Shown here: in pieces, positions 1 through 64,000 of the stretch | Layout: every line of letters begins with the position of its first letter | Position numbering within the stretch: position 1 is the stretch's first letter | NCBI RefSeq assembly: GCF_000429825.1 | Contig: NZ_AUCP01000023.1 | Coordinates: forward strand, 1 to 64,000 | DNA length: 64,000 nt | Origin: Cohnella thermotolerans DSM 17683 | Lineage (GTDB): Bacteria; Bacillota; Bacilli; Paenibacillales; Paenibacillaceae | Reading direction: 5' to 3' | Translations under genes and position numbers: made by a program | The notes under the pieces: generated by a model | What the model saw: only the letters and a program-made list of their open reading frames with translations | What the model was told of the DNA's origin: nothing | Database searches by the model: none

Positions 1-132
1 TGGTGCGCTTCGACGCCGGTGCTGATTTACAAAGAGCTGACGCGGGACAAGCCGGTGCTCCCCGTTCCCTGGCGCTTGTGGGGCAGCAGGGCGAAATGGA
101 AAGCTCGGCACTTCAGCGCTTGGGGGGCGTGA
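1..132 (+). CDS. C-terminal fragment of an unknown protein
   Basis: Frame 1 is open from the window edge to a TGA at 130-132, giving 43 residues (ending KARHFSAWGA). Third codon positions are strongly G/C, as in the real genes nearby, so I read it as the 3' end of a gene that starts left of the window. Too little is present to name a family. The alternative is chance: 43 codons is short, and no terminator follows closely. Confidence 0.35.
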   Translation, partial: WCASTPVLIYKELTRDKPVLPVPWRLWGSRAKWKARHFSAWGA

Positions 133-390
133 TGCCATTCACTACCAACATCCTTTATTTGGCGCATCGGGTAGGCTACGACTCTCTGCCTCCATTTGCG
201 GAATCCCCAGCTTCATTTCCTTCGACGCTTTCGGAAGAGGCTTGTTTCCCGTTTCGTTTTGCACGGACCGAACTTTCTTTATGCCTAACTTATTTCTGCC
301 TAGAACCTTCTAGTTTGTGCCTTCTCTTCGATTCACAGAACCCGGTTGTAGGATGACTGGAAAAGGGGGAATGCAGAGTTCCTGAGAGAA

Positions 391-399
391 TGGTATAAT
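391..399 (+). promoter_or_regulatory. Candidate extended -10 promoter
   Basis: TGGTATAAT is a full extended -10 element (TGn followed by TATAAT). No good -35 box sits 16-18 bases upstream. It lies about 70 bases before the small ORF at 468 and points towards it. Confidence 0.35.
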
Positions 400-467
400 T
401 CCCCGATACCGAAACCGAGACTGTTCCGCGTTCTCCTTTCTGAACGAAGGGGATAATGGGAGGAGTC

Positions 468-632
468 ATGATTGAGGGGGAGAGAGGAGCAGGCTGGAAG
501 AAAAAGGCTGCCGCCGAAGGAGCGGCAGCCCTGAAGCCAGCCCTAGTTGAAGTCCTGATGGGAGTCCTGATGGGAGTCCTGGTGGATGGTCTGGTGGAAG
601 TTCTGGTGGGACCCCCGGTAAGCCACATTTAA
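468..632 (+). CDS. Candidate 54-aa small protein built on a 4-residue hydrophobic repeat
   Basis: An ATG follows a GGGAGGAG ribosome site (462-466 region) by a few bases and opens a 54-codon frame that closes with TAA at 630-632. The N-terminal part is charged, then Ala-rich (KKKAAAEGAAA). The C-terminal half is made of 4-residue units, VEVL-MGVL-MGVL-VDGL-VEVL, encoded by six copies of a 12-bp repeat, and would make a hydrophobic helix. An extended -10 promoter lies upstream. Against it, the frame is antisense to the 3' end and terminator of the beta-mannosidase gene, and the Ala-rich stretch is the terminator hairpin itself. It may be fortuitous. No function can be assigned. Confidence 0.3.
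   Translation: MIEGERGAGWKKKAAAEGAAALKPALVEVLMGVLMGVLVDGLVEVLVGPPVSHI
501..530 (-). terminator. Rho-independent terminator of the beta-mannosidase gene
   Basis: Perfect 9-bp stem GGCTGCCGC / GCGGCAGCC (506-514, 522-530) with a 7-base loop. On the minus strand it is followed by five T. Confidence 0.8.
539..610. repeat. Six tandem copies of a 12-bp repeat
   Basis: Units begin at 539, 551, 563, 575, 587 and 599. The best copies read AGTCCTGATGGG (551 and 563, identical), and the outer ones diverge by a few bases (AGTTCTGGTGGG, AGCCCTAGTTGA). A period of 12 keeps every reading frame. The block sits between the beta-mannosidase stop codon and its terminator. Confidence 0.85.
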
Positions 633-3067
633 ACGTAGCTGATCGTTTTAATTTGATTCAAGCAAACCGGTTCGAGGCGAACGCCCTCCGGCAAGGAGCC
701 GCTCAGGACGATTTCGCGCGTTTCGCCGGCGCAGAGGTCGAAATAGTTGTCGCTAAACGTTCCGGGCACGTTCGGAAGTCCGACGTCTTTGGCAAAAACA
801 TCGGTCGTGATCGTGAACGCCGTATCGCCGTTGTCGAGAGACCGGCTGGTGACCCGGATGTTTGCCGGCTTCAGTTGCAGCTGATACGGCTTGCCGAGCA
901 AATACGCTTGCCGCGCCAGCCGCTTCCCGTCGGCGTACAGATTGACGAAGACGATCGTCCTGGCCGCATCGAAGCCTTCGACGTTCAGCTTGCCGACCGC
1001 AGTCGAGCGATACCCTTGGCCTGCGACCGCTCTTTCTTCCGTTCGAACGATTCGATCGGTCGACAGGTCGTAAAATTCCGCGACGACTTTGCCCTCGAAA
1101 TCGCCGTGGTCGTGAACGACGTACAGATCGGCTTCCGGCTGTCCCGGCGCGATTTTGGCAATAACGTTCGGCGATTGGAAGCTGCGCTTCATATAATAGT
1201 AAGACGGCTTTTTGACTTTGCCGTAATCGACCAGCGCCCAGCTGATGGACGGCCACAGGTCGCTCCACTGCCAGATGAGCGCGCCCGACGTATCCGGCAT
1301 GCGCGATACCCAGTGCTCCACGCCGTATCGGAGCGCGTTCGCCTGCATGAGCTGATTGACGTAGACGAAATCGTTCTTCTCCGCCGGCAGCCGGTAATCT
1401 CCGACCGTATAGTAGAACAGCCGCTGGATGCCGTTCGGCGCTTTCTGCATCGCGTCGAACTTCGGGTCGCGCAAGTCCGCCGCGGGATCGACCCGATCCA
1501 GGACGAGCGTGGAAGGATACGACTGCATGCCGAACTCGGAGAGGAAGCGGCCGTTGACCTCGCGATATTCTTCGTACGGATGGGTTTGGCCCCATACATA
1601 CCAGGAGTGCAAATCGCCGTAGTCGCCCTCGTATTTCGAGTGGTCGAACGTAAGCGAGAACGGGCTCGTCGGCCAATACGGCCGCAGCGTGTCTTTCTCG
1701 CAAGCTTCTTTGAGCACATCGAAATAGAGCTTCTCGCCGAAGCCGTGCTTCCGGTGTTTCCGGCTCCGTTCGATAAAGAACTGGTTCTCGTTGTTGCCGC
1801 ACCAGAGCACGATGCTCGGGTGGTAGCCGAACTCGTCGATGACATAATCGGCCTCCGCGCGAACGAGCTCGCTGAACGCGTCGTCGTCCGGGTAATCCCC
1901 GCAAGCGAACATGAAGTCCTGCCATACCATGATGCCGAGCCGGTCGCATTCTGCGAAAAAGTCGTGGTTCTCGTACGTGCCTCCGCCCCAAACGCGGATC
2001 ATGTTCATGTTGGCGGCGGCAATGTCTTCGATCTCGGCGCGGTATTCCTCAGCCGTATCGAGATTCGGGAACAGCTTCAGCGGAATCCAGTTGACGCCCT
2101 TGCACAAGATTTCGATGCCGTTGACGACGATCAAAAATTTGCGTCCTTGCTCGTCGTAAGGCATGCGGATTTTCACGTCGCGAATGCCGACCGTACACTC
2201 GTTCGAGCAGGAGGCGGAAGCCGTTCGGACTTCGACTTCGAGCCGATAAAGATGCTGAGCGCCGTGCCCGGCCGGATACCACAGCTTCGGACCGGCAATC
2301 TCCAGACTGGCCTCGTACGTCCGCTCTCCGACCGCGATGCGAGCCTTCTCGGATTTTTCCGCAACAACGGTATTTCCATCGTATATCCGATACGTTACGT
2401 CCGCGTCGATCGGCTGTTGGCCGGCTCCCACCACTTTGTGCCAAGCGGTAATAATGGCCTTGTCCGGAGCGATGCTCGCTATGCGGTAGCCGAGATGCGC
2501 GCTGCGAACGGCGTCGTAGCCTTCCACCCGTACCGGCTTGTGAATGCCGACGGTGGCGACGCGCGCTCCCCAGTCCCATCCGTAGCCGTATTGGGCTTTG
2601 CGTCCGAACAAACGCGGCGAAATGCCGTTCCAGAGGAAAAGGGATTCCCCGAACGCCTTCTCCTTCTCCTTCAGCGTCTCCGTCGGGGAGAAAATGCGCA
2701 CGACCAGCTCGTTGTTCGCTTGGGCAATTCCCTTAATGTCGAAGCGATAGGCGAGAAACATGTTTTCCGTGCGTCCGAGAACGGTTCCGTTCAAGCTCAC
2801 TTCGGAAAACGTATCGACGCCGTCGAAAACGAGCTCAAGCGCCTCCGAGCGCAACTGGTCCTCGCTCAGTTCAAACGTCCGTCTGTAAACCCAATCGTCG
2901 TGCTCGACCCATTCGATCTTCGATTCGAACAGCGTGTCGTATTCGTTCGGGATCGCCCCCTGCTCCATGAGATCCTTCTGAATAAATCCCGGGACATGCG
3001 CCCGGTATTTCTCGTTCGTTCGAGCGTTGGTCGCTTCCCATAGCCCGTTTAATTCTACGATTCGCAT
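629..3067 (-). CDS. Beta-mannosidase, glycoside hydrolase family 2
   Basis: This 812-aa enzyme removes terminal beta-mannose from oligosaccharides. It shows the GH2 plan: a jelly-roll N-terminal domain, immunoglobulin-like domains and a TIM barrel. The acid/base motif WCGNNE lies near residue 425 and the nucleophile motif SEFGMQSYP near residue 510. There is no signal peptide, so it should act in the cytoplasm on imported oligosaccharide. I chose the ATG at 3067 (MRIVELNG) because AGGTG lies 8 bases upstream and the fold starts here; the open frame extends 25 codons further with no ribosome site. A 14-bp palindrome sits between a possible -10 box and the start, which suggests control by a LacI-family repressor. 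Substrate preference within GH2 rests on overall resemblance and is less certain than the family. Confidence 0.92.
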   Translation of the reverse strand: MRIVELNGLWEATNARTNEKYRAHVPGFIQKDLMEQGAIPNEYDTLFESKIEWVEHDDWVYRRTFELSEDQLRSEALELVFDGVDTFSEVSLNGTVLGRTENMFLAYRFDIKGIAQANNELVVRIFSPTETLKEKEKAFGESLFLWNGISPRLFGRKAQYGYGWDWGARVATVGIHKPVRVEGYDAVRSAHLGYRIASIAPDKAIITAWHKVVGAGQQPIDADVTYRIYDGNTVVAEKSEKARIAVGERTYEASLEIAGPKLWYPAGHGAQHLYRLEVEVRTASASCSNECTVGIRDVKIRMPYDEQGRKFLIVVNGIEILCKGVNWIPLKLFPNLDTAEEYRAEIEDIAAANMNMIRVWGGGTYENHDFFAECDRLGIMVWQDFMFACGDYPDDDAFSELVRAEADYVIDEFGYHPSIVLWCGNNENQFFIERSRKHRKHGFGEKLYFDVLKEACEKDTLRPYWPTSPFSLTFDHSKYEGDYGDLHSWYVWGQTHPYEEYREVNGRFLSEFGMQSYPSTLVLDRVDPAADLRDPKFDAMQKAPNGIQRLFYYTVGDYRLPAEKNDFVYVNQLMQANALRYGVEHWVSRMPDTSGALIWQWSDLWPSISWALVDYGKVKKPSYYYMKRSFQSPNVIAKIAPGQPEADLYVVHDHGDFEGKVVAEFYDLSTDRIVRTEERAVAGQGYRSTAVGKLNVEGFDAARTIVFVNLYADGKRLARQAYLLGKPYQLQLKPANIRVTSRSLDNGDTAFTITTDVFAKDVGLPNVPGTFSDNYFDLCAGETREIVLSGSLPEGVRLEPVCLNQIKTISYV

Positions 3068-3084
3068 TTCATCACACCTGCCAT

Positions 3085-3098
3085 ACAAAACGTTTTGT
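3085..3098. promoter_or_regulatory. 14-bp palindromic operator, LacI-family type
   Basis: ACAAAACGTTTTGT is a perfect palindrome with the central CG typical of LacI-family operators. It lies 18 bp upstream of the beta-mannosidase start, just downstream of a TATATT box (3105-3110 read on the minus strand), where a bound repressor would cover the transcription start. The LacI gene at 6080-7105 is a candidate regulator, but that gene's own operator-like site differs in sequence. Confidence 0.6.
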
Positions 3099-3170
3099 TT
3101 GTTAAATATAACTTGAAATAAGGTTACAGTTAGGCATATCATCTAAGATTTTAAGATAAAAGTCAAACAA

Positions 3171-3194
3171 AAAAAACGCCTTTCGGCGTTTTTT
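3171..3194 (-). terminator. Terminator, A/T-flanked on both sides
   Basis: Stem AAAAACGCC / GGCGTTTTT around TTTC, with A and T runs on both sides, so it can act on either strand. It follows the phospholipase-like gene on the minus strand and insulates it from the beta-mannosidase promoter. Confidence 0.85.
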
Positions 3195-3225
3195 ATTTGA
3201 AAGAGCGGAATAATTCCGCCTAACG

Positions 3226-4038
3226 TTAGTTTTGGGCCTTCCGAAATCCGGCGGCCTCCGCTTCGGCTTCGGTGCAAAACAGAGCTTCCGCCTTCGTCTT
3301 GTCGTACTGCGCCCCGCCGGGCACATGATAGATTTTGTCGCCCTTCGAATTGATGTTGCCCTTGATCTTTGGGTTGGCGCACGATGCGGGGACCGCGGCG
3401 TCTGTCTCCTCTCCGTCGCTGTCCGTATTCTGCGCCCGCCCGTCTTCCTCGGGCATTGCGATGCTCGCTTTCAGCGTCTCGAACCGTTCGGAGTCGTTCC
3501 ACATCGCCTCGAACTGCTCCTCGAACGACTTCGCGATGTCCTCGTCGCGGAACACGACCAGCATCTCGTCGTTGGTCGTGCTGGCCGACTTCGAATAATT
3601 GAAAGACCCGGTCGTCGCGACCCGGCCGTCGGCGACGGTCATTTTCAAATGCATCAGTCCGCTGTGGGTGTTGATCTTGAGCGGGATGCCGGCGCTGCCG
3701 AGCAGCTTGAGCGCTTCCTTCTGCGTCTTGCCGTTCGACTGGATGCGATCGGTGATGATCCTGACGCGGACGCCCCGCTTCGCCGCGTTTTTGATCGCCT
3801 GCACGATATCGGGGTACGTCAGGCTGTAGATCGCCATATCGAGCGTGCCGGACGCGCCGTCGATCACTTGAACGAGCTTCTTCTCCGGATGCTGGTCCGC
3901 CTGGGTAAAAGCCCACTCCACTTGGCCGTCCTGGAGCGTGCCTGCGGATACGTCCCGACCGGACTGGACCGCCGAAGAACAGCCGCCGAGAAGCCAAACG
4001 ACGCCGAATAAGATGAGTAACGCCTTGCAACCGCGCAT
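3226..4038 (-). CDS. Phospholipase D-like nuclease lipoprotein with a C-terminal Cys domain
   Basis: The protein has 270 residues. It starts with a lipoprotein signal (hydrophobic run, lipobox LLGGC at about residues 16-20), so it is probably anchored outside the membrane. A single HKD catalytic motif (HLKMTVADG, then GSFNYS) lies near residues 128-145. PLD-family nucleases with one HKD, such as Nuc, work as dimers. The C-terminus (from about residue 218: CANPKIKGNI, IYHVPGG, FCTEAEAEAAGF) is the small domain often attached to secreted thermonucleases and PLD proteins. Extracellular DNA or a phosphodiester is the likely substrate. I chose the ATG at 4038 because GGAAGG lies upstream and the signal peptide begins here. 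Family is sure; substrate is inferred. Confidence 0.88.
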   Translation of the reverse strand: MRGCKALLILFGVVWLLGGCSSAVQSGRDVSAGTLQDGQVEWAFTQADQHPEKKLVQVIDGASGTLDMAIYSLTYPDIVQAIKNAAKRGVRVRIITDRIQSNGKTQKEALKLLGSAGIPLKINTHSGLMHLKMTVADGRVATTGSFNYSKSASTTNDEMLVVFRDEDIAKSFEEQFEAMWNDSERFETLKASIAMPEEDGRAQNTDSDGEETDAAVPASCANPKIKGNINSKGDKIYHVPGGAQYDKTKAEALFCTEAEAEAAGFRKAQN

Positions 4039-4228
4039 GCCTTGTCTACCTTCCTCTCGTCTTCTGCGGTTGAGCCCCCGAAGGCCCGAATGTAAATTAT
4101 CCCACCGGGCGGGCGGCAAGTCAACGAGAGGAAGGAAGCGCGCCGGTCGTTCGGCGTCTCATCCGAGGGGATGCTCTCGGGTCTTCATCCGAGTCCCTCG
4201 AGAGGCGGAGTTCCGGGCTTTAGCCCGC

Positions 4229-5308
4229 TTAACCGAGGGGCAGCGGCTCCGGCCGTTCGCAAGCGCTCGTCATCGTATAGTGAGTTCCCCGTTCGGAGGC
4301 TTCATGGAAACCGTGCATCGCTTCGAGCACGTGGAACGTAAGCTCGCCGCTCGCGCGATGCGGCCTGCCGGACAGGATGGCCGCCGCCATGTCCGCCGCG
4401 CCGATGCCGCGGGCGTTGTCGGCGTTGCCGTGCGTAAGGGGAAGCTCCATCCATTCCCTGGAACCGGCCCGGCAAATCCGAACCGGTCCGCCGAACGTGT
4501 TCGGGTCCGGCACTTCAAGCGTTCCCGCGCTGCCGTACACCTCGATGCGGGGAAGCTGCGAGCCGCCCTTGACGTCGAAGCTCGTCAGAATCGTTCCGAC
4601 CGGGCCCGCGGCGAAATCGAGAATGCCCGCCACATGGGTCGGAACGTCGACTTGAATCGTCTGGCCGTATTTCGGCTGGCTCGTTATTTTCCGCTCCGGG
4701 AAGGAGATGCGCGCCGACCCGGTCACCCGCGAGATCGGGCCCAGCATCGCTACGAGGGCGGTCAAGTAATACGGGCCCATGTCGAACATCGGGCCGCCGC
4801 CCTTCTTGTAATAAAACTCGGGATCCGGATGCCAGCTCTCGTGACCGCCGCTCATCATGAACGCCGTCGCCCCGATCGGCGTGCCGATCCAGCCGTCTTC
4901 GATCAGCTTGATGCAAGTTTGAATGCCTCCGCCGAGGAACGTGTCGGGCGCCCCGCCGACGAGCAGACCGCGCTTGCGGGCCGTCTCCAGGACGAGCCGT
5001 CCTTCTTCCTTCGTCACGGACAACGGCTTCTCCACGTAGACGTGCTTGCCCGCCTCCAAAGCCTGGATGCATACCGAAGCGTGCGCCTGCGGAATCGTCA
5101 GGTTGATGATCATATCAATGTCGGAAGCGGCCAGCAGCTCCTCCACCGAACTGCCTCTTACGCCGTATTCGGCCGCTTTCTCCCGGGCGCGCTCCACGTT
5201 CAGATCCGCGCAGGCGACGATCTCCATCGAATCGAACCGGTTCCCGTTCTTGAAATAGATTCCGCTGATGTTGCCCGTCCCGATAATGCCCGCTCTAATT
5301 TTCCCCAT
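4229..5308 (-). CDS. Gfo/Idh/MocA family oxidoreductase
   Basis: An NAD(P)-dependent sugar or inositol dehydrogenase-like protein of 359 aa. An N-terminal Rossmann fold ([10 protein letters not shown], residues 8-17) is followed by the family EKP motif near residue 94 and the C-terminal alpha/beta domain. It is the last gene of a three-gene minus-strand operon, 30 bases after thuA and behind a LacI regulator, so it probably oxidises or epimerises a sugar taken up by the cell. The ribosome site GAGAGGAG lies about 9 bases before the ATG. Gfo/Idh proteins are often paired with ThuA proteins in sugar utilisation loci; the exact sugar cannot be read from sequence. Confidence 0.88.
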
Positions 5309-5338
5309 TGGCCTATGCTCCTCTCAAGAGTCGAAACG

Positions 5339-6061
5339 TTATAGTTGACTGTCCGCCATTCCCGTGTAAGTTGCGCCGGAAAACGAAGCCCGTCCCGCCG
5401 CCGCCTTACCTTCCGCGCACCAGAGGAAGCCGCGCCGCATGAGCTCCGTCACGACCGGCATCTCGACGATGTTCGCCTGGTGGCCGAGCGAATTGTAATA
5501 GACGCGGCCGACGCCCCAGCGCTTCGTCCAGACGACGGGCATATCGACCGCCTTGTTGAGCGAATGCGGCCCCGGAACGACCGGGAACCGCGTCGTCGCC
5601 AGCACTTCGACCGCCGGGTCGACGTGCAGGTAATACTGCTCGCTCTTCACTTGGAAATCTTCGATCCCCTCGGTCAGCGGGCTGGACCCGTGCTTGATGT
5701 TGACGACGTACTCGACGCCGTCGTTGCCGGGATGGGCGACCCATTGTCCGCCGGTCATGAACTGCCAGTCGACGTTCTCGCGGAACGCATCGCACATGCC
5801 GCCGTGGCAGCCGGCGAGGCCGACGCCCTCCTGCACAGCCGCCGACACGTTGTTGACCCACGTCTGCTCGATCTTCCCCATCGTCCATACCGGAACGATC
5901 AGGTCGAGCGTCTTCAGCTTCTCGCCGTCCGAGAACGCTTCCAGCGTGTCGGACACTTCCACCTCGAATTGTTCCCGCTCCAGAATGCGCTTGAAAATGG
6001 CCGCGACCTCCCGCGGCTGATGGCCGTCCCACCCGCCCCATACGATCAACGCTTTTCTCAT
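5339..6061 (-). CDS. ThuA-like trehalose-utilisation family protein
   Basis: This 240-aa protein is of the ThuA family, which has a glutamine-amidotransferase-like alpha/beta fold. ThuA of rhizobia takes part in trehalose or related disaccharide catabolism, with ThuB, a Gfo/Idh/MocA dehydrogenase, as its partner. Visible landmarks are the N-terminal strand ALIVWGGWDGH, the nucleophile-elbow-like GLAGCHGGM near residue 85, and the late WTKRWGVGRVYYNSLGH typical of the family. It lies 18 bases after lacI and 30 bases before the Gfo/Idh gene, and all three are read together. An AGAGGAG site stands about 13 bases before the ATG. The family is clear; the substrate is not. Confidence 0.88.
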   Translation of the reverse strand: MRKALIVWGGWDGHQPREVAAIFKRILEREQFEVEVSDTLEAFSDGEKLKTLDLIVPVWTMGKIEQTWVNNVSAAVQEGVGLAGCHGGMCDAFRENVDWQFMTGGQWVAHPGNDGVEYVVNIKHGSSPLTEGIEDFQVKSEQYYLHVDPAVEVLATTRFPVVPGPHSLNKAVDMPVVWTKRWGVGRVYYNSLGHQANIVEMPVVTELMRRGFLWCAEGKAAAGRASFSGATYTGMADSQL

Positions 6062-6079
6062 TTGAGCACCCGCTCTCCT

Positions 6080-7105
6080 CTAGTTTTGGCTGGACTTTCT
6101 GACAATAAGCCGCGTGCCGAGCCTCTCGTGAACGACTTCCGAATGCCGGCCGCGGCCGGTGGCCGCTCCATCCAGCAGCCTCTCCGCCGCAAGCTTCCCC
6201 ATCTCGTAAAAAGGAACCTCGACGGTCGTAAGCGGCGGATCGAACCACGAAGCGGCGTCCGAATTGTCGTAGCCGACGACCGGAAGCTCCTCGGGGATCC
6301 GGCAGCCCGCATCCCGCAGCCCTTGAATGAGCCCGATGGCCATCCGGTCGTTCGCGCATACGAGCGCATCCAGCCGCTCCAGATCGCGGCGCACGGCGGC
6401 AGCCGCTTCGTAGCCGCTCGTGCGGCTGTAATTCCCTTCGTAGATCAAGCCGGCGTCCGGCGCCATCCCGGCTTCTTCCATCGCCCGCCGGTATCCTTCC
6501 GCCCGGTCCGCGCTGTTCGAATAATGCGCCGAGCCGTTCAGGAAGCCGATGCGCCGATGGCCCGCGTCCAGCAGATGCTTGGTCGCCAGATAGCTGCCCG
6601 TCACATGATCGGCGCAGACGGACGGAATCCGCGGATCGTCATACCGCTGGTCGACGACGCAGAACGGCAGTTCCAGCTCCGCCAAGCGCTCCATCGCCTC
6701 CCGTTCATGCGGAAGGGAGCTTGCGCCAAGCACCAAGCACGCGTCCACCCGCTGCGTGGCGAACAACGATACGTAGTCGTACGCCGCGCCCGGGTCCCGG
6801 TACAGAAGCAACAGCCCTTGCCCGGACTCCCGCACCGCTTCGCCGATTCCGCTTAAAATTTCCGAGAAATAATACGTCGAGAATAGGTGGACCTTCGGTA
6901 CGTGAGGAAGCACCACTCCGATGTTCCCGCTCTTCCCGCGGGCGAAGCTGGCCGCCACCGCGTTCAGTTGGTATCCGAGACGTTCGGCGGCTTCCCGGAC
7001 GCGGATGCGGGTCGACTCCTTGATCGGCCCGACGCCGTTCAGCACCCGGGATACCGTCGCCTCCGACACGCCGGCAAGCTCCGCCACTTCTTTGCGCGTC
7101 GCCAT
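6080..7105 (-). CDS. LacI-family transcriptional repressor
   Basis: This regulator has about 341 residues. An N-terminal LacI helix-turn-helix (VAELAGVSEATVSRVLNG) is followed by the hinge helix and a periplasmic-binding-like sugar domain. It heads the lacI-thuA-Gfo/Idh operon and presumably represses it until a sugar ligand binds. A 20-bp near-palindrome at 7150-7169 lies just upstream and suggests self-control. Start choice: an ATG at 7117 (MRKAMATRK) is touched by GGTGGG with no spacing, while the ATG at 7105 (MATRKEV) has the same site about 12 bases away and matches the usual LacI N-terminus, so I prefer 7105. The effector is unknown. Confidence 0.9.
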   Translation of the reverse strand: MATRKEVAELAGVSEATVSRVLNGVGPIKESTRIRVREAAERLGYQLNAVAASFARGKSGNIGVVLPHVPKVHLFSTYYFSEILSGIGEAVRESGQGLLLLYRDPGAAYDYVSLFATQRVDACLVLGASSLPHEREAMERLAELELPFCVVDQRYDDPRIPSVCADHVTGSYLATKHLLDAGHRRIGFLNGSAHYSNSADRAEGYRRAMEEAGMAPDAGLIYEGNYSRTSGYEAAAAVRRDLERLDALVCANDRMAIGLIQGLRDAGCRIPEELPVVGYDNSDAASWFDPPLTTVEVPFYEMGKLAAERLLDGAATGRGRHSEVVHERLGTRLIVRKSSQN

Positions 7106-7149
7106 CGCTTTTCGCATCCCACCAATCTGTTGTCAGCGTATTTGCAACG

Positions 7150-7169
7150 TAATGTACACGCGTACATTA
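7150..7169. promoter_or_regulatory. Operator-like inverted repeat upstream of lacI
   Basis: TAATGTAC and GTACATTA flank ACGC, giving a 20-bp near-palindrome with a central CG step, as in LacI-family operators. It stands about 45 bases before the lacI start codon. Probable autoregulatory operator for the lacI-thuA-oxidoreductase operon. Confidence 0.6.
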
Positions 7170-7420
7170 TCGCATCCGGGCCGCCCCCCGTCAACGGATT
7201 TTATGCGCAATCGCCATCTCGGATGATCGGGCTCCGCAGCCTTCAGCCGCCCGGAATACGGCCGAGCTTGAGCTGCCCCGCAGCAGCGCCTTCGGACCGA
7301 TCGGTCGAGCTCCCGCCGCGCTCCTGCTGCCCGGAGTTGCCCGGGAAGCCCGTTCCGGCAGCCGCTTGGCCCCATCCGGTCAACCGCGCGCTTTCCCCGT
7401 GCCGCTATGGGCACGTCCAC
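7170..7420. other. Intergenic stretch without a recognised gene
   Basis: About 250 GC-rich bases between the lacI operator and the terminator of the LtaS-like gene. Open frames here lack a ribosome site and resemble no family. I see no repeat or promoter that stands out. Confidence 0.5.
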
Positions 7421-7456
7421 GAAAAAAAATCCTTCGGGCTCATGGCCCGAAGGATT
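7421..7456 (-). terminator. Terminator whose stem encodes the end of the LtaS-like gene
   Basis: Stem AATCCTTCGGGC / GCCCGAAGGATT (7428-7439, 7445-7456) with a 5-base loop, followed on the minus strand by a T-run (7422-7429). The gene's TGA stop (7440-7442) lies in the hairpin loop, and one arm encodes its last residues (DESFGP). Confidence 0.9.
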
Positions 7457-9350
7457 CGTCGCTGTCCGTGCTGCCGTCGATCGGCCCGCTCTTCTCGTCC
7501 TTGTCCGGAAGCTGCTTGACGTAGCTGTCGGACATATTGAGCAGCTTGAGCGCGCGGTTGTATTGATCTTCCGTCGAACCGTTCGCGATCTCGCTGTTGT
7601 CGAGCAGCGAATAGTTCGTGCCGTCCTCGTAGGAGATACCGGGCAAGAACGCGCTAGTATCGTTGATGAACGAGCCGGTCGGCAGGAAATGCCGCATCGG
7701 CAGCAGGTTCGTATACTGGTTCAGCAAATCCTCGCCGAAATGGATTTGATTGTTCAAGGACACTCCGAGCAGGTTCGCCACCGTCGGCAAAATGTCGATC
7801 TGTCCGCCCGTCTGCTCCAGCTTGGCCGGATACGTTACGCCGGGCACGTGCATGATAAGCGGAATGTTGAACATGTCGGTGTAGCCGTAATCGCGGCCGT
7901 AAATTTCCTTCATCAAGTCTTTCTCTTTGTTGCTGAGCGCGTACAAAGAGAGGCCCTGATGGTCGCCGTACAGCAGGACGACGCTGTCGTCCCACAGTCC
8001 GCTCGACTTCAACTGCTCGATGAATTGGCCGAGCGCGTAGTCGGCGTAGTTCTGGGCGCGGATGTAATCGCCGACCATCGTCCCTTCGAAGCGTTCGGGC
8101 AGCTGCATCTTGTACTTTCGCTCCGGCAGGTTGAACGGATGATGCGCGCTCATCGAGATGATCATCGCGTAGAACGGCTGCTCGCTCTTGTCCATCTCTT
8201 GCAGCTTGCCGATCGTCTTCGCGTACAGCACTTCGTCCGACGCGCCGAACGCGACGTGGTCGTCGTCGCCGTAATACTTTTTGTCGTAATATTTCTGCCA
8301 GCCGATGGACTTATACAGCTCCGTGCGGTTCCAGAAGCTGATGTCGTTCGTATGGAACGTCGCCGTCGCGTAACCGTTGGCCGCGAGCAGCTTCGGCAAG
8401 CTCGGCAGCGCCTTGTCGACGTAGTGCTGGGTCGCCGGCTCGTGCTGGGGCACGTACAGCGAAGTGTTCACCACGTACTCGGCGTCCGAAGTCGTGCCGG
8501 AACCGACATTCGTATAGAAATTGTCGTAGTGGAAATTTTCGGCCGCCAGTTTGTTCATGTTCGGCGTAATTTCCTGCCCGTCGATTTTCAGTCCGATCAG
8601 GAAGTTCTGAAACGATTCCATCTGGATAATGATCAGGTTCTTGCCCTTGGCCGCGCCAAAGTGCGCCGGCGTCGCGGGCTCCTGGATACCCTTGAGCTGA
8701 TCGATCGCGCTCTGGGTAATATCCTTCTTGTCGATCAGTTCCTCTTCCGACGTCGAATCGGCAAAGATCGTATAAACCTCGTAATTGAGGATGCCCATGC
8801 CTTCCGCTTTTTTAAGCTCGTTCATGCTCGCGTGGTTCGGCCAAATGCTGAAAATGCAAAGCGCCAAAGACAGCACGAACGCCCCGAGCAGCAAGCGCCG
8901 GTTGACGCGCCTTCTCATGCCGATGTTTTTGAGTCTGGCGATCGTCTTCGGCCGCAGCATGAAGATGCCCATAATGACGATATCGATAAAAATGAGCAGG
9001 TAATAAGGATCGAGCAGCGAGTACGTGCTGTCGCCGACTTGCGTCACTTTATCCGCCTGATTCAACGCATGATAAGTTACGATGACGCCATAGTATTTGT
9101 AGTACATGAGTACGGCAAAATAAAGCAAAGTGAGCAGCGCGTTCACGATCATATAGTAGAGAAATTTCCGCTTGGTCGCGAACCATTCGATGACGCAGAA
9201 CACGAGCCAGAAGAACGGGATTTCGGTGACGATCGTCATCCACGAGGGCCCGTCGTCGAATACGACGAACCAAGCCAGAGCGCCCTTCAGCAACAGGATA
9301 ATTGTGAAAAAAATGAACGGTCTGTTGCGTAACGCCCGAATAACAGACAT
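7440..9350 (-). CDS. LtaS-like lipoteichoic acid synthase family sulfatase-fold enzyme
   Basis: The protein has 636 aa: about five N-terminal membrane segments (residues 1-190), then an extracellular sulfatase-fold domain. LtaS-type enzymes transfer glycerol-phosphate from phosphatidylglycerol to build lipoteichoic acid. Expected catalytic elements are visible: IIIQMESF (metal-binding Glu, about residue 243), SGTTSDAEY (catalytic Thr, about 286), and YGDHQG (metal ligands, about 463). The acidic tail (DGSTDSDESFGP) has no known role. I chose the ATG at 9350 because AAGGGGAAAAGG precedes it; the frame runs on 29 codons without a site. A near-consensus promoter lies at 9465-9493. Paralogues may act as primases or on other polymers, so the exact product is less sure. 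Confidence 0.92.
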   Translation of the reverse strand: MSVIRALRNRPFIFFTIILLLKGALAWFVVFDDGPSWMTIVTEIPFFWLVFCVIEWFATKRKFLYYMIVNALLTLLYFAVLMYYKYYGVIVTYHALNQADKVTQVGDSTYSLLDPYYLLIFIDIVIMGIFMLRPKTIARLKNIGMRRRVNRRLLLGAFVLSLALCIFSIWPNHASMNELKKAEGMGILNYEVYTIFADSTSEEELIDKKDITQSAIDQLKGIQEPATPAHFGAAKGKNLIIIQMESFQNFLIGLKIDGQEITPNMNKLAAENFHYDNFYTNVGSGTTSDAEYVVNTSLYVPQHEPATQHYVDKALPSLPKLLAANGYATATFHTNDISFWNRTELYKSIGWQKYYDKKYYGDDDHVAFGASDEVLYAKTIGKLQEMDKSEQPFYAMIISMSAHHPFNLPERKYKMQLPERFEGTMVGDYIRAQNYADYALGQFIEQLKSSGLWDDSVVLLYGDHQGLSLYALSNKEKDLMKEIYGRDYGYTDMFNIPLIMHVPGVTYPAKLEQTGGQIDILPTVANLLGVSLNNQIHFGEDLLNQYTNLLPMRHFLPTGSFINDTSAFLPGISYEDGTNYSLLDNSEIANGSTEDQYNRALKLLNMSDSYVKQLPDKDEKSGPIDGSTDSDESFGP

Positions 9351-9464
9351 TCCTTTTCCCCTTCCTTCCGCGCACAAAAGACAGGCTGAATAGTATGCAG
9401 CCTGTTTTGGTGTGCGTTTGTTTCGGTACATTTTCACATGTGAACGTGCTTCAATGATAGAGAC

Positions 9465-9493
9465 ATTATGCTACTCAATTATTATTTTGTCAA
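9465..9493 (-). promoter_or_regulatory. SigA-type promoter of the LtaS-like gene
   Basis: Read on the minus strand: TTGACA, 17 bases, CATAAT. It lies about 115 bases before the start codon in a short AT-rich island. The rest of the spacer (9494-9619) shows no gene. Confidence 0.78.
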
Positions 9494-9619
9494 AAAGAAA
9501 CTTATTCCGACAGTACGATTTTATAAACATTTTAGGAGCGGTTGAAACAGGGCCCCTCGGACACCGCTTGTACCATTCATATGCGGCCGCGATCCGGGTG
9601 GTGACAGGGCGAAACGCAA

Positions 9620-9646
9620 GGAAGCCGCGGCTGCGTCGCGGCTTCC
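9620..9646 (-). terminator. Terminator-like hairpin after the flavoprotein gene
   Basis: Ten-bp stem GGAAGCCGCG / CGCGGCTTCC with a 7-base loop, 15 bases beyond the flavoprotein stop. The T-tract on the minus strand is weak (TTGCGTTTC). Confidence 0.6.
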
Positions 9647-9660
9647 AGGCTCGTTTTGGT

Positions 9661-10827
9661 TCATCGCGGAGAAGGCGGCGGCGGCAGCCGGGTCGCCCGG
9701 AAAGCGCGGCGCGCAAGCTCCGGCGCGGCTCCGCCCAGCCCCACGAGCAGGGAGGCGAGCGCCGGGCGGCCCAAGGCGGTCTGCAGCAGCCGTCCCCATC
9801 TCGCGGGGTCGGCGAACGGCTTGCGAAGCGCCTCTTCGTAGGCGCGCCCCCACTGCTCCAGGCTCGAGCGGCCCCGCAAATATTCGTCCGCCAGCGGCGC
9901 GCATAGCTCCGCCGACCGCAGCGCCATCGCCATGCCGTCCCCGCACAGCGGCGGCACGACCATGGCCGCGTCGCCGATAAGCGCGACCCGGCCTTCCCAG
10001 GCGCGCGGACCGCGGCCGATCCGGACGGGCGCGACGGCCTTGCCCGTCCCCGCGACGGCCCGGCTTCCGGCGATCCGCCGGCCGAACGCCGGGCTGCGCG
10101 CCGCCGCGAGCCGGAGCCACTCCCGGGGATCGGCTCCGGCTTCCCGCAGGAAGGCCGCGTCGACGAGAGCGGCTACGTTGGCCGTCTGTTCCCCCACGGG
10201 GGCGATGCCGACGTATCCCCCGGCGAAAAAATAAAGCTCGACCTCCGGCTCCGTCCGGACGCCTTCGAGATGAACCTTCCAGCCGACGCGTTCGCCTCCG
10301 GCTTGGCGAGGCCGGGCCCCCGCCTGTCCGGCCAGTCCCGCCGGCGCGCGGCGCCCCCAGGCGCCGATGACCGCGCGCGCGTACAGCGTCCGCTCGCCCG
10401 CATCCCTGCGTCCCCGCGCTTCGATGCGGAGACGCCCGCCCTCCGGCGCGACGGACAGCGCCGTCGTCTCGTCCAGCAGCTCGGCGCCCCGCTCCCGCGC
10501 CGAACGGAGCAGCGCCCCGTCCAGCTCCGGCCGGCTAACGCCGAGGGCGGGCTCGGTCAACCCGAAGCGGAGCTGGCGCCCCGACGCCGCCACGATCCGC
10601 ACCGCTTCGATCGGGCAGGCGGGAAGCCGCCCGACGATCTCGTCCAGGCCGAGCGCGTTCAGGCTGCTTCGGGATTCGGGAGACAGAAACTCCCCGCATA
10701 CCTTATGCCTCGGCGTGCCGCCGCGTTCCACCACCAGCGTGCGCCATCCCCGTCCCGCCAGCGCATGGGCCATGGCGGAGCCGGCGACGCCCGCGCCGAG
10801 AATGACGGCGTCGTACAGACGCTCCAT
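9661..10827 (-). CDS. FAD-dependent oxidoreductase, geranylgeranyl-reductase/hydroxylase type
   Basis: This 388-aa flavoprotein has the dinucleotide motif GAGVAGSA (residues 11-18), a second family motif HKVCGEFLSPES (about 41-52) like that of geranylgeranyl reductases, and the FAD-ribityl motif GDAAMVVPPLCGDG near residue 285. It is the third gene of an operon with a type III polyketide synthase and a methyltransferase. In the Streptomyces srs operon a flavoprotein in the same company hydroxylates or oxidises a methylated phenolic lipid, so a similar tailoring step is the best inference. Prenyl-chain reduction is the main alternative. AAGGAG lies 9 bases before the ATG. Confidence 0.85.
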   Translation of the reverse strand: MERLYDAVILGAGVAGSAMAHALAGRGWRTLVVERGGTPRHKVCGEFLSPESRSSLNALGLDEIVGRLPACPIEAVRIVAASGRQLRFGLTEPALGVSRPELDGALLRSARERGAELLDETTALSVAPEGGRLRIEARGRRDAGERTLYARAVIGAWGRRAPAGLAGQAGARPRQAGGERVGWKVHLEGVRTEPEVELYFFAGGYVGIAPVGEQTANVAALVDAAFLREAGADPREWLRLAAARSPAFGRRIAGSRAVAGTGKAVAPVRIGRGPRAWEGRVALIGDAAMVVPPLCGDGMAMALRSAELCAPLADEYLRGRSSLEQWGRAYEEALRKPFADPARWGRLLQTALGRPALASLLVGLGGAAPELARRAFRATRLPPPPSPR

Positions 10828-10847
10828 GCCGACCGCTCCTTCGCTTT

Positions 10848-10945
10848 TCGCTCCTTACAGTTCCCCTTGCGATTGCTGCCTTCGCCTCACGATTGCGATC
10901 GCCTTGCAATCGCTGCGTTTCCTTACGACTGTTGCGTTCGCGTCA
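10848..10945. repeat. Degenerate 18-19-bp tandem repeat
   Basis: About five diverged copies of a unit like CCTTGCGATTGCTGCGTTCG can be followed at 18-19-base steps (near 10867, 10885, 10903, 10922). The array fills the gap between the methyltransferase and flavoprotein genes, and its last copy runs into the last codons of the methyltransferase. Confidence 0.45.
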
Positions 10946-11648
10946 CGACGGCGGCATAGCGGAACAACGGCCGCCAGGCGTATTCCAGCCTGGCGGCCTC
11001 CCCCATCCGCCGGTCCAACCGCGCCCAATCCTCGCTCCGAAACCCTTTGGCCACCGACAGGGGACCGTCGTGCCGGATGTACCGGTTGCGCGACAGCAGG
11101 CGGGTGGCCGCGAACACGGCCAGCCAGGCGATCCAGTTGCGGTGAATGTCCGCCAGCACGACGCCGGCGCGGGAGACGTCCAACATCCTCTCCAGCGCGG
11201 CTTGCAGCTCGTCGTCGGCGAAATGGTGCGCCATCTGGCTCGCCGTGACGACGTCCGCGCTCCGCGGAGGCAGCGCGAACAGATCCGCCCGCCGTACCTC
11301 GACGCGGCTCTCGCCCCTATACAGCTCGCGCGCCTCCTCGCACGCCTCGTCCGTGACGTCCACGAGCACGATGCGCAGGTCGACGCCGCTGCGCCCCGCC
11401 CAACGGAGCAGCGCGCGGTTGACGTCGCCCGACCCGCAGCCGACGTCGAGCAGCGTCCACGCGGCCGGACGGCCCGCCTCCCGCCACAGCCGCTTCACTC
11501 CGTAGAGGGCGGGGCCGGAAGCGCCGAACAGACGGTTCAGCCGCCGCAGATGCTTCAGCGCCTCCCTCAGCTCCGGACCGCCCGACGCGAAGTCGTCCAT
11601 CAGCTCGGGCTCGCGGGCGCGCTCCCGGAGCGTCGTCCGGCTAAGCAT
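10923..11648 (-). CDS. Class I SAM-dependent methyltransferase (polyketide tailoring)
   Basis: The protein has 241 aa with a Rossmann methyltransferase core: motif I LLDVGCGSGD (about residues 66-75), an acidic strand end near VLVDVTDEA, and the post-motif ASQMAHHF. Its ATG overlaps the end of the type III polyketide synthase gene by 8 bp, so the two are translationally linked. AGGGGG lies 8 bases upstream. Likely role: O- or C-methylation of the polyketide product, as SrsB does in phenolic-lipid biosynthesis. Substrate is inferred from context only. Confidence 0.87.
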   Translation of the reverse strand: MLSRTTLRERAREPELMDDFASGGPELREALKHLRRLNRLFGASGPALYGVKRLWREAGRPAAWTLLDVGCGSGDVNRALLRWAGRSGVDLRIVLVDVTDEACEEARELYRGESRVEVRRADLFALPPRSADVVTASQMAHHFADDELQAALERMLDVSRAGVVLADIHRNWIAWLAVFAATRLLSRNRYIRHDGPLSVAKGFRSEDWARLDRRMGEAARLEYAWRPLFRYAAVVTRTQQS

Positions 11649-12801
11649 GCGCAGCGCCCCCTAGCGCCAGCTCCTCCCGTTCCGCGGGCGCGGCCGGAAG
11701 ATAGGCGATCTTCATCATCTCGGCCCCGACGCCCGGACCGAAGGCGATCGCCACTCCCGTCTCGGGCTGCGCGGACGATAAGTCCCGCGCTTCGAGCTCC
11801 CGCCGCATGTCCTGAAGCACGAACAGCAGCGTGGCGGACGACAAATTGCCGTACTCGCGCAGGACGGCGCGGCTCGCCCGCGTTTGCTCGTCCGTCAGCG
11901 CCAGCGCGCTCTGCAGCGCATCGACGATGCCCCGGCCGCCGGGATGGATCGCCCACAGCCGGGGCGGCTCCCCGCCGCCGAGCCAATCTTGCAGCTCCGG
12001 CGGAACGGCCCGTCCGATCAGGCTCGGAATCCGGGGAGACAAATACAGATCGAAGCCGGTCGGTCCGAGCTTCCATACCATCTCGTCCGCCGAGTCGGGG
12101 AACAGCAGCGTCCGTCCGTCCCCCAGCGCGAAGACGCCCTTGCCGCCTCCGGCGATGACGCACGCGGACGCGCCGTCGCCGAAAAACGCCGTCGCATACA
12201 GCGCCTGCCGGTCGGCGGAAGGCTGGATGTGCAGCGTGCACAGCTCCACGCAGACGACGAGAACGACGGCCGCCGGCTCTCCCTTGGCGATGTCCCTGGC
12301 CAGGCGGATCGCCGTCAGCCCGGCCGCGCAGCCGAGGAACGTCAGCGGAATGCGGCGCACGTCGGGCCTTAGCGCGAGCCCCTTTGCAAGCGCGACGTCG
12401 AGTCCGGGCAGGAATTGCCCGGTGCAGCTCACCGTAATGAGATGCGTAACGTCGCCGGGGCTCGTCTCGCCGTCCAGCAAAGCCCGCTCCGCCGCCTGCC
12501 GCGCAAGCGGAACCGACTCCCGTTCGTACAGGCGCATCCGTTCCGCCGTCGTCGGAACTTCCCCGGGGTCGGCGCTCGCCGCATAGCGGCACAGTCCGGC
12601 CGTCTCGAGCAGATTCGGCTCGCACGTGTAGCGCCGGTCCACGCCCGACTGCCTGAAAATACGCCGCGCCCACCTGGGCGCATCGCCCGCACCGGCGAGC
12701 GCTTCCGCCAATCGGGCCGTCACGTCTTCCTGCGGAAGCACGTTCGGCGGGACCGCGGTGCCGATCCCCCGCAAGACGGGATTGCTATGGTTCATCTCCA
12801 T
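11641..12801 (-). CDS. Type III polyketide synthase (chalcone-synthase family)
   Basis: The enzyme has 386 aa and the thiolase fold. It condenses malonyl-CoA units onto an acyl starter to give resorcinols or pyrones. The catalytic triad is visible: Cys in FLGCAAG (about residue 156), His in WAIHPGG (about 285) and Asn in YGNLSSAT (about 317). It is the first gene of the operon, followed by a methyltransferase (8-bp overlap) and a flavoprotein. Bacterial enzymes in this setting make alkylresorcinol or alkylpyrone membrane lipids. Start: the ATG at 12801 has AAGGAG 11 bases upstream; the GTG at 12813 touches that site and cannot be used. The starter unit cannot be read from sequence. Confidence 0.93.
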   Translation of the reverse strand: MEMNHSNPVLRGIGTAVPPNVLPQEDVTARLAEALAGAGDAPRWARRIFRQSGVDRRYTCEPNLLETAGLCRYAASADPGEVPTTAERMRLYERESVPLARQAAERALLDGETSPGDVTHLITVSCTGQFLPGLDVALAKGLALRPDVRRIPLTFLGCAAGLTAIRLARDIAKGEPAAVVLVVCVELCTLHIQPSADRQALYATAFFGDGASACVIAGGGKGVFALGDGRTLLFPDSADEMVWKLGPTGFDLYLSPRIPSLIGRAVPPELQDWLGGGEPPRLWAIHPGGRGIVDALQSALALTDEQTRASRAVLREYGNLSSATLLFVLQDMRRELEARDLSSAQPETGVAIAFGPGVGAEMMKIAYLPAAPAEREELALGGAAHA

Positions 12802-12901
12802 ATCCGTTCTCACTCCTTAACCGCCGGAAAGGCGACTTGTCCTTTCCTACATGGTATGAAGCCGCGAGCGGATGTAGACCAAACGATCCGAATGCCGTCC
12901 G

Positions 12902-13888
12902 TTACTTCCGGTCCGCCGGATAGATCAACCCCATCTGCCTTCTCGCCTCGTCCATCACTTCCATAACGGCCAGCGACCGCGCATGGGTGTTCACCGCAGA
13001 CTCCTTCGCTCCGCGGCCGATCAGATCGATAAACTCCTGCACCTCGTATTTCATGCTATTGGCGGATTGCGGAACGGTCAGCTCCTCCGTCCGGCCGTCC
13101 CGGTAGCGGATTTCCACCCGCTCCGGCTGGCTGATTTTGTCGATGAGGATGCTGCCCTCTTCCCCCTGAATTTCGCTGGGCACATAAGAATTGGAAATTT
13201 TCGAATACTGAACGACGCCTTCCATCTCTTCGTACTTCAGCAGCAGACTGCCCTCGCCGTCCACGCCCGACGACAGCATGAAGCCGTTCGCCTTGACGTC
13301 CGAAGGCTTGCCGAACAGCACGATCGCCGGGTACAGGCAGTAAATGCCCAAATCCATTAGCGCCCCGTTGGAAAATTCCGGATTGAAGGCGTTCAGCACC
13401 GTCCCCGCGCGGAAAGCGTCGTACCGGGAGGAATACTGGCAGTAGTTCGCAAAATAACGCCGGACCCGGCCGATGGAAGCCAGACGCTCCCGGATGACGC
13501 CGAAATTCGGCAGCAGCGTCGACTTGAGCGCCTCCATGAGCAGGACGCCGTGGCGGGACGCGGCCTCCGTCATGCGACGGACCTCCCGCGCGTTGGAGGC
13601 GAGCGGCTTCTCGCACAGCACGTGCACGCCGTGCTCCATGCACAGCACCGCTTGTTCCGCGTGCAAGCTGTTGGGGCTTGCGATGTAGACCGCGTCGATG
13701 TCCCCGCTTCGGGCCATTTGCCCGATATCGGTATAAATGCGGTTCGCCCCATGCTTGTCCGCGAACGCCCGCGCCTTCTCCTCCGTGCGGGAATAAACCG
13801 CCGCGAGCTCGAACCCCGTCGTCTCCCTCGCCGCTTGAATGAACGCCTCCGTAATCCAGTTCGTTCCGATAACGCCGAATCTCACCAT
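12902..13888 (-). CDS. Gfo/Idh/MocA family oxidoreductase
   Basis: An NAD(P)-dependent dehydrogenase of 328 aa. The N-terminal Rossmann fold has GVIGTNWIT (residues 5-13), and the EKP motif lies near residue 94 (HVLCEKPLASN). The C-terminal domain contains FSNGALMDLGIYCLYP. It is unlike the Gfo/Idh protein at 4229 in detail and more like the trans-dihydrodiol or YvaA-type branch. It stands alone between the polyketide operon and an AraC regulator that is also on the minus strand, with GAGG about 8 bases before the ATG. The substrate is unknown; a sugar is likely. Confidence 0.88.
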   Translation of the reverse strand: MVRFGVIGTNWITEAFIQAARETTGFELAAVYSRTEEKARAFADKHGANRIYTDIGQMARSGDIDAVYIASPNSLHAEQAVLCMEHGVHVLCEKPLASNAREVRRMTEAASRHGVLLMEALKSTLLPNFGVIRERLASIGRVRRYFANYCQYSSRYDAFRAGTVLNAFNPEFSNGALMDLGIYCLYPAIVLFGKPSDVKANGFMLSSGVDGEGSLLLKYEEMEGVVQYSKISNSYVPSEIQGEEGSILIDKISQPERVEIRYRDGRTEELTVPQSANSMKYEVQEFIDLIGRGAKESAVNTHARSLAVMEVMDEARRQMGLIYPADRK

Positions 13889-13984
13889 GTTCTCAACCTC
13901 GCCTTGCCTGTATTGTTAGACTAACCGACTCCATCATACCAGCCCGACGCTTCCGCGCACAAAGGGGCGTGAGACGAACGGCCT

Positions 13985-14881
13985 TCACCGATGGGAAAAG
14001 CGCTGCCGGTACTGCCGCGGCGAGATGCCTTCGTACCGGGCGAAGCGCGAGCTGAAGTAAGGCGTCTGATTGAAGCCGACTTCCTCGGCGATGCGCGCGA
14101 CCGTATAGTCGGTCTGCAGCAGAAGCAGCTTGCTCTGCTCGATCCGGTAGCGCAGCAAATATTCCATCGGCGAGCAGCCGTACTCCTGCTGCATGCACCT
14201 GGCGATGTACACCGGATGGAAGCTCAGCTTCTCCCCGAGCTCCTTCGCCGTAATCTCCTCCCGGTAATGGCTGCGCAAATATTCCGCCGCTTTCTCCGCG
14301 CACAAGGTGGCGGGGGAGGAGCGGGGCGATTCGATCGAAGCGGACAGCAGCCGGACCGCCTCCTGGAACAGCACCTGCTGCTCGAACCGGGCCGCGCTTA
14401 AGTGGGCGCTGGGCGCGAGCTGGATGAGCTGGCGCAGCGTCTCCTCCATTTTGCCGGGATGCTTCACCTTGGCGAACTGGGGCAGCAGGAGCGGAAACGA
14501 GCGGGCCGCGAACACTCTGCTGAGCGTCGCCTCGTCGTGCGGCTCGGGATGGCCCGCTTGCGGGATGACGTCGGTCGCCGTCCAGTTGCCCGTCGTCTGA
14601 AAATGGAGCCAGAAGTAACTCGTCCGCTCCCTGCAGGCCTCCGCCCCGTAATGGTAGCAGTCCGGCCTGAGAATGACCGCGCAGCCTTCGGCCACGTCGT
14701 ATTTCCGGTCTTCTTCCCCGATATAAAGGCAGCCCTCCTTGACGAAGAGCAAATCGAACACTTCGATGTTGCGCCGGCTGACGTGGCGGTCGCCGGGACG
14801 GTTGGTCGTGTAACCGCTCACAATGTAATGAGGCAACGGCGGCAGCGTAAATTGCAGCAGATTCAAAGCCCATCCCCCCAT
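13985..14881 (-). CDS. AraC-family transcriptional regulator
   Basis: This regulator has about 298 residues. A cupin-like N-terminal sensing domain (EVFDLLFVKEGCLYIG, then HYGAEACRERTSYFW) is followed by two C-terminal helix-turn-helix motifs: ITAKELGEKLSFHPVYIARC and VARIAEEVGFNQTPYFSSRF. It is divergent from a MATE transporter, which it may control. Start choice is open: the ATG at 14881 has no clear ribosome site, whereas a TTG at 14866 has GGGGGG six bases upstream and would shorten the protein by five residues. The frame stays open far upstream across the transporter's 5' end, which I regard as a shadow. Confidence 0.88.
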   Translation of the reverse strand: MGGWALNLLQFTLPPLPHYIVSGYTTNRPGDRHVSRRNIEVFDLLFVKEGCLYIGEEDRKYDVAEGCAVILRPDCYHYGAEACRERTSYFWLHFQTTGNWTATDVIPQAGHPEPHDEATLSRVFAARSFPLLLPQFAKVKHPGKMEETLRQLIQLAPSAHLSAARFEQQVLFQEAVRLLSASIESPRSSPATLCAEKAAEYLRSHYREEITAKELGEKLSFHPVYIARCMQQEYGCSPMEYLLRYRIEQSKLLLLQTDYTVARIAEEVGFNQTPYFSSRFARYEGISPRQYRQRFSHR

Positions 14882-14935
14882 CACTGAAGGTTGTAAAAAT
14901 GAAAGTATCCGTTTGAAAAATGACACATGATCCGA

Positions 14936-14952
14936 ATTATAGCATCTATAAT
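14936..14952. promoter_or_regulatory. Palindrome carrying back-to-back -10 boxes of a divergent promoter
   Basis: ATTATAG-CAT-CTATAAT is a perfect 7-bp inverted repeat. Its right arm reads TATAAT on the plus strand (MATE gene) and its left arm reads TATAAT on the minus strand (AraC gene). The -35 boxes on both sides are weak, which fits activator dependence. Confidence 0.5.
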
Positions 14953-15017
14953 TTGTTCTGAACATAAGTCGGATACGGGTTGCCCGCAACCATTGGAATG
15001 TCATCCGGGGGGTTGGA

Positions 15018-16394
15018 ATGGTGAAATCCATCGACAACAAATTTACGCTGTGGGCGCTCGCCTGGCCCATCTTTATCGAAGTGCTGCTGCAGACGATGCT
15101 CGGAACGGTCGACACCGTCATGGTTAGCCGCATCTCGGACGACGCCGTCGCCGTCGTCGGCTTCGCAAACCAGCTGTTCAACGCCTTGAACACGCTGTTC
15201 ATGACGATCGCCGCAGGGACCGGCATTCTGGTCGCGCAGCGGCTCGGCTCCAGGCGCGGCGAGGATGCGCGGACGATCGCCATAATGGGGGTGACCGTCA
15301 GCACGGCGATCGGCCTCGCGCTCAGCGCGCTGCTTTACACCCAGCCGCGCGCCATCGCGCGGTTGCTGCATCTGTCCGACGAGCTGATGCCGCTGGCCGA
15401 CACGTATATTTCGTACGTCGGCGGCGGGATGTTCATGGTCGCCATGACCGCCGCGCTCAGCACGGTTATCCGCAACACCGGCAACACGAGAGGGCCGATG
15501 TACACCGGCATCGCGATCAACCTTTTGCACATCGTGCTCAACTACGTGTTCATTTTCGGAGCGTTCGGGTTCCCGAAATGGGGGCTGACCGGCGTCACGG
15601 TGTCCGACAACGTCTGCCGCTTCCTGTCGTCGGCTATTTTGCTGTACATGTTCCTGTTCGCTTTCGAGCGCAAAATCCGGTTCGCGGAATTCCGCACGTT
15701 CAACGCGAAGCTGTTCAAGGAAATTTTGCGGATCGGCTGGCCGCTGGGCGTCAACATGAGCTGCTGGGTGTTCTCCCAGCTCGCCATCTATTCCTTCCTC
15801 GCGATACTGGGCGCCAAGGAGCTCGCCGCGCGCACGTACATGAACACGCTGGAATCGTTCTGCTTCATGCTCGGGTACGCCTTCGCGCTGGCCGTGCAAA
15901 TCCAGATCGCGCATCTGTACGGGGCTTCCCGGACGAAGGACGCCTACAAAGCCGCTTACCGCGCGCTCGGGCTCGGGCTCTCCCTCGTCATGGCCAACGC
16001 CTTGATTCTGTTCGCGCTGGGCAGGCAAATGCTCGGCCTGTTCACTTCGGATTCGGAAATTTTGGCGATGGGCGTCTCTCTGCTCGGTCTCAACCTGCTT
16101 CTCCAGCCCGGCAAAATGCTGAACATGGCGCTCGGCAACGCGCTGAACGCCGTCGGGGATACGCGTTATATTATGTACACATCGCTAGCTTCGATGGGGC
16201 TGATCGCGACGGGCTGCTCCTACTGGTTCGGCATCCATATGGGCTGGGGACTGATCGGCATCTACTGCTGCATGATCGCGGACGAATACGCGCGCGGCAT
16301 CCTGTCGCTGCTGCGCTGGAGAGAGCGCAAATTTTTGCGGAGAGCGGAAGCCGCCAAGCAGCAAACGGGGGCGGAGCCGTCCTTTACCGTCTGA
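15018..16394 (+). CDS. MATE-family multidrug efflux transporter
   Basis: The protein has 458 aa and about twelve hydrophobic segments. It is a cation-coupled antiporter of the MATE/NorM superfamily that exports drugs or organic cations. Family signatures are the N-terminal WPIFIEVLLQTMLGTVDTVM and, in the second half, ILRIGWPLGVNMSCW. It is divergent from an AraC regulator across a palindromic promoter. A GGGGGG run stands about 5 bases before the ATG. The basic cytoplasmic tail (RWRERKFLRRAEAAKQQ) is ordinary. Transported substrate unknown. Confidence 0.92.
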   Translation: MVKSIDNKFTLWALAWPIFIEVLLQTMLGTVDTVMVSRISDDAVAVVGFANQLFNALNTLFMTIAAGTGILVAQRLGSRRGEDARTIAIMGVTVSTAIGLALSALLYTQPRAIARLLHLSDELMPLADTYISYVGGGMFMVAMTAALSTVIRNTGNTRGPMYTGIAINLLHIVLNYVFIFGAFGFPKWGLTGVTVSDNVCRFLSSAILLYMFLFAFERKIRFAEFRTFNAKLFKEILRIGWPLGVNMSCWVFSQLAIYSFLAILGAKELAARTYMNTLESFCFMLGYAFALAVQIQIAHLYGASRTKDAYKAAYRALGLGLSLVMANALILFALGRQMLGLFTSDSEILAMGVSLLGLNLLLQPGKMLNMALGNALNAVGDTRYIMYTSLASMGLIATGCSYWFGIHMGWGLIGIYCCMIADEYARGILSLLRWRERKFLRRAEAAKQQTGAEPSFTV

Positions 16395-16410
16395 GATCCG
16401 CCGCGCCCGT

Positions 16411-16449
16411 TTGCGGCCGTTTGCGGCCGTTTGCCAAACCGTGTATAAT
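16411..16449 (+). promoter_or_regulatory. Promoter with a short tandem repeat, for the membrane hydrolase gene
   Basis: TATAAT at 16444-16449, with a weak -35 (TTGCGG) 16 bases upstream. The -35 region is made of a 10-bp tandem repeat TTTGCGGCCG (16411, 16421, and a broken third copy at 16431). Confidence 0.45.
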
Positions 16450-16519
16450 GGTCGAGCAAACATACGTTCGGGATGCCGGCGCCCCTGTCCGGCATCCCGT
16501 CCGTCTCCAAGGAGGGCGC

Positions 16520-17164
16520 ATGAAAGGATCCACCCATCTCGCGATCGGAACGGCGATCGGAATCGCCGCCTCGATCTATTACCCGTTCGACCCGGTGCAT
16601 GCCGCTTATTACGTCGCGGCTTCCGCCTTCTCGGCGATAAGCGCCGATCTCGACGGAACGAACATGCTGAGCAGCAAGCTCGGCAAAGTGTCGCACCGGA
16701 TTCGGGAATCCGCCCTTTGGCTCGGCTTGCTCGCGCTCGGCGCGGGCGGCTGGCTGTATTCCGCGGGCAACCCGAATTATCCGGCGCTCGCCGCGGGCGG
16801 CATCGGGCTCGTGCTGCTCGGTCTCATTCTGAAGGAAGGCGCCGTGCGCAACGCGCTGGTCAGTCTTTGCGGCGTCGGGCTGTTGTACGCGGGATGGCGC
16901 TCTCATTCGACCGGCCTGATCGGACTCGGCGTCTTCGTCGCCTGGGCGCCGTGGCTGAACCATCGGGGCCTTACCCATACGGTATGGGCCGCACTCGCCT
17001 GGGCGTTCATCGCGGCCGCGTTCGAACGCCAGCTCCATGTCGAAGGATTGGGCGCTGCGGCCACCGCAGGCTATCTGTCCCACCTGGTCGCCGATACGCT
17101 GACGCCTGGCGGAGTGAAATGGCTGTATCCGATCGTAAAAAAATCGATCAAGCTCTCATTTTAA
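16520..17164 (+). CDS. YdjM-type (DUF457) membrane-bound metal-dependent hydrolase
   Basis: The protein has 214 aa and several membrane segments. It belongs to the YdjM/DUF457 family of predicted membrane-bound metal-dependent hydrolases; Bacillus and E. coli members are linked to DNA-damage response. Conserved metal-binding elements are STHLAIG near the N-terminus, SADLDGTN (about residues 46-53), HRGLTHT (about 150) and HLVADTLTPGGVKWLYP near the C-terminus. AAGGAGG lies 4 bases before the ATG. It has its own TATAAT promoter and a terminator at 17250-17282. The biochemical reaction is unknown. Confidence 0.85.
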   Translation: MKGSTHLAIGTAIGIAASIYYPFDPVHAAYYVAASAFSAISADLDGTNMLSSKLGKVSHRIRESALWLGLLALGAGGWLYSAGNPNYPALAAGGIGLVLLGLILKEGAVRNALVSLCGVGLLYAGWRSHSTGLIGLGVFVAWAPWLNHRGLTHTVWAALAWAFIAAAFERQLHVEGLGAAATAGYLSHLVADTLTPGGVKWLYPIVKKSIKLSF

Positions 17165-17249
17165 TGAAAAATTAACGTTGCACTCAGTTTAGGCTAAGGA
17201 TCGGGGGCTATGATGTTCTCACGACCCCTTCTGATATATAGATTTTGAG

Positions 17250-17282
17250 GCTCGCGCGGCAAGGACGCGGGCCGCTTTTTTT
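17250..17282 (+). terminator. Terminator of the membrane hydrolase gene
   Basis: GCTCGCG / CGCGGGC, or alternatively GCGGC / GCCGC, stems are possible, and a seven-T run follows (17276-17282). Confidence 0.65.
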
Positions 17283-17306
17283 CGGCCTATCGATATTTGG
17301 CTCATC

Positions 17307-17345
17307 AACGTTCCCGTCGGGAACGTTCTGACGGCGACGTCAGAA
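17307..17345. repeat. Two stacked inverted repeats
   Basis: AACGTTCCCG-T-CGGGAACGTT (17307-17327) is a 21-bp inverted repeat with a single-base centre. It abuts TTCTGACG-GCGA-CGTCAGAA (17326-17345), whose loop is a GNRA tetraloop in RNA. Neither is followed by a T-run, so they are not ordinary terminators. Confidence 0.7.
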
Positions 17346-17378
17346 GCGCAAGAAATCGTTTATTCTTCTGCGGACAAG

Positions 17379-17413
17379 AAGCCCCAAGGCCCGAGCGGCC
17401 TTGGGGCTTTATT
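17379..17413. terminator. Terminator between convergent transcription units
   Basis: Twelve-bp stem AAGCCCCAAGGC / GCCTTGGGGCTT with a 7-base loop, 17 bases beyond the ParM-like stop codon. TTTATTT follows on the plus strand and TTCTTG on the minus strand. Confidence 0.7.
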
Positions 17414-17425
17414 TGCACGCGTCTG

Positions 17426-18526
17426 TCAAAGCGAGCCGGCTTCCAGCTGGCTCATTTTGTTTTTGGCCAGCTTCAAGTAGCCGTATACGTTCTGCAGCTC
17501 GCTGTTCTCGACGAAGCGGAGCCGCATCGTGTCGGCCGCTTCCAGAATGTACGGCTTGAGGGCCGCCGCGCCGCCGCCCAACACGTAGAAGCATTGGATG
17601 TCCGGGTACTTCTTCCACCGCTTGCGGATCAGGTCGACGATCTTCTGCGCGGCCCGGTTGAAGTAGGCGTCGACAATCGGACGAATGTCCGCTTGCCCTT
17701 CGCCGACCCGCTGGATCAAATACTCGTTCCGGCGAATCCGCTGGACCAATTTGGTCCGGCTGGGGAACCGGTACCCGAACTGATCCTCGACGTCGCGCAC
17801 GATCGAATCCAAATATGAAGCGAGGCCGAGCTGTTCGCCGGTGCTGAACTGATTGTCGATGCTCATCCGGTTCACGACCGGGAAGTCGGTCGTCAGCGCG
17901 CCCATCTCGCATATGCCGATGCAGCCGTAATAAAGCTCTTCGTCCCGCACTTGCAGATTGTCGTGGGTCGCCATGTTGAACAGCGCCGCAGCCCCCTCGA
18001 CAGAGACGATCGCCCGGCGGATGAAGAGCCGCACCGTCCGTCCGCGCAGCTTCGGCGTCGACAGGAACGTTACCTCGTGCTCGCCTACGAGCCGCTCTTC
18101 GAACGTCTGGTGGTATCTCGCGTAGGCGCGGACGGGCAGCCCGGTTCCGATGACATATTCCGCTTCCTCGGTCGTCTGGCCGGGTTCCCGGGGGACGCTC
18201 GGTCCCGTTACGCTTGCATAGGCGAGAGCGGTCAAAGCGACGATCAGCGACTGGTCGCTCGTCGCTTTGTTGTCGGTCTCTTCCTGTTCGGAATTGTCGG
18301 GGTCTTCGGAGGCGATCAAGCCGACGAAATAACGGGCGCTCTTTTTCCTGAGCTTCGGGCTGTAAACCATGACGTCCAGCGCCTTCAGCGGCGAATCTTC
18401 CTCCTGAAGAACCAGTCTCTCGTACCCGGGCGACACGACGTTCGGGATGATCGTCGGCTCGCCTTGGCCGTTTACGACCAATTTGACACTATCGTTCCCG
18501 ATGTCGATGCCTGCTAATCTAATCAT
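17426..18526 (-). CDS. ParM/Alp-like actin-family protein
   Basis: The protein has 366 aa and the actin/HSP70 ATPase layout: phosphate-1 loop LAGIDIGNDSVKLVVNG (residues 4-20), the adenosine loop YVLGGGAAALKPYI near residue 325, and an acidic insert (DPDNSEQEETDNKATS) near residue 87. ParM-type actins form filaments that segregate plasmids; chromosomal copies occur in Paenibacillaceae with no known cargo. No ParR or centromere repeat array is evident next to it, although a pair of inverted repeats lies 80-120 bp downstream. AGGAGG stands 6 bases before the ATG at 18526; the frame extends 25 codons further without a site. Confidence 0.82.
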   Translation of the reverse strand: MIRLAGIDIGNDSVKLVVNGQGEPTIIPNVVSPGYERLVLQEEDSPLKALDVMVYSPKLRKKSARYFVGLIASEDPDNSEQEETDNKATSDQSLIVALTALAYASVTGPSVPREPGQTTEEAEYVIGTGLPVRAYARYHQTFEERLVGEHEVTFLSTPKLRGRTVRLFIRRAIVSVEGAAALFNMATHDNLQVRDEELYYGCIGICEMGALTTDFPVVNRMSIDNQFSTGEQLGLASYLDSIVRDVEDQFGYRFPSRTKLVQRIRRNEYLIQRVGEGQADIRPIVDAYFNRAAQKIVDLIRKRWKKYPDIQCFYVLGGGAAALKPYILEAADTMRLRFVENSELQNVYGYLKLAKNKMSQLEAGSL

Positions 18527-18716
18527 GATCTTCCTCCTGTAAACGGTATGAGTATCCAAATTAATACCATATACCTCTAGCTTTTCGACTTCGTCCGACA
18601 AATTCCTCTTTTAGCGATTGTTTTTTTGAAAGTTTTTCCGAGTTTAAAGGAATTTTGTCCCATGGCGTCGAACCCCTATTTCTTGACGATGCTGCTCATA
18701 GACCAGGAGGCCAGAC

Positions 18717-19733
18717 ATGAAGTGGAGCAAGAAACGGTTCACGTTCGTGATCATTCCGGACGCGAACAGTTCGGTTAAGCGGGTCCATATATCCGCCGTC
18801 GTGCTTGTGTTTATTCCCATCCTTTTTCTCATCCTCGCCCTTTCCGTTATTTATTTATATCTTCTTTATCACAACAGCGCCGGTTCGATCAGCTCGCTTC
18901 GGCACAAGCTGTCGGATTCCTCTTCCCGCTACGAACGAATGCTGGCGGACAAGAACGACAGCATCGAATCGCTGCAGACGCAAGTGGCCGGACTGTCGGA
19001 GCAAGCAAAGTCGATCCAGCGGAAAATGGATGAAGTCGACAAGCTGGAAAATCAGGTGAAGAATATGGTCGGCCTTCCTTCTTCCGGTTCGTCCAAAGGC
19101 GATGCCGGAGGCGCCGAGGCTGTGGACGGGCTGGTCGAAGACGGCGACCCGTCGGACGGCGGGATGGGCGGCGAAGACCTGCCCGTTACCGACGCGGAGA
19201 TGACCGCTTTGACGACGTCCACGCGAACCGATCTTGCGGCGCTGGGCCCTCAGCTCGAACAGCTGAAACAACGTCTCGAGCAGACGAAGGCCGCCGTCGC
19301 AGCAGCGCAGAAGGCGCTGCGAACGACTCCGACCATCTGGCCGACGGACAACCGCAGGATTACGTCTTTGTTCGGCGTTCGGAAAGACCCGTTCACCGGG
19401 AAAGCGAGGTTTCACGCGGGCATCGACATCGCGGGCAGCGTCGGAGACGAAGTCTATGCGGCCGCGGACGGCGTCGTCGTTCATTCCGGGCGGGATTCGG
19501 CCGAAGGGAACAACATCACGATCGATCACGGGAACGGCATCCGGACGCGGTACATGCATCTGAGCAGGCTGATCGCCCAGGTTGGGGACAAGGTCGAGAA
19601 AGGGGATGTTATCGGCGAACTCGGCTCGACCGGAAGGAGCACGGGCCCGCATCTGCATTACGAGGTCGTGCTGAACGGCGAGCCGAGCGATCCGAGAACG
19701 TATCTCAAAGCTACGAGAAAGGTCGGTGAATAA
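18717..19733 (+). CDS. M23 family (LytM-type) peptidoglycan endopeptidase
   Basis: The protein has 338 aa: a short cytoplasmic basic N-terminus, one membrane anchor (about residues 25-50), a coiled-coil (60-115), an acidic Gly-rich linker, a second coiled-coil (175-200), and a C-terminal LytM domain. Zinc ligands are visible in FHAGIDIA (HxxxD, about residue 232) and GPHLHYEV (HxH, about 311). It cuts peptide cross-links in cell wall. The bactofilin gene follows three bases later, a pairing that is widely conserved and in which bactofilin positions the peptidase. AGGAGG lies 6 bases before the ATG. Confidence 0.93.
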   Translation: MKWSKKRFTFVIIPDANSSVKRVHISAVVLVFIPILFLILALSVIYLYLLYHNSAGSISSLRHKLSDSSSRYERMLADKNDSIESLQTQVAGLSEQAKSIQRKMDEVDKLENQVKNMVGLPSSGSSKGDAGGAEAVDGLVEDGDPSDGGMGGEDLPVTDAEMTALTTSTRTDLAALGPQLEQLKQRLEQTKAAVAAAQKALRTTPTIWPTDNRRITSLFGVRKDPFTGKARFHAGIDIAGSVGDEVYAAADGVVVHSGRDSAEGNNITIDHGNGIRTRYMHLSRLIAQVGDKVEKGDVIGELGSTGRSTGPHLHYEVVLNGEPSDPRTYLKATRKVGE

Positions 19734-19736
19734 TTG

Positions 19737-20255
19737 ATGTTTGCAAAAAAAACGAAAATCGATCCGGGCATGACCGATACGCTAATCGGAGAAGGAAGCA
19801 CGTTCGAGGGCAAAATCAAATCCCGGGCCAGCATCCGGCTGGAAGGCGAAGTGACGGGCGACGTCGATTGCGAAGGCGACGTCATTATCGGAGAGAACGG
19901 AGTGGCCAAGTCGAACGTATCGGCGCGCAACATCGTGCTGGCCGGCAAAGTCCACGGCAACGTCACCGCCAAGGGCAAACTGACGATCAAATCGACGGGG
20001 CACCTGTTCGGCAACCTTAGCGCTTCGGAGCTGACGATCGAATCCGGCGGCTTCTTCCAGGGGATGAGTAAAATGGAAGACAAAGAAAGCGCCGCGAAGC
20101 TTGCGCAAACGCAAGAAGCGGAGACCGTGGCGCCGTCGCCGTCTTCGGATAAATTGAATGCCGCGAGTCCGCCGTACGGCTCGGGCTCGGGTTCGGCGGC
20201 GGGAGCGAATGCGGGCCCGAACATCAACGTTTCCGACGTTTTCAAAGCGTGGTAA
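19737..20255 (+). CDS. Bactofilin (polymer-forming cytoskeletal protein)
   Basis: This 172-aa protein has the bactofilin (DUF583) beta-helix core at about residues 12-112 (GSTFEGKIKSRASIRLEGEV, then VSARNIVLAGKVHGNV). It has disordered flanks, the C-terminal one rich in Ser, Gly and Ala. Bactofilins self-assemble without nucleotide into membrane-associated filaments that scaffold cell-wall enzymes. The gene directly follows the M23 peptidase. I use the ATG at 19737; a TTG codon just before it is also in frame. The ribosome site (GGTCGGTG) is modest, consistent with translation coupled to the gene before. Confidence 0.92.
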   Translation: MFAKKTKIDPGMTDTLIGEGSTFEGKIKSRASIRLEGEVTGDVDCEGDVIIGENGVAKSNVSARNIVLAGKVHGNVTAKGKLTIKSTGHLFGNLSASELTIESGGFFQGMSKMEDKESAAKLAQTQEAETVAPSPSSDKLNAASPPYGSGSGSAAGANAGPNINVSDVFKAW

Positions 20256-20276
20256 ACCGAGCGTCAGCCGGCAAAA

Positions 20277-20325
20277 GGCCGCCCCTGCAGATCGTTGGAC
20301 CGACGGGGCGGCCCTTCGTTTTTCG
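20277..20325 (+). terminator. Terminator of the M23-bactofilin operon
   Basis: Perfect 9-bp stem GGCCGCCCC / GGGGCGGCC (20277-20285, 20305-20313) with a 19-base loop, followed by CTTCGTTTTT. Confidence 0.8.
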
Positions 20326-20422
20326 GTCGGCTTTCCAGACGTTCGCTTCCTCTCCTTCGCGCCAAATGTGATATACTTATAGGCGGTTTATCCGAATGAC
20401 AATCGAAGAAGGTGAGAGCATC

Positions 20423-21322
20423 ATGGATGCGAAACAACCATACCGCGTTTTGCTTTTCTATAAATACGTCAACCTCCCCGATGCCGAGCAGTTCGCCAAG
20501 GACCACCTGGCCTATTGCAAAGAGCTCGGCGTCAAGGGCCGCATCCTCGTCGCGAACGAAGGGATCAACGGCACGCTGTCGGGCACGTACGAACAGACCG
20601 AAACGTACATGCGCGACCTTCGCGCCAATCCGTTGTTCGCGGATATCGTCTTTAAAATCGACGAAGCGGAAGGCCACGCGTTCAAGAAGATGTTCGTCCG
20701 GTACAAGAAGGAGCTCGTCACGCTGCGGTTCGACGAGGAAGAGCTCGATCCGAACGTCATCAGCGGCACCCGGCTCAGTCCGAAGCAGTTCCACGAATAT
20801 TTGCAGCGGGACGACGTGATCGTGCTCGACGGGCGCAACGGTTACGAATACGATCTCGGCCATTTCCGGGGCGCCATCCGTCCGGACGTGGATAGCTTCC
20901 GGGAATTCCCCGAGTGGATTCGCCAAAATATGAGCGAGCTTAAAGACAAACCGGTGCTGACGTATTGCACCGGCGGCATTCGCTGCGAGAAGTTGAGCGG
21001 ATTTCTGCTTCGGGAAGGCTTCAAGGAAGTGTACCAGCTGGATGGCGGCATCGTCACGTACGGCAAGGACGAGGAAGTCAAAGGCCGCTTGTTCGACGGC
21101 AAGTGCTACGTGTTCGACGAGCGCATCTCGGTGCGAATCAACCATACGGACGAGGACGTCGTCGTCGGGCGGTGCCATCACTGCGGCAAGCCGGCCGACC
21201 GCTACATCAACTGCGCCGACGACACCTGCCACCTGCAGCACATTTGCTGCGAAGAGTGCGAAGCGGAGCATGCCGGCTACTGCTCGGACAAATGCGCCGC
21301 GCACGACCGAATGGCCGGCTGA
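20423..21322 (+). CDS. trhO: tRNA uridine-34 hydroxylase TrhO (rhodanese-like)
   Basis: The protein has 299 aa and consists of an N-terminal acylphosphatase-like domain, a central rhodanese domain with the active-site loop TYCTGGIRCEK (Cys near residue 182), and a C-terminal Cys-rich zinc-like region (CHHCGK, then CEECEAEHAGYCSDKC). TrhO (formerly YceA, UPF0176) uses oxygen to make 5-hydroxyuridine at the wobble position of some tRNAs. The length matches the family. I chose the ATG at 20423 because GAAGGTGAG lies 8 bases upstream; the frame runs nine codons further. It is a single-gene unit followed by the 51-bp repeat array. Confidence 0.92.
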   Translation: MDAKQPYRVLLFYKYVNLPDAEQFAKDHLAYCKELGVKGRILVANEGINGTLSGTYEQTETYMRDLRANPLFADIVFKIDEAEGHAFKKMFVRYKKELVTLRFDEEELDPNVISGTRLSPKQFHEYLQRDDVIVLDGRNGYEYDLGHFRGAIRPDVDSFREFPEWIRQNMSELKDKPVLTYCTGGIRCEKLSGFLLREGFKEVYQLDGGIVTYGKDEEVKGRLFDGKCYVFDERISVRINHTDEDVVVGRCHHCGKPADRYINCADDTCHLQHICCEECEAEHAGYCSDKCAAHDRMAG

Positions 21323-21401
21323 GGGCAAGCTTGCGGGGCTAAGAAGCTGTGCGGAGAATGCTCCATCGACCGGATGCGAGCCAACAAACCGCACACACAC
21401 G

Positions 21402-21685
21402 AAAGAGGCTCAAAGATTGAGCCTCTTTCGCTATTTTCGCCGTATACGCTCCAAAGAGGCTCAAAGATTGAGCTTCTTTGGCCATTTCCGCCGTATACGC
21501 TCCAAAGAGGCTCAAAGATTGAGCTTCTTTGGCCATTTCCGCCATATACGCTCCAAAGAGGCTCAAATATTGAGCCTCTTTCGCTATTTTCGCCGCATAC
21601 GCTCCAAAGAGGCTCAAAGATTGAGCTTCTTTGGCCATTTCCGCCGTATACGCTCCAAAGAGGCTCAACGGCTGAGCCTCCTCGG
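21402..21685. repeat. 51-bp tandem hairpin array, six copies (array 1)
   Basis: Units start at 21402, 21453, 21504, 21555, 21606 and 21657, always 51 bp apart. Each opens with an inverted repeat of arms AAAGAGGCTCAA and TTGAGCCTCTTT around three bases, then a 24-bp spacer ending CGCTCC. Copies 1 and 4 have perfect 12-bp arms. Copies 2, 3 and 5 carry TTGAGCTTCTTT and a different spacer start (GGCCATTTCC). Copies 2 and 5 are identical, and copy 6 is diverged. The array lies between the convergent genes trhO and the 117-aa coiled-coil gene. Since 51 is a multiple of three, frames stay open in both directions, but no start signals are present. Confidence 0.95.
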
Positions 21686-21814
21686 TGCATTCCAAGCCAA
21701 GCCTCTCCTGGCCGGCACACGCCCCCGAATTCCAGCAGCAAGCTGCCCGGCGAGACGGATCGTTATCAGTTGGATATCCAAATTTTTACAAATGAGCCGA
21801 ACCCGGCTTCGTAC

Positions 21815-21841
21815 AAAAAAAGCCTCCCGAGGAGGGGAGCT
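21815..21841 (-). terminator. Terminator of the 117-aa coiled-coil gene
   Basis: On the minus strand a CTCCC/GGGAG stem is followed by GC and seven T. Confidence 0.7.
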
Positions 21842-21852
21842 TATGCTTGGAT

Positions 21853-22206
21853 CTATAGATCGGAGATGTCGATCGGCACCGTGCCGTTCAGCATCTCGCG
21901 ATATTTGGCGATCTCCGCGCGCAGAAGCCTGGCCTTCTCCATCGGCTTCTTCACGTAATGAATGTATTCGACAGCCACGTGGTGAGGGGGCTTCTTGCCG
22001 GCGAGCATTCGACGAATGGGCGACATCGTCCGGTAAGCCTGCTCTTCCATACGAACCCGGCGCTCGTAACGCTCGACCATTTGTTCGATTTCCGCGATCT
22101 CCTGCTGCCGTTTCTCAATTAGCGATTCCAGGAACGAGTACACCTCTGCGCTTCGGCGTTTGGAAGAAACGTTCGCCGCAGGAACGGAATTCGCCGGTTC
22201 ATTCAT
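21853..22206 (-). CDS. Small coiled-coil protein of unknown function
   Basis: The protein has 117 aa. Residues 15-60 are predicted coiled-coil (EVYSFLESLIEKRQQEIAEI), followed by a basic stretch (PIRRMLAGKKPPHH) and a second amphipathic helix (EKARLLRAEIAKYREML). There is no signal peptide or known domain. CAGGTG stands 8 bases before the ATG, a promoter with -35 TTCTCA and -10 TACAAT lies 48 bases upstream, and a terminator follows, so the gene looks real. I do not recognise the family. Confidence 0.75.
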   Translation of the reverse strand: MNEPANSVPAANVSSKRRSAEVYSFLESLIEKRQQEIAEIEQMVERYERRVRMEEQAYRTMSPIRRMLAGKKPPHHVAVEYIHYVKKPMEKARLLRAEIAKYREMLNGTVPIDISDL

Positions 22207-22253
22207 GAGATATCACCTGTCTATTCCTGTTAACTTTCATGACAACTACATAT

Positions 22254-22282
22254 ATTGTACAGGAAAAAGACCGTTTTGAGAA
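22254..22282 (-). promoter_or_regulatory. Promoter of the 117-aa coiled-coil gene
   Basis: On the minus strand: TTCTCA, 17 bases, TACAAT, in an AT-rich patch. The rest of the 22283-22470 spacer shows no gene. Confidence 0.55.
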
Positions 22283-22472
22283 CTTTTATGTAAGGTATTT
22301 TTAGTTGGATACGACAATGTCGATTCCGACGCCCCCGATCGGCGGCGATCCGCTCCGACAAGCGGCACCGAGACGGTGACACACTGCCGCGGCATGTTTG
22401 GCCTCTTCGGATACCCTAACGACTCCCCCAAGCGCTCCGCTGCGTCCCGGCCGTTATACGCTTCATTTCGCC

Positions 22473-22503
22473 AAAAGAAAAGAAGGACCGTCAGGTCCCT
22501 CTT
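22473..22503 (-). terminator. Terminator of the sigma factor gene
   Basis: Stem AGAAGGACC / GGTCCCTCT with one mismatch and a 4-base loop, followed by TTTTCTTTT on the minus strand. Confidence 0.7.
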
Positions 22504-22542
22504 GCGTCCCTTCCATCTATTCGGAAATCATACGGCCGTCCG

Positions 22543-23067
22543 TCACTTCGTTGTCGGGTCTTCCTCCTGCTGGGCCTTTAGCCGTTCCCTTCCGCGATGG
22601 ATGCGGGACTTGATCGTCCCGACCGGCAAATCGAGCGTGGCCGCAATCTCGTCGTCCTTGAACCCGTAATAAAATTTGTACAAAAGCAGCGTTCTCGTCG
22701 TCGGGTCCAGCCGTCCGAGCAGGTCCGACAGTTCCGTCATCAGTTCCGGATTCGCTCCCGACTTCGAGACGGATTCATAGTTTTCCGCGCTGTCGTAGGA
22801 GGACAAAATGCGCCTCGCACGATTGGCGTTGGACGCCAGATTGGAAGCGATCGTCTTGGCCCAGGGGATTAGCTTGTCCGATTCGCGAAGCGTATCCATT
22901 TTCTCCAAGATGCGCACCCAGGCTTCCTGAACGACGTCTCCAACATCGCTTTTGCAATGCAACTTGTGACGGACTACCCGCACCATCTGTTTGTATAGTT
23001 CGTCTAGTGTGTCTTCTTCCAGGTTCATGCGGTCCGAAGATTCGGAATCTCGAAGGAAGTACGTCAT
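22543..23067 (-). CDS. ECF-like RNA polymerase sigma factor
   Basis: The protein has 174 aa with the two domains of extracytoplasmic-function sigma factors. Region 2 holds SDVGDVVQEAWVRILEKMD (about residues 55-73). Region 4 holds a helix-turn-helix (DEIAATLDLPVGTIKSRIHR, about 140-160). I chose the ATG at 23067 (MTYFLRD), with AAGGAG 13 bases upstream; a second ATG at 23028 lacks a site. No anti-sigma factor gene is adjacent on either side, which is unusual for the class. It is followed by its own terminator and preceded by a short promoter gap from a 3D-domain gene. Its regulon is unknown. Confidence 0.88.
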   Translation of the reverse strand: MTYFLRDSESSDRMNLEEDTLDELYKQMVRVVRHKLHCKSDVGDVVQEAWVRILEKMDTLRESDKLIPWAKTIASNLASNANRARRILSSYDSAENYESVSKSGANPELMTELSDLLGRLDPTTRTLLLYKFYYGFKDDEIAATLDLPVGTIKSRIHRGRERLKAQQEEDPTTK

Positions 23068-23173
23068 TGCAGAGAGGTCACTCCTTGGAGAAAACGTATG
23101 AGTCTTCGACCATTGTAGCACAAACGACATCAAAAGAGAATATTTTCCACATAATAGGAAAAATACGACAAAT

Positions 23174-23833
23174 CTAACCCGTCCACGGTTTTCCGTTCTG
23201 AGCCGCAATGACGTCGCTAATGGAATCGAGCATCGTCTCCGTTACTTTGCCGGTGCCTCTGCGGATGACTCGAACGTCCACCGTGCGCTTGCCCCACTCC
23301 CGGAACACCTGTTTTTTGGACGGAAAGTAGAGATCGATCTTTTTGCCCTTGATCCGGGAGCCGGTGTCCGCCACGATGCCGTAGCCGTAGCCGGGAATGT
23401 ACAGCACCGTCCCGATCGGGAACAGCTTCGGGTCCGCCGCGATCGTCGATATTTTCCCCCTGCGAACTTTAACTCCGGAGTAAGTTATGCCGTATAGCGG
23501 ATGTCCCGGCCGCTTGCCCGTCGATTCCACGCCGGCCGTGTAGCCGGTCGCGACGACCCTGATCGTCTGCCCGGCGACGGAGAAGCTCGAAGCGGAGCGC
23601 GATTCCGCTGCCCCTGCCTCCTTCTTCGCGCCGGAAGCGGCCTCAGACGTATGGGCGGATCGGACGACAGGCGCAGCTACGATGCCGGACGGCGTTCCGA
23701 AGACCGAAGCGCCGGCCGATTCGCGTTCCCCGAACGCTTCGGCGTCCGCGGGACCGATCAGAGCGAGCAATGCCGGCAGCACGATCCATCTGCGGCCGAA
23801 GCGTTTGGGCATGATGAAAAAGCTTGCTGACAT
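23174..23833 (-). CDS. Secreted 3D-domain protein, lytic-transglycosylase-like
   Basis: The protein has 219 aa. A signal peptide ([20 protein letters not shown], ending about residue 31) and a low-complexity Ala/Ser linker precede the C-terminal 3D domain (about 95-210). The three conserved Asp-bearing motifs are [39 protein letters not shown] and KRTVDVRVI. 3D domains occur in YocH, YabE and resuscitation-promoting (Rpf/Sps) autolysins and resemble MltA; muralytic activity is the likely role. GGGGAG stands about 12 bases before the ATG. The spacer to the sigma gene is about 100 bases, and co-regulation is possible but not shown. Confidence 0.88.
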
Positions 23834-23899
23834 AGTCGCACACTCCCCTGTACGGAAGGGTGCCCCATGCCGGCAAGCTTTATGCGGAACGGCGAATCG

Positions 23900-25840
23900 T
23901 CAATCGATACGCTTGGCGGCGATCTCCTGCGTCACGCGGGCGATAAATTCGGCGACCGGCTGGACGCCGATGTCGCCTTCGCCGCGGCGGCGGACCGAGA
24001 CGGTGCCGCTCGCGGCTTCGTTCTCGCCGACGATCAGCATATACGGAATTTTCTCCAGCTGCGCTTCGCGGATTTTGTAGCCCATCTTCTCGTTGCGCAG
24101 ATCGTTCTCGACGCGAACCCCGGCTGCCTGCAGCTTCTCGGTCAGTTCGCGGGCATAGCTCTCGTAAGCGAGGCTGACCGGAATGACCTTCGCCTGAACC
24201 GGAGACAGCCACAGCGGCAACGCTCCCGCGAAGTTTTCAAGCAGGAAGGCGGTCATCCGCTCCATCGTGCTGATAATGCCGCGGTGAATGACGACCGGAC
24301 GATGCTTCTTGCCGTCGTCGCCGACGTATTCGAGCTCGAACCGCTCCGGCAGCAGGACGTCGATCTGCGCGGTGGACAGCGTCTCTTCCTTGCCGAGCGC
24401 GGTCTTCACCTGAACATCCAGCTTCGGACCGTAGAAGGCGGCTTCGCCTTCCGCCTCGAAGAACGGCAGGCCGAGTTCCTCGACCACTTCGCGAAGCATC
24501 CGCTGCGTCGTCTCCCACATTTCGTCGTCCGGCCAATATTTCTCTTTATCCTGCGGATCGCGGTAAGACAGGCGGAAGCGGTATTCCTTGATGCCGAAAT
24601 CCTCGTACACGCGCTGAATCAACTGAACGACGCGGGTAAACTCCTCTTTGATCTGATCCATCCGGCAGAAAATATGAGAGTCGTTCAGCGTCATGGCGCG
24701 GACGCGATGCAGGCCGGTAAGAGCCCCGGACATTTCGTACCGGTGCATCATGCCCAGCTCGGCGATGCGCATCGGCAAGTCCCGGTAGCTGCGCATTTCG
24801 CTCTTGTAAACCATCATATGATGCGGGCAGTTCATCGGGCGCAGCACGAGTTCTTCGTTGTCGAGCGCCATCGGCGGGAACATGTCGTCCTTGTAATGCT
24901 CCCAGTGGCCGGAAATTTTGTAGAGCTCCACGTTGGCCAAAACGGGCGTATAGACATGCAGATAGCCCAGCTTCTCTTCCAGATCGACGATATAGCGCTC
25001 CAGCGTCCGGCGCAGCTTGGCCCCGTTCGGAAGCCAGAGGGGCAGCCCTTGACCGACCTCGCGGGAGAACGTAAACATGCCGAGCTCCTTGCCCAGCTTA
25101 CGGTGGTCGCGCTTCTTCGCTTCTTCCAGGAAATGAAGGTGTTCGTCAAGCTGCGACTTCTTGGCGAACGCGGTGCCGTAGATGCGCTGGAGCATTTTGT
25201 TTTTGCTGTCGCCGCGCCAGTAGGCGCCCGCCACGCTCAGCAGCTTGAACGCCTTGATCCGCCCGGTCGAAGGAAGATGCGGCCCGCGGCACAAATCGAA
25301 AAATTCGCCCTGGTCGTAAATCGTAATGACGGCGTCTTCCGGCAAGCCTTCGATCAATTCGATCTTCAGCGGATCTTCCAGCTCGCGGTAAATGCGAAGC
25401 GCCTCCTCCCGCGAGACGACGCGGCGGACGATCGGAAGATCTTCCTTGACGATCTTCTCCATCTCCTTCTCGATGTCCGCGAGATCTTCCGGCGTAATCG
25501 AACGCTCCATATCGATGTCGTAGTAGAAGCCGTCCTCGATGACCGGCCCGATGCCGAGCTTGACGCTCTTGTTGCCGTACAGGCGCTTGATCGCCTGCGC
25601 CATCAAGTGCGCCGTGCTGTGCCGCATCACTTCCAGGCCTTCCGGAGAATCGAGCGTCAAAATTTCAAGCGAAGCGTCTTCCGTAAGCTCCGTATTCAAA
25701 TCGACGACCTTGCCGTTCACTTTGCCGGCGACGGCGTTTTTTTTCAGTCCCTGGCTGATCGAGCCGGCCACGTCCGCAACGGTGGTTCCAGCGGCATATT
25801 CCCGGACGGAGCCGTCCGGAAGCTTGATTTGCAGTGCCAT
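23900..25840 (-). CDS. thrS: Threonyl-tRNA synthetase
   Basis: This class II synthetase has 646 aa and full length: TGS domain (1-62), editing domain (about 63-240), catalytic core with zinc-site MNCPHHM (about 335) and ALTGLHRVR (motif 2 region, about 377), and C-terminal anticodon-binding domain (from about 535). It charges tRNA-Thr. The ATG at 25840 ([10 protein letters not shown]) has GGGAGG 11 bases upstream, and the frame extends into the leader without a site. Control is by a T-box riboswitch (25890-26241) and a near-consensus promoter, so expression should rise when tRNA-Thr is uncharged. Confidence 0.97.
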
Positions 25841-25889
25841 TGTGCGCAATGCCTCCCTGTGATAAGTCGCCTTCTCCCGAGTAATCCCC

Positions 25890-26241
25890 GACAAACAAAA
25901 AAAGCACCGTCCCCGCAGGGACGAGTGCTCGTACGTTCGCTTCTCGTGGTTCCACCCTTCTTCAACCGGCTTGAAGCCAATTCAAGCCGATTCTCAGGCA
26001 TGAGTAACGGTCATGATCCGGCAGCGCCTAATGACGTCTCAGCCGCTCTTGGAGAGGAGAGAACGGGTTCTGCGCTGCAGCTCGAAAGGGGTCAATGCCT
26101 GTCGGTACCGGAAGGAACTTTCAGCCGGGGTTCCTCTCTCTGGGCCGTCCATAACGGGCATCGGTGGCTTTCTCATCGCTGTTACTTTATGGGGGAGCCG
26201 ACGCCAAGCCTGTCGAACTCCGGGATTACTCAAGGCTAATT
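25890..26241 (-). promoter_or_regulatory. T-box riboswitch (tRNA-Thr) upstream of thrS
   Basis: The conserved T-box element AAGAAGGGTGGAACCACG lies at 25945-25962 (minus strand). It is followed by the terminator stem AGCAC(C)GTCCC / GGGACG(A)GTGCT and a T-run (25897-25929). A candidate specifier codon ACC (Thr) sits at 26104-26106 in GGTACCGACAGG on the 3' side of stem I. Uncharged tRNA-Thr should pair with the specifier and the T-box bulge and prevent termination. The leader is about 400 nt from its promoter to the start codon. Confidence 0.93.
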
Positions 26242-26247
26242 AACGAA

Positions 26248-26277
26248 ATTATAACGTTTGACGCTTCGTTCCGTCAA
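26248..26277 (-). promoter_or_regulatory. SigA-type promoter of the thrS leader
   Basis: On the minus strand: TTGACG, 18 bases, TATAAT. It ends about 7 bases before the start of the T-box leader. Confidence 0.8.
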
Positions 26278-26294
26278 GCCGCGGGCGCTCCGTC

Positions 26295-27173
26295 TCACGT
26301 CGGCATGTCCGGGCATAAGGCGGCCCGGTCTCCGAAGATGCCGAGCAGCGTGCGAATCACTTGGGCTTCGGGCTCCCGCGTATGAATGTACAGGTGCCGA
26401 GGCGAGGCCGCCAGCAGCTTGCTGACGAGCAAGCTCTCCTCCTCCTGCTCGTCCACGCTCCCCCCGGGCGTTGCGGGCAAAACCGCAAACGTCTCCGCTT
26501 CCCTGTCGAGCGGGCGCATCTTGTCGTCGAGGAGCCGGAAGGCATGTCCCCCGGAATGAAGCAAATGAACGGCCGGCACGCGAACCTCCTGCCATTCGAC
26601 CATGGCTTGAAGCAGCGTGACGAATTCCTGATACTGCCGTTCCATCAGCCTTTCCTCGACGGCCGTCTCCGCCGCTTCCCGAACTTCGGCCTCGTAATCC
26701 TTTAACCTGAACCGGATGAAGCCTTCCAAATGCAAAACGGCCTTGTCCTTCAAATACGCGGCGAACGACTGTCCCCATTTGCGGATTCGCCTGCTTCGGC
26801 CCCGGCCGACCGTCTGCCCTTCGGATTCGGGCTCGCCGTCCAGCAACCCGATGGCTTCCGAGATCATCACGTCGGCTTCCACGCTGTCCGGCTTAATGCC
26901 GAGCTTCTTGTGGATGATGGCGCGAAGCAGCGCCGGCTCCCTCTCCGTCACCATGTATTCGGACAAGGCCGCGCCCGTCTTGGCGCAAAATTGCTCCCGC
27001 CCCTTCTCGATCGTAAGACAGCAGCGGATTGCGCCGTCTTCCGCCGAGAGCGCCCACGGACCTTCCCCGCCGCTTCCCTTCAATCCGGCGAACGGTTGAT
27101 TCAGCATCGCCGCCAGCCGCTGCGCGGAAGCGAGATCCGTGCCCGGCATGATCGTCCATTCGTCCATCTTCAC
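26295..27173 (-). CDS. ytxC: YtxC-like sporulation protein
   Basis: The protein has 292 aa and belongs to the YtxC family, found in endospore formers next to thrS (same order as in Bacillus subtilis). Its signature is HLEGFIRFRLKDYEAEVREA near residue 148. The N-terminal half is variable, and an acidic stretch (DEQEEESLLVSKLLAA) lies near residue 250. The biochemical function is unknown. The start is a GTG at 27173 with GGAGG 7 bases upstream; an ATG two codons later is nearly as good. Confidence 0.83.
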   Translation of the reverse strand: MKMDEWTIMPGTDLASAQRLAAMLNQPFAGLKGSGGEGPWALSAEDGAIRCCLTIEKGREQFCAKTGAALSEYMVTEREPALLRAIIHKKLGIKPDSVEADVMISEAIGLLDGEPESEGQTVGRGRSRRIRKWGQSFAAYLKDKAVLHLEGFIRFRLKDYEAEVREAAETAVEERLMERQYQEFVTLLQAMVEWQEVRVPAVHLLHSGGHAFRLLDDKMRPLDREAETFAVLPATPGGSVDEQEEESLLVSKLLAASPRHLYIHTREPEAQVIRTLLGIFGDRAALCPDMPT

Positions 27174-27313
27174 CTGATCACCTCCGGCTTCCCCTGTTCT
27201 TACTATATGGTGGCCGAAAAGGGGATATACGATCGGCGATTCGTTATGGTATATTTTATGAATGGCACGATGGAAAATTGAGGATAAGCTTCCGGAAAGG
27301 CGAGGCGTTTGCG

Positions 27314-28429
27314 ATGAACGACAACCTCCCGACCGATTACAACCAGATCAGATGGAACCGTCTGCTCCTGTTCGCCTATTGGTTCGTGCTGCTGCTCTCC
27401 ATTGCGGTGGAATTCGTCTATTTGAAAATGGAGCAGCAGGACGCCGGCCGGTTTATCGGGCTCTTTATGGTTCGTCCTTCCCTTCTGCTCGCGGCTGTCA
27501 TCCTGCTGGCCGAAGCCGGCGTTCGCTTTCTCCCCAGACATCACGACTACATTCTCATTTCGGCCTCAACACTTATAGCCGTGGTGCTCATTGTTTTCAA
27601 TCCGGATGAAACGTACCTCCTGTTTGCGTTTTTTTTCCCCATCATGGTGAGCACCTTTTACTTCCAGCTTCAGAAGCTGTTTTACGCTTTCGCGAACAGC
27701 TCCATTTCGTTTACGGCCCTCTGCCTGTTCGACCAAGATCTGCTGCATGCCGTCACGCCCGGGTCGATCGCGGGCTTCGTCAGCATGTTCGTTCTCTTCA
27801 GCGCCGTAGCGGCGGGGGTGTTGCTGCGCGGGCGGGAGTTGACGGCGCATCTCAGCGCCTCCTTCGAAGCGAACCGGGAGCTGCTCGTCCGAACGATTCG
27901 GATGGACAGGCTCTCCAAAACCGACGCGCTTACGGATACATACAACCATATGGCCTTTCACGAATTTCTCGACCGGCTCGTCGAGCAAGGCAATTTGAAC
28001 GGAACCGGCCTGCATCTGGCTCTTCTGGACATCGATCGGTTCAAATCGGTGAACGACACTTACGGCCACCAGGCGGGCGACAACGTCATTCGCCGGATCG
28101 GCTCGATCGTCCGTTCGAAAATCGGCGCCCACGATGTCGCCGCCCGCTACGGCGGCGAAGAATTCGCGCTGCTGTTCATCGATCAGACGTTCCAGGAAGC
28201 TTACGATCGAATCGAGGAGATCCGCCAATCGGTCGAAGGCTTGCCCCATGAAGCGTTGCTCATGCAAAGCGTCACCGTTAGCGCCGGCTTGGCGACTTAT
28301 ACAAGCGGACAGGGGAAGGAGGCGTTTTTCCGCCAGGCCGAATGGGCGCTCGGCGAGGCCAAGCGGCAAGGCCGCAACCGGACGGTTTTCGCCTCCGCGG
28401 ATAAGCAGGAACGGAGCGGCTCCGCTTGA
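27314..28429 (+). CDS. Membrane diguanylate cyclase (GGDEF)
   Basis: The protein has 371 aa. Six or so membrane helices (about residues 12-180) form an unknown sensor module, followed by a GGDEF domain (about 200-365). The active site reads YGGEEF (about residue 280), a functional variant, and upstream LLDIDRFKSVNDTYGHQAGD supplies the metal and substrate loop. The RxxD inhibitory site is replaced by GAHD just before AARYGGEEF, so product inhibition should be weak. It makes cyclic di-GMP. An EAL-domain protein lies 1.2 kb away. I use the ATG at 27314 with GAGG 9 bases upstream. Confidence 0.92.
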   Translation: MNDNLPTDYNQIRWNRLLLFAYWFVLLLSIAVEFVYLKMEQQDAGRFIGLFMVRPSLLLAAVILLAEAGVRFLPRHHDYILISASTLIAVVLIVFNPDETYLLFAFFFPIMVSTFYFQLQKLFYAFANSSISFTALCLFDQDLLHAVTPGSIAGFVSMFVLFSAVAAGVLLRGRELTAHLSASFEANRELLVRTIRMDRLSKTDALTDTYNHMAFHEFLDRLVEQGNLNGTGLHLALLDIDRFKSVNDTYGHQAGDNVIRRIGSIVRSKIGAHDVAARYGGEEFALLFIDQTFQEAYDRIEEIRQSVEGLPHEALLMQSVTVSAGLATYTSGQGKEAFFRQAEWALGEAKRQGRNRTVFASADKQERSGSA

Positions 28430-28440
28430 GAGCCGCTCCG
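28412..28440. terminator. Terminator shared by the convergent cyclase and mqnC genes
   Basis: Perfect 10-bp stem CGGAGCGGCT / AGCCGCTCCG with a 9-base loop. The TGA stop of the cyclase (28427-28429) lies in the loop. T-tracts on both sides are weak. Confidence 0.6.
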
Positions 28441-28446
28441 TTCCAT

Positions 28447-29586
28447 TTAGTTCTGCATAATGAAGTCGCGCTCGACCTTCTCGTTTACATCGTCGAACAC
28501 TTTCAGAATCTCGTATTGCGTGTTCCGCTGGGCGGGAATTTTCCCGGCTTCGCGAATGATTCTCAGGCACGCCTCGATATTGACCTTATGCGTCGTGCCC
28601 GCCGCGGAGACGACGTTCTCCTCCATCATCGTGCTGCCGAAGTCGTTGGCGCCGTAGGATAGCGACAGCTTGCCGATCTCGGGTCCCATCGTGACCCACG
28701 AAGACTGGAAGTTGTCGATGTTGTCGAGCGCGATCCGGCTGATGGCCAGCGTCTTCAAATACTCCTCGGGCGAAGCCTTCTCCCGCTTCAGGTTCGTGTT
28801 GTCCGGCTGGAACGTCCACGGAATGAACGCGAGGAAGCCCCGGGACGGATAACCGTTGTTCAGACATTCGTCCTGCGCGTCGCGGATGCGGAGCAGATGC
28901 AGGGCGCGCTCCTCCATCGACTCCCCGAAACCGATGACCATCGTGCCGGTCGTCGTCATCCCGACCTTGTGGGCCGTCGTCATGACGTCCATCCAATCGC
29001 GCCAGCTGCCTTTGAGGCGGCTGATTTTTTTGCGGGTGCGATCGTCCAAAATTTCGGCCCCGCCGCCCGGCAGCGAATCGAGCCCGGCTTCGTGCAGCTG
29101 GCGCACGACCTCTTCCAGCGACAAGCCGCCCGACACTTCCTGCATTTTGCGAATTTCGGCCGGCGAGAACGAATGCATCGTAATGTTCGGGAATCTGGCC
29201 TTGATTTTGCGAAGCAGATTCAAATAATACGTAAACGGCAAGTCCGGGTTCGTCCCGCCCTGCATCAAAATCTCGGTGCCGCCTACGTCGGCCGTTTCCT
29301 GGATTTTCTGCAAAATGGTCTCGTCGGGGAGCACATAGCCCTCCTTCGAGCCGGGCGCCCGATAGAACGCGCAGAAGCGGCAATAGACGTCGCAAATGTT
29401 CGTATAGTTCACGTTCCGTCCGACGACGAACGTCGTGATCGGTTCCGGATGCCGCCGCAGCATGAGCTGATTGGCCGTATCCCCGATTTTTTCGATTTCA
29501 TCGCTTTCGAACAGCGCGACAATGTCCTCTTGCATCATCCGTTCGCCTTGGAGGGCTCGCTGCAAAATACGGTCCACGTTGCTCAA
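28447..29586 (-). CDS. mqnC: Cyclic dehypoxanthinyl futalosine synthase (radical SAM)
   Basis: The enzyme has 379 aa. The radical-SAM cluster motif ICDVYCRFCAFYR lies near residue 64 (CxxxCxxC). MqnC cyclises dehypoxanthine futalosine in the futalosine route to menaquinone. It matches MqnC rather than MqnE in NYTNICDVYCRFC and in its length. The start is TTG at 29586 with AGGAG about 9 bases upstream; no ATG serves better. No other mqn gene lies in the window, so the pathway genes are dispersed here. Confidence 0.9.
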   Translation of the reverse strand: MSNVDRILQRALQGERMMQEDIVALFESDEIEKIGDTANQLMLRRHPEPITTFVVGRNVNYTNICDVYCRFCAFYRAPGSKEGYVLPDETILQKIQETADVGGTEILMQGGTNPDLPFTYYLNLLRKIKARFPNITMHSFSPAEIRKMQEVSGGLSLEEVVRQLHEAGLDSLPGGGAEILDDRTRKKISRLKGSWRDWMDVMTTAHKVGMTTTGTMVIGFGESMEERALHLLRIRDAQDECLNNGYPSRGFLAFIPWTFQPDNTNLKREKASPEEYLKTLAISRIALDNIDNFQSSWVTMGPEIGKLSLSYGANDFGSTMMEENVVSAAGTTHKVNIEACLRIIREAGKIPAQRNTQYEILKVFDDVNEKVERDFIMQN

Positions 29587-29659
29587 CGCCGCACTCTCCT
29601 CTCCTTGAATCCGTGTCTTCTTGCGGCACGATCGTTTCTATCCCCTTTATCCTAGCACA

Positions 29660-29705
29660 AAAAGACCGCCGCAGTCACCTTAAGAGGCGACCTGATCGCG
29701 GCGGC
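29660..29705 (-). terminator. Terminator overlapping the end of the EAL gene
   Basis: GCCGCCGC (29698-29705, minus sense) pairs with GCGGCGGT and is followed by TTTTT (29660-29664). The stem takes in the last codons of the EAL gene, whose stop is at 29680. Confidence 0.65.
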
Positions 29706-31056
29706 ACTGAATCCGTTCCTTCGTCTCTTGGAAAGCTTCGCGTTCTTCTTCCCGAAGAAGCACGTTCGGCTTGGCAAAATAATAGCCTTGTCCCATTCCG
29801 ACGTTGAGCCGGAACAGCACGTCGGCTTCTTCCTCGCGTTCGACCCCTTCGGCGACGACCTCGCAGCTCATCTCGCGGGCCGCCGTCACGATGGCGCGGA
29901 GCAGGCTCTCCTTGACCGCGAACCGGTCGACGAACTGAATGACGGAGCGGTCGATCTTAATGAGCTCGGGAACGAGCTCGCCGATCCATTGCAGGCTGGA
30001 ATAACCCGCCCCCATGTCGTCGACGGCGAAGCGGAAGCCGAACTTGCGGAACCTTTCCAGCGTCTGGACCATCGCCCGGAAATCTTCCACCTCGTGCCGC
30101 TCCGTAATTTCGAACACGATCTGGGAAGGAAATAGCGCCGGATGCCTCTCCAAACATTGCAGCACATGGGACAGAAACATCGGATGACCGAGCGTTACGG
30201 CCGTTACGTTCAGGAACACCGGTTCCCGAATGCGGCGCGAAGCGACTTCGGCCAGCGCATGCTTGACGACGAGAAATTCCAGCTTGCTGAGCTGCTTGCT
30301 CTGGTTGGCGAAGCGGAACAGTTGATCGGGCAAATGAAAGACGCTCGCGGCAGGGCCTCGAGTCAGAATTTCCCAGCCGAATATATCCCCGTTGTTCAGA
30401 TTCATAATCGGCTGAGCGAGGACGGAGATGTCGCCCTTCTGCAAAATTTGGTCCAATTGGCGGCGCGCCGTAATGACTTGCGGCGTTACTTGGTTGGTCG
30501 CCAGCGCCAGGGCGAATTGATAGGCGTCCTTCAGCCGTTCCTCGGCGGTTGTTCCGCCTTCCTGATAGACGGACTTCAACGGAACGTAAGTTCCGGTAAG
30601 CTTCAGATGCAGCCAATGCTCGGGAAGAACGCCCGCCGCCCCAAGCTCGAGGGCATGACGGTAACGGTCGAGCTTCCGGTAAAGCGAAGCCGGGACGAAT
30701 TCGTCCTCGGCCGGACGATCCCCGCGGATCAGGACGACGAATTCCTGCGGACCGTACTGGTCCATGCCGATCAGATCCCGCTCGTCGCCCAACTGGGAGG
30801 GCAGCTTTCGCAGCTGCCGCCGCATCCACTCCTGCAGGACGGGCAGCAGATCGTTCCGCATATCCGCATATGCGGCCGGACATTCCCAGCGGAACAGGGC
30901 CAAGTAGCATTCGTCGCCCCGCTTCATATGCTTGTCCAGCAGAGACAGCAAGGGACGCCGAAACGTAAAGTCCGGAGGAAAATATTTGAGCGAGCGGTCG
31001 GTCAAGAACAGCTTGGCCCCCAGGGCTATGCGATCAAGCAACAGTCGGACGTTCAC
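29680..31056 (-). CDS. EAL-domain cyclic di-GMP phosphodiesterase
   Basis: The protein has 458 aa. The N-terminal 190 residues are a degenerate GGDEF-like or sensor region with no GGDEF motif. The EAL domain (about 205-440) keeps the catalytic set: GWEILTRGP (about 226), FLNVTA (about 270), FEITE (about 310), VDDMGAGYSS (about 345), KIDRS (about 367) and AEGVE (about 400). It should hydrolyse cyclic di-GMP. It has no signal peptide or membrane segment, so it is cytoplasmic. The start is GTG at 31056 with GGGTGG upstream. With the nearby cyclase it makes a local c-di-GMP pair, though on opposite strands. Confidence 0.9.
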   Translation of the reverse strand: MNVRLLLDRIALGAKLFLTDRSLKYFPPDFTFRRPLLSLLDKHMKRGDECYLALFRWECPAAYADMRNDLLPVLQEWMRRQLRKLPSQLGDERDLIGMDQYGPQEFVVLIRGDRPAEDEFVPASLYRKLDRYRHALELGAAGVLPEHWLHLKLTGTYVPLKSVYQEGGTTAEERLKDAYQFALALATNQVTPQVITARRQLDQILQKGDISVLAQPIMNLNNGDIFGWEILTRGPAASVFHLPDQLFRFANQSKQLSKLEFLVVKHALAEVASRRIREPVFLNVTAVTLGHPMFLSHVLQCLERHPALFPSQIVFEITERHEVEDFRAMVQTLERFRKFGFRFAVDDMGAGYSSLQWIGELVPELIKIDRSVIQFVDRFAVKESLLRAIVTAAREMSCEVVAEGVEREEEADVLFRLNVGMGQGYYFAKPNVLLREEEREAFQETKERIQCRRDQVAS

Positions 31057-31146
31057 AGTAAATCAGCCACCCTCGTCGTGGAACATTATGGATATTGTAT
31101 CATGAACGTCGACGTGCTGAATAGCAAATATTGTCGGTTCGTGCAG

Positions 31147-32313
31147 TTAATCGTCCAGCGCTTGCTCCAGATCGCGGATCAAATCGTCGATATCCTCGAG
31201 GCCGACCGAATAGCGGACCAGGCCGTCGGTTATGCCGCGCGCGAGCCGGACGTCGCGAGGCATCGCAGCATGGGACATCATGGCCGGATACGAGAGAATG
31301 CTCTCCACCGCGCCCAGACTGACGGCGACGAGCGGCAGCTTCACGCGGCCGAGCAGCTTGCGGGCGCGCTCTCCGCTGCCCACGTCGAACGAGACGACGG
31401 CGCCGTAACCTTTCGATTGCTTCTCATGAACCTCGCGGCGGGGATGGTCGGCAAGGCCCGGGTAATAGACTTTGACGACGCCCGGGTGGCCGCTCAGCCA
31501 TTCCGCCAGCTTGGCCGCGCTCCGCTCGCTTCCTTCCATGCGCACCTTGAGCGTTTTCATGCCTCTCATCAGCAGCCAGCTTTCCTGCGTGCCGAGCACC
31601 GCGCCCAGCCCGTTCTGAAGCTGCTTCACGCGGCGCCCGAGGGAATCGTCGGCCGTGACGACCAGACCCGCCAGCACGTCGCTGTGACCGCCGAGGAACT
31701 TGGTCGCGCTATGAATGACGATATCGATGCCGTGCTCGATCGGCCGCTGGTGATACGGCGTCATGAACGTATTGTCCAGCATCGTCAGCAAACCGCGCTC
31801 CTTCGCCCAGGCAGCGATCTCGGCGATGTCCGTAATTTTGAGCGTCGGATTGGAAGGCGTCTCCAGGAACACCGCTTTCGTGTTCGGCCGCAACGCGGCT
31901 TTGACCTGCTCGAAGTCGGTCATGTCCACGAACGTGGAATCGATGTTCAGCCGATTCAGCACGGTCGTCAGAAGGCGGTAAGTACCGCCATAGACGTCCT
32001 CCGTCACAATGACGTGATCGCCGGCCGACAGCAGCAGGAACGCGGTCGAGATGGCCGCCATGCCGGAAGCGAACGCGAAGCCGCGCGCGCCTCCTTCCAG
32101 CAAGGCGATGTACTGTTCGAGCGCTTCCCGCGTCGGGTTGCCGGAGCGGCTGTAATCGTGCTTCGGAGGCTGGTCCAGATCGAAATGATGGAACGTCGAA
32201 GCCTGATAAACCGGCACGCTGGAGGCGCCGGTCGCCTCGTCGATCTCCTGGCCGAAATGAATCAGCTTCGTCGCAAACTGCTTTTCCTCGTGATTCGGGT
32301 TCGTTTGGCTCAT
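31147..32313 (-). CDS. metC: Cystathionine beta-lyase, PLP-dependent
   Basis: The enzyme has 388 aa of the Cys/Met-metabolism PLP family. The PLP lysine lies in SATKFLGGHSDV (about residue 202), and the phosphate and Tyr motif DYSRSGNPTRE is near residue 56. It should split cystathionine to homocysteine. It is the last gene of metA-metI-metC, starting 5 bases after the metI stop, the same order as metI-metC in Bacillus. The beta-lyase and gamma-synthase paralogues cannot be separated with certainty by eye; order and homology with YjcJ/MetC favour this call. Confidence 0.87.
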   Translation of the reverse strand: MSQTNPNHEEKQFATKLIHFGQEIDEATGASSVPVYQASTFHHFDLDQPPKHDYSRSGNPTREALEQYIALLEGGARGFAFASGMAAISTAFLLLSAGDHVIVTEDVYGGTYRLLTTVLNRLNIDSTFVDMTDFEQVKAALRPNTKAVFLETPSNPTLKITDIAEIAAWAKERGLLTMLDNTFMTPYHQRPIEHGIDIVIHSATKFLGGHSDVLAGLVVTADDSLGRRVKQLQNGLGAVLGTQESWLLMRGMKTLKVRMEGSERSAAKLAEWLSGHPGVVKVYYPGLADHPRREVHEKQSKGYGAVVSFDVGSGERARKLLGRVKLPLVAVSLGAVESILSYPAMMSHAAMPRDVRLARGITDGLVRYSVGLEDIDDLIRDLEQALDD

Positions 32314-32318
32314 GTGAT

Positions 32319-33479
32319 TTACCTCTCTTCGATTTCCTTCAGCGCCGCGTCGATGGCCCCGCCCAAATCGGCGATCAGATCGTCGATATGCTCGATGCCG
32401 ACCGAGAAACGAAGCAGCTTGTCGTCCACGCCCACCTTGCGCCGGATCTCCTCCGGAATGTCGGCATGCGTCTGAACGGCCGGATACGTGAGCAGCGACT
32501 CGACGCCGCCGAGGCTTTCCGCGAAGGCGATCAGCTTCAGATGGCGCAGGATCGGCTCGACCGTCCGGGCGTCCTTCATTTTAAAAGAGAAAATGCCCGT
32601 GTTGCCGGAAGCTTGCTTCCGCTGAATGTCGTAACCGGGGTGATGCGGCAAGCCCGGATGGTACACCTCTTCGACGGCCGGATGGGCTTTGAGCCACTCG
32701 GCCATGCGGACGGAATTGAATTGATGCCGCTCCATGCGCAGCGCCAGCGTCTTGAGGCCCCGCATCAAAAGCCACGAATCCTGCGGCCCGAGCACCGCCC
32801 CCAGGGAATTGTGCAGGAACGCCATCTGCTCGGACAGCTCCTTGCCTTTCGTGACGATCAAGCCGGCCAGCACATCGTTATGGCCCGCCAAATATTTGGT
32901 CGCGCTGTGAATGACGATGTCGGCGCCTAATTCGAGCGGCCTCTGCAGGAACGGCGTCAGCAGCGTGTTGTCGACGATCGTCAGCAGCCCTTTGCGCTTC
33001 GCCCAGGAGGCCACCTTCTCCAGGTCGGTAATCATCATCAGCGGATTGGTCGGCGTCTCGATGAGCACCGCTTTCGTCTGGGCCGTACAGTGGGTTTCGA
33101 GCGCGTCGATATCGTTCGTGTCCACATAGGAGGCCGAGATGCCGTAGCGGGACAAAATTTTCTCCAGAAGCCGGTAGGTGCCGCCGTACAGGTCAATCGA
33201 GACGATAAGATGATCCCCTTGGCTAAACAAGGCAAAAATGGTCGTCAGCGCGGCCATTCCGGAGCTGCAGGCGAAGCCGGCGTCGCCGCTCTCCAAATCG
33301 GCCACGGCCGCTTCCAGCACCGACCGGGTCGGGCTCTTCGTTCGGGAGTAGTCGAAGCCCGTGCTCTGCCCGAGCCGGGGATGGCGGAACGCGGTGGCGT
33401 GATAGATCGGGTAGCTGACAGCTCCCGTTTGAGGATCGTTCTGGGATCCGATTTGGGCTAAACGGCTTTCAATGTTCAT
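32319..33479 (-). CDS. metI: Cystathionine gamma-synthase / O-acylhomoserine thiol-lyase
   Basis: The enzyme has 386 aa of the same PLP family as its neighbour metC. The PLP lysine is in SATKYLAGHNDV (about residue 194), and DYSRTKSPTRS lies near residue 44. It joins O-acylhomoserine with cysteine (or sulfide) in methionine synthesis. I chose the ATG at 33479 (MNIESRLAQIG), with AGGAGG 12 bases upstream, over a longer frame. It lies between metA (218-base gap) and metC (5-base gap). The gap before it shows hairpins but no second riboswitch. Confidence 0.88.
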   Translation of the reverse strand: MNIESRLAQIGSQNDPQTGAVSYPIYHATAFRHPRLGQSTGFDYSRTKSPTRSVLEAAVADLESGDAGFACSSGMAALTTIFALFSQGDHLIVSIDLYGGTYRLLEKILSRYGISASYVDTNDIDALETHCTAQTKAVLIETPTNPLMMITDLEKVASWAKRKGLLTIVDNTLLTPFLQRPLELGADIVIHSATKYLAGHNDVLAGLIVTKGKELSEQMAFLHNSLGAVLGPQDSWLLMRGLKTLALRMERHQFNSVRMAEWLKAHPAVEEVYHPGLPHHPGYDIQRKQASGNTGIFSFKMKDARTVEPILRHLKLIAFAESLGGVESLLTYPAVQTHADIPEEIRRKVGVDDKLLRFSVGIEHIDDLIADLGGAIDAALKEIEER

Positions 33480-33697
33480 CGGTTCGATGGGCCTCCTGCG
33501 ATCAGGTAGTGGATAACGATCGTCCGGCGATCGTTCGGTCAAGGAACAACTTGATTAGAGACTGCCATGGTCGGCTTGCAGCATGGTTAGCAGCGCTGTA
33601 ACCCGCTATCTGCGGCTTACAGCGGTTTCTCTTGCCGCTTCGCAGCCAAGCTTAGGCGCCTCCCGCCTTGCTCTCGCGCGAGCGGGCGCCTCGCCCG

Positions 33698-34615
33698 TCA
33701 AATGCCGGCGCCAAGGTCGTAAGGCGTTTGCTGGTAGACGTAGTAGTTCAACCAGTTCGAGAACAGCAGATTGGCATGCGCCCGCCAGCTCGATACCGGA
33801 ATCTTGGTCGGATCATTGCTCGGGAAATAATTGACCGGCACGTCGATCCGCAACCCTTTCGCTTTGTCCCGGTCGTACTCCCACTTCAGCGTCAGCGGAT
33901 CGTATTCCGAGTGTCCGGTTACGAAGATTTGCTTGCCGTCTCTGGAAGCGGCGATATAAACGCCCGCCTCTTCCGATTCGGACCATATTTCCAGTTCCCG
34001 CACCTTCTCGATGTCTTCCCTCCGCACCTCGGTGTGGCGAGATTGCGGAACGAAAAAGATTTCGTCGAAGCCCCGGAGCAGGCTGATGTTGCGCTTCGTC
34101 ACCGTATGGGGGAAAACGCCGAACAGCTTGCGTTCGAGATCGTACTTGGGCACGCCGTAATGGTGGTATAATCCTGCCTGCGCCGCCCAGCATATATGGA
34201 AGGTGGAGGTCACGTTACGAATGCTCCAATCCATGATGTCCTTCAGCTCTTCCCAGTAATTCACTTCCTCGAAAGGCAGCTGCTCGACAGGGGCGCCGGT
34301 AATGATCATGCCGTCGTAGCGCTGGTGGGCGATCTCGTCAAACGTCTTGTAAAAGGTGGCCAAATGCTCGGCGGACGTATTTTTGGAGATGTGCGTCTTC
34401 GGATGCAGCAACACGATCTCCACTTGCAGCGGCGTGTTGCCGATCAGGCGGAGCAGTTGCGTCTCCGTCGTCTCCTTCGTCGGCATCAAGTTGAGGATCG
34501 CAATCCTCAGCGGCCGAATATCCTGATGGAAGGCGACGCTCTCATCCATGACGAAAATATTTTCTCCCGCCAAAATTTCCTTAGCCGGCAGATGATCGGG
34601 CACTTTGATCGGCAT
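33698..34615 (-). CDS. metA: Homoserine O-acyltransferase MetA
   Basis: The enzyme has 305 aa of the MetA (HTS) amidotransferase-like family. It activates homoserine, in most bacilli with acetyl-CoA, for methionine synthesis. The catalytic Cys is in [10 protein letters not shown] (about residue 143), and VPQSRHTEV and VTGHSEYDP carry the other active-site residues. The ATG at 34615 has GGAGGA 8 bases upstream. It heads metA-metI-metC and is controlled by a SAM-I riboswitch directly upstream, so it should be off when S-adenosylmethionine is plentiful. Confidence 0.95.
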
Positions 34616-34661
34616 TGTAGGTCTCCTCCTTCTGCAATTAAACGCCACCCGTCAAGCAGGC

Positions 34662-34842
34662 ATAAAAAAGACCCTTCGCTTGAGAAAGGGTCGTCGTCGG
34701 AACTCGTACGCGCGCCTCTCTCATCTCTCGGAAACGCGGCAACCGCCGCGCATCCAGCAAGAATTAGCACCGTGCGTTCGCAGCGAACGCCGGTTGCCGG
34801 GCTTCATCGGGCTAGTCCCTCCGCCTGCTCTTGATAAGATGG
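34662..34842 (-). promoter_or_regulatory. SAM-I (S-box) riboswitch upstream of metA
   Basis: On the minus strand the 5' core reads CTTATCAAGAGCAGGCGGAG, then GGGACTAGCCCGATGAAGCC and CGGCAACC, then GGTGCTAATTC, all hallmark S-box elements. The expression platform is the terminator stem GACCCTTTCTC / CGAAGGGTC with a T-run (34663-34690). It ends 47 bases before the metA start. Confidence 0.96.
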
Positions 34843-34933
34843 CTAATCATATTCGATTGTCTTGTTCAAACTAAAATTAATGTACCCCAAAAACCCCTTG
34901 TCGTCAAGACGACGATCCGGCCTGAAAATATTC

Positions 34934-34962
34934 TTGAAAGGGGCCTGGAGGAAGATTATACT
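34934..34962 (+). promoter_or_regulatory. SigA-type promoter of corA
   Basis: TTGAAA, 17 bases, TATACT. Transcription would start near 34969, leaving a leader of about 210 nt before corA. Confidence 0.75.
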
Positions 34963-34968
34963 TATCAC

Positions 34969-35178
34969 GGATTGCACACGATTTAAAAGCGGTGTCGAAA
35001 GGGGGGAGCCGGTTGTGGAAGGTGATCATCCTGGGCCGAGTCGCAGCTTGAAGAACGCATATGCAGGACGCAACAGCGCCGCAGAAGGTGATTCGCGGAC
35101 CGGCTCCGCCGTCTGATCCTTTGTTCGCGTGCGGAATAACGCCCTGCATGAATAAGCATGCATAAGGAGCGGATTCCG
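34969..35178 (+). other. Long structured 5' leader of corA
   Basis: GGAGCCGGT (35005-35013) pairs perfectly with ACCGGCTCC (35099-35107) and closes a domain of about 100 nt that contains AAGGTGAT twice (35019, 35086) and the palindromes TGATCA and GCATATGC. I do not recognise it as a known Mg riboswitch (the M-box core is absent). There is no T-run, so any control would be at translation. Candidate only. Confidence 0.35.
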
Positions 35179-36114
35179 ATGAAAATCCGGTTGGTACAAA
35201 ACGGCGTTTTTACACCCATCGAAGACGTTACGCAAACGCTCATTCCGCCTTCCGACGGCTTTTACTGGATCGATGCGGACAACGAAGACCTGCTCGATCT
35301 GCAGCCGCTGTTCGGCATTCACGACCTGGCCGTGGAGGACTGCCTGACGGAAGAAGAACAGCGTCCGAAGCTCGAAGTGTACGAAAACCATTATTTTATC
35401 GTCATCAACAGCATCCGGTTCGACGACGAAGAAATTTTCCTTAGAGCGCTCAACATGTTCCTCGGGCGTCATTATTTGATTACCGTCACCAAGCAGAAAA
35501 TCAACGAGCTCCGCGCCATCAAGCCGATCTTGTGGAAAGAGGAAGTGAACAGCGCCGATCGGCTGCTGTACCACCTCGTCGACCTGGTCGTCGATAACTA
35601 TTTCCTCGTCGGCGACCGGATCGAAGCGCGAATCGAAAGCTTGGAAGAAGACATTCTGATGCACACCAAAAAATCGCATCTGACGGAAATCATCGGCTTG
35701 CGAAGCGAAATTTTGTGGCTGAAAAAAGTGCTCGGTCCCCAGCGCGACGTCATTGCCGCCCTGAACAAGAAGGAGCTTCGCCTGTTCGACGTCCAATTGC
35801 AGAAATATTTCGGGGACATTTACGAGAACGCCGTCAAAATATACGAAACGTTCGAGACGTACCGGGACCTCATGGGGAACTTGCGAGAAGCTTATCAATC
35901 GAGCGTCGCCAACCGCGCCAACGAAATTATGCGCGTGTTCACCGCGCTCACGACCATCTTCATGCCCCTGACGTTTATTACCGGAGTATACGGGATGAAC
36001 TTCGATTATATTCCCGGCATGCACGATCGTTACGGCTCGATCGTCCTGCTCGTCATTATGGCTTTCCTCGGTCTCGGCATGTTTTACTTTTTCCGCAAAA
36101 AAGATTGGCTGTAA
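35179..36114 (+). CDS. corA: CorA-family magnesium/cobalt transporter
   Basis: The protein has 311 aa. A large cytoplasmic N-terminal domain and long stalk helix (about 150-250) are followed by two C-terminal membrane helices. The selectivity motif YGMNF stands at about residue 271 at the end of the first helix, and the protein ends in the basic tail FRKKDWL. It forms pentamers that import Mg2+ (or Co2+). I chose the ATG at 35179 with AAGGAG 9 bases upstream; the frame extends seven codons. It has a strong promoter and a long leader upstream and a 15-bp terminator stem downstream. Confidence 0.94.
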   Translation: MKIRLVQNGVFTPIEDVTQTLIPPSDGFYWIDADNEDLLDLQPLFGIHDLAVEDCLTEEEQRPKLEVYENHYFIVINSIRFDDEEIFLRALNMFLGRHYLITVTKQKINELRAIKPILWKEEVNSADRLLYHLVDLVVDNYFLVGDRIEARIESLEEDILMHTKKSHLTEIIGLRSEILWLKKVLGPQRDVIAALNKKELRLFDVQLQKYFGDIYENAVKIYETFETYRDLMGNLREAYQSSVANRANEIMRVFTALTTIFMPLTFITGVYGMNFDYIPGMHDRYGSIVLLVIMAFLGLGMFYFFRKKDWL

Positions 36115-36143
36115 CGGGCGTGCCTGCACGGCCCGCTGCGGCG

Positions 36144-36190
36144 AAAACAAGGAACTCCGGCTCGGCTTCCGGCCTGGAGTTCCTTGTTTT
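36144..36190. terminator. Terminator of corA, bidirectional
   Basis: Perfect 15-bp stem (36144-36158 with 36176-36190; core AAGGAACTCC / GGAGTTCCTT), with A and T runs at the two ends. Confidence 0.9.
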
Positions 36191-36221
36191 ATTGCGGCGA
36201 CCTTCGTCGCCCCCGCCGGCC

Positions 36222-37220
36222 TTACACGGCTTGCACCCGCGCCCGGCGGAACCGGATGCGCAGCAGGCGCAGCTTCTCGTAGTGCCGCTCGGCCTCCTGG
36301 GCCGCGGCTTCGCGGGCCCCGTAGAGCCGTTGATACAACGGCTTCAAATACCGGTCGCCAAGCTCGCGAAGCGCCGCCTCGGCCTGGCTGAGCTCCTCGC
36401 CGTCCAGCTCGGCCAACTCGCGCTCCACAAGCGGCAGCACGTCGTAGCCTTCTTCGTCCAGGCGATCGATCCGTTCCGCGAGCACCCGGCGCGGAACGCC
36501 CAGCTCCTGCTCCAGTTCGGCGAGCGTTCGGCCTTGGCGAATGCCCGTCAGCAGCTTCTTCTTCTCCTGAACGGAAGCAAGATCTCTGCCGTACTTCTCC
36601 TCCCGCTGCCTGAACGTCCAGTCGGCCAGCGCCTCGCCGGAGACGGCCGCCTCCACCCAATCGAGCGGGAAGGCGTGGTCGCGGGGAAGATCGCGAAGCA
36701 AGCCGAGCAGCTCGGCGCCGTACTTCTCAACCTTCATCTTGCCGAAGCCCGGAATTTGCAGCAGCTCGGCTTCGGTTCTCGGCACGAACACCGCCAGCAG
36801 CTGAAGCTCCCGGTTCGTCGCGATCATATAAGCCGCCCGCTTCTCCTCCACCGCCTTGGCTCGCCGCCAGGAACGCAGCGGGGCCAGCGCCTCCTCCTTG
36901 TCGATCCGATCGGCGTAGCATTGCAGCAGCGCGGGCATCGGCGGCCGGCGTTCCCAGAACGGCGCTTCCTCCAGCATGCCGTCGAGCAGCGGACGGAAGC
37001 CTTCCCGCATCTTGCGCGCGACGCCGAAGCGGAACGCCGCCAACAGCTCCTCCCAGCTCATGCCCTCGTACCACGTATCCTGCTCCCTCTCTCCGGCGTC
37101 CGCCAGCACATGCCAGCCCGCCGTCCATATTCCCTGGTCCTCCCCGATGAACACCTGTCCCCGCTCCGCATCGGCCACCCCTTCCGCGCGTTCGAACCGA
37201 TTCAAAAACACGATCTCCAT
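36222..37220 (-). CDS. HRDC-domain protein
   Basis: The protein has 332 aa. A central HRDC domain (about residues 110-185: LRSWRRAKAVEEKRAAYMIA, then LLQIPGFGKMKVEKYG) is the nucleic-acid binding module of RecQ helicases and RNase D. No helicase or nuclease motifs are present. The C-terminal part holds a helix-turn-helix-like RQGRTLAELEQELGVPRRVL as in RecQ C-terminal regions. It may be a stand-alone DNA-binding accessory. A leader with a terminator (37292-37391) precedes it on the same strand. The role is inferred only. Confidence 0.82.
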   Translation of the reverse strand: MEIVFLNRFERAEGVADAERGQVFIGEDQGIWTAGWHVLADAGEREQDTWYEGMSWEELLAAFRFGVARKMREGFRPLLDGMLEEAPFWERRPPMPALLQCYADRIDKEEALAPLRSWRRAKAVEEKRAAYMIATNRELQLLAVFVPRTEAELLQIPGFGKMKVEKYGAELLGLLRDLPRDHAFPLDWVEAAVSGEALADWTFRQREEKYGRDLASVQEKKKLLTGIRQGRTLAELEQELGVPRRVLAERIDRLDEEGYDVLPLVERELAELDGEELSQAEAALRELGDRYLKPLYQRLYGAREAAAQEAERHYEKLRLLRIRFRRARVQAV

Positions 37221-37291
37221 ACGACCTGTCCTCCTTCTGCGCTTCGATGGCGCAATATGATCGTTCCGGCGCGGCCGTGAACGGAAGACGC

Positions 37292-37391
37292 AAAAAAAGC
37301 ACCCTTCCGCACAAGGCGGAGAGGTGCTTCCTCAATCCGAGCAACCCGAACTATTTAAGATAAGTCTAGCAGAATTGGCTCGCCCTGGCAA
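37292..37391 (-). promoter_or_regulatory. Candidate promoter and early terminator in the HRDC gene leader
   Basis: On the minus strand: -35 TTGCCA, 17 bases, -10 TAGACT (37363-37391), then about 30 nt later a hairpin GCACCTCTCCGC / GCGGAAGGGTGC with a seven-T run (37292-37327). The hairpin stands 72 bases before the HRDC start. It is either an attenuator or the end of a 65-nt small RNA. Confidence 0.45.
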
Positions 37392-37514
37392 TAGTTGCCC
37401 GACGCTTCTTTGTCACACGATTGTCTTTTGCGCGGCTTCTTTCAACTATGTTAATGTTATTTCAAACGCTACAGATCAACCGGAACCGCATGCCCGAGGA
37501 AGGACGAAGACAAC

Positions 37515-38636
37515 ATGACGCAGAGCGCGCAAGAACGCATTCAGGGCGCCGGACGGCTGCTTGCCGAAGCAGAAGATTTCATCCGGACCTGTTATCGGGA
37601 GCTCGGCCGAACCGAGGAGCAAGCCGAGGCGAGGCTGGCGGATATCGCCCGACAGATCGACTTGACCGGATCTTACGATCATACGTATGAGGAGCTGGCC
37701 CACGGGGCGAAAATGGCCTGGCGCAACGCGAACCGCTGCATCGGCAGGCTGTTCTGGAACCGTCTGCACGTGTTCGACGCCCGGAGCTGCGAGACGGCGG
37801 AAGACGTGTACGAAGCGCTGCTCGGGCATATCGAATATGCGACGAACGGCGGGGAGATCCGCCCGACGATTACGGTTTTCAAGCCCGCCGCTTCGGACGG
37901 AAGCGAGCCCGTACGCATCTGGAACCATCAGTTGATTCGGTACGCGGGCTACGAGACCGAGAACGGCATCGTCGGCGATCCCGCGTCGGCAAGCTTCACC
38001 CGGGCATGCATGAAGCTGGGCTGGCGGGGCGAAGGCACGCCGTTCGACGTGCTTCCGCTGGTCGTTCAGACGGGAGGCGGAAGACCGCGCTGGTTCAAGC
38101 TGCCCGAGTCGTCCGTCCTGCAGGTGCCCCTCTCCCATCCCGAGCTCGATCTGTTCCGAGGCCTCGAAGCACGCTGGTATGCCGTGCCGATTCTGTCGGA
38201 CATGGCGCTGGAGATCGGAGGCATCCGTTATCCGGCCGCCCCGTTCAACGGCTGGTACATGGGAACCGAGATCGGCGCCCGCAACCTGGCCGACGAATTC
38301 CGCTACAACCTGCTGCCGGATATCGCCGCGAATATGGGGCTGGATACTGCCAGCAACGCCACCTTATGGAAAGACAAAGCGCTCGTCGAGCTGAATGTGG
38401 CGGTGCTGCATTCGTTCCGGCAAGCGGGCGTCAGCATCGTCGACCATCATACGGCGGCGCAGCAATTCAAAATGTTCCGGCGCAACGAGGAGAAGGAGGG
38501 ACGGGAAGTGACGGGACGTTGGTCGTGGCTCATCCCGCCGCTCTCTCCGGCGCTGACGGACATTTTCCACAGCAGCTTCGACGACAAGGTCGTGATGCCC
38601 GGCTTTATGCATCAGGCCAAGCCTTATTCCGATTAG
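37515..38636 (+). CDS. nos: Bacterial nitric oxide synthase oxygenase
   Basis: The enzyme has 373 aa and corresponds to the oxygenase domain of animal NOS, without a reductase domain, as in Bacillus. The heme-ligand Cys is in [14 protein letters not shown] (about residue 74). The substrate and pterin region includes [12 protein letters not shown] (about 252) and the late [11 protein letters not shown]. It makes NO from arginine using borrowed electrons, in bacilli for oxidative-stress and antibiotic protection. GAGGAAGG lies about 12 bases before the ATG. Two small genes follow on the same strand (DUF3055-like and an 85-aa protein). Confidence 0.95.
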
Positions 38637-38665
38637 CCCATTTTCCCGAGGAGGCCCGTTCGCTC

Positions 38666-38962
38666 ATGCAATTAAAAGATTTCGATTTCCTCTCCGACAG
38701 CACGGAGACGACGTCCACCCGTTTCGTCACCTTCATTACGCCCGGGCTCAGGCGGTTCGACCTGGCGGTCATGACGACCAACCGTTTCTATGGGAAAAAG
38801 CTCGTCGTCGACATGCAGTCCGGCCGGAGCGGCGTGCTCGGCGCAGACGACCTGGAGGAAGAAGGAACGCTCGAGTCGGTGTTTAAAATCGGCGAGGAAG
38901 AAGCGGCCGAGCTGGCGCAATTTCTGACGCTCGTGCTCGGCGACGCCCATTTCACGGATTAA
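38666..38962 (+). CDS. DUF3055-like small protein
   Basis: The protein has 98 aa. It resembles the DUF3055 family of Firmicutes (TRFVTFITPGLRRFDLAVMT, NRFYGKKLVVDMQSGR, GADDLEEEGTLE, then an acidic helix EEEAAELAQFL). It is cytoplasmic and of unknown function. GAGGAGG lies about 11 bases before the ATG, 29 bases after nos, so co-transcription is likely. Family call is from memory of the pattern and not from a search. Confidence 0.75.
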   Translation: MQLKDFDFLSDSTETTSTRFVTFITPGLRRFDLAVMTTNRFYGKKLVVDMQSGRSGVLGADDLEEEGTLESVFKIGEEEAAELAQFLTLVLGDAHFTD

Positions 38963-39014
38963 ATCGGCCGGCGGGGATATCCTAACGTGAATGCATTCGC
39001 GAGGAGGGAATCCC

Positions 39015-39272
39015 ATGCCGTTGTTCAGGCGCAAGGCGCCCAATGCCGATCTGTCCACCGTCGAGTCGCAGCGCAACGATCTGACCGCCGAGGAGTTTCC
39101 CGACGGACCGTACGGAGCGGACATCCAATCGTCGCTCGGCAAGAGCACGCCGTGGAGGGAAGAGCAGCGTCCTCCGAACAGCTACACGTACGAGAACCGG
39201 GAGCTGCACGCCGGTCTCAACCGGGGCTATCCCGGCGACCACGAACTGCACGACGAGGCGGAGCAGCAATAA
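39015..39272 (+). CDS. Hypothetical 85-aa hydrophilic protein
   Basis: A hydrophilic, probably disordered protein: MPLFRRKAPNAD, then EFPDGPYGADIQSSLGKST and a charged C-terminus (HDEAEQQ). GAGGAGGG lies about 8 bases before the ATG, which supports translation. It follows the DUF3055-like gene by 52 bases. No family recognised. Confidence 0.65.
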   Translation: MPLFRRKAPNADLSTVESQRNDLTAEEFPDGPYGADIQSSLGKSTPWREEQRPPNSYTYENRELHAGLNRGYPGDHELHDEAEQQ

Positions 39273-39337
39273 ACCCGCCGCTTTCGCCTACAGCCGATCC
39301 GCCCGGATGCCGAAGCGCTGCGGGCGGCTTCTTCTCC

Positions 39338-40207
39338 TCAACCGATGAGCTTCAACAGCGACGTTAACCGGAACTTCTCGAGAACGGGATAAGCGGACTC
39401 CGGCGGCGCGATCCACCGGCATTCGTCCAGCTCGCAAGCAATGGGAGCGTCCAGACGGATGCGGGCCAAATCCCTCGACAGATGGAGCATGTCCAGATCG
39501 TTCTCGATCTTGGCGCGCACGCTTTTGGAGAGCGTCTCCAGGTTGTTCAGAATGCCGTCGATGCTCTCGTATTCGAGCAGCAGCTTGATCGCCGTCTTCT
39601 CGCCGATTCCTTTGACGCCCGGATAGTTGTCGCTCGTATCCCCGGTCAGCCCTTTCAATTCGACGATCTGGTGCGGAAGCAGCCCTTTCTCCTCTTTTAG
39701 AAACGCCGGATCGTAGACGCAATAGTTCGAGCGCCCCTTCTTCATGATGACGACATGAATCCGTTCCTCGACGAGCTGCAGCAAATCGTGATCCCCCGAC
39801 AGTACGTACACGTGGGCTTCCTTGCACAACCGCTTCGACAACGTGCCGATGCAATCGTCCGCCTCGAATCCCGGCAAGCCCACGTTCGGAATGCCGAGCG
39901 CCGCCACAATGTCCTTCACGAGATCGAATTGCGGAATAAGATCCTCGGGCGCTTCCGGACGGTTGGCCTTGTAGCCGTCGTACAGCTCGGAGCGGAACGT
40001 CTTGCTCCCCATATCCCAGCAGCAGACGACATGCGACGGCTTGAACGTGTTCACCGCGTCGAACAAATACTGGAGAAAACCGAAGACCGCGTTCGTCGGC
40101 GTTCCGTCCGCCAATCTTCTCGGATAGGCCTGGGCGAAGTAGGCTCTGAAAAGCAAGGCCATTCCGTCCACAATCAACAGTTTCGGTTCGTTCAAAGGCA
40201 CCTTCAT
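39338..40207 (-). CDS. 5'-3' exonuclease (flap-nuclease family, YpcP-like)
   Basis: The enzyme has 289 aa, equal to the N-terminal nuclease domain of DNA polymerase I. Metal-binding motifs are IVDGMALLFRAYF (residues 12-24), CWDMGSKTFRSELYDGYKAN (about 62-81), LPGFEADDCIG (about 113), VLSGDHDLLQL (about 137) and LTGDTSDNYPGVKGIGEKTA (about 190). It removes RNA primers or flaps. The ATG at 40207 has AGGAGAGGGG just upstream. It lies 23 bases after an aminotransferase gene and is probably co-transcribed. Confidence 0.92.
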   Translation of the reverse strand: MKVPLNEPKLLIVDGMALLFRAYFAQAYPRRLADGTPTNAVFGFLQYLFDAVNTFKPSHVVCCWDMGSKTFRSELYDGYKANRPEAPEDLIPQFDLVKDIVAALGIPNVGLPGFEADDCIGTLSKRLCKEAHVYVLSGDHDLLQLVEERIHVVIMKKGRSNYCVYDPAFLKEEKGLLPHQIVELKGLTGDTSDNYPGVKGIGEKTAIKLLLEYESIDGILNNLETLSKSVRAKIENDLDMLHLSRDLARIRLDAPIACELDECRWIAPPESAYPVLEKFRLTSLLKLIG

Positions 40208-40230
40208 TTCCCCTCTCCTGGACGATCCCG

Positions 40231-41421
40231 TCAACCGGGGACCGGTCCGTTCTCCCGAAGGAAGCGGCCGATACGCCGCGCCGCTTCGAGCAGCCGTTCC
40301 TCCGGCTCCACGACGGCTATGCGGACGTATCCTTCGCCCCGTTCCCCGAACGCGTTGCCGGGAACGACGGCCACTCCTTCGGCTTCAAGCAGCCGCCTTG
40401 CGAAGCCGCGCGACGTCCAGCCGGCGGGGACGGGCGTCCAGGCGAACATCGTCGCCCGCGGCAACGGCACGTCCCAGCCCTCCGCCCGAAGCGCGTTCAC
40501 GAACAGATCGCGCCGCCGCTCGTAAATGGCGGAAGCCGGCTGCGGATTTTCGATGTCGCGTTCAAGCGCGACGGCCGCGGCTTCCTGCACGGCGAGAAAC
40601 ACGCCGAAATCGAGGTTTTCCTTGAGCGCGCGCAGCGTCCCCAGCACGTCCGGATTGCCGACGGCGAAGCCGATGCGGCTGCCGGCCATGTGGAACGACT
40701 TCGACATCGAATGGAATTCGACGGCGACCTCGATCGCCCCCGGAACCTCCAGCACGCTCGGCGGCCGGAAGCCGTCGAACGCCATCTCGCTGTACGCGTT
40801 GTCGTGCACGAGCAGGACGCCGCGCCGGCGCGCCACCGCCACCGCCCGCTCGAAAAACGCCCGATCCGCGACCGCCGACAGCGGATTGCTCGGATAATTG
40901 AGCAGCATGAACTTGATCTTGCTCCACGCCTCTTCCGGCACGGCGTCGAAATCGGGCAAATAGCCGTTCTCTTCGAGCAAGGGAAGCGGCACGGTCTCTA
41001 CGCCGGCGACGGCAAGCCCGGCCTGATACACCGGGTAGCCGGGGTCCGGCAGCAGCGCGCTGTCGCCGGGATCGGTAACGGCAAGCGCCAGGTGGCCCAA
41101 GCCGTCCTGCGTCCCCATGAGCGACAGCACCTCACGGTTCGGATCGAGCTCGACGCCGAAGCGGCGGCGGATCCAGCGCGCCGCGGCTTCCCGGAAGCGG
41201 GGGGATCCGTGCGTGCCCGGATATTGGTAATGGCCGGGAACGAGGCACGCTTCCGAGAGCGCGGAGCGGACTTCCTCCGAAGGCGGGCAGGCCGGCGTGC
41301 CGATATCCAGCGAGATGACGTCGAGTCCCCGTTCGGCGGCCTCGTTTTTCCACGCGATAACCTCTGCGAATATCGAGGAACCGAGCCGGTCCAGCCGCCG
41401 GGATCTCCATTTCTTAACCAT
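40231..41421 (-). CDS. PLP-dependent class I/II aminotransferase (DapL/AspC-like)
   Basis: The enzyme has 396 aa, fold type I. The PLP lysine lies in EFHSMSKSFHMAGSRIGFAVG (about residue 237). LLNYPSNPLSAVADRAF and VHDNAYSEMAFDG carry the PLP Asn and Asp/Tyr residues. The closest groups are LL-diaminopimelate aminotransferase-like and other aspartate-family enzymes; the substrate is uncertain. The ATG at 41421 (MVKKWRSRRLDRLG) has GGAAGGAAG upstream and is preferred to a longer frame. It lies between a site-2 protease gene and a 5'-3' exonuclease gene on the same strand. Confidence 0.86.
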   Translation of the reverse strand: MVKKWRSRRLDRLGSSIFAEVIAWKNEAAERGLDVISLDIGTPACPPSEEVRSALSEACLVPGHYQYPGTHGSPRFREAAARWIRRRFGVELDPNREVLSLMGTQDGLGHLALAVTDPGDSALLPDPGYPVYQAGLAVAGVETVPLPLLEENGYLPDFDAVPEEAWSKIKFMLLNYPSNPLSAVADRAFFERAVAVARRRGVLLVHDNAYSEMAFDGFRPPSVLEVPGAIEVAVEFHSMSKSFHMAGSRIGFAVGNPDVLGTLRALKENLDFGVFLAVQEAAAVALERDIENPQPASAIYERRRDLFVNALRAEGWDVPLPRATMFAWTPVPAGWTSRGFARRLLEAEGVAVVPGNAFGERGEGYVRIAVVEPEERLLEAARRIGRFLRENGPVPG

Positions 41422-41480
41422 GAGTGCGTTCTTCCTTCCTGTCGTGCGTCTTCCCGCCGGCGGCAAAGGCCATTCGGCAG

Positions 41481-42560
41481 TTACGGCCGCGTCAGCCCCG
41501 ATTCCTGAATCCACCCCATCATGACGGCCAGGAACAAGGCCAAACCGCCGTACATGAAGCCGTAGCGCCATCTCGCGCCCCTGGACACTTCATAATAATT
41601 GGACGGCTCGTAAAGCTCGCCTTCGGCCCGGACCCGCAGCATGACGCGTCCTTCCGCGTCCGGCTCGCCCACCTGAACGATCGAGACGCCATGAATCGTG
41701 CAAGGCTGGTTGATCTCCAGCTCGCCCCGAAAGTTCAGCGTATCCCACCAGAACTCCACGACGTGCTGGCCGTCCAGCCGGCAGTAAGCGGTAAACGGCA
41801 GCTCGCGCTTGTGCGACTGTCCCGACAAGTACCAGGCCGGCAGCGACGGATCGACGTCCGCCTGGAACACGCCCTCCGCATAGTGCCGCTTGCCGCCCTT
41901 GCTTCCGCTGAAGAAGCGCCGGTACATCTGCCACAGAAACCAAATCCAGATGAGGAGAAAAAGAATGCTGTGCGTGTACCAGACGACGAACGGCCCCAAG
42001 GCCGCTCCGGCCACCCAGAGCCACCGGCTGACGGCGGCGGCGATCCGTCCCCCGTCGAGCGGATGCAAGGGGAGCAGATTGATCAGATTGAGAAAAAAGC
42101 CGACGTAAGCGAGCGCGAGCCAAATCTCGGCGTCCGTCCACGCCCATATCCCGAAACAGGCGAGCGCCCCGAGCGAGCCGAGCAGCGGACCGCCCAGCGC
42201 GATGTACGCTTCCGTCTCGGCGTCTTTGGGGTGCCGCTTGAGCATAATCATCGCGCCGAGGAACGGAATGAAGACGAGAGCCGTGACCGGCAAGCCCCGG
42301 CGTTTGGCCGCCCAGACGTGCCCCATCTCGTGAATGAAAATAAGGGCGACGAAGCCGAGTGCGAACGTCCATGGATAAATGAGCGCGTAGGCGCCGACTG
42401 TAATGAGAATCGACAACAGCGGTTTCCCGAATTTGAGCAAAGCCAGGAGCACGCCCTTGCCCTTCGACAGCAGGAGGAGCAAGCCCGCGCCCCAGGCCCA
42501 CGGCCCCCTCCTGCCTCTGCTCCTCGCTTCCCGATTCCGGGATTCCGGTTCTAATGACAA
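41481..42560 (-). CDS. Site-2 protease (M50) family membrane metalloprotease
   Basis: The protein has about 359 aa. Membrane helices surround the zinc motif HEMGH (about residue 77) and the third ligand in NLLPLHPLDGGR (about 160). Site-2 proteases cut membrane-embedded regulators. The C-terminal part is soluble with a final anchor near the end. Start: a TTG at 42560 has AAGAAGGTG about 8 bases upstream. An ATG at 42695 would add 45 residues drawn from the repeat-rich spacer and has no site, so I prefer TTG. The basic N-terminus (REARSRGRRG) then precedes the first helix. The target is unknown. Confidence 0.87.
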   Translation of the reverse strand: MSLEPESRNREARSRGRRGPWAWGAGLLLLLSKGKGVLLALLKFGKPLLSILITVGAYALIYPWTFALGFVALIFIHEMGHVWAAKRRGLPVTALVFIPFLGAMIMLKRHPKDAETEAYIALGGPLLGSLGALACFGIWAWTDAEIWLALAYVGFFLNLINLLPLHPLDGGRIAAAVSRWLWVAGAALGPFVVWYTHSILFLLIWIWFLWQMYRRFFSGSKGGKRHYAEGVFQADVDPSLPAWYLSGQSHKRELPFTAYCRLDGQHVVEFWWDTLNFRGELEINQPCTIHGVSIVQVGEPDAEGRVMLRVRAEGELYEPSNYYEVSRGARWRYGFMYGGLALFLAVMMGWIQESGLTRP

Positions 42561-42604
42561 CGGATCGCACCTTCTTTCTGCTCGGCCGGATTCCGGCGAT
42601 TCGG

Positions 42605-42783
42605 CGGTTATCGTTTGCGCGAGCGCAAGCGGGTCGGCCGATTTGTACCGCGATGCTCGCATTCGCGCAAACGGAACGGCTAGTTGCCGCAACATTTACG
42701 GCGTCTCCACGGATCGGCGGACCCGTCGCTTCGTTTGCGCGAACGCAAGCGGGTCGGCTGGCTTGCCAAGCGTTTGCGGCGGA
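42605..42783. repeat. Degenerate repeat spacer with a 27-bp direct repeat
   Basis: TCGTTTGCGCGAGCGCAAGC and seven more bases (42611-42637) recur with one change at 42731-42757, exactly 120 bp away. Between and after them are weaker copies (ATTCGCGCAAACGG near 42661, CGTTTGCGGC near 42771). Each strong copy holds the palindrome TTGCGC-GAnC-GCAA. The spacer lies between the site-2 protease and YusI-like genes and shows no gene. Confidence 0.6.
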
Positions 42784-43149
42784 TCAGCCGGCTTGCCACG
42801 CTTGTTTCGCGTCCTCGCGGAAGCCGACGGTCGCGCGCTTTCCGTCCGTAATGACGGGACGCTTGATCAGCATGCCGTTCGAAGCGAGCAGCCGGACTTT
42901 CTCCTCGTCGGACATCCCGGCGAGTTTATCCTTCAAGCCGAGCCGCTTGTAAACTTCGCCGGATACGTTGAACCACTTCGCGATCGGCAAGCCGCTTAGG
43001 CGAATCAACTCGCTGAGCTGCTCCGGTGAAGGGGGCGCTTCGGCGATATTCCGAAGGTCAAGCTCGTAGCCTTGCTCTTTCAGCCATTTGACCGCCCCGC
43101 GGCAGGTGCTGCAGGACGGGTATTGATAAACGGTCAAAGATTTGCTCAT
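42784..43149 (-). CDS. ArsC/Spx-family thioredoxin-fold protein, YusI-like
   Basis: The protein has 121 aa. The ArsC/Spx fold carries a CxxC redox pair at residues 13-16 (YPSCSTCRGA), then FNVSGEVYKRLGLKDKL and GMLIKRPVITDGKRATVGF. It is closest to Bacillus YusI, a relative of Spx and arsenate reductase. It lacks the RNA polymerase-binding Gly-Pro/Arg context of Spx that I would look for, so a redox or arsenate role is as likely as regulation. The ATG at 43149 has GAGGAGG about 12 bases upstream. It is 17 bases after an RluA-type gene. Confidence 0.85.
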   Translation of the reverse strand: MSKSLTVYQYPSCSTCRGAVKWLKEQGYELDLRNIAEAPPSPEQLSELIRLSGLPIAKWFNVSGEVYKRLGLKDKLAGMSDEEKVRLLASNGMLIKRPVITDGKRATVGFREDAKQAWQAG

Positions 43150-43166
43150 GCAGTCTGTTATCCTCC

Positions 43167-44141
43167 TCAAACCTTCTGCGCGTCAAGCCCGGGCGGAAGC
43201 TCGGACAGCCTGGCCTCCAGCGTCTGCAGGTCTTGCGGCAGCCCGGCCTCGAGCTCCATCGGCGCGTTCGTCACCGGATGGCGGAACGCGAGCATGGACG
43301 CGTGCAGCGCCTGCCGGCCGATCGCTCCCTCGAGCGCGCGGGCGAGCTCGGTCCGCTCCCAGGCCGGATCGGCGTAATAGGCGTCGCCGATGAGCGGACA
43401 GCCGACGGAGCTGAGATGAACGCGAATCTGGTGCGTCCGTCCCGTGCCGAGGCGGACGTCCAGCGCCGTCGCCCCGCATGGGTAGCTCGCGGCGACCCGG
43501 TAGTACGTCAGGGAAGGGGCGCCGTCCTCGCGCACCGCCCGGCGGTGCGGGTCTTCGGGCACGCGGCCGATCGGTGCGTTCACTTCTCCTTCTTCAGCCG
43601 GCGGGCGGTCGAAGACGTAAGCGCGATATTGCTTGGTTACCTCGTCCTTCGCCATCTGCTCGGACAACTGCTGGTGAGCGTAAGGATGCTTGGCGACGAT
43701 GACGAGGCCGGACGTATCCTCGTCCAACCGGTGAACCGGACGGAACCGGCGGCGCTCGCCCTTCTCCAGCCAGTAATGGACGACCCCGTTCGCGAGCGTG
43801 TTCAAATAATGCCCGGTCGTCGGATGGACAATGATGCCGGCGGGCTTGTTCAGCACGAGAAGATGCTCGTCTTCGAATACGATGTCGAGCGCCATCGGTT
43901 GCGGATAAATGTCCTCGGACGTCTCCCGCTCCATGCGGAACTCGACGACGTCGCCCGCCGCGAGCCTGTAGCTCGGGAAGGCTTTCTCCCCGTTCACCGC
44001 AAGCCCTTCCTCCGACTGCTTCAGCCGGACGAACAGCCGCCTGGAGACGCCCAGCCGGTCGCGCAGCACGTCCCGCAGCATGCGGCCTTCGTCCCGTTCG
44101 TCCGCCACATGCACGACCGGCTCGTAATAGCCGTCGCTCAT
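43167..44141 (-). CDS. RluA-family pseudouridine synthase
   Basis: The enzyme has 324 aa. An N-terminal S4-like RNA-binding segment (LRDVLRDRLGVSRRLFVRLK) precedes the RluA catalytic domain, with the active-site Asp in HRLDEDTSGLVIVAK (about residue 138). Other family motifs are VLNKPAGIIVHP and GRTHQIRVHLSSVGCPLIGD. It isomerises uridine to pseudouridine in rRNA or tRNA (RluD-like). Its ATG overlaps the TGA of the pduO-type gene (ATGA), so translation is coupled. The exact target base is not clear. Confidence 0.93.
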   Translation of the reverse strand: MSDGYYEPVVHVADERDEGRMLRDVLRDRLGVSRRLFVRLKQSEEGLAVNGEKAFPSYRLAAGDVVEFRMERETSEDIYPQPMALDIVFEDEHLLVLNKPAGIIVHPTTGHYLNTLANGVVHYWLEKGERRRFRPVHRLDEDTSGLVIVAKHPYAHQQLSEQMAKDEVTKQYRAYVFDRPPAEEGEVNAPIGRVPEDPHRRAVREDGAPSLTYYRVAASYPCGATALDVRLGTGRTHQIRVHLSSVGCPLIGDAYYADPAWERTELARALEGAIGRQALHASMLAFRHPVTNAPMELEAGLPQDLQTLEARLSELPPGLDAQKV

Positions 44142-44728
44142 TCCGCTTGCGGCCTCCGTCCGAACACGCGGGCGCCGCGTTCGTATTCCGTGTCCGCGAC
44201 GCCCGCCAGAACGTTCGCTGTCCGCGCCGCCGCGAAGAAATAGTCGGACAGCCGGTTGACGTAGCGCAGCACTTCTTCGGGACAGGGCTGGCCCGAATCG
44301 GCGAGCGTCACGATCCGGCGCTCCGCCCGGCGGCAGACGGTCCGGCACACGTGCAGCCGGGCGGCGGGCTCGCTCCCGCCGGGAAGGATAAAGCGCTCGA
44401 TCGGCGGCAGCGACGCCTGATGGCGGTCGATCCACGCCTCCAGCCGCGCCGTCATGTCCGCCGACACTTTCAATTGCGACGCCTCGGGATTCGCGTACGA
44501 CAAATCCGAGCCGCAGTCGAACAGCTCCTGCTGAATGACGCCAAGCTCCTCCAGCAGACCGTCCCAGGCGGCGTCCTTCGCGTCCGCCATCCAGACCGCC
44601 GCCAGGCCGACATATGCGTTCAGCTCGTCGATCGCGCCGTACGCTTCGACTCTGGCGTCGTTCTTGGATACGCGTCCCCCGATGACCGAAGTGCGGCCCT
44701 GATCTCCGGTTCGGGTATATAGTTTCAT
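44138..44728 (-). CDS. PduO-type ATP:cob(I)alamin adenosyltransferase
   Basis: The enzyme has 196 aa. N-terminal YTRTGDQGRTSVIGG (residues 4-18) is the ATP loop. RRAERRIVTL and YVNRLSDYFFAAAR are the other conserved motifs. It adds the adenosyl group to cob(I)alamin to make coenzyme B12. I chose the ATG at 44728 with GGAGG 11 bases upstream. The 51-bp repeat array ends only 31 bases before this start. The cobU-like gene lies beyond the array on the same strand, and the two share a pathway. The gene overlaps the RluA-type gene by 4 bp. Confidence 0.93.
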   Translation of the reverse strand: MKLYTRTGDQGRTSVIGGRVSKNDARVEAYGAIDELNAYVGLAAVWMADAKDAAWDGLLEELGVIQQELFDCGSDLSYANPEASQLKVSADMTARLEAWIDRHQASLPPIERFILPGGSEPAARLHVCRTVCRRAERRIVTLADSGQPCPEEVLRYVNRLSDYFFAAARTANVLAGVADTEYERGARVFGRRPQAE

Positions 44729-44759
44729 CGTCGTTTGTCCTCCGTTTCGTAGTTCCGCC

Positions 44760-45254
44760 AATGTGGCTCTAATCTTGAGGTTCTTTCGCGCATACCACCG
44801 CATTCTCGCTAATGTGGCTCAAATCTTGAGACTCTTTCGCCTACCACACCGCATTCCCGCTAATGTAGCTCAAATCTTGAGACTCTTTCGTCCACCACAC
44901 CGCATTCTCGCTAATGTGGCTCAAATCTTGAGCTTCTTTCTCCCACCGCACCGCGTTCCCGCTAATGTAGCTCAAATCTTGAGACTCTTTCGCCTACCAC
45001 ACCGCGTTCCCGCCAATGTAGCTCAAATCTTGAGCTTCTTTCTCCCGCCGCACCGCGTTCCCGCCAATGTAGCTCAATTCTTGAGCCTCTTTCGCCTACC
45101 ACACCGGATTCCCGCTAATGTGGCTCAATTCTTGAGCCTCTTTCGCGCATACCGCCGGATTCCCGCTAATGTGGCTCAATTCTTGAGCCTCTTTCGCGCA
45201 TACCGCCGGATTCCCGCCGATGCAGCTCAATTCTTGAGCTTCTTCCGCGGGCTC
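44760..45254. repeat. 51-bp tandem hairpin array, ten copies (array 2)
   Basis: Units start at 44760, 44811, 44862, 44913, 44964, 45015, 45066, 45117, 45168 and 45219, always 51 bp apart. The consensus opens AATGTGGCTCAAATCTTGAG, then CTCTTTCGC and a 21-bp spacer ending TTCCCGCT. The hairpin is GCTCAA / TTGAGC around ATC or TTC. Copies 4 and 6 belong to a CTTCTTTCTCC subtype, the others to CTCTTTCGC. Copies 8 and 9 differ at one base. Copy 10 runs into the 3' end of the cobU-like gene and contains its stop codon. The array fills the gap between the cobU-like and pduO-type genes. It is related to array 1 at 21402. Confidence 0.96.
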
Positions 45255-45823
45255 TTCAGCTCCGTCGCGACGCCGGCGACGAGATGATGCAAGCCGTCGC
45301 ACGCGTCGGAGAGCCTCCGGTTCGCGCCGGACAGCTCCCGCAAATACCAACGCTCCCAAGGGTCGCGGGCGAGCCCCCCGGGCGTATCCTCCGTGACGAC
45401 GAGCAGCCGCCCCTCGAAGCCCAGCAGCGCGCCTACCACCTCGCGCAAAGCCGCTTCGAGCTTCGCCGTGCGCAGCCGGAACGTCTCCTCCGTCTCCTCC
45501 GGCGAAACGCTCCGGATCTCTTCGACCGCCTGTCTCAGCCAGCCCGACAAGCTGTCCACGATCACGACTCTATCGCTCGCCCGGAACGGATTGGACAGCA
45601 GATTGATGCGGTTCAGCCGCTCCGCCAGCGCACGATCCGCGGGCAACAGCGTCCGCCGTCCCCTGTTTGCGCTCCCGGCGGCTTCCCCTTCTTCGCCGGC
45701 ACCGCAAGCTCCGGGCCAGGGGGGACAAGCCAGCTTAATCGCCTCCCGGCCATGGGCGGCGGCCCACGCTTCAGCGAAAGCCGATTTCCCGCTGCCGATG
45801 CCGCCGGTGACGATCCAGAGCAT
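45227..45823 (-). CDS. CobU-like adenosylcobinamide kinase/guanylyltransferase
   Basis: The protein has 198 aa. A P-loop (TGGIGSGKSAFAE, residues 6-18) opens a CobU/CobP-like fold. The C-terminus keeps the family pattern RELSGANRRLSDACDGLHHLVAGV. CobU phosphorylates adenosylcobinamide and then adds GMP in nucleotide-loop assembly. The conserved His region after the P-loop is weak and the middle is Gly/Ala-rich (GACGAGEEGEAAGSANRGR), so activity is less sure than the family. Its last codons and stop come from the tenth unit of the repeat array. The ribosome site (GGAGGG) lies a few bases before the ATG. Confidence 0.8.
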   Translation of the reverse strand: MLWIVTGGIGSGKSAFAEAWAAAHGREAIKLACPPWPGACGAGEEGEAAGSANRGRRTLLPADRALAERLNRINLLSNPFRASDRVVIVDSLSGWLRQAVEEIRSVSPEETEETFRLRTAKLEAALREVVGALLGFEGRLLVVTEDTPGGLARDPWERWYLRELSGANRRLSDACDGLHHLVAGVATELKSPRKKLKN

Positions 45824-45865
45824 AACTTTCCCTCCTTCGAGCCTCCATACGTTTTACTATAGCAA

Positions 45866-45899
45866 AAAGAAAAAGCCCAGTCACGGAATTGACGGGGCT
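45866..45899 (-). terminator. Terminator of the Spo0E-like gene
   Basis: Stem AGCCC-A-GTCA / TGAC-G-GGGCT with one mismatch and a 6-base loop, followed by TTTTTCTTTTTG on the minus strand. It begins just after the stop codon. Confidence 0.85.
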
Positions 45900-46157
45900 C
45901 TAACGGTTAACCGTAATTTGTTTCATATATTCGATGATTTTCGCATCCAGCATCCGGCTGATTTCCATGACGGTGTCCGCGGTGAACGATTCTTCCCGCA
46001 GGAACGCTTCCGTCATGCTTTTCCGCAATTCGTCGATTTCCTCCTCCAGCCTGCGGCTCGCGCCGATGGAGGTCCTGTCCCGGTCAAGCAGCGCGGATGA
46101 GATGGAATGGATCGCGGTATCCGGGCTTGATGAGGGTTGCTGTTCCGCCATCTCCAT
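45900..46157 (-). CDS. Spo0E-like aspartyl-phosphate phosphatase
   Basis: The protein has 85 aa. Two helices carry the Spo0E family motif SRMLD (SxxxD, in TVMEISRMLDAKIIEYM, about residues 62-78), preceded by LEEEIDELRKSMTEAF. Family members dephosphorylate Spo0A~P and delay sporulation. AGGGGAGAG stands just before the ATG, a TATAAT box lies 58 bases upstream (46215-46220, minus sense), and a terminator follows. Its N-terminal 30 residues are extra and disordered compared with the 50-60-aa family core. Confidence 0.85.
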   Translation of the reverse strand: MEMAEQQPSSSPDTAIHSISSALLDRDRTSIGASRRLEEEIDELRKSMTEAFLREESFTADTVMEISRMLDAKIIEYMKQITVNR

Positions 46158-46266
46158 GCTCTCTCCCCTTTCTCATGACGAATAACCATCAAGCGGGATG
46201 AAAAAACAAGGGTAATTATAGCAGAACGAGCGGAAAAAACCTATCTTTTTGGAGCAAATTGCAATT

Positions 46267-47484
46267 TTATCGCAATTTGTTCAAAAAATCGTCAATCCTC
46301 TCCAGCGCTTCCGTCAATTGCGCGACGGACGTCGCGTACGAGCAGCGGATGAAGCCCTCTCCGCCCTTCCCGAACACGTAGCCGGGCACGGCGGCCACTT
46401 TCGCTTCGCGAAGCAGCCGGGACGCGAACTCCTCGGACGACAGCCCGGTCGACCGGATCGACGGGAACGCGTAGAACGCGCCCTGCGGCTCGTGGCAGTC
46501 GAGCCCGATCTCGCGGAAGCCCTGAACGACCAGCCGCCGCCGCTGATTGTACGATTCGATCATCCGGTGCATCTCTTCCATGCCGTTCGTCAACGCCTCG
46601 AGCGCGGCGACCTGGCCCATGATCGGAGCGCACATGACGGTGTATTGGTGAATCTTCAGCATGGCGGCGATCAGATCCGGATGCCCGCAGGCATAGCCCA
46701 TCCGCCAGCCCGTCATGGCGAAAGCCTTCGAGAAACCGCTGACGACGATCGTCCTATCGCGCATGCCCGGCAGCGAAGCAAAGCTGACGTGGCGCGGGCC
46801 GTACGTCAATTCGGCGTAAATCTCGTCGGAGACGACGATCAGATCGTGCTCCTCGACGAGCTTAGCGATCGGCAGCAGATCCTCCCGCGTCATGATGGCG
46901 CCGGTCGGATTGCTCGGGTAGCACAGGACGAGCACCTTCGACCGGGGCGTGATGGCGGCTTTGAGGTTCTCCGCGGTCAGCTTGAACTGGTCCTCGGCGA
47001 ACGTCTCGATGCCGACGGGAACGCCGCCGCTAAGCGTCGAGATCGGATTGTACGGCAAATACGTCGGTTCGGGAATGAGAATCTCGTCTCCCGGTTCGAT
47101 CAGAGCCCGAATCGCGAGGTCGATCGCCTCGCTGCCCCCTACGGTGACGAGCATTTCGCTTCCCGGATCGTAGTCGAGGCCGAAGCGGTCGTGCAAATAT
47201 CGGGCGATCGCTTCGCGCAGCTCCGGCAAGCCCGCGTTGGACGTATATTGCGTTTTGCCCTTCTCGAGCGAATAGACGGCGGCATCGCGATAACGCCACG
47301 GCGTGACGAAATCCGGCTCGCCGACGCCGAGAGAGATGATGCTGCTGTCCTTGCTGGCGCTGACCAAGTCAAAAAAACGCCGGATGCCCGAAGGGGGAAT
47401 GGCCCGCGCTCCGGCCGCCAGATAACGCTCCATGCCGCCAGGCTTCGTTCGGGTCTCGGGCTGTTTTTCCACGTCTTTGATCAT
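46267..47484 (-). CDS. alaT: Alanine-type aminotransferase, AlaT-like
   Basis: The enzyme has 405 aa, fold type I. The PLP lysine lies in SGFSKAFAMTGWRMGYACG (about residue 252), with CYPSNPTGAIM and VSDEIYAELTYG supplying Asn and Asp/Tyr. It follows an Lrp-type regulator by 31 bases, the arrangement of alaR-alaT (yugG-yugH) in B. subtilis, where AlaT makes alanine from pyruvate. PatA-type N-acetyl-diaminopimelate aminotransferase is the main alternative; context favours AlaT. Confidence 0.87.
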   Translation of the reverse strand: MIKDVEKQPETRTKPGGMERYLAAGARAIPPSGIRRFFDLVSASKDSSIISLGVGEPDFVTPWRYRDAAVYSLEKGKTQYTSNAGLPELREAIARYLHDRFGLDYDPGSEMLVTVGGSEAIDLAIRALIEPGDEILIPEPTYLPYNPISTLSGGVPVGIETFAEDQFKLTAENLKAAITPRSKVLVLCYPSNPTGAIMTREDLLPIAKLVEEHDLIVVSDEIYAELTYGPRHVSFASLPGMRDRTIVVSGFSKAFAMTGWRMGYACGHPDLIAAMLKIHQYTVMCAPIMGQVAALEALTNGMEEMHRMIESYNQRRRLVVQGFREIGLDCHEPQGAFYAFPSIRSTGLSSEEFASRLLREAKVAAVPGYVFGKGGEGFIRCSYATSVAQLTEALERIDDFLNKLR

Positions 47485-47515
47485 GGTTCTTCGGTTCCTT
47501 CTTTCTTCCGTCAGG

Positions 47516-48007
47516 TTACGGCGAGACCAGGAGACGATGATCGTCCTCGAATTCTTCGAAAATGATGCCGTCCTGTTTGTATTTTTTCAAGATGAAAAAG
47601 GTTTTGGTCGAAATGACGGATTCGATGGTGGACAGTTTGTTCGAGACGAACGACGCGACTTCCTTCAAGTTCTTCCCGTCGATCTCCACGCACAAATCGT
47701 AAGCCCCCGACATGAGATAAACCGACTTCACTTCCGGGTACAAATAAATGCGCTCGGCGATGCTCTCGAAGCCGCGGCCGCGCTCGGGCGAGCATTCCAC
47801 CTCGATCAGCGCGGTCACCTTCTCGTCGTCCACCTTGCTCCAGTTGACGACCGCCGCGTACTTGACGATGACGTGATCCCGCTCCATCTCTTCAATGGCG
47901 GAGGACACTTCCGCTTCTTCGGCGCCTAGCATGGTGGCGATGGTCGCCGGGGAGAGACGGGCGTCTTCCTTGAGCAGATCCAAAATTTTCGATTTCAATT
48001 CGTTCAT
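47516..48007 (-). CDS. alaR: Lrp/AsnC-family regulator, AlaR-like
   Basis: The protein has 163 aa. An N-terminal winged helix (LDLLKEDARLSPATIATMLG) is followed by an Lrp ligand-binding RAM domain (TALIEVECSPERGRGF, then VYLMSGAYDLCVEIDG). It is the first gene of alaR-alaT and should control alanine synthesis. AGGAGG lies 8 bases before the ATG. A C-terminal extension of about 15 residues (DGIIFEEFEDDHRLLVSP) is typical of this subgroup. Confidence 0.92.
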   Translation of the reverse strand: MNELKSKILDLLKEDARLSPATIATMLGAEEAEVSSAIEEMERDHVIVKYAAVVNWSKVDDEKVTALIEVECSPERGRGFESIAERIYLYPEVKSVYLMSGAYDLCVEIDGKNLKEVASFVSNKLSTIESVISTKTFFILKKYKQDGIIFEEFEDDHRLLVSP

Positions 48008-48131
48008 GGGGATCCCTCCTGAATAACTCTCATATTACATCAAATACAGGCCGGATGGAAAGGAGCATTTCGCGAAACGAAAGGGATTTCCTTCGGGGAC
48101 ACTCGCCGCCGCACATACTCAAAAGGACGGG

Positions 48132-48178
48132 AAAAGGCACCCTCCGAGCCGGCGCGCGGGCGCCGAAGGAGAGTGCCT
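48132..48178 (-). terminator. Terminator of the CotF-like genes
   Basis: Stem AGGCACCCTCC / GGAGAGTGCCT with one mismatch, closing a GC-rich inner hairpin, followed by TTTTCCC on the minus strand. Confidence 0.75.
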
Positions 48179-48193
48179 CCGAATACGAACTCG

Positions 48194-48592
48194 TTACATG
48201 TAATTGTTCGGCGGCTGCCACTGCGGCGCCGGCTGGTAAGCCCAATCGCCGAACGCTTGCGGCGACTGGCCGGGCGCGGCGCTCTTGCGCTGCTGGACGA
48301 ACTGGTTCGTCTTCTGCTGCGTGCTCTGATACGATTTGAGCTGCTTGTCAATCTCCTGCTTCAGCGCAGGCGACGCGGCGTTGTACATTTTCTGCTGGCT
48401 CATCGCGTTATAAAGCTCGCCTTGCATGGCGAGCGTCGTGTTCAGCAGCTGCGTGAACTGCTGCCGCACGGTCGGGCAGACCGATTCCGTCGCGGCGGTC
48501 GCGTATTCGCGGGTGACCCGCTTGAGATCGGACAGCACCGTATGAGCCAAATCCTCGTCCGGAAGAAACGGCTGCGATTGCGGGGCGTACAT
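48194..48592 (-). CDS. Spore coat protein, CotF-like
   Basis: The protein has 132 aa. The CotF four-helix fold is recognisable from DLAHTVLSDLKRVTREYATA and CPTVRQQFTQLLNTTLAMQG, followed by a Gln/Pro-rich tail (WAYQPAPQWQPPNNYM) as in many coat proteins. It follows a smaller CotF-like gene by 28 bases, and the pair is probably co-expressed in the mother cell. AGGAGG lies a few bases before the ATG. Confidence 0.83.
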   Translation of the reverse strand: MYAPQSQPFLPDEDLAHTVLSDLKRVTREYATAATESVCPTVRQQFTQLLNTTLAMQGELYNAMSQQKMYNAASPALKQEIDKQLKSYQSTQQKTNQFVQQRKSAAPGQSPQAFGDWAYQPAPQWQPPNNYM

Positions 48593-48620
48593 TCGTTGAA
48601 CTCCTCCTCTTGTTTGACGG

Positions 48621-48848
48621 TCAGGCTTGCGGCTGGGTCGGGGCGAGCGGCTGATGCTGCTGCAAGCAGTTCAGCAGCGCCTGATAGTGCTGCATATGCA
48701 CCTGAGACTGGTGCTGAAGCACTTGCCGGATTTGCGGATTGGTGCAAGTCAGCCCGGCGGATGTGCACTGCTTGATCAGCAAGTCCTCGTTCGACATCGA
48801 ATCCGCGATGTATTCGAGCTCCTTCGCGGTGAGCGGCTGCAAATTCAA
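48621..48848 (-). CDS. Small CotF-like spore coat protein (TTG start)
   Basis: The protein has 75 aa. LTAKELEYIADSMSNEDLLI, then TNPQIRQVLQHQSQVHMQHY and a Gln/Pro tail match the short CotF-like partner proteins of Paenibacillus. The start is decided by AAAGGAGG: a TTG at 48848 stands 10 bases after it. A frame extending upstream to 49136 has no site and runs through a terminator and inverted repeats, so I reject it. It lies directly before the longer CotF-like gene. Confidence 0.75.
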   Translation of the reverse strand: MNLQPLTAKELEYIADSMSNEDLLIKQCTSAGLTCTNPQIRQVLQHQSQVHMQHYQALLNCLQQHQPLAPTQPQA

Positions 48849-48936
48849 ACGGTTCGTTCCTCCTTTTACCATTCGGGTTAACAGCCGTAGTTTGCCGCTC
48901 CGCTTCCGAAAATATGCACGAATCGCCCGCCTAACC

Positions 48937-48983
48937 AAAAGCCGCCGCCCGAACGGACCCGAAGGGGCCGAACGAGCGGCGGC
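48937..48983 (-). terminator. Terminator downstream of cysK
   Basis: Perfect 8-bp stem GCCGCCGC / GCGGCGGC around an inner hairpin, followed by TTTTGG on the minus strand. It ends the transcript of the mutS2-cysK operon. Confidence 0.75.
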
Positions 48984-49039
48984 TGCCGATAAGATAAACT
49001 TCAATCGAAGTCTCTCAGGTATGAGCGACCGCTCTCTTA

Positions 49040-49090
49040 CCCCAAAAAGTGACGTAAACCTTCGCAGCCTATTCCGAATACTTTTTGGGG
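49040..49090. repeat. 51-bp element with 11-bp inverted ends
   Basis: CCCCAAAAAGT (49040-49050) and ACTTTTTGGGG (49080-49090) are perfect inverted ends. The interior is AT-richer than its surroundings. It lies in the 330-bp spacer after cysK, which otherwise holds no gene. Confidence 0.7.
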
Positions 49091-49120
49091 ACACCTTACC
49101 ATTGCGGAAGTTTTTCCAGG

Positions 49121-49172
49121 TACAGAAAGTTTTCATTTACTTTAGCGCTTTAGCGAACTTAAACTTTCTGTA
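49121..49172. repeat. 52-bp element with 12-bp inverted ends
   Basis: TACAGAAAGTTT (49121-49132) and AAACTTTCTGTA (49161-49172) are perfect inverted ends. The interior holds a direct repeat CTTTAGCG (49140, 49148). It begins 5 bases after the cysK stop and has no T-run. Confidence 0.7.
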
Positions 49173-49176
49173 ACGT

Positions 49177-50094
49177 TCAGAAAATATCCATGCTCAAATA
49201 CCGTTCCCCCGTGTCCGGGGCGATGCACAGCACCCGCTTGCCCGGGCCGAACCGTCGGGCGATTTGGAGCGCCGCCCAGACGGACGCGCCGGACGACGGG
49301 CCGAGGAGCAGCCCTTCCTTCCGCGCGAGCTGGCGGGTCGTCTCCAGCGCGTCCTCGTCCTTGACGCGAATAATTTCGTCGTAAACGGAGGTGTTCAAGA
49401 TCGGCGGAACGAAGCCCGGACTCGTTCCGACCAGCTTGTGCGGGCCGGGCTGGCCGCCGCTCAAGACGGGCGAGCCGTCGGGCTCCACGACGGCGATGTG
49501 CAGCCCGGGCAGCTTGGCCCGAAGCGTCTCGCCGGTGCCCGTGATCGTGCCGCCGGTGCCCGCCGTGGCGACGAAAGCGTCGAGCCGGCCTTCCGTCTGC
49601 TCCATAATTTCCAGCGCGGTCGTCGTCCGGTGGATGTCCGGATTGGCGGCGTTCTCGAACTGGTTCGGCATATAGCTGCCCGGAATTTCTTCCAGCAGCT
49701 GCCGCGCCTTCGCGATCGCGCCGGGCATCCGCTCCGCGGCCGGCGTCAACACGACCTCCGCGCCGTAGGCACGGAGCAGCGCGATGCGCTCCTTCGTCAT
49801 GTTGTCCGGCATGACGAGGATGAGCCTGTACCCTTTGGCTGCGGCGTTCATCGCCAGGCCGATGCCGGTGTTGCCGCTCGTCGGTTCCACGATCACCGAG
49901 CCGGGACGGATGAGCCCGCGCTTCTCCGCTTCCGAGATCAACCCGAAGGCGGCGCGGTCTTTGACGCTGCCGCTCGGGTTCATCTTCTCCAGCTTCACCA
50001 GCACTTCCGCATCCCGCTCGGAGACGAGCCGGTTCAGCCGCACCGCCGGCGTATCGCCGATAAGCTCCGTTACCGATTGGTACATGCCCCTCAT
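49177..50094 (-). CDS. cysK: Cysteine synthase (O-acetylserine sulfhydrylase)
   Basis: The enzyme has 305 aa, PLP fold type II. The PLP lysine is K45 in NPSGSVKDRA. EPTSGNTGIGLA binds substrate and GTGGTITGTG binds the PLP phosphate. It makes cysteine from O-acetylserine and sulfide. Its ATG overlaps the TGA of the zinc-ribbon gene (ATGA), with GGGGAG 8 bases upstream, so it is the last gene of the mutS2 operon. It lacks a clear reason for that company. Confidence 0.94.
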   Translation of the reverse strand: MRGMYQSVTELIGDTPAVRLNRLVSERDAEVLVKLEKMNPSGSVKDRAAFGLISEAEKRGLIRPGSVIVEPTSGNTGIGLAMNAAAKGYRLILVMPDNMTKERIALLRAYGAEVVLTPAAERMPGAIAKARQLLEEIPGSYMPNQFENAANPDIHRTTTALEIMEQTEGRLDAFVATAGTGGTITGTGETLRAKLPGLHIAVVEPDGSPVLSGGQPGPHKLVGTSPGFVPPILNTSVYDEIIRVKDEDALETTRQLARKEGLLLGPSSGASVWAALQIARRFGPGKRVLCIAPDTGERYLSMDIF

Positions 50095-50639
50095 CGGATC
50101 GGCTCCCCGCTATCCGCTGCGCTCTCGCCGAGCTTGTGCGCCAGCTTGTTCCTGTCGCCTTCGGACAGCGTATGCTGCACGACGAAGCAGGACGGACAGA
50201 CGTAGACGGTCATCGCGAACGGAGCTTCCAGCAGCGGCCGTCCGAGCTCTTCGGGCGTGCGCGGGCGGAACCCTTCCGCGCTCACGATCCGCTCGCCCGC
50301 TTCCAGCATATATTCGCGGCATTGCGGGCATTCCGGCACGAATTCCTGCTCGTCCAACAGCCTCTCGACCGCCTCTTCGAAGCGAAGCAGGCTTTCGTCC
50401 TTTTCCCGAAGGCCGTCGTCCCGCTTCCAGTCAAGCTCTTCCTCTTCGTCTTCGTACGCTTCCGAATGTTCCGACCGCTCCTCCGCCTCGTCCGGATCGT
50501 CCTCGTAACGGTCGATGTCGATGCGCATCGTCCGGTAGCCGCCCAGCTCGTTGTCGCAGATCGGGCAGAACTTCTCCGGTTCCTGGCCTTCCTCCTGCGT
50601 CACTTCGCTTTGGCACCAAGGGCAGATGATGACCGCCAT
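50091..50639 (-). CDS. Zinc-ribbon protein of unknown function
   Basis: The protein has 182 aa. Four Cys pairs (CPWC at residues 6-9, CPIC about 25, CPQC about 103, CPSC about 148) suggest two zinc ribbons, separated by a strongly acidic linker (DDPDEAEERSEHSEAYEDEE). No family recognised. It lies between a 27-aa membrane peptide (ATG one base after its stop) and cysK (4-bp overlap). GGAGG lies a few bases before the ATG. Alternatives: redox-sensitive adaptor or metal reservoir. Confidence 0.8.
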   Translation of the reverse strand: MAVIICPWCQSEVTQEEGQEPEKFCPICDNELGGYRTMRIDIDRYEDDPDEAEERSEHSEAYEDEEEELDWKRDDGLREKDESLLRFEEAVERLLDEQEFVPECPQCREYMLEAGERIVSAEGFRPRTPEELGRPLLEAPFAMTVYVCPSCFVVQHTLSEGDRNKLAHKLGESAADSGEPIR

Positions 50640-50640
50640 G

Positions 50641-50724
50641 TTATCCCTCCTTTACCATATAAACGATCCCGATGGCGAAAAACAGGATGGCAAACGCGAA
50701 TAACGTGCCCCAAAGATACTTCAT
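50641..50724 (-). CDS. 27-aa single-span membrane peptide
   Basis: ATG at 50724 follows GGGAGG by about 8 bases and opens 27 codons to TAA at 50641-50643. The peptide is MKYLWGTLFAFAILFFAIGI followed by VYMVKEG: one membrane helix with a charged tail. Its last codons form the ribosome site of the zinc-ribbon gene, whose ATG starts one base after the stop. It lies 24 bases after the DUF350 gene. The tight packing and good site argue for a real gene, perhaps a partner of DUF350. Confidence 0.7.
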   Translation of the reverse strand: MKYLWGTLFAFAILFFAIGIVYMVKEG

Positions 50725-50748
50725 TCGTCAAACCTCCCGCCGGCGGCG

Positions 50749-51180
50749 TCAAGCGTAGATCACCGCGGCTCCGATAATGTAAGACAGCGAAACCGATAAC
50801 AGCATCGCGATCAAGCCGACCGCCCGGTTGTCCTTCGCGATCTCTTCGTCGATCCTGAACACGGGCGTCAAAAATTCGAACATAAAGTAACCGACCAGCA
50901 GCAGCAGAAAACCGATCGAAGCCCAAAGCAAACTTTCGTAAATCGTATCCTGCGCCTGGATGGAAAAGCGGAAGATGTTGCAGAGGCCGAAAATTTTGCC
51001 CCCGGTCGCCATCGCGACCGCTACGTTGCCCTTGCGGATTTCGTTCCAGCAGTTGTATTTGGTCACCCACTCGAAGCAGGCGAGGCAAACGATCAGCATC
51101 AGGATGCCGACCGAGAAATAGGCCAGCATCGCCGCCAGGGGATGAGACATCAGCGTGTCGACCGCTCCGGTATCCTGCAT
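50749..51180 (-). CDS. DUF350 family membrane protein
   Basis: The protein has 143 aa and four membrane helices. The first is AYFSVGILMLIVCLACFEWV, then come a charged loop TKYNCWNEIRKGNVAVAMATG and two or three more, as in DUF350 (YjfL/YshE-like) proteins of unknown function. GGGAGG lies about 12 bases before the ATG. It is 22 bases after mutS2 and followed by a small membrane peptide. Confidence 0.82.
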   Translation of the reverse strand: MQDTGAVDTLMSHPLAAMLAYFSVGILMLIVCLACFEWVTKYNCWNEIRKGNVAVAMATGGKIFGLCNIFRFSIQAQDTIYESLLWASIGFLLLLVGYFMFEFLTPVFRIDEEIAKDNRAVGLIAMLLSVSLSYIIGAAVIYA

Positions 51181-51202
51181 GCGCCCCGCACCTCCCGCCT
51201 CG

Positions 51203-53566
51203 TCACTTCAATTCGGCCACGGTAACGCCCGCGCCGCCTTCCCCGTAGTTGCCCAACCGGTAGCTTTTCACGTGCTTGTGCTTGCGGAGAAACTCCTGAA
51301 TGCCGGTGCGGAGCGCTCCCGTCCCTTTGCCGTGAATGATGTAGACCGTTCCCAGGTTGGCCAGGAACGCTTCGTCGAGGAACCGGTCGGTCTCCACCAG
51401 CGCCTCGTCCAGCGTGGCTCCCCGCAGATCGAGCTCCGTCCGGACGTCTTCGCGCGAGCGCCGAACGGTCGTCACGTTGACGGGCGTCCTCGCCGGAGCG
51501 GCCGAAGCGGACTTGCGAACGGCCTCCAAATCGCTGAGCGGCACCTTCATCTTCAGAATGCCGAGCTGGACGAGCGCCTCGCCGCCCGCCAATTCGACGA
51601 CGTGCCCCTTCTGCCCGCCCAGGCTGAACACTTTCACTTCGTCCCCGGCTTCGATCCGGCTCTCCTTGCCGTGACCGGTGCGCCGCGGCTTCGCCACCGG
51701 GTCGGGCACCGAATCCTCGAGCCGCTTGCGCGCTTCGATCAGCTTATGCTCCTTGAGCGAAGCTCCTTCCTCCATCGCCATCCGGCGCAGGTCGGCAATG
51801 ATCTCCTCCGCCTCGCGCCGGGCTTTGGCGACCGCCTGCCGCGCTTCGTCCCGGGCATCCTCCAGCAGCTTCGCCTTCTGCTCCTGGAACTTGAAGCGCT
51901 CGTCCTCGAGCTGCTGCCGAAGCGACTCGATCTCCTTGCGCAGCCTCTCGGCGGTTTGCCGCTCCGATTCGGCAAGCCGCCGGTCCCGCTCCAGCGAAGC
52001 GATCATCGAATCCACCTTCAGCTCTTCCTCGCTCACCTGTCCGCGGGCATGCTCGATGATCGACCGCGGCAGGCCGAGCCGCTCGGCAATGGCGAACGCG
52101 TTGCTTCGGCCCGGAACGCCGACGAGCAGCCGGTACGTCGGGCGGAGCGTCGCCACGTCGAATTCCATGCTGGCGTTGATGATCCCTTCGCGGTTGTAGG
52201 CGTACGCCTTCAGCTCGCTGTAGTGGGTCGTGGCGAGGATCCGGCAGCCGATCCGGTGCAGGTGCTCGAGAATGGCGATCGCCAGCGCCGAGCCTTCCGC
52301 GGGGTCGGTGCCCGCGCCCAGCTCGTCGAGCAGCACCAGACTGCGCGAAGTCACCTGGCCGAGCATGCCGATCAAATTCGTCATGTGGCTGGAGAAGGTG
52401 CTAAGGCTCTGCTCGATGCTCTGCTCGTCGCCGATGTCGGCGTAAATGCCGTCGAAGACGCACATCCGGCTGCCGTCGTCGGCCGGAATGAACAAGCCGG
52501 ACATCGCCATCAGGCTGAGCAAGCCGACGGTCTTGAGCGAGACCGTCTTGCCGCCCGTATTCGGGCCCGTGACGATGATCGCCGAATACGCCCCGCCGAG
52601 CTCGACGTCGATCGGAACGACGCGCTTCGGGTCGATCAGCGGATGCCGGGCCCGCTTGAGCCGCAGCTCGCCGTCGCCGTTCACCTCGGGCAGCGTGGCG
52701 AACATCGAATCGGCCAGCGCCGCCTTGGCGAAAATAAAATCGATATAACCGAGCGATTCCGCATCCGAAGCGAGCAGCTCGGCCTTCTCGCCGACGAGCC
52801 CGCTGAGCCGGCGCAAAATGCGCTCGATCTCGTCCTGCTCGCGCAGCTTCAGCTCCCGCAGCTTGTTGTTCATCTGCACGACCGCTTCCGGCTCGATGAA
52901 CAGGGTGGCGCCGCTGCCCGACGTATCGTGGACGATGCCGCCGAAGTGCGAGCGGTATTCCTGCTTGACCGGGATGACATAGCGGTCGCCCCGCATCGTC
53001 ACCAGCACGTCCTGCAGCATCTTCTGCACCGATGAGGAGCGGATGAGGCTGTCGAGCTTCTCCCTGGCGCGGTCCGCGTAAATGCGGATGTCGCGGCGGA
53101 TGGAGGCGAGCTCCGGGCTGGCCGCGTCCATAACTTCCCCCTGCTCGTCGATGCAGCGGCGAATTTCGTCCTCGATCGGCTTGGCGTCGATGAGCGGCTC
53201 GCACAGATCGCTCAGCAGCGGGATGTCGATCTCGTCGTTTACGGCAGCCATATATTTGCGGATTCTCCGGGAACCCATAATGAGGCCGGCGATATCCGCC
53301 AATTCGGAAGGCCCCAGCACGCCTCCGAGCTTCGCTCTGCCGAGCGAAGGCCGGACGTCGGTGATGCCGCCGAACGGCGGAACGCCCTTGAGCGCGACCG
53401 CGCGGACCGCTTCGTCCGTTGCGGCGAGCCGGCGCCGCACTTCGGCCAAATTCGCGGAAGGACGAAGCTTGGAAGCCTCTTCCTTGCCGAGCGAAGTGGC
53501 GGCGGCCTCCGTCAGGCGGAGAATGATTTTGTCGTATTCCAATGTCATGAGCGCCTTGTCGTTCAA
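51203..53566 (-). CDS. mutS2: MutS2 / RqcU-type ATPase-endonuclease
   Basis: The protein has 787 aa: lever domains (1-300), ATPase with Walker A TGPNTGGKTVSLKT (about 337) and Walker B LVLLDELGAGTDPAEGSA (about 415), a long coiled-coil (about 510-620), a KOW-like segment, and a C-terminal Smr nuclease domain (ELDLRGATLDEAL, HGKGTGALR). MutS2 of bacilli acts on collided ribosomes and was earlier linked to recombination control. Start: a TTG at 53566 (then NDKALMTLEYDK) has GGAG 11 bases upstream and fits the family N-terminus; the ATG at 53548 is the alternative. Confidence 0.95.
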   Translation of the reverse strand: MNDKALMTLEYDKIILRLTEAAATSLGKEEASKLRPSANLAEVRRRLAATDEAVRAVALKGVPPFGGITDVRPSLGRAKLGGVLGPSELADIAGLIMGSRRIRKYMAAVNDEIDIPLLSDLCEPLIDAKPIEDEIRRCIDEQGEVMDAASPELASIRRDIRIYADRAREKLDSLIRSSSVQKMLQDVLVTMRGDRYVIPVKQEYRSHFGGIVHDTSGSGATLFIEPEAVVQMNNKLRELKLREQDEIERILRRLSGLVGEKAELLASDAESLGYIDFIFAKAALADSMFATLPEVNGDGELRLKRARHPLIDPKRVVPIDVELGGAYSAIIVTGPNTGGKTVSLKTVGLLSLMAMSGLFIPADDGSRMCVFDGIYADIGDEQSIEQSLSTFSSHMTNLIGMLGQVTSRSLVLLDELGAGTDPAEGSALAIAILEHLHRIGCRILATTHYSELKAYAYNREGIINASMEFDVATLRPTYRLLVGVPGRSNAFAIAERLGLPRSIIEHARGQVSEEELKVDSMIASLERDRRLAESERQTAERLRKEIESLRQQLEDERFKFQEQKAKLLEDARDEARQAVAKARREAEEIIADLRRMAMEEGASLKEHKLIEARKRLEDSVPDPVAKPRRTGHGKESRIEAGDEVKVFSLGGQKGHVVELAGGEALVQLGILKMKVPLSDLEAVRKSASAAPARTPVNVTTVRRSREDVRTELDLRGATLDEALVETDRFLDEAFLANLGTVYIIHGKGTGALRTGIQEFLRKHKHVKSYRLGNYGEGGAGVTVAELK

Positions 53567-53713
53567 GTGAGGCCCAACTCCTCTCCCCCACATTATAGCT
53601 CAGCGGCGGCCGCTTGCGAAACCTTCCACTCATAGTCCCGCCTCGTTAAGGCTAAACTAGTTCCATTACCGGGATCAACCGGGAGTAATTATAAGGCTGA
53701 AGGAGGTTCGTCT

Positions 53714-54073
53714 GTGAAATTCCTCGGACATGTCGTGCGCTTCGTCGTCTCCGCGATCGTCATTATGATCGTCGGTTACATTGTGCCCAACTTCTCGGTC
53801 GGGGGCTTCTGGAGCGCGTTGCTGCTTGCTCTGGTCATCGCCTTGCTCGGGTGGATTATCGAGGGCATTTTCGGCAAAAGGGTCACTCCGTTCGGCCGGG
53901 GCATCGTCGGGTTTCTGACGAGCGCGGTCGTCATCTGGCTGGCGCAATTCGTCGTCGGCCACGTGCACGCCACGATTCTCGGCGCCTTGCTGGCCGCGTT
54001 GGTGATCGGAATAATCGACCTGTTTATTCCGATCGGCAACCCTTTCCGGGCCGGTCAAGCGAAGCAAAGCTAA
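53714..54073 (+). CDS. YvlD-like holin-family membrane protein
   Basis: The protein has 119 aa and four hydrophobic helices (VVRFVVSAIVIMIVGYIVPN, then FWSALLLALVIALLGWIIEG and two more). It belongs to the YvlD/mycobacterial 4-TM group annotated as phage holin family; it is not near any prophage here. The start is GTG at 53714 with AGGAGG 7 bases upstream. It is a single gene ending at a strong terminator. Function unknown, perhaps in envelope stress as in Bacillus yvlD. Confidence 0.83.
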   Translation: MKFLGHVVRFVVSAIVIMIVGYIVPNFSVGGFWSALLLALVIALLGWIIEGIFGKRVTPFGRGIVGFLTSAVVIWLAQFVVGHVHATILGALLAALVIGIIDLFIPIGNPFRAGQAKQS

Positions 54074-54084
54074 CGCCGGCGCCA

Positions 54085-54120
54085 AAAAGCCCCTGCATCC
54101 ACTCGGGATGCAGGGGCTTT
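54085..54120. terminator. Bidirectional terminator between yvlD-like and S-layer genes
   Basis: Fifteen-bp perfect stem, core AAGCCCCTGCATCC / GGATGCAGGGGCTT, loop ACTCG, with A and T runs at its ends. Confidence 0.92.
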
Positions 54121-54148
54121 CTTGTCGCTTGCGTGCCGAAGCCGCTCC

Positions 54149-57100
54149 TTACTGCGGATTCAGCATGCCGTAAATCCGGTAGACGATCTGCGCCGTCTCC
54201 GCCCGGGTCGCTTTGCCGGTCGGACGAAGCGCCGTGCCGTCGCCTTCGACGATTCCGGCACCTTCCATCGCAGCGACGGCGTCTGCCGCATAGGAGGCGA
54301 TGGCCGAATGGTCCCGGTAGCCGCTCACATCGGACGCCGTCCCCGACAGCTTCAGCTTGCCCGTAACCTCCAGAGCGCGGGCCAGCAGAACCATCATATC
54401 CTGGCGGGTAATCTCTTCCCGCGGATTGAACCGGTTGCCGCCGGTTCCCGTCGCGATGCCGAGCCGGCGAACGACGCCGATCGCATCGTAATAGTAATCG
54501 CTCGGGCTGACGTCGCTGAAGTTCGAATCGAAGTCGGCGCGAAGATCGAGCAGCCGCACGAGCAGCGCCATGAAGTCCGCTCTCGTAATGTTTTTCTTCG
54601 GCTCGAACGTGGTCTGCGAAGTGCCTTGAACGATTCCGAGCCGGTAAAGCGCTCCGATCGCTTCCTTCGCCCAGTCGGCCTTGCCGTCCACATCCTTGAA
54701 CGGAAGCTCGCCGGCAGGAACGGGCGGCTCGGTCGGCTCCGTCGGTTCGGCAGGAGTCACAGGAACGGTAGGCGCGGTTGGCTCCGTCGTTCCGTTCGAT
54801 CCGGACGAATCCGGCGTGCCGGCATTCGCATCTCCGGGCTCCGATTTCGCATTCGTGCGGAACGTTGCTTCCGGGCCGTCCGTCGTCCAGTTGCCCGCGG
54901 CGTCGCCCGCCTCCACCTTGAACCGGTACGCCGTCGAGCTTGCCAATCCGGTTGCCCGGTAGCTTAAGACGCTTCCGGATACGGTCGCCGCCAGCTGGCC
55001 GTTCTTATAAATCCGGTACGCCGATACCGCCGTATCGTCCTTGGCCGCCGGCCATTTCAGCGTGATGGCGGAGGAGGATTTGGCGCTCGCGGTCAGCTTC
55101 GCTCCAGTACCCCAAGCGGGTGCGGCGGTATCCGACGCTCCGCTGCCTTCTCCCGCCGTGAAGCCCCAAATATCGGATCGCGTAAACCCGCTGTTCGCGT
55201 CTTCGGCGGTCGCGTACCATTGGTAATACGCGCCCGCTTGCAGCCCCGTCCAGCTCACGGAGGCCGCGCTTCCGCTTGCCGCTTCGCTCTGCGAGCCGAT
55301 CGCGGTGGAAGAGTACACCCGGACGCCGAAGTAATCGGTCGCCACCTGCTTGTCCATCGCCTTCAGGTCCGTATGGATGTCGAACTCGTCCTTGCCCGGA
55401 TATTCCTTCGGATCGTAATAGTTGTAGTCGTCCAGATAAGGCGAATACGTCTTCACGTGCACCTTGTTGTTCGCGGTATCGAATTGAAGCAGACGAATGT
55501 AGCCGAGTCCGCCCTTCTCCGCTCCCTGATAGTCCGCCAGAATCTGGTGGACCTCGCGGTCCGGCACTCCGTCTCCGTCGTCGTCGATCATGTCGACTTT
55601 ATCTTCGGCATCGTGGTAATGCCCGCAGAGAACCATAAAGACGTTCTTGTTCGGCACGACGACCTTCTCGTAAATGACGTCCGAGATCGGCGCCCGGTTG
55701 GCCGATACGAGCAAGTATTCGTGGAAGTTCAGAATCGCCTTGCGGTCGGGGTACTGCTTCAGCACCTCATTGATCCATTCGATATCCTGATCGCGGATGT
55801 CCCAACCCATGTAGATGGCGATGAAGTCGACTCCCCCGGCCGAGATGAGATCGTAGTGCCCGCGATTGTTCAGATAGGTCCCGCCGTAAGTCGGCACGTT
55901 CGCGAACCGGTCGGCGCCGAAATACTTATAGAATTGCGAGTAATCCGAGTACTGATGGTCTACGTCATGGTTGCCCGCCAGAACGCCGTAAGGAATGCCG
56001 GCAGCCTCCAGCGTCTTCATGTCCTTGTCCGCTTCGATCCACTGATATTCCTGATCCCAGTCGTCCACGACGTCGCCGGTATGAAGCACGTACTTGATGT
56101 TCATCTTGTCCTTGTTATCGACGATCCACTGGGTGTTGCCGGAGTAAATGTACGGATAGCTCTCCGAATAATATTGCGTGTCGGACATCCATACGAAGGA
56201 GAAATCGTACGGATCCTCGGACACCGGACGCTCGTCCTGCACGAGGACGTGAATCTTGCCGTCCGGAGCGTATTCGCCGGCTTCCACCGAAGCGCTCAGC
56301 GCGAAGGGCTCCGCCCCGGCGATCTTGCTGTCGAGCTGAACGTATTTGCTCTCGGACGGACTCCATGCGTAGAGGCTGACCTTGCGCCCTTCCAAAGATT
56401 TGCCTTTCCAATCGATGACGACTTCGTCGGTCGCTTGAACCGACTTGTCCAGCTCGACGTCGAATCGATGATAGGGAAATTTCTCCTTGGAATCTTCCGT
56501 CAAATAATTGCCGTCTTCCGCCGCGAGCTTGGCCCACTCCTCTTCGGTCAGCGCCTGCTCGCCGGCGGCAGCGATCGTCTTCGGAGGCTCCACGTCGGAA
56601 GCGTTGCGGTACCCGGCGATTCCCGCCCGATGCGCCGCATCGTATTTATAGCCTTTATAAAAGCTTACCTTCATGGGATCCCCGGACGGATCCGTCACCT
56701 TGACGGTCAGCTTCCCGTTCGCATCGACGCCGCTCGAATCGTTCGCCGGAGCGACCAGCTCGGGAGGGAGAGGATTCTCGTTCGGCACAGAGAAGGAGAT
56801 CGTCTTCTCCGCCTTGTTCCCCACGTTGTCCGTAGCCGCGATGACCAGAACATGCGTGCCTCCTCCCAGCTTCGAGGAGGAAGTGGCGTAAGGCAGCTCG
56901 ACGCTCTTGCCGTCCAGCGTCGCTTCCGTCGACTTAACGCCGGACAACGCGTCCGCAATCGTCGCCTTCAGCTCGAACGGGCCCCGATACGTTTTCCCGT
57001 CTTCCACGGAGGCCGCGATCGACGGCGCCGTATTGTCGACGTACACTTTCGCTTGCACCTTCGAACCGCCGGAACCGGCGGCCGTAATCGTGTGCTCCCC

Positions 57101-60100
57101 GTCCCCCGCGGAAGCCGTATTCCACGAGTAGGCCTTCGACTTCAGCAAGCCGTCCGGCAGCTTGAAGCGAAAGTCGACCGCTTCGAGACGACCGCTGCTG
57201 TCCCCCATCTTGATCTCGGCCGCCGGGTCGGAATACGCCGAATCGTAGACCTGCGTGCCGTCGGACAGCACGAGCCGGACATTGCGTACGGTGAAATCGT
57301 CCTTGTTCTCTTCCTTCCGATCGTCGAACGGAGACGCCTTCGTTCCGGCGCGAATCGAGATGACGTTGTCCCCCGACTGCAGTCTCTCCGCCGCGATCGG
57401 CACGGACAGCGTCGTATACGAATTGATCGGGTCCTGGAACGTGTACAGAATTTCTTGCCCGATCGTGACGCCGTTTTTGAAATAGTAGTTGACGCTGTTC
57501 GCTTCGAACGCGAACGTCGCGTCTCTCTCCAGCGCGTGGTAGGTCGAAGAGGATACGTCCTGTCCGTCCACCTTCAGCGTCAGCGAATCCGGTCCGGCCG
57601 ATTCCGCCGTTCCCTTGATCAGGAAGGTGCCGTTCACGAAGTCGCCGTCCTTCAGGTTCAACCGGAGCGGGGACCGGTCCGCTCCTCCCGTAATGGCGAT
57701 CGTATGCGTAGCGGAAGTAACCTCGTTCGTACCGTCCGATACGACGTAATAGTATTGGATCGAAGAGTGTCCGATCAGATCCGGCGCATAAATCGTATAT
57801 TGGTAGTTTTGATCGTCGTAATCGAAATACAGGTAGCGCTTCGTATAGTCCGAAGCCGAATCGTTCTTGTAGTAAAGAGCGACCGACTTGACGCTCTGAT
57901 CGTCGGAGGCGTCGGCCGACAGATGCAGATCGTTCGACTGGGAAATCTCCTGCAAGCCGGTCGTGTCCGCAATCGTCGGTTCGGTCGTATCTTCCGGCAG
58001 GCTGACGGGAACGGCGGGAACCTGATCGCCGCTTACCGTACCGGGCGTGGCGGCTTCCGTGCCCGCGCTCAGCATGATCATCTCCGTGCTGCCGTTGCTC
58101 GGATACTTGTACACAATCCCCTTGTTCGCGACCGTCTGGCTATCGATCGTACCATTGTAATAAGCGGCGGAGATGTCCACGTGGGTGTTCGTGCCGATGG
58201 CTACGCCCCGTTTCGAGGAATTCGCCATTCCGTCGGAATAGATTCTGAAGAGGTTCACGTTCTCCTTGAGATCGGTTCCGTACACGGCGTTGAAATCGTC
58301 CGCCGTCTTGGCTCCGTTCGCGCTGTTGATGACCCAGAAGACGAATGTCTGCCGGGAGGGGATGATCATCTCTTCGCTGTCCGTCGGCCATACGATATCC
58401 GCGTCGGGTCCGGAATCGGTATAGCGATAATAGAGCTTGTAATTTTTCAGATTGATCGCTTGGTTCGAGTTGTTGTAAATTTCGATGAACTCGTAGCCGT
58501 CCGCCGAACCGACGTTGGTGCTGTCCGGCACAAGCTCGGTCACGAGCAGCGGAGGCACCTTCGAAGGATCGAAGTCGCCGAGCTGAACCGTTACCGGATA
58601 AAGATCCGTCTTGACCGTATTCGTCCCGTCCGTCGCTTCGATATAATATTGAATCTCGGATTCGGCGAGCGCGGATTTGGGAATTTGGCCCTCGTACAGA
58701 CCGCCCGGCTTCGCTCCCATCGGAATCGAAGAGAACAGCGATTGGGACGCCGACTTGTAATACAACGTCACGTTCAGAACCTCGTTCTCGCTCGCGCCCA
58801 AGGCCGCGTCGGTCACCGTCGCGGAAATCGTCAGATTCGCTTCCGGGGAAGCCGTCGTTACGGGCGTATGCGTAATCACCGGGGGATCGTTCGGTGAAGT
58901 CTCGGGCAGTTCGACCCGCTTACCCGGCACTTGATCGACCGTCACGGAGCCGGGAGTGGCCGCCTCCGTTCCCGCGGAAATCATCGCCATCTCGATCGAA
59001 CCGCTGTCCGGATACCGGAAGAAAATCCCTTTGTTCGCAACCGTCTGCGCGTCGGTTTCGTAATGAGCGGCGACGAGATCTTGGCCTCTTGCGTCCTGGA
59101 TGACAAGACTGCGCTGGCCTCCGTTGGCCATGCCGTCGTTCGAGATGCGGAACAGATCGGTTCCGAGCGTCAACGACGTCCCGAAGTTGGCGTTGAAGTC
59201 GGCCGCCGTCAGCGCGTCGTTCGAACCGTTGATGATCCATAGCGCAACGGCTTGTCCGGACGGAATCGGCACATCCCCCGTCGGCCACTGAACGTCTTTG
59301 GCGGGGGTCTGATTCGTATAGCGGTAGATCAGCTTGTAATCCTTCAAATTGATCGTGCGCGTGGAATTGTTGTACACCTCGATAAATTCATAGGCGTCCG
59401 CGCTGGCTCCCGTCACGTTGGCCGTATCCGGCGCCAGCTCGGTGATGAGCAGCGGAGGCCGGTCGGACAAGTCCTCTTGGCCCGAACCGCTGACCGTTAC
59501 GTTATAAACATCCGTCTGCAGCTTCCCGCTGCCGTCGGTCGCTTCGATATAATATTGCAACCCGGCTTCCGTCAGCGCTTCCTTCGGGATCGCCGCTTCG
59601 AAGACACTGCCCGTCTCCGTGGATTCGCCGTCGCTTCTCGTCATAGCCAGTTCGGCGTAATCGTTCGCGGAGGCCGGCTTGTAGAAGAGCTTCGCGGCCG
59701 GTTCTCCGGCGGCGCCGCTCACCGTCGCGCCGATCTTCAAGTCTGCGGACAGGCTCGCCTCCGTTACCGGCGTATGATCGATATGAAGGCCGGTCGGGGC
59801 CGGTTCGGTCGGTTCCGGATCGGCCGGCTGCGCACCCGGCTCGTCGTACGTATACGCCGGCACAAGCGCCTCCTCGACCGCGCCCGGCGTTGCCGGGGCC
59901 AGACCCGCCGCCATTTCGCCCGTCGTCACCATCGCCATCTCGGTCGATCCGTCCGTCGGGTACGAGTAGAAAATGCCTTTGTCGGGCTTCGTCTGATCGT
60001 CGTTCTGATAGGAGGCGGAGACGACGGTATTGCCGTGGCGATCGACGATACTGAGCGTCCGGGGATTGCTGTTGTGCATGCCTCCCGCGGTCGTACCGCC

Positions 60101-60547
60101 TATGGTGCTGTCGATGCGGAACAGGTTCGTCCCGGCTTCGAGACCGAAGCCGCCTCCGAAGTTGGCGAGGAAGTCGGCGGTCGGAACCTCTTGGTTCGCC
60201 GAGTTCATCACCCAGAACACGACCGCCTGCCGCGACGGAATATCGACGGCGGCGCCCTCGCTCTCGCCGGTCAACGGCCAGGCCGTACGGGTGCTGCCAT
60301 AGGAATAGACGATGCTGTAATCGTTGAAATGAATCGTTTCCTGCGAATTGTTATAAACCTCGATAAATTCATACCCGTCGGAGCCGCTCACATTCGTCGT
60401 ATCCGGCACGAGTTCCGTAATGAGCAGCTTCGGCACCTTCGAATAGTCGAACGCCGCCTCGGCAGAGGCCTTGTGCCCCGCTCCGTACGGCGTCAACAAG
60501 CCGAGCAGCAAGCTGCCGGCCATGAGGCGCGAAGTCCATTGCCGCAA
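54149..60547 (-). CDS. Giant S-layer-anchored phosphoesterase with lamin-tail domains
   Basis: This secreted protein has 2,132 aa. A signal peptide (LMAGSLLLGLLTPYGAGHKA, with cleavage near residue 30) is followed by three lamin-tail domains (about residues 40, 365 and 670, each opening LLITELVPDTTN or similar), Ig-like linkers, and a calcineurin-like phosphoesterase (about 1450-1720: WMSDTQYY, HTGDVVDDW, AGNHDVDH, CGHYHDAEDK). A fibronectin III domain (about 1830) and three SLH domains (about 1950, 2010, 2075) bind the cell-wall polymer. The first metal motif is SDTQ where DxH is usual. It resembles Bacillus YvnB in domain choice. Likely an extracellular phosphate or nucleic-acid scavenging enzyme. 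I use a TTG start at 60547 with AAAGGA 6 bases upstream; an ATG at 60631 lacks a site. Confidence 0.88.
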   Translation of the reverse strand: MRQWTSRLMAGSLLLGLLTPYGAGHKASAEAAFDYSKVPKLLITELVPDTTNVSGSDGYEFIEVYNNSQETIHFNDYSIVYSYGSTRTAWPLTGESEGAAVDIPSRQAVVFWVMNSANQEVPTADFLANFGGGFGLEAGTNLFRIDSTIGGTTAGGMHNSNPRTLSIVDRHGNTVVSASYQNDDQTKPDKGIFYSYPTDGSTEMAMVTTGEMAAGLAPATPGAVEEALVPAYTYDEPGAQPADPEPTEPAPTGLHIDHTPVTEASLSADLKIGATVSGAAGEPAAKLFYKPASANDYAELAMTRSDGESTETGSVFEAAIPKEALTEAGLQYYIEATDGSGKLQTDVYNVTVSGSGQEDLSDRPPLLITELAPDTANVTGASADAYEFIEVYNNSTRTINLKDYKLIYRYTNQTPAKDVQWPTGDVPIPSGQAVALWIINGSNDALTAADFNANFGTSLTLGTDLFRISNDGMANGGQRSLVIQDARGQDLVAAHYETDAQTVANKGIFFRYPDSGSIEMAMISAGTEAATPGSVTVDQVPGKRVELPETSPNDPPVITHTPVTTASPEANLTISATVTDAALGASENEVLNVTLYYKSASQSLFSSIPMGAKPGGLYEGQIPKSALAESEIQYYIEATDGTNTVKTDLYPVTVQLGDFDPSKVPPLLVTELVPDSTNVGSADGYEFIEIYNNSNQAINLKNYKLYYRYTDSGPDADIVWPTDSEEMIIPSRQTFVFWVINSANGAKTADDFNAVYGTDLKENVNLFRIYSDGMANSSKRGVAIGTNTHVDISAAYYNGTIDSQTVANKGIVYKYPSNGSTEMIMLSAGTEAATPGTVSGDQVPAVPVSLPEDTTEPTIADTTGLQEISQSNDLHLSADASDDQSVKSVALYYKNDSASDYTKRYLYFDYDDQNYQYTIYAPDLIGHSSIQYYYVVSDGTNEVTSATHTIAITGGADRSPLRLNLKDGDFVNGTFLIKGTAESAGPDSLTLKVDGQDVSSSTYHALERDATFAFEANSVNYYFKNGVTIGQEILYTFQDPINSYTTLSVPIAAERLQSGDNVISIRAGTKASPFDDRKEENKDDFTVRNVRLVLSDGTQVYDSAYSDPAAEIKMGDSSGRLEAVDFRFKLPDGLLKSKAYSWNTASAGDGEHTITAAGSGGSKVQAKVYVDNTAPSIAASVEDGKTYRGPFELKATIADALSGVKSTEATLDGKSVELPYATSSSKLGGGTHVLVIAATDNVGNKAEKTISFSVPNENPLPPELVAPANDSSGVDANGKLTVKVTDPSGDPMKVSFYKGYKYDAAHRAGIAGYRNASDVEPPKTIAAAGEQALTEEEWAKLAAEDGNYLTEDSKEKFPYHRFDVELDKSVQATDEVVIDWKGKSLEGRKVSLYAWSPSESKYVQLDSKIAGAEPFALSASVEAGEYAPDGKIHVLVQDERPVSEDPYDFSFVWMSDTQYYSESYPYIYSGNTQWIVDNKDKMNIKYVLHTGDVVDDWDQEYQWIEADKDMKTLEAAGIPYGVLAGNHDVDHQYSDYSQFYKYFGADRFANVPTYGGTYLNNRGHYDLISAGGVDFIAIYMGWDIRDQDIEWINEVLKQYPDRKAILNFHEYLLVSANRAPISDVIYEKVVVPNKNVFMVLCGHYHDAEDKVDMIDDDGDGVPDREVHQILADYQGAEKGGLGYIRLLQFDTANNKVHVKTYSPYLDDYNYYDPKEYPGKDEFDIHTDLKAMDKQVATDYFGVRVYSSTAIGSQSEAASGSAASVSWTGLQAGAYYQWYATAEDANSGFTRSDIWGFTAGEGSGASDTAAPAWGTGAKLTASAKSSSAITLKWPAAKDDTAVSAYRIYKNGQLAATVSGSVLSYRATGLASSTAYRFKVEAGDAAGNWTTDGPEATFRTNAKSEPGDANAGTPDSSGSNGTTEPTAPTVPVTPAEPTEPTEPPVPAGELPFKDVDGKADWAKEAIGALYRLGIVQGTSQTTFEPKKNITRADFMALLVRLLDLRADFDSNFSDVSPSDYYYDAIGVVRRLGIATGTGGNRFNPREEITRQDMMVLLARALEVTGKLKLSGTASDVSGYRDHSAIASYAADAVAAMEGAGIVEGDGTALRPTGKATRAETAQIVYRIYGMLNPQ

Positions 60548-60617
60548 TGATGGTCCTTTCAAAATAGCGCACGCTCCGTTCCTTATGTACTCAGGGAAAT
60601 CTGAACCGCCAGGCTCC

Positions 60618-60664
60618 CTACAAATTTTCATTGTAGGAACGGAATATTTGCTTCGTTCGCGAAC
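60618..60664. promoter_or_regulatory. Palindromes upstream of the S-layer phosphoesterase
   Basis: CTACAA / TTGTAG (60618-60635) and the perfect 10-bp palindrome GTTCGCGAAC (60655-60664) stand 70-120 bases before the start codon, where control sites would be expected. No clear SigA promoter is seen. Confidence 0.35.
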
Positions 60665-60825
60665 AATGTAAATCGGACGTAAAGGGGCGAAGCTTGCCGA
60701 ATGGCTTATCTGGCAGCCGGCCGTTCACTCCTTCGCCACATGCTTCCAAATGGCGATTATGATATGATAGTTTCGAGACTTGGACGGCCTCGTCCGTTCA
60801 GGGGCAACAACTGGAGGGGATCGTC

Positions 60826-61206
60826 ATTATTAGAAAAGGGTCATTTCTCGCGGCGACGGCGCTCGCTCTCGTTCTGGCGCTGTCGGCATGCGGGGGCGGG
60901 GGCGCGAGCGACGAAGCGGCATCGAAAAGCGAAGCGACGGAAGCTTCCGAGCATCTGGTCGTGAAAGCGTCCAATTGGAAGTTCGACCAGGCCGAATACA
61001 CCATTCCGAAAGATACGCCCGTCGAGATCAAGCTCGTCAACGACGAAGGCGCCCACGGCTTGCAAATCAAGGGAGCGGGCGTCAATCTGAGCAACGGCAA
61101 GACGTCCCAGATCGTAACGCTGGCCGCCGGCACCTACGAGATGAAATGCAGCATCGTCTGCGGCACGGGACATCTGAACATGACGGCCAAGCTGATCGTG
61201 CAATGA
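60826..61206 (+). CDS. CuA-type cupredoxin lipoprotein (non-standard start codon)
   Basis: The protein has about 126 aa. A lipoprotein signal (FLAATALALVLALSAC, Cys about 22) precedes a Gly/Ser/Glu-rich linker and a cupredoxin domain resembling the soluble part of cytochrome oxidase subunit II. The CuA ligands are in CSIVCGTGHLNM (C108, C112, H116, M119) with an upstream His in EGAHGLQI. It could store copper or carry electrons outside the membrane. Between the in-frame stop at 60760 and the signal peptide there is no ATG, GTG or TTG. GGAGGGG stands 6 bases before an ATT (60826), and AGGGG stands 6 bases before a CTG (60811). I use ATT, with CTG as the alternative. A terminator follows at once. 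Confidence 0.8.
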   Translation: MIRKGSFLAATALALVLALSACGGGGASDEAASKSEATEASEHLVVKASNWKFDQAEYTIPKDTPVEIKLVNDEGAHGLQIKGAGVNLSNGKTSQIVTLAAGTYEMKCSIVCGTGHLNMTAKLIVQ

Positions 61207-61208
61207 AG

Positions 61209-61246
61209 CGAACGGCATCCCGCATGCGGGATGCCGTTCGTTTTTT
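61209..61246 (+). terminator. Terminator of the cupredoxin gene
   Basis: A 32-bp perfect palindrome (61209-61240; arms CGAACGGCATCCCGCA and its complement), followed by six T. It can also end the chemoreceptor gene on the other strand. Confidence 0.93.
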
Positions 61247-61250
61247 AGGG

Positions 61251-63281
61251 CTATACGCGGAAACGAATCAGCAGCTCCTTCAGCCGTTCGGACAGGGCGG
61301 CGAGCCGCTGCGCGTGCTCCACGAGGCGGGAGCTGATCTCCGCCTGCTCTCCCGTCATAGCCGCCACCTCCTGGACCGAGGCGGTCGACTGCTCGGATAC
61401 CGCCCCGACGCTCATGATCGTCTCCTGCAGCGACTGCTGCGCCGAATTCATTTTCCGAATTTTCTCCGTCGTTTCATTCAAGCTCTCCTCGAACTCGACC
61501 ATGCGGCTGCCGACTTCTCCGATCAGGTTTTCCGTCCGGACAATCGCTTTGAATTGCTCTTCGAACCATGGCTTCGCGCGGTCCATCTCCTCCGTCGTTC
61601 CCTGAATGTCGCCCGCCATCGACTGCATCCATTCGGCTACCCGCCCTAGGTTGCTCTCCGATTCCTTGGCCAGATTGCCCATCTCCTGGGCGATCACCTG
61701 AAAGCCTTTGCCCAAAGCGCCGACCCGGCTCGCCTCGATGGAAGCGTTGAGCGACAAGATGTTCGTCTGCCTCGCCAGCCGGTTCAATTGTTCCAGCAAT
61801 TCCGCCACGGAAGCGGTTTGCCGGCTCAGCGCCGCCATCCGTTCGTTGATGGCGCGGTTCGCTTCCTCCACCTTGCCCGTCGTTTCGGACAAATTCCGCA
61901 GCTGCAGCTGCCCTTCTTCTCCCGCGCGTCTCACTTCGGCCGCCTTCGCTTCCATGACGCCGTTCGCCTCGATAACGCCGCCGACGGCCCCCATAATTTC
62001 TTCCGCCAGCACGACGCCCCGCTCCGCGTCGGCCGCCAGCGAAACGGCGCCTTCCGATATGCCGCGGGTCGAATCGGCGATATGGCTTGCCGACGACGCG
62101 TTTTGCCTGGACTCCTGTTCCACGTAAGCCGCCGTCTCGAACACCGATGCCGCCGATTCGACCGTCTCCCGGATGAGCCGGCTCGTATTGGCCATCATCT
62201 CGTTGAAATGGGCGCCCAGCTTCCCGATCTCGTCCTTGCGGCGGCTTTGGGGAGCCCGTCCGGTCAAATCCCCGCCAGCGGCCCGTTCCATCAGCTTCGT
62301 AATGCTTGTGACCGGACGCGCGATCATTCGGACGACGGCCCACCCGAGCAGCGCGGCGAAGACGGCCGCCCCAAAGGCGGCGTAAACGGTCACTTGGGCA
62401 ATCCGGACCGTGTCCTTCGTCAGCAGGCTCTGCGGAACGGTGCCGACGAGCGACCAGCCGGTTCCTTCCAGCGGATATTCGGCCACAATCTGCTTCCCGC
62501 CGGCAGCGCCGGCGTCCGCCCCTTCGCCCGTCCCGATCCCGGAAGGCTGCGCCAGCTTCGCGTAATCCGGATGGTAGACGAAGCGGCCGTTCCCGTCCAG
62601 AACGAACAGGCTCGCGCCAGCCACGCCCCCCAGACCGGCCGCCAGCGACTTCAGCTTCACCTCGATCGCGAGAACCCCGGCATCCTCGCCGGTCTGCGGA
62701 TTCCGGATCAAGCGGGCGAGCAGGATGGACGGCTCCGGCTTGTATGTATCGTTCGTTTTGACAAAGCCCTTGCCTTCGCCTTGCGAAGCCAGCCAGAGCG
62801 GCTGGCCGTTCGCCTGAACCGCCTGCGCCACCCATTCCGCCTGGTAGGCGTCGCCGGCTACGCCTTTTCCTTCGCTCGTCACGCCGCCTCCGTCGTAAAG
62901 CACCGCGATCGAGCCGATCACCGAAGAATCCGCCTGGGCCGAACGGAACGAGTCCGCAATCCGCCCGGCGAGCGCGATCCGCTCGCTTGTGTCGTTCGAC
63001 CGGCGCAGTTGTTGCACGTTTTGGGCGAACGTTTTGTCGACGGCCAGCTTCTTCGAAGCGCTGACAACACTGTCAAGCGTCAGTACGACGTTTTCGCCGG
63101 TTTTGGCGATCGTCTCCTCGAACGAAGTTTGCGCTTGCTTGACAATGATGCCTTTGGAAATTTGGTACGACAGGACGCCGACGATGCATACGAAAGCGAC
63201 AATGCCCGCAAAAAACGCGATAAAAAGCTTGCTTCCCACGCTCAATCCGCCGCGAAAGCGAATAAATCCGGCAAATTTCAT
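61251..63281 (-). CDS. Methyl-accepting chemotaxis protein
   Basis: The protein has 676 aa. A first membrane helix (about 18-40), an extracellular dCache-like sensor domain (about 41-300, with VLAIEVKLKSLA and SLFVLDGNGRFVYHPDY), a second membrane helix (about 305-325), a HAMP domain (IARPVTSITKLMERAAGGDL) and a long cytoplasmic coiled-coil signalling domain are visible. The hairpin tip reads LNRLARQTNILSLNASIEAS, slightly different from the usual E..R.....FAVVA core. It senses a small molecule and controls the CheA kinase. GGGGGC stands about 8 bases before the ATG. No other chemotaxis gene is near. Confidence 0.92.
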   Translation of the reverse strand: MKFAGFIRFRGGLSVGSKLFIAFFAGIVAFVCIVGVLSYQISKGIIVKQAQTSFEETIAKTGENVVLTLDSVVSASKKLAVDKTFAQNVQQLRRSNDTSERIALAGRIADSFRSAQADSSVIGSIAVLYDGGGVTSEGKGVAGDAYQAEWVAQAVQANGQPLWLASQGEGKGFVKTNDTYKPEPSILLARLIRNPQTGEDAGVLAIEVKLKSLAAGLGGVAGASLFVLDGNGRFVYHPDYAKLAQPSGIGTGEGADAGAAGGKQIVAEYPLEGTGWSLVGTVPQSLLTKDTVRIAQVTVYAAFGAAVFAALLGWAVVRMIARPVTSITKLMERAAGGDLTGRAPQSRRKDEIGKLGAHFNEMMANTSRLIRETVESAASVFETAAYVEQESRQNASSASHIADSTRGISEGAVSLAADAERGVVLAEEIMGAVGGVIEANGVMEAKAAEVRRAGEEGQLQLRNLSETTGKVEEANRAINERMAALSRQTASVAELLEQLNRLARQTNILSLNASIEASRVGALGKGFQVIAQEMGNLAKESESNLGRVAEWMQSMAGDIQGTTEEMDRAKPWFEEQFKAIVRTENLIGEVGSRMVEFEESLNETTEKIRKMNSAQQSLQETIMSVGAVSEQSTASVQEVAAMTGEQAEISSRLVEHAQRLAALSERLKELLIRFRV

Positions 63282-63417
63282 GATGCTGCCCCCAATATGT
63301 GGTATTTGTTATCATTATATTATGTCGAATTAAATCTAACAACGATAACATTTTGTAGAAAATGAACAACTTTTATTTGCCAACGTCTGTTAATTGCTCC
63401 ACAGGGGGCGCACTTTG

Positions 63418-63540
63418 GTAGCGATCTGCTACCTAACGCGTCCGGCGACCCGCGGCCGGTGCCGCTACAGCAGCGATTCGCTACTTCACTCATCGGGCGC
63501 CTCACGCCTAGCGCCGCTTTGGCAGCGATTCGCTGCTTAA
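63418..63540. repeat. Three-copy repeat, period 52 bp, palindromic core
   Basis: Cores AGCGATCTGCT (63420), AGCGATTCGCT (63472) and AGCGATTCGCT (63524) are 52 bp apart. The third lies in the perfect palindrome GCAGCGATTCGCTGC. The DNA between cores is poorly conserved apart from CGCnnCTTTGG or CCGCTACAG before the core. Confidence 0.65.
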
Positions 63541-63666
63541 CCCCGCCCACCCGCCCGGCAGCGAGCCGAACGTCGGCAAGAAGCCACGAATCGGCCCCCC
63601 AATCACCCTCCCGCCGTCGTCTCGATCCGCTTCCGTCGCACAGCACGCTTCCTCCGGCCGACAAGC

Positions 63667-63705
63667 AAAAGCTCCTTCGTCGTCCGAAGACGCCGAAGGA
63701 GCTTT
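63667..63705 (-). terminator. Terminator-like hairpin at the right edge
   Basis: AAAGCTCCTTCG / CGAAGGAGCTTT stem with a 14-base interior, T-run on the minus strand (TTTTG). It may end a minus-strand gene beginning right of the window. Confidence 0.6.
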
Positions 63706-64000
63706 ACACCAAGAACCGCCCGGGGAGTTCGTTCGCTGCCGGTCCGGCATCCCTCGCGGGAGCCGCTCGCCCTAACGAACACGGCGATCGTTATTTGCCC
63801 CAAAAACGCGTTTTCCACACACCAACGAACCGACGAACCGTTAAAATCCGGATTTTCTTGAACGGGGCATCGCTTTAAACGAATAAGGGTTCCTCCGTTC
63901 GTTAAGTTTCCCCAACAGGCTTTCGAACGCGAAATAAGGGGTCTGGGGTTCGTAAGCTTCTAAAACGTTAAGCCCATACTGTTATGAAAAAAACACGCTT

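Follow-up and report, generated by a model that had tools for sequence, protein, structure and literature searches.

A ten-unit palindromic array in the cobU–pduO spacer of Cohnella thermotolerans belongs to a dispersed intergenic repeat family with a 51 bp pitch

Introduction

The spacer between a cobU-like gene and a PduO-type gene of Cohnella thermotolerans DSM 17683 is filled by an array of ten palindromic units, and this array is one of many at unrelated intergenic places in the same genome and in other Cohnella genomes. The units were observed to share a dyad, recurring flanks and a 51 bp pitch, to be dispersed, to be constrained in the dyad and to have been inserted at the operon junction. 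We tentatively favour, with a confidence somewhat short of even, an explanation in which the array represents one member of a REP/BIME-like dispersed intergenic repeat of Cohnella which acts as DNA, with its dyads five helical turns apart. The array was analysed within the first 64 000 nucleotides (forward strand) of contig NZ_AUCP01000023.1, assembly GCF_000429825.1, referred to as the window. A preliminary description of the spacer had remarked on how nearly 51 bp corresponds to five turns of DNA, and this remark proved the key lead.

The array and its insertion at the cobU–pduO junction

The array lies at 44755..45249 on the minus strand, where it was identified by TRF, from the printed units and with a covariance model. 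TRF gave a period of 51 bp, 9.7 copies and a score of 537, and also scored the array with periods of 102 and 153 bp. The covariance-model search returned ten 35 bp hairpins on the minus strand in exact 51 bp steps, from 44756–44790 to 45215–45249 (starting at 44756, 44807, 44858, 44909, 44960, 45011, 45062, 45113, 45164 and 45215), which confirms the earlier account of ten palindromic units filling the spacer at this exact step. On the minus strand the unit reads AAAGAG–palindrome–YWCATT. The arms GCTCAA/TTGAGC, previously ascribed to every unit, are exact in six of the ten; three more units carry one mismatch, and the unit adjoining pduO has the arms GCTCTA/TTGAGG. All 51 bp agree between the units that start at 45112 and 45163, so the recent duplication suggested before for copies 8 and 9 stands.

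The cobU-like gene (cobinamide kinase/guanylyltransferase; PF02283, E = 7.5e-13) was located as an ORF at 45227..45823 on the minus strand, and the PduO-type cobalamin adenosyltransferase (ORF and gene call; PF01923, E = 1.6e-59) at 44138..44728 on the same strand. The cobU-like ORF ends at 45227 within the last unit of the array, with its TGA lying in TTGAGC, so that this unit does supply the last codons and stop, as had been noted. Comparison with the junctions of C. xylanilytica and Cohnella sp. OV330 showed these last codons and the TGA to come from what is, in the direction of the gene, the first hairpin of the array. The likely pduO start is the ATG at 44728, 26 bp from the nearest unit. 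No Rfam family matched the array at the gathering score when the whole window was searched. A SAM riboswitch (RF00162) at 34718–34840 on the minus strand was the sole match in the window at that score.

Since 51 is 3 × 17, the array might encode a 17-residue protein repeat. Long open frames do cross it, for example one of 174 amino acids on the plus strand, but the latter has no Pfam match, the aligned KEAQ-like frame contains TAG/TAA stops both here and in locus L032, and arrays of 52 bp break the frame. With the in-frame stops and the 52 bp arrays, this reading, whose probability we put close to nil, was rejected.

With cobU–array–pduO as the query, 21 congeners matched on both flanks, and in all 21 the junction is without the array. 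The missing length is 446–521 bp, and exactly 494 bp in six congeners; some cobU matches are short, so the length of cobU accounts for some of the scatter. The two genes overlap in C. xylanilytica, and about 17 bp separate them in OV330; such tight array-free junctions in relatives indicate that the array was added at the junction within the operon and that little or nothing was lost in the process. No clear target duplication was visible by eye when the junction was compared with those of C. xylanilytica and OV330. The array would mainly separate formerly overlapping or adjacent genes and give cobU a new end, and the B12 enzymes would be affected, if at all, only secondarily.

Dispersal within the C. 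thermotolerans genome

A second array, of six hairpins in 51 bp steps, was found at 21398..21687 on the plus strand (TRF, printed units and covariance model). It lies between convergent genes, faced by the 3′ end of a UPF0176/rhodanese gene (20396..21322, plus strand, gene call). GCTCAA-N3-TTGAGC is present in five of its six units, and its linker differs from that of the cobU–pduO array. When the cobU–pduO spacer was used as a DNA query against the whole genome (G000; 5.05 Mb, 138 contigs), 19 matches on 11 contigs were obtained; the palindrome is thus carried by at least 11 contigs and not by this locus only. The genome holds 44 core pairs, 42 of them exactly 51 bp apart where 36 to 66 bp was allowed, and the reversed control pattern gave no match in it, which excludes chance. 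The arrays keep register and have the palindrome in common, while most have their own linker, alike within each array. Runs of N occur inside several arrays, so that copy numbers are lower bounds. Arrays of 51 bp with other cores (TGTAAG..CTTACA and AAGATCGATTTTCGATCTT) were also present at C1:141299–141428 and at L030 2639–2782, and several core types therefore occur in one genome.

The preliminary description had linked a neutral tandem duplication to decaying arms at a single locus. Neutral local duplication would account for the two identical units and the recent event that they record, but the many loci, the dyads, which are conserved rather than decaying, and the pitch held across species already refute it as the whole story, and we regard it as very improbable.

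Two further observations concern the surroundings of individual units. Loci L025, L027 and L030 (contigs C1 and C6) are alike (blastn, 84–93% identity) not only in the array but also over several hundred bp beside it, where GGGACAGCCC motifs occur, and the arrays look as if they ride in a larger non-autonomous element. At C5:67426–67460 (L029) a lone unit is followed by a short T run, in the manner of an intrinsic terminator; such a unit is a possible origin of the array family.

Pitch and core turnover in other Cohnella genomes

In a named scan of genome contigs the chief kin of the arrays were in C. xylanilytica DSM 25239, at the same places as the matches in G006 of the genus search. The core there is CTCAG-N3-CTGAG, and of 24 pairs 22 are 51 bp and two 50 bp apart. 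Cohnella sp. OV330, with one stretch in the scan, proved on closer inspection to hold a real 51 bp array. G019 has GAATGCTCA-N5-TGAGCATTC pairs at 51 or 52 bp. G021 and G026, whose arrays surfaced through matches of the reversed control pattern in the genus search, have outer flanks of the window type around GAGTC-N3-GACTC, with 10 of 11 pairs at 51 bp. Units of GTATG and GAGTC type were found in one array and one 51 bp register (L131 and L135), and several core types coexist within each of G026, G006, G019, G021 and G000. Over five genomes, with spacings of 30–75 bp allowed, 92 adjacent core pairs were separated by 51 bp (84 pairs), 52 bp (four), 50 bp (three) or 59 bp (one).

A covariance model was constructed from 26 array consensuses. 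It gave matches at E ≤ 0.01 in 12 of 37 congeners, own genome included, and none in the other 25. Both strands were counted and at most 150 candidates per genome were scored; on this basis there were 143 matches in G000, 96 in G026, 86 in G021, 76 in G006, 72 in G035, 53 in G014, 47 in G008, 24 in G001, ten in G003, nine in G019, four in G033 and one in G002. G009 is negative with the model, yet it matches the array part of the cobU–pduO spacer at 65–66%, and the equally negative G012, G016, G032 and G036 contain 51 bp arrays of other kinds. Separately, intergenic repeats of 43–48 bp with no clear palindrome were seen in G026 at L158 13758–14231 and L164 1–557 (contigs C2 and C529).

Architecture and constraint of the unit

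The unit consists of a 27 bp dyad (half-site AAWGWR, an inner arm of 5–6 bp and a 3 bp centre) followed by a linker of about 24 bp. The 26 aligned consensuses came from five genomes (G000, G006, G021, G026 and G008) and were drawn from 59 arrays, of which 27 passed the flank filter and one, L030, was dropped as identical to L025; the arrays outside the alignment had no AAWGWR-type flanks, had a centre of even length, contained Ns or came from family f7. Inner pairs 12–24, 13–23 and 14–22 are complementary in all 26 consensuses, with seven, seven and nine double changes, respectively, and covariation is 0.776 against 0.180 after shuffling; the hairpin centres were set by best pairing, which favours pairing by construction. 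The outer pairs 7–29 and 9–27 are unpaired in 19 and 15 of the 26 consensuses, although the flank sequence recurs. This mismatch arises mostly because one foot is AAAGAG and the other AATGTA: among the feet of 90 units, 39 are mixed in this way and 14 are equal. From the alignment, the flanks look to be kept as sequence and not as stem, and the centre as symmetry.

Interior units, which were picked out through the similarity of their cores, differ per site by 0.071 in the dyad and by 0.198 in the linker. This way of recognising them biases the centre towards low values, but most flank positions outside the core are also low. The linker is the more variable in 21 of 24 arrays and the less variable in two (p = 8e-5). 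In L225 and in the first array of L228, both from f7, the hairpin varies as much as the linker or more. Linkers show 193 substitutions and five length changes, and are at best mildly short of indels. The linker is freer in sequence and nearly fixed in length, which places the centres 51 bp apart. The pitch is retained in many Cohnella species while the sequence changes, and this speaks less for a switch of cobU and pduO than for something that would act on the spacing of the DNA. Periods of four or six helical turns were not clearly seen among the arrays, and helical phase alone therefore does not explain 51 bp.

Position relative to genes and the level of action

In an RNA reading, first put forward in the preliminary description, the transcribed units would form a ladder of hairpins that protects, cuts or paces the cobU–pduO message and sets the ratio of the two cobalamin proteins. 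The two genes beside the spacer do point the same way and belong to one pathway, and none of 100 shuffled sequences folds as well as the spacer RNA (z = −4.4), a result to be expected of hairpin arrays. Against this proposal stand the empty junction in all 21 congeners and the presence of the family at many unrelated intergenic places; both terminator-like matches inside the cobU–pduO array are, moreover, on the antisense strand.

A stem kept as RNA should tolerate G·U but not A·C. In the inner arms of co-directional arrays 12 G·T and 11 A·C mismatches were counted. Over whole stems there were 71 G·T and 54 A·C (p = 0.15), a slight excess that leaves a weak RNA effect possible. At the loop-adjacent pair the counts were 32 and six, respectively, which we read as the fixed sequence CTCAG-N3-TTGAG, inseparable here from RNA tolerance. 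The polarity of the arrays relative to transcription was likewise without clear bias (eight sense, 11 antisense, five symmetric).

Gene positions were taken from a home-made codon-usage finder. Among arrays of 49–54 bp, 57 of 59 lie between called genes, and the remaining two (L135 and L184) overlap weakly scored ORFs. Both neighbours were called for 50 arrays: 32 arrays are between co-directional, 14 between convergent and four between divergent genes. Divergent genes flank 74 of 341 background spacers of at least 100 bp, so that arrays are under-represented there (p = 0.02). This rarity would agree with an RNA ladder, but the 14 arrays between convergent genes speak against it, and all in all we consider the RNA reading unlikely. 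A terminator was found between gene end and array at 12 of 65 facing 3′ ends (home-made scan), and the median distance of arrays was 120 bp to 3′ ends and 195 bp to 5′ ends (p = 0.09); neither result decides on a role as terminator.

Census of tandem arrays within and beyond Cohnella

Ten further Cohnella genomes, without matches to the earlier core patterns and otherwise chosen blindly, were sampled over 313 kb in all, and five arrays with periods of 51 or 52 bp were found in five of them. Periods of 51–52 bp made up 4/5 of the intergenic TRF arrays of 25–120 bp in the G000 stretch and 6/14 in that of G026 (both not blind, as they included contigs already known to hold arrays), 4/9 in other Cohnella, 2/2 in the window, 6/9 in family f7 of the same order (first stretches blind, further ones chosen after arrays had been seen in two f7 genomes) and 0/1 in other families (224 kb). 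Among the f7 arrays, which are without the Cohnella flanks, one has 14.6 copies of a 52 bp unit around TAACCGGAGTTTCTCCGGTTA and another 12.9 copies of a 51 bp unit around TAAGCGCGAATTCGCGCTTA. Of the 22 intergenic arrays of 50–53 bp, 11 had a consensus palindrome with p ≤ 0.05, as against four of 17 at other periods and one of 18 in genes; by this strict score about half of the 50–53 bp arrays in the census, and not all, are clearly palindromic.

A scan of genome contigs at a fixed 51 bp spacing, which carries no information on preferred pitch outside Cohnella, yielded 27 stretches: 12 from Cohnella (11 C. xylanilytica, one OV330) and 15 others. According to TRF, seven of the 15 are real 51 bp arrays, and in six TRF listed no array; the remaining two were seen from the printed sequence to be short-period repeats. 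Four of the seven real arrays are in one Deltaproteobacteria MAG, and one each in Spirulina, Anaerobiospirillum and Aenigmatarchaeota (single arrays at L079, L090 and L093, respectively). The array form is therefore not confined to the order of Cohnella. Loci L087, L094, L101 and L103 of the MAG (GMC8.metabat2.102) make up a dispersed 51 bp family that has palindromes of its own (GGTTGA..TCAACC, CCCTATATGGG).

Discussion

In the explanation that we favour, each dyad is a predicted site for a dimeric DNA-binding protein. A spacing of five helical turns (51–52.5 bp) would place all sites on one face of the DNA, where the protein could bind side by side or bridge DNA segments. Species with other inner arms would have a protein of shifted specificity. 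The units would spread by transposition or a copying step and then multiply locally in tandem.

Chief among the rivals is a copying enzyme that has a 51 bp ruler. A copying machine (a transposase, template switching at hairpins or slippage with a fixed footprint) would tandem-copy any palindrome at 51–52 bp; the pitch would be a property of the enzyme and the arrays would have no host function. Unrelated cores and linkers share the pitch, the f7 family has it too, and the common flank of L025, L027 and L030 suggests that arrays are copied as blocks. The greater conservation of hairpins than of linkers in most arrays is, however, unexpected from copying alone, no candidate enzyme was found, and differing cores are joined in register, though joining at the common flank CTACAT could explain this. 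We judge the ruler possible but rather unlikely. Both readings explain a pitch that outlives the sequence. Hairpin conservation and mixing in register favour protein sites, whereas several cores per genome favour the ruler, since a single protein of given sequence specificity would not suit them all. Template-switch correction of quasi-palindromes can uphold dyads without function, and the upkeep of the dyads here could be of this functionless kind.

It is also possible, and in our estimate closer to one chance in three than to one in two, that the arrays follow a geometric rule and not a sequence, being read for symmetry and spacing by a machine present in at least two families of the order. 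Candidates would be a bridging or filament-forming family of nucleoid proteins of changing specificity, or the copying enzyme just described.

Sequence is the usual basis for defining dispersed palindromic repeats; in the present arrays it turns over, in two families, while length and symmetry persist. Whether REP-like arrays are protein-read DNA or copying debris is an old question, which these arrays make directly testable. The arrays seem to break draft assemblies, as judged from the N runs inside several of them, and could serve as strain markers.

Comparison with known systems

A search of plasmids gave no match, and a plasmid origin was rejected. Among the matches listed in a literature search there was no description of 51–52 bp arrays in Cohnella or Paenibacillus. 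The words Paenibacillus and Firmicutes do not occur in one REP paper (PMC3733652).

REPs are described in the accessible parts of two papers as short extragenic palindromes in many copies, some in ordered tandem arrays, which lie mostly between co-directional or convergent genes (PMC3733652; PMC3116915). As far as these excerpts go, the Cohnella arrays resemble REP, BIME and REPIN sequences in size (their palindrome falls within 20–40 bp), extragenic position, copy number and tandem reiteration. They differ in keeping a 51 bp pitch over unrelated cores, in inner arms that are replaced between species and in flanks that are conserved but often unpaired. Of the unpaired GTAG or CGTC tag that marks one end of a REP, the GTAG form is partly represented: it stands at exactly one foot in 14 of 26 consensuses and at both feet in none, the rest having GAGG, GTGG, GCGG and others.

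A REP/REPIN population mobilised by a RAYT, as in Pseudomonas, would agree with the small extragenic palindromes, their many copies, local tandem reiteration and mostly co-directional or convergent spacers, as REPs are portrayed in the excerpt (PMC3733652), and with the one-sided GTAG foot; on contig C63, too, some 1.7 kb, including a run of N, separate a unit from a partial Y1 match. In a genus-wide search with PF01797, however, Y1_Tnp matched 12 of 37 genomes, namely five of the 12 with units and seven of the 25 without. Unlike the genomes of RAYT-mobilised REPs, seven of the 12 unit-bearing Cohnella genomes lack a Y1_Tnp match, including G006, G014 and G008 with 76, 53 and 47 model matches (at most 150 candidates scored per genome), and no unit was present in the fetched stretches of three Y1 loci of the C. 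thermotolerans genome (L044–L046). As the distribution of Y1_Tnp does not follow that of the units, mobilisation by a RAYT does not drive the family in general, and we think it improbable as an explanation. At one of these loci (L044 1277–1448) two 88 bp copies with GGCTAAAGCC-type palindromes adjoin the Y1_Tnp gene and are possibly a separate IS200/REP-like element.

The arrays share with CRISPR regular palindrome-bearing repeats, but in place of unique spacers they have linkers that recur within each array. Generic bacterial minisatellites and VNTRs likewise consist of tandem intergenic copies, some recently duplicated; the present arrays differ from them in that one period, 51–52 bp, predominates among unrelated sequences.

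MIRU units measure 46–101 bp and stand in tandem between operon genes, their ends overlapping stop and start codons. A dyad joined to a linker of free sequence is not known to us from MIRU. The cobU–pduO array is similar in that tandem 51 bp units lie inside an operon and one of them supplies the upstream stop codon, that of cobU. It differs in belonging to a family that is also found between convergent genes (14/50), with other-core families that keep the pitch. A pitch independent of sequence is not described for REP or MIRU in the available portions of three papers (PMC3733652, PMC3116915 and PMC4213456). By analogy, the senX3–regX3 spacer, which according to the accessible part of its description carries MIRUs of 77 and 53 bp (PMC4213456), appears to be the best structural parallel for an array in a spacer within an operon.
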